A stretch of 6,387 nt of DNA from an uncultured Campylobacter sp. (GTDB lineage: Bacteria; Campylobacterota; Campylobacteria; Campylobacterales; Campylobacteraceae). The position numbers and the translations under genes were made by a program. A model generated the notes under the pieces. It made no database searches. It was not told where the DNA came from and saw nothing but the letters and a program-made list of their open reading frames with translations. Positions 1 to 6,387 of the stretch are shown piece after piece. Every line of letters starts with the position of its first letter. Position 1 is the first letter of the stretch. Where the stretch lies: positions 1-6,387 of the forward strand of contig CALHQN010000281.1 of NCBI GenBank assembly GCA_938036585.1. The letters run 5' to 3'.

Positions 1-14
1 AATTATTTTAATCT

Positions 15-701
15 GTGCTAAATTTCGCGTCAATACAAATTCATATTTTCATCTCTACTATCATGTTTTTTTCCTGCACTGACTTAGCTGTTCCTCATGA
101 CGTCATGCATCATGTTGTGAGAGTTGAATCCTCAGGCAATCCATATGCCATAGGTGTTGTAGGTGGCCGACTACAAAGACAACCAAAAAATTTAGCTGAA
201 GCAGTTGCTACTGCCAAGATGTTGGAACAAAAAGGATTTAACTTCTCCTTGGGACTAGCTCAAGTCAATCGATACAACTTGAAAAAATACGGATTGCATT
301 CCTACGAACATGCGTTCCAAGTATGCCCAAACGTAAAGGCTGGCTCTCATATATTGCGAGAATGCTACAATCGTGCGAAAGACTGGGGAAAATCTTTCAG
401 CTGCTATTATTCCGGCAACTTTGTAACAGGATATAAGCATGGATATGTGCAAAAAATTTTTTCATCCATGAGGCAAGGGAGAAAAACTCTTCCACAAAAT
501 GCTATCCCTGTCATCAGTAATACCTCAAATGCTCCTCGCACTATAGTACAAATGACAGCGCAACAGCCTAACCGCCAAAATTCGACAATCGCAACTAATC
601 CACAATCATATCCGGTCACTGTCTCCAAAAACCGACATAACCTGCAAGACAATAACACTGCACCAAGCAATATTTATACAGATAGTGCAGCAGTCTTTTA
701 G
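15..701 (+). CDS. virB1: VirB1-type lytic transglycosylase of a type IV secretion system
   Basis: This 228-residue protein is expected to cut peptidoglycan in the periplasm so that the conjugation channel can be assembled. The soluble lytic transglycosylase fold is recognisable from three motifs: ESSGNPYAIG (residues 38-47, with E38 as the catalytic glutamate), GLAQVN (80-85, the usual GLMQIN element) and YYSGN (131-135, the AYNSG element). Residues 3-25 are hydrophobic and could act as a signal peptide. The last 70 residues are rich in Q, N, S, T and P and are probably disordered, like the processed tail of VirB1 proteins. The start is GTG at 15, just after an in-frame TAA at 9-11; no clear Shine-Dalgarno is visible, and ATG at 63 is an alternative that would lose most of the signal peptide. 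It is followed by virB2 after 51 bp. The family assignment is firm, the start is not. Confidence 0.85.
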   Translation: MLNFASIQIHIFISTIMFFSCTDLAVPHDVMHHVVRVESSGNPYAIGVVGGRLQRQPKNLAEAVATAKMLEQKGFNFSLGLAQVNRYNLKKYGLHSYEHAFQVCPNVKAGSHILRECYNRAKDWGKSFSCYYSGNFVTGYKHGYVQKIFSSMRQGRKTLPQNAIPVISNTSNAPRTIVQMTAQQPNRQNSTIATNPQSYPVTVSKNRHNLQDNNTAPSNIYTDSAAVF

Positions 702-752
702 ACAATACGATTTTTTTCCACATCAACCTGTAATAAACATAGGAAATTTCAA

Positions 753-1142
753 ATGAAAAACACTCAGATCCAAAAAAAATCCCGCTTTACTGCTGAAAAC
801 GTTGCAACAGCAGCTTTTGTTGCTGCAGCATTTTTAGCGCCAGCTGTAGGTATGGCAGCCGATGATTTCACCTCAGCTTCTGGTGGTGCATGTAAATTTA
901 TTAAAAACATCCATACCGTATTGAACTTGATGTCTGTCGCTGTCGTAACCATCGCCATTATCTTTGCCGGTTATCAAATTGCTTTTGCTCACAAACGCAT
1001 TTCCGACGTCGCACCTATTTTAATTGGTGGTGTGTTGATTGGTGCAGCTGGTCAAATCGCAAAAATGCTGGTTGGTAATGCAGACTCCTGCTCTGCAGGT
1101 ACAACTTCAGCAATGATGCAAGTATTGCAATTCTTCGCATAA
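753..1142 (+). CDS. virB2: VirB2/TrbC-family conjugative pilin subunit
   Basis: This 129-residue small membrane protein has the layout of a VirB2 major pilin. A long signal peptide ends near residue 35 at a VGMAA/DDF-like cleavage site. Two hydrophobic helices follow, at about residues 58-80 and 86-108, joined by a short basic loop (HKR, residues 80-82). VirB2 subunits are processed, sit in the inner membrane and assemble into the extracellular pilus. The identification rests on this architecture, the internal SVAVVTIAIIFAGYQ stretch typical of the family, and the position between virB1 and virB3. The ATG at 753 is preceded by AGGAA at 741-745 with 7-base spacing, so the start is well supported. 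Cysteines at residues 47 and 113 could form a disulfide after export; that is inference. Codon use and AT content match virB1 and differ from the hyp genes. Confidence 0.88.
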   Translation: MKNTQIQKKSRFTAENVATAAFVAAAFLAPAVGMAADDFTSASGGACKFIKNIHTVLNLMSVAVVTIAIIFAGYQIAFAHKRISDVAPILIGGVLIGAAGQIAKMLVGNADSCSAGTTSAMMQVLQFFA

Positions 1143-1151
1143 TTATTCATT

Positions 1152-1643
1152 ATGCAAAAAAACATCGTTTTTCGAGGATGTACTCGCCCGGCAACCTTTC
1201 TCGGCGTACCCTATATACCTTTCTTTATAGGAGCCGGTTCAGGATTATTAATGGGAATGTACTTCAATTTGTTTTTTTTGCTAACCATCCCATTCATCAT
1301 TCTGATTATGAGGCAGATGGCCAAGCGAGATGACATGATTTTTCGTTTTCTAGGCTTACGCCTGAAATTTAGGCTTAAATTTGCCGAATTTGCATGCAAA
1401 TTTAACAAATCCGCGGCAGCAGTTCACCTTTCGGAAGCTCCAAAAATCGCTGTGAGCCGTAGGCGTTTTGCAAAATCACTCGCCCTTTTGCCGCATGCGA
1501 AGTTTGAAATTGCCCCGCCCTATTTTCTGACGCCGCGTCCATATCGCTTACGCCCGCAAATTCGTCCTGTGCGCCAAGCTTTGGTGTCAAAGCACCCTCA
1601 AAATTGCCTCCGCCGCGCCCTACTTCGCGTACCTCGCCGATGA
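1152..1643 (+). pseudogene. virB3: Truncated VirB3 joined to antisense hypE sequence
   Basis: Residues 1-75 match the VirB3 inner-membrane component of type IV secretion systems: the FRGCTRPA motif at 7-14, two adjacent hydrophobic segments at about 17-53, then MRQMAKRDD (53-61) and FRFLGLRLKFRL (64-75). VirB3 proteins are usually about 100-110 residues and end in a short aromatic and basic tail, which is missing here. From about base 1370 the open frame runs into Campylobacter-like DNA and, from 1402, reads the wrong strand of hypE until a stop at 1641-1643. If the junction is real, the product would be a 163-residue hybrid with 88 meaningless residues and is unlikely to work. The start follows the virB2 stop by 9 bases without an obvious Shine-Dalgarno. 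No virB4 follows. The join may be a genuine recombination or an assembly artefact. Confidence 0.8.
1352..1402. other. Junction between the VirB segment and the Campylobacter-like hyp segment
   Basis: The recognisable VirB3 coding sequence stops between about 1362 and 1380, and the hypE stop codon (opposite strand) lies at 1402-1404. Between them AAATTT words begin at 1365, 1377 and 1398, a pattern typical of everything to the right and rare to the left. TAGGCTTA occurs twice (1351-1358 and 1370-1377), and AATTTGCATGCAAATT (1387-1402) is a perfect 16-base palindrome touching the hypE stop. No integrase, transposase or tRNA attachment site is visible. The exact crossover cannot be fixed from one sequence. 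Confidence 0.7.
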
Positions 1644-2622
1644 TTGCGGCATTTGAGTCAAATTCGCGCAGTATCTCAAGCGCCCTATCCGCCTCGGCAT
1701 CATCTTCTACGATCATTACGAAAGTGCCTTCATTTGCAAGCTCGTAAGGCTCGAAGCCCAGCAGCTCGCACACACCCACCACTTCGTCGCTGATTTTGAT
1801 GTCCTCTTCGCACACTAAAAATTCAAGCCCGCTGGAGCTTGCAAATTCGTTCAAAACCGCGCTAAGTCCGCCGCGCGTCGCATCTCGCATCGCTTGGATC
1901 TTCACGCCTTGCAAGATCAGCTTTTCTACCGCAGCGCAAAGTGGTTTGCAGTCGCTTTGCAGCTCGCTGCTTAGCGCGATCTCGTCGCGCGCCGCTAGTA
2001 TCACCGCTCCGTGCCGCCCGATGTCGCCGCTAAGAAGGATTTTTGCGCCCGCTTTGATGTTTTGCACGCGCGCAGGTCGCAAAACACGGCCGATGCCGCT
2101 AGTGTTAATGAAAATTTTATCGCATTTACCCCGCGGTACGACCTTCGTGTCGCCGCAAACGATACGAACGCCGCAGCTTCGCGCGGTGCTTGCCATCGAG
2201 TCTAGGATGCGTCGCAGCTCGCTTAGGCTAAGCCCCTCCTCGATGATGAGCGCGCAGCTTAAAAACAGCGGCTTTGCGCCCACCATCGCAAGGTCGTTGA
2301 CGGTGCCGCAAACGGCGATCTTGCCGATGTCGCCGCCGTTAAAAAACAGCGGCGTAACCACGAAACTATCGGTGCTGAAAGCTAGCTCGCGGCCGAAGTT
2401 CGCAGAATTCAAAGCAGAGTTCGGCTCCGCGCGATCAAAACCCGCCCCGGCGTCTAAATTTAAATCGTCAAAATTTAAATTTAGTATCGCGCTGTCGTTG
2501 TTTGCGCGTAAAATTTCATTATCAAACGCCGCAAAGATCGTCTCGTTGATGAGCCTATTCATCTCCTCGCCGCCGCCGCCGTGGCTTAAAAGTATAGTTT
2601 CGTTCAAATTTTTCCTTTTCAC
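1402..2622 (-). CDS. hypE: HypE, carbamoyl-dehydratase for the hydrogenase cyanide ligand
   Basis: HypE accepts a carbamoyl group from HypF on its C-terminal cysteine and dehydrates it with ATP to a thiocyanate, which becomes the CN ligands of the [NiFe] site. The protein ends in PRIC (403-406), the obligatory terminus, so the 3' end is complete. PurM/AIRS-fold motifs are clear: SHGGGGEEM (13-21), FSTDSFVV (82-89), GDIGKIAVCGTVND (97-110), GDTKVV (157-162), DATRGG (247-252) and ANEG (296-299). At 406 residues it is about 70 longer than typical HypE (around 335), because of extra stretches at about 48-80 and 337-378. The listed start is GTG at 2622, but TTG at 2607 (giving 401 residues) has AGGA five bases upstream and may be the real start. 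It follows hypD after an unusually long 168-bp gap; hypA, often next in Campylobacter, is absent. Confidence 0.96.
   Translation of the reverse strand: MKRKNLNETILLSHGGGGEEMNRLINETIFAAFDNEILRANNDSAILNLNFDDLNLDAGAGFDRAEPNSALNSANFGRELAFSTDSFVVTPLFFNGGDIGKIAVCGTVNDLAMVGAKPLFLSCALIIEEGLSLSELRRILDSMASTARSCGVRIVCGDTKVVPRGKCDKIFINTSGIGRVLRPARVQNIKAGAKILLSGDIGRHGAVILAARDEIALSSELQSDCKPLCAAVEKLILQGVKIQAMRDATRGGLSAVLNEFASSSGLEFLVCEEDIKISDEVVGVCELLGFEPYELANEGTFVMIVEDDAEADRALEILREFDSNAAIIGEVREVGRGGGNFEGALTPKLGAQDEFAGVSDMDAASENRAGQFQTSHAAKGRVILQNAYGSQRFLELPKGELLPRIC
2613..2616 (-). promoter_or_regulatory. Possible Shine-Dalgarno favouring a TTG start of hypE
   Basis: AGGA lies five bases before TTG at 2605-2607, inside the 5' end of the longest hypE frame. 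The GTG at 2620-2622 has no purine-rich site upstream. The shorter protein would begin NETILLSHGGGG after the initiator, like other HypE proteins, which start only a few residues before the SHG motif. Confidence 0.4.
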
Positions 2623-2633
2623 TCGGTTTTAAA

Positions 2634-2639
2634 TTTATA
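2634..2639 (-). promoter_or_regulatory. Possible -10 element ahead of hypE
   Basis: TATAAA on the - strand lies about 27 bases upstream of the TTG candidate start, in the 168-bp gap between hypD and hypE. Campylobacter promoters often lack a strong -35 box and none is clear here. AT-rich words are so common in this DNA that the match could be chance. Confidence 0.22.
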
Positions 2640-2681
2640 AGCCCGTATTTTTGCAGCCGAACAAGCCGTGCTGCTAAGGTA

Positions 2682-2715
2682 TCGCGCTAAATTTTAAAGC
2701 AAAGCTTTAGCGCGA
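2682..2715. repeat. Perfect 10-bp inverted repeat between hypD and hypE
   Basis: TCGCGCTAAA (2682-2691) and TTTAGCGCGA (2706-2715) are exact inverted copies separated by 14 bases. An alternative inner stem pairs AAAGC (2696-2700) with GCTTT (2704-2708). No U-run follows on the - strand, so it is not a standard terminator for hypD. It could be an RNA stem in the hypD-hypE transcript that attenuates or stabilises the message; that is inference. Confidence 0.6.
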
Positions 2716-2790
2716 CGTTTTGCTTTGGTCAAAATTTTAAATCATGACTTATTTTTAAAATTTACGCTCTGCGATACTGCGCGCAAAATT

Positions 2791-3888
2791 TTAGCCCGCG
2801 TTTTTGACGTCGCCGTATTTGAAATACGCCGCGCATGCGCCTTCGCTTGAGACCATGCACGATCCTATCGGGTTTTGCGGCGTGCAGTGCTTGCCGAAGA
2901 CCTTGCAATCATATGGGCTTTTTTTGCCGCGCAAAATTTCGCCACAGATACAGGCCTTGCTCTCAGGCGCGCTCTGTACGCTGCAATCAAACTGCACACT
3001 GGCATCCAGTGCCGCGTACTGCGGGCGCAGCTTCATGCCGCTTTTTGGAATTTCGCCGAGCCCTCGCCACGGAAAATCGCAAATTTCAAAATATTTATCT
3101 ATCAAATTTTGCGCTTTTTGGTTTCCGCCCTCTTTTACGACGCGCTCGTATTCGTTGAAAACCTCGTAGGTGCCGGCGTTTTGCTGCTCCACCAAATTTA
3201 ACACGCCCGCCATTATGTCAAGCGGCTCAAATCCGCTTACGGCGATCGGCTTTTTGTAATCGCGCGCTATGCCCTCGTAGACCTTCGCGCCGGTAATCAC
3301 GCTTACGTGGCTAGGCCCCAAAAACGCGTCTATCTGCACGTCCGCATCGTCTAAGATCGCTCGCACGGGCGCGGGCACCGTGACGTGGTTGATGTGGAAA
3401 AAGAGATTTTTTAGCCCCAGGCTTAGCGCCTTATCGATCAGCACGGCGCTCATCGGCGTCGTCGTCTCAAAGCCGATCGCAAAAAATATCACCGTTTTTT
3501 GCGGATTTTCCTGCGCGATCTTTATGCAATCAAGCGGGCTGTAAAGCGCTCTGATGTCGTGCCCCTCGCCCCGCAGCTTCTGCAAGCTGGTGCGAGAGCC
3601 AGGAACTCGAAGCATGTCTGCTAGAGTGCAAAAAATACTCTGCGGCATCGCGGCGAGCTTGAGCGCCTCATCGATGCGACTGCGCGGCATCACGCACACC
3701 GGACAGCCGGGGCCGTGGATAAATTTTATATTTTTGCCGACCAAGCTCGGAAGGCCGAATTTCATGATCGAGTGCGTGTGTCCGCCGCAAATTTCCATGA
3801 TGTTTAGCGGCTTTCTGCTCTTAGAAATTATCAGCTTGCTAAGCGCTAAAATCAGCTCCTTATCCCTAAAATCCTTGATTAGATCCAT
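2791..3888 (-). CDS. hypD: HypD, iron-sulfur scaffold for Fe(CN)2CO assembly
   Basis: HypD, in complex with HypC, carries the iron on which two cyanides and one CO are placed before transfer to the hydrogenase large subunit. The 365-residue length is normal. Signature motifs are intact: MEICGGHTH (31-39, C34), HGPGCPVCV (58-66, C62 and C65), FAIGFETTTP (136-145), and a cysteine-rich end with C315, C328, C335, C344 and C352 around PIGSCMVSSEGAC. In characterised HypD proteins the N-terminal cysteines form the active and redox site and the C-terminal ones hold a [4Fe-4S] cluster; which residues are the ligands here is inferred. The ATG at 3886-3888 has AAGG (3895-3898) six bases upstream. It lies 35 bp after hypC and almost certainly shares its transcript. 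Nothing looks broken. Confidence 0.97.
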   Translation of the reverse strand: MDLIKDFRDKELILALSKLIISKSRKPLNIMEICGGHTHSIMKFGLPSLVGKNIKFIHGPGCPVCVMPRSRIDEALKLAAMPQSIFCTLADMLRVPGSRTSLQKLRGEGHDIRALYSPLDCIKIAQENPQKTVIFFAIGFETTTPMSAVLIDKALSLGLKNLFFHINHVTVPAPVRAILDDADVQIDAFLGPSHVSVITGAKVYEGIARDYKKPIAVSGFEPLDIMAGVLNLVEQQNAGTYEVFNEYERVVKEGGNQKAQNLIDKYFEICDFPWRGLGEIPKSGMKLRPQYAALDASVQFDCSVQSAPESKACICGEILRGKKSPYDCKVFGKHCTPQNPIGSCMVSSEGACAAYFKYGDVKNAG

Positions 3889-3923
3889 TATTTACCTTAA
3901 ATTTTACGGGTTTACAAGCCGCT

Positions 3924-4205
3924 TTAATTCTCTGCGCCGGCTCGCGGCTCTATGCTTTCATACACCAAGCCCTCTTCTGCCCTCATCTGCTTTGCGATCT
4001 GCTCGTAAATTTCGATACTTTCCTTCGCTCGCTGCGTATCGATCTTCTCCATCGCAAAGCCCACGTGGATCAGCACGTACTCCCCGACCGCCGCGGGTTC
4101 GGGGAGTAGATCCAAGCTCACGCCGCGGCGCACGCCCAGAGTCTCCACGGTTGCGAAATTATTTTCGTCGATCGAGATGATTTTTGAAGGGATTGAAAGA
4201 CACAT
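3924..4205 (-). CDS. hypC: HypC, hydrogenase maturation chaperone
   Basis: HypC is a small chaperone that binds HypD and the immature hydrogenase large subunit and helps hand over the Fe(CN)2CO group. The 93-residue protein begins MCLSIPSKI; Cys2 is the family's essential residue, exposed after methionine removal, which fixes the start at 4205 rather than at an upstream in-frame ATG at 4244. The small OB-like core follows, with VRRGVSLDLL (25-34) and GEYVLIHVGFAMEKID (41-56, including the conserved H47). The tail from about 57 is helical and charged. The start codon overlaps the hypB stop by one base (TAATG), and AAGGAA at 4214-4219 lies eight bases upstream, both signs of coupled translation with hypB. 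hypD follows after 35 bp. Confidence 0.96.
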   Translation of the reverse strand: MCLSIPSKIISIDENNFATVETLGVRRGVSLDLLPEPAAVGEYVLIHVGFAMEKIDTQRAKESIEIYEQIAKQMRAEEGLVYESIEPRAGAEN

Positions 4206-5026
4206 TAACGAAATTCCTTCTTGTATTGTAGGAATTTCAGCCATTTCTCCACGCCCTCGCCGCTTTTGCTATCAAGCGCGATGACGTCGGCTTTCGGATT
4301 GAGTTTGTGCACTTCGCGCACCACCTCCTCCATATCGAAGTCAAAATGCGGTAGCAGCGCGGTTTTAGTGATTACGACGCAGTCTGCGCGGCGAAATATC
4401 ACCGGGTATTTTGCGATCTTATCGCTGCCCTCGGGCACGCTTAGAAGCACCACGTTCAGGTGCGCGCCTACGTCAAATGCCGCCGGGCAGACGAGGTTTC
4501 CGACGTTTTCTATGAAAACCAGATCTAAATTTTTAGTATCAATGTGATGAAGCCCCTCGTGGATCATAAAGGCGTCCAGATGGCAGGTCTCGCCGGTGCT
4601 AATCTGATGGGCCTGTGCGCCTGCTTTTATGATGCGATCGGCATCGCGGTTAGTCTCCAGATCGCCCTCGATGACGCCGATTTTAAATTTGCCGCTTTTG
4701 ATAGTGGCCTCAAGCAGCGTCGTCTTGCCGCTACCGGGGCTACTCATCAAATTTAAGCATAAAATTTTATCCTCGTCAAAATGGGCTCTGTTGTGAGCGG
4801 CCTCCTCGTCGTTGGCGCTTAAAATTTTACTCATCACCTCGATCGTCTTGGCGTCGCTAATAGCGACATTTGCGTGGACGTGATCGTGCGCATCGTGCTC
4901 ATGATCGATCCCCGCCTCGTGCATATGAGCGTGGGAGTGGACGGTACCGTCCGCGTGGGTGTGGAGATGCTCGTGCGAATGAGCGTCATGAGTATGGCCT
5001 ACTGAACAGCCGCAATCTTTACACAT
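4205..5026 (-). CDS. hypB: HypB, nickel-binding GTPase for hydrogenase maturation
   Basis: HypB works with HypA to insert nickel into the [NiFe] site, using GTP hydrolysis as the switch. The 273-residue protein begins MCKDCGC, the N-terminal high-affinity nickel motif (C2, C5, C7), followed by a histidine-rich stretch (16 His between residues 11 and 51) suited to nickel storage. The SIMIBI-class GTPase domain has Walker A SSPGSGKTT (95-103), EGDLETNRDADR (120-131) and ENVGNLVCP (173-181). C148, H149 and C180 match the metal site of the GTPase domain. The base-recognition motif reads TKTA (220-223) where NKxD is expected, so the usual aspartate is alanine. The ATG at 5024-5026 has AAGGA (5033-5037) six bases upstream. 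It is the first gene of the hypBCDE run and overlaps hypC by one base. Confidence 0.97.
   Translation of the reverse strand: MCKDCGCSVGHTHDAHSHEHLHTHADGTVHSHAHMHEAGIDHEHDAHDHVHANVAISDAKTIEVMSKILSANDEEAAHNRAHFDEDKILCLNLMSSPGSGKTTLLEATIKSGKFKIGVIEGDLETNRDADRIIKAGAQAHQISTGETCHLDAFMIHEGLHHIDTKNLDLVFIENVGNLVCPAAFDVGAHLNVVLLSVPEGSDKIAKYPVIFRRADCVVITKTALLPHFDFDMEEVVREVHKLNPKADVIALDSKSGEGVEKWLKFLQYKKEFR
4214..4219 (-). promoter_or_regulatory. Shine-Dalgarno of hypC inside the end of hypB
   Basis: AAGGAA lies eight bases before the ATG at 4203-4205, within the last codons of hypB. It supports the MCLSIP start of HypC over the longer frame and suggests translational coupling through the TAATG overlap. 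Confidence 0.75.
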
Positions 5027-5098
5027 TTTTTATCCTTGGAAAATAAATTTTGCGCGTAAAATACCACGTTTTTGCTTTAAACGGCGTAAATTTGATAA

Positions 5099-5106
5099 AT
5101 TTTATA
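5099..5106 (-). promoter_or_regulatory. Possible -10 element of the hypB operon
   Basis: TATAAAAT on the - strand lies about 73 bases before the hypB start and directly next to the inverted repeat at 5108-5158. It is the best -10-like word in this leader, but AT-rich words are frequent here and no -35 box is evident. Confidence 0.25.
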
Positions 5107-5107
5107 T

Positions 5108-5158
5108 CGAAGCGCGAAATTTTATGAAATTTAACGAGCTTGAAATTTATGCGCTTCG
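5108..5158. repeat. Long imperfect inverted repeat upstream of hypB
   Basis: CGAAGCGC (5108-5115) and GCGCTTCG (5151-5158) are exact inverted copies. The stem can extend inward through a G-T pair (5116/5150), one bulged A (5149) and AAATTT paired with AAATTT (5117-5122 with 5143-5148), giving about 15 pairs around a 20-base loop. It could be an RNA stem in a leader, a terminator-like element after nikR, or an operator next to the possible -10 at 5099-5106. No U-run follows on the - strand. Confidence 0.6.
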
Positions 5159-5200
5159 GTTTTATCTAAATTTCATACGTTGTTTGCGAAGGCTCGCCGC

Positions 5201-5239
5201 AAATTTTAAAGCTCGCGAGTAAAGCGCTGCTTTAAATTT
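5201..5239. repeat. Imperfect inverted repeat with AAATTT/AAAGC arms
   Basis: AAATTTTAAAGC (5201-5212) can pair with GCTTTAAATTT (5229-5239) with one bulged base, around a 16-base loop that itself contains TCGCGA. It may simply reflect the abundance of AAATTT and AAAGC words in this genome. Confidence 0.4.
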
Positions 5240-5736
5240 AATCGCTTGCTTACAGATTGCAAAGCCGCACTCTGCAAATTTAGACCTAGCAGCTCGCAAC
5301 GGCTCAAACAAACTTAAAGATCGCTGTAGATAGGGGCGCGAAATTCAGGGCTTGCGAGCGGATTTTATCCCGGTGCTCTACAATCTCGCGCGTGCTCTCC
5401 GGCGTGCCGAACACCAATGCAGCGACCATTTTCATATCGATTTTACGCTAGCTCGGCTTTACAAATACGGCACGAAAGCGCGGCTCCTTATAAAATTTAG
5501 TCGCGAGCTGCGCCGATCTTGCGCCAGTGCGTAAATTTCAACCCGCGGCAAGAGCGCTTTTGATTAAAATTTCTAAATTTCACGCTAGCGCTCGCCGCGG
5601 CTAAATTTAAACAAACTTTGCTGCCGCCTAACGCAGACGCTACGTTTAAATTTTACTACGCGACCGCAAAATCGCGCTTCGTAAACTGCAAAAGTCGCGC
5701 AGCCTGCGTTTAAATTTAGAAGCGCACGAATAGAAA

Positions 5737-5751
5737 CGCGAAAATTTCGCG
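5737..5751. repeat. Palindrome just after nikR, possible weak terminator
   Basis: CGCGAAAATTTCGCG reads the same on both strands except for the central base. On the - strand it lies about 30-45 bases after the nikR stop and is followed by TTTCTATT. It could form a 5-bp stem with a 5-base loop and serve as a weak terminator of nikR. The short stem and broken U-run make this uncertain. Confidence 0.3.
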
Positions 5752-5782
5752 CGACGCGCTGTTTTTAAAAATGCTCAAAAGC

Positions 5783-6214
5783 CTACGCTTCGGTGATTAC
5801 CGCGTTTACGAGCTTGGAAAATTTCACCCCTTTTAGCGCGCCGATTTTGGCGCTGAGCCGCTCGATTTTTGAAATTTTATCCCGCATCGTGATCTCCTCG
5901 AAGCAGTGGCGCTCGTCGATGTGGAAGTGGCTGGTACTGATGATGGTAACGTTTGCGTGGTGCTCGATCTCTACGAGTTGCTCGATCAGATCGCTTTGGT
6001 GATGATCATACGCGATGCAAAGCACGCCCACGCAGTCCTCGTCGCTATCTCCGTGAAGCACGCCCTCGACCATCTTTTCGCGGATCAGATCGCGGATAAA
6101 CTCGCTGCGGCTTAGGTATTGCTTGGCGCGCACCATCTCATCGAGATCCTCAAAAAGCTTTGTCGGCAACGAAATGCTAAATCTTACGGCGCTCTCTTTT
6201 TCCTCTTTTTTCAT
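5783..6214 (-). CDS. nikR: NikR, nickel-responsive transcriptional regulator
   Basis: NikR is a ribbon-helix-helix repressor that binds nickel and controls nickel uptake and nickel-enzyme genes. The 143-residue protein has an N-terminal DNA-binding domain (SAVRFSISLPTKL at about 8-20, then the helices through RSEFIRDLIREKM, 36-48) and a C-terminal ACT-like nickel domain (about 62-138). The square-planar nickel ligands known from E. coli NikR (H76, H87, H89, C95) have counterparts at a constant offset of nine: H85, H96, H98 and C104. The ATG at 6212-6214 is chosen because AAGGGGA (6219-6225) lies upstream and the protein then starts at the usual distance from the DNA-binding strand; a longer frame from 6301 adds 29 unrelated residues. 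It is read towards the hyp genes, about 750 bp away. Its targets cannot be read from this window. Confidence 0.96.
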   Translation of the reverse strand: MKKEEKESAVRFSISLPTKLFEDLDEMVRAKQYLSRSEFIRDLIREKMVEGVLHGDSDEDCVGVLCIAYDHHQSDLIEQLVEIEHHANVTIISTSHFHIDERHCFEEITMRDKISKIERLSAKIGALKGVKFSKLVNAVITEA

Positions 6215-6218
6215 AGTT

Positions 6219-6225
6219 TCCCCTT
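6219..6225 (-). promoter_or_regulatory. Shine-Dalgarno that sets the nikR start
   Basis: AAGGGGA on the - strand lies a few bases before the ATG at 6212-6214. The upstream in-frame ATG at 6299-6301 has no comparable site. Confidence 0.7.
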
Positions 6226-6246
6226 GTTTCGCGTATTTTGAACGTA

Positions 6247-6252
6247 ATTTTA
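6247..6252 (-). promoter_or_regulatory. Possible -10 element of nikR
   Basis: TAAAAT on the - strand lies about 33 bases before the nikR ATG, a sensible distance for a promoter with a short leader. No clear -35 box or known NikR operator is seen beside it. Confidence 0.25.
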
Positions 6253-6370
6253 CCGAAATTCCGCTCAAATAGTAAGAATTTTGCATGCTAATTCGGCTCA
6301 TTTTTTAAAATTAAAGTTTAAGGCATCGTGCGTATTTTGAAATTTTGCTCGCGATTTTGCGTCATATTTT

Positions 6371-6387
6371 AGGGCTGGCGAAATGAA
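6371..6387 (+). other. Possible start of a divergent gene cut by the window edge
   Basis: ATG at 6383-6385 is preceded by AGGG at 6371-6374 with eight-base spacing, an arrangement that fits a + strand gene divergent from nikR. Only one further base pair is available, so nothing can be said about a product. Confidence 0.2.

Follow-up and report, generated by a model that had tools for sequence, protein, structure and literature searches.

A VirB fragment of Neisseria ancestry beside a probable Campylobacter hyp operon: very probably a chimeric contig

Bacteria-killing type IV secretion (X-T4SS) loci are listed for several Neisseria in part of an article (PMC6536674), which there describes the X-T4SS VirB7 as carrying an N0 domain preceded by a [T/S]EIPL motif. 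In the portion of another article that deals with the VirB/D system of a commensal Neisseria, virB7 is given as unidentified, with a hypothetical protein in its place (PMC7643975). As for artificial joins, three columns of an assembly comparison put the total length of chimeric contigs at 12.5 to 18.0%, which, as far as these columns go, makes such contigs common; the same excerpt describes chimeric nodes as stretches common to evolutionarily similar species (PMC8171044).

Here we analyzed a stretch of 6,387 nucleotides (the window), in which the beginning of a virB gene cluster abuts a hyp operon. Genes lie on the + strand to the left of the junction and on the - strand to its right. The features are as follows:

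63 to 701, + strand: virB1 (lytic transglycosylase; PF01464, scanned from base 66), Neisseria-derived
753 to 1142, + strand: virB2 pilin (PF04956, 1.5e-13), within the alignment of bases 1 to 1379 to Neisseria genomes, Neisseria-derived
1152 to 1379, + strand: virB3 codons 1 to 76, ended by the junction (PF05101, 3.2e-18)
1152 to 1643, + strand: open frame of 163 residues, product of the join, with a VirB3 head and a tail mostly antisense to hypE
1373 to 1386, no strand: junction word; the left and right parts meet at 1379|1380, and GCTTAAA (1373 to 1379) is a possible shared overlap
1402 to 2622, - strand: hypE (TIGR02124, 8.2e-124), C-terminus LPRIC intact, start codon uncertain
2791 to 3888, - strand: hypD (TIGR00075, 6.2e-146)
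3924 to 4205, - strand: hypC (TIGR00074, 9.9e-25; open frame to 4244, match from its residue 14)
4205 to 5026, - strand: hypB (TIGR00073, 3.4e-85)
5783 to 6214, - strand: nikR-like nickel regulator (NF001884, 2.6e-48; PF08753 and PF01402; open frame to 6301), its start placed where the matches begin

The window contains no tRNA, and neither an integrase nor a relaxase domain was found among the eight window ORFs scanned for domains.

The break sits at 1379|1380, at codon 76 of virB3. A sequence-only reading of this DNA had placed the end of VirB3 homology near residue 75 and the 3' end of hypE, on the other strand, within about 30 bases; both are borne out, the first at residue 76 (base 1379) and the second by a hypE stop codon at 1402-1404, 23 bases past the junction. 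The comparison locus L010 equals the window at 208 of 228 bases over 1152-1379 but at only 10 of 60 over 1380-1439, and its gapped score past the junction is no better than chance, being reached by 221 of 300 shuffles. The same pattern was seen with L011 (206/228 before the junction, 11/60 after it; after-score reached by 267/300 shuffles), L012 (200/228, 12/60; 215/300) and L001 (182/228, 11/60; 283/300). A frameshift inside a continuous virB3 was rejected, since homology is lost at the DNA level from 1380 on and most of the tail is antisense to hypE. The head of the window VirB3 was matched in all of the 90 relatives examined (from 131 candidates), and the fused tail in none of them at E <= 1e-3 (best E, 0.40). 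The native C-terminal motif of VirB3 is carried by 69 of these relatives and missing from 21, including P0123 and P0128. Two proteins from short contigs run on past the point at which the window breaks. P0121, from a 529-base contig of another assembly, is identical at the protein level to residues 1-76 of the window VirB3 and continues with native residues 77-101; it extends to 164 residues, beyond the usual end of VirB3. P0123 (796-base contig) likewise has native residues past the same point and is frameshifted before and after. The fused 163-residue frame is likely to be no genuine protein.

To the left of the junction the ancestry is that of Neisseria. When bases 1-1379 were compared with 46 Neisseria-genus genomes, a set found from the seed record "MAG: Neisseria sp.", three (G018, G029 and G041) gave alignments of 85-88%, all of which terminate at base 1379; another four matched more weakly or partially (one over 38 bases), and 39 gave no match. 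The order virB1, virB2, virB3 is the native Neisseria order. For VirB1, three database proteins encoded on contigs of 2.2, 8.2 and 21.6 kb are perfect matches (100% identity), and the next eleven full-length ones are 82-91% identical. Among the best 120 of its 4,896 matches, most of them nameless, the best named relative is an uncultured Neisseria (90%), one Treponema MAG occurs among the names, and no Campylobacter is named. A Campylobacter plasmid was rejected as the source of the left block: 195 plasmid records match the VirB3 piece, all below 60% identity. A DNA search of the plasmid collection with bases 1-1400 matched a single plasmid, covering 6%, and no match to VirB3 was found in viral contigs.

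In the genome of G018, the corresponding locus is chromosomal and uses both strands. One strand encodes VirD4, VirB10, VirB9, VirB8 and a protein of 161 residues; the other encodes virB1-virB3, VirB4, a protein with a weak VirB5-like match below the family cut-off, VirB6 and a DUF4189 protein. Some 1 kb past the stretch examined, at 2020950, lies a PF00437 ATPase, which is taken by its position to be VirB11. The protein of 161 residues resembles VirB7 of 6gyb, the X. citri core complex (8.4e-22), as well as two further entries, and its translation contains TEIPL; the best match of the VirB9 of this locus is also 6gyb. The relaxase family PF03432, the sole relaxase family searched for, was found in none of three Neisseria genomes, the control being positive in 1 of 14. 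Judged by its sequence, the locus of the nearest Neisseria genome looks like a chromosomal X-T4SS, the bacteria-killing type. The left genes, which the sequence-only reading had called a conjugation cluster, were therefore probably misnamed and would belong with a bacteria-killing type of secretion system; that they serve in killing would follow from the family to which the locus appears to belong.

Two further observations concern Neisseria VirB loci. The VirB7 encoded at L030:7124-7609 (- strand) has no Pfam or NCBIfam match, yet matches the 6gyb VirB7 by sequence; that VirB7 is invisible to these two collections may account for the Neisseria VirB locus without virB7 in the published description, as far as the portion cited goes (PMC7643975). 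The database protein P0172, present on contigs of up to 36 kb, has a ferric-reductase-like domain (PF08022) fused to VirB3 from YIPFF onward. In G041 (C1:481739-492772) its two parts are on the same strand with about 10 kb between them, and in G018 (C1:99005 and 2030897) they are widely separated; the fusion could reflect either a deletion within a VirB locus of Neisseria or a second false join.

To the right of the junction the hyp operon is probably that of an uncultured Campylobacter. The 28 closest relatives of HypE (P0211-P0238), among the best 120 of 8,000 scored, are 88-95% identical, except for two at 81%; four of them are named, and all four are Campylobacter (one MAG Campylobacter sp. 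and three uncultured Campylobacter). The C-terminus LPRIC is shared by all 14 aligned sequences, which indicates that the window hypE is intact at this end. No HypD was found in any of the 46 genomes of the Neisseria genus (the control gave 4 positives out of 14), and a protein search found it absent from all 25 Neisseria-genus genomes among 41 relatives. HypE gave only weak, paralogue-like matches in Neisseria-genus genomes (best E among the matches listed, 9.3e-6). Among 399 genomes of distant kin of G018, 196 match HypE; the top-scoring match is 52% identical, so that none resembles Campylobacter. A plasmid was rejected as the source of hypE (each of the 154 matching plasmid records is below 60% identity), and no relative of HypE was found in viral contigs. 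In this HypE clade, variable extra segments occur near residues 48-79 and 331-377; they are largely missing from P0240 and P0246, and the first is partly encoded by AAATTTAAAT-rich DNA near 2456-2516.

Composition changes across the junction as well, as the sequence-only reading had stated for base composition: GC content is 0.402 over 1-1379 and 0.503 over 1380-6387. In an order-4 Markov comparison, with Neisseria loci minus virB1-virB3 as one training set and bases 1600-6387 as the other, the score climbs to a maximum at 1324 (166.6) and then falls slowly to 150.3 by 1600, which places the shift in composition near the junction. The gene direction flips from + to -. GC skew is noisy and without a clear step. 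The claim made for AAATTT is borne out only in part: the word is more common on the right overall (46 in 5,008 bases, or 9.19 per kb, versus 6 in 1,379 bases, or 4.35 per kb, on the left), but its frequency shows no sharp change at the joint, since the first 1,261 bases to the right contain 8 (6.34 per kb). Base composition alone would predict 1.18 occurrences of this word over 1380-6387, and the occurrences are dense in about 5040-5750.

Several short sequences lie at or around the joint. The words GCTTAAATTTG and TTAAATTTGCCG, which span the junction, are each found once more inside the right part, and these second copies are consistent with a shared overlap of about 7 bases, GCTTAAA. Words of eleven bases taken from 1377-1389 are found in Neisseria loci too and are therefore not peculiar to the right part; the junction word had no match in viral contigs. 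An imperfect direct repeat of 17 bases (82%) has one copy on either side of the junction, at 1354-1370 in native virB3 sequence and at 1546-1562 within hypE, and is of a kind often due to chance. The palindrome at 1387-1402 was set aside as a recombination or terminator signal, since 57 of 200 simulated right parts gave at least one palindrome of at least 16 bases, and the fold at this position is unremarkable (z -1.14; 28 of 200 shuffles as good). This perfect 16-base palindrome adjoins the hypE stop, and a second copy with 2 mismatches lies upstream of nikR, at 6278-6293; two matches of the pattern, which was picked after the fact, occurred in 0 of 200 shuffles.

Taken together, two ancestries meet at a single point, and for the left part a native continuation exists elsewhere (P0121 and L010-L012). 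We consider it very likely that the contig is chimeric and that 1,379 bases of a Neisseria chromosome, broken off within the VirB locus, were joined artificially to the hyp operon of a probable uncultured Campylobacter. This is the simplest account because both blocks look native up to the joint, the joint interrupts a gene that is seen elsewhere with its normal continuation, and neither a tRNA nor an integrase was found at it. Of the two origins entertained in the sequence-only reading, the joining of two genomes during assembly gains support from the sharp break, the native continuation of P0121 and the absence of the fused tail from the 90 relatives. The other, integration of a conjugative element next to hypE, is not supported: the left part is a slice of a chromosomal Neisseria X-T4SS-like locus, neither a tRNA nor an integrase was found in the window, and in another assembly a VirB3 with the same 76 residues has its native continuation.

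Illegitimate recombination could have brought a Neisseria VirB fragment into Campylobacter and left it next to hypE, broken off in virB3; the sequence is contiguous across the junction, the genes of both blocks are intact up to it, and the recurrence of junction-crossing words in the right part makes microhomology possible. Set against this are the fused tail, unmatched in any of the VirB3 relatives, the lack of a Campylobacter name among the best, mostly nameless VirB1 matches, the only 43-44% identity of Campylobacter plasmid VirB3 (in the rows listed), and the lack of a tRNA in the window and of an integrase among its eight scanned ORFs, so we regard such an acquisition as very improbable. 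The natural recombinant that would result, a Campylobacter chromosome with the first genes of a Neisseria killing locus beside its hyp operon, linked by AAATTT-type microhomology, is just as hard to credit. Recombination in the opposite direction, of a hyp operon into the VirB locus of a Neisseria, would agree with the native Neisseria context of the left part and with the natural competence of Neisseria; with HypD in none of the 46 Neisseria-genus genomes, however, and P0121 running on uninterrupted after its 76 identical residues, we give it next to no credence. Four uptake-signal words are absent from the window, which also speaks against it, but this counts for little since the Neisseria VirB stretch L030 has 6 main words in 18 kb.

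If the contig is indeed chimeric, both genomes would have been present together in one sample, probably an oral one, and a chimeric library fragment, or an assembler at low coverage, would have bridged a few shared AT-rich bases. The bridge may have been GCTTAAA, which overlaps the AAATTT word so common to the right of the joint; both its length and the right-hand edge of the junction are putative. A word of about 7 bases and distant species, compared with the nodes of similar species in the excerpt cited above (PMC8171044), weaken the assembler variant and speak rather for a chimeric library fragment. No biological process would then act at the junction itself. Each in its own organism, the genes left of the joint would provide components of a contact-dependent secretion machine of the bacteria-killing type, and those to its right would serve [NiFe]-hydrogenase maturation and nickel-dependent regulation.

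Were the junction real, part of an X-T4SS-type locus would have passed between members of two phyla, Neisseria and Campylobacter; we found no report of such a junction, judging by the titles among the best 10 of 45 literature matches. As a likely artefact, the contig is unfit as evidence of transfer and its fused frame unfit as a protein, and its value is cautionary.

The VirB regions of Campylobacter conjugative plasmids also encode a VirB3 region, but differ in the low identity given above (43-44% among the rows listed of 195 matches) and in having VirB3 in one frame with VirB4, as in the one plasmid inspected, where the VirB4 gene includes VirB3. Orthologues of the left block are the virB1-virB3 genes of a chromosomal Neisseria locus resembling an X-T4SS, in which VirB7 and VirB9 match 6gyb best, although no more than virB1, virB2 and three quarters of virB3 lie in the window. 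Finally, although the species here are distant and may overlap in no more than about 7 bases, the window is like inter-species chimeric metagenome contigs in having two ancestries, each native up to one sharp point within a gene, and a short AT-rich joint.
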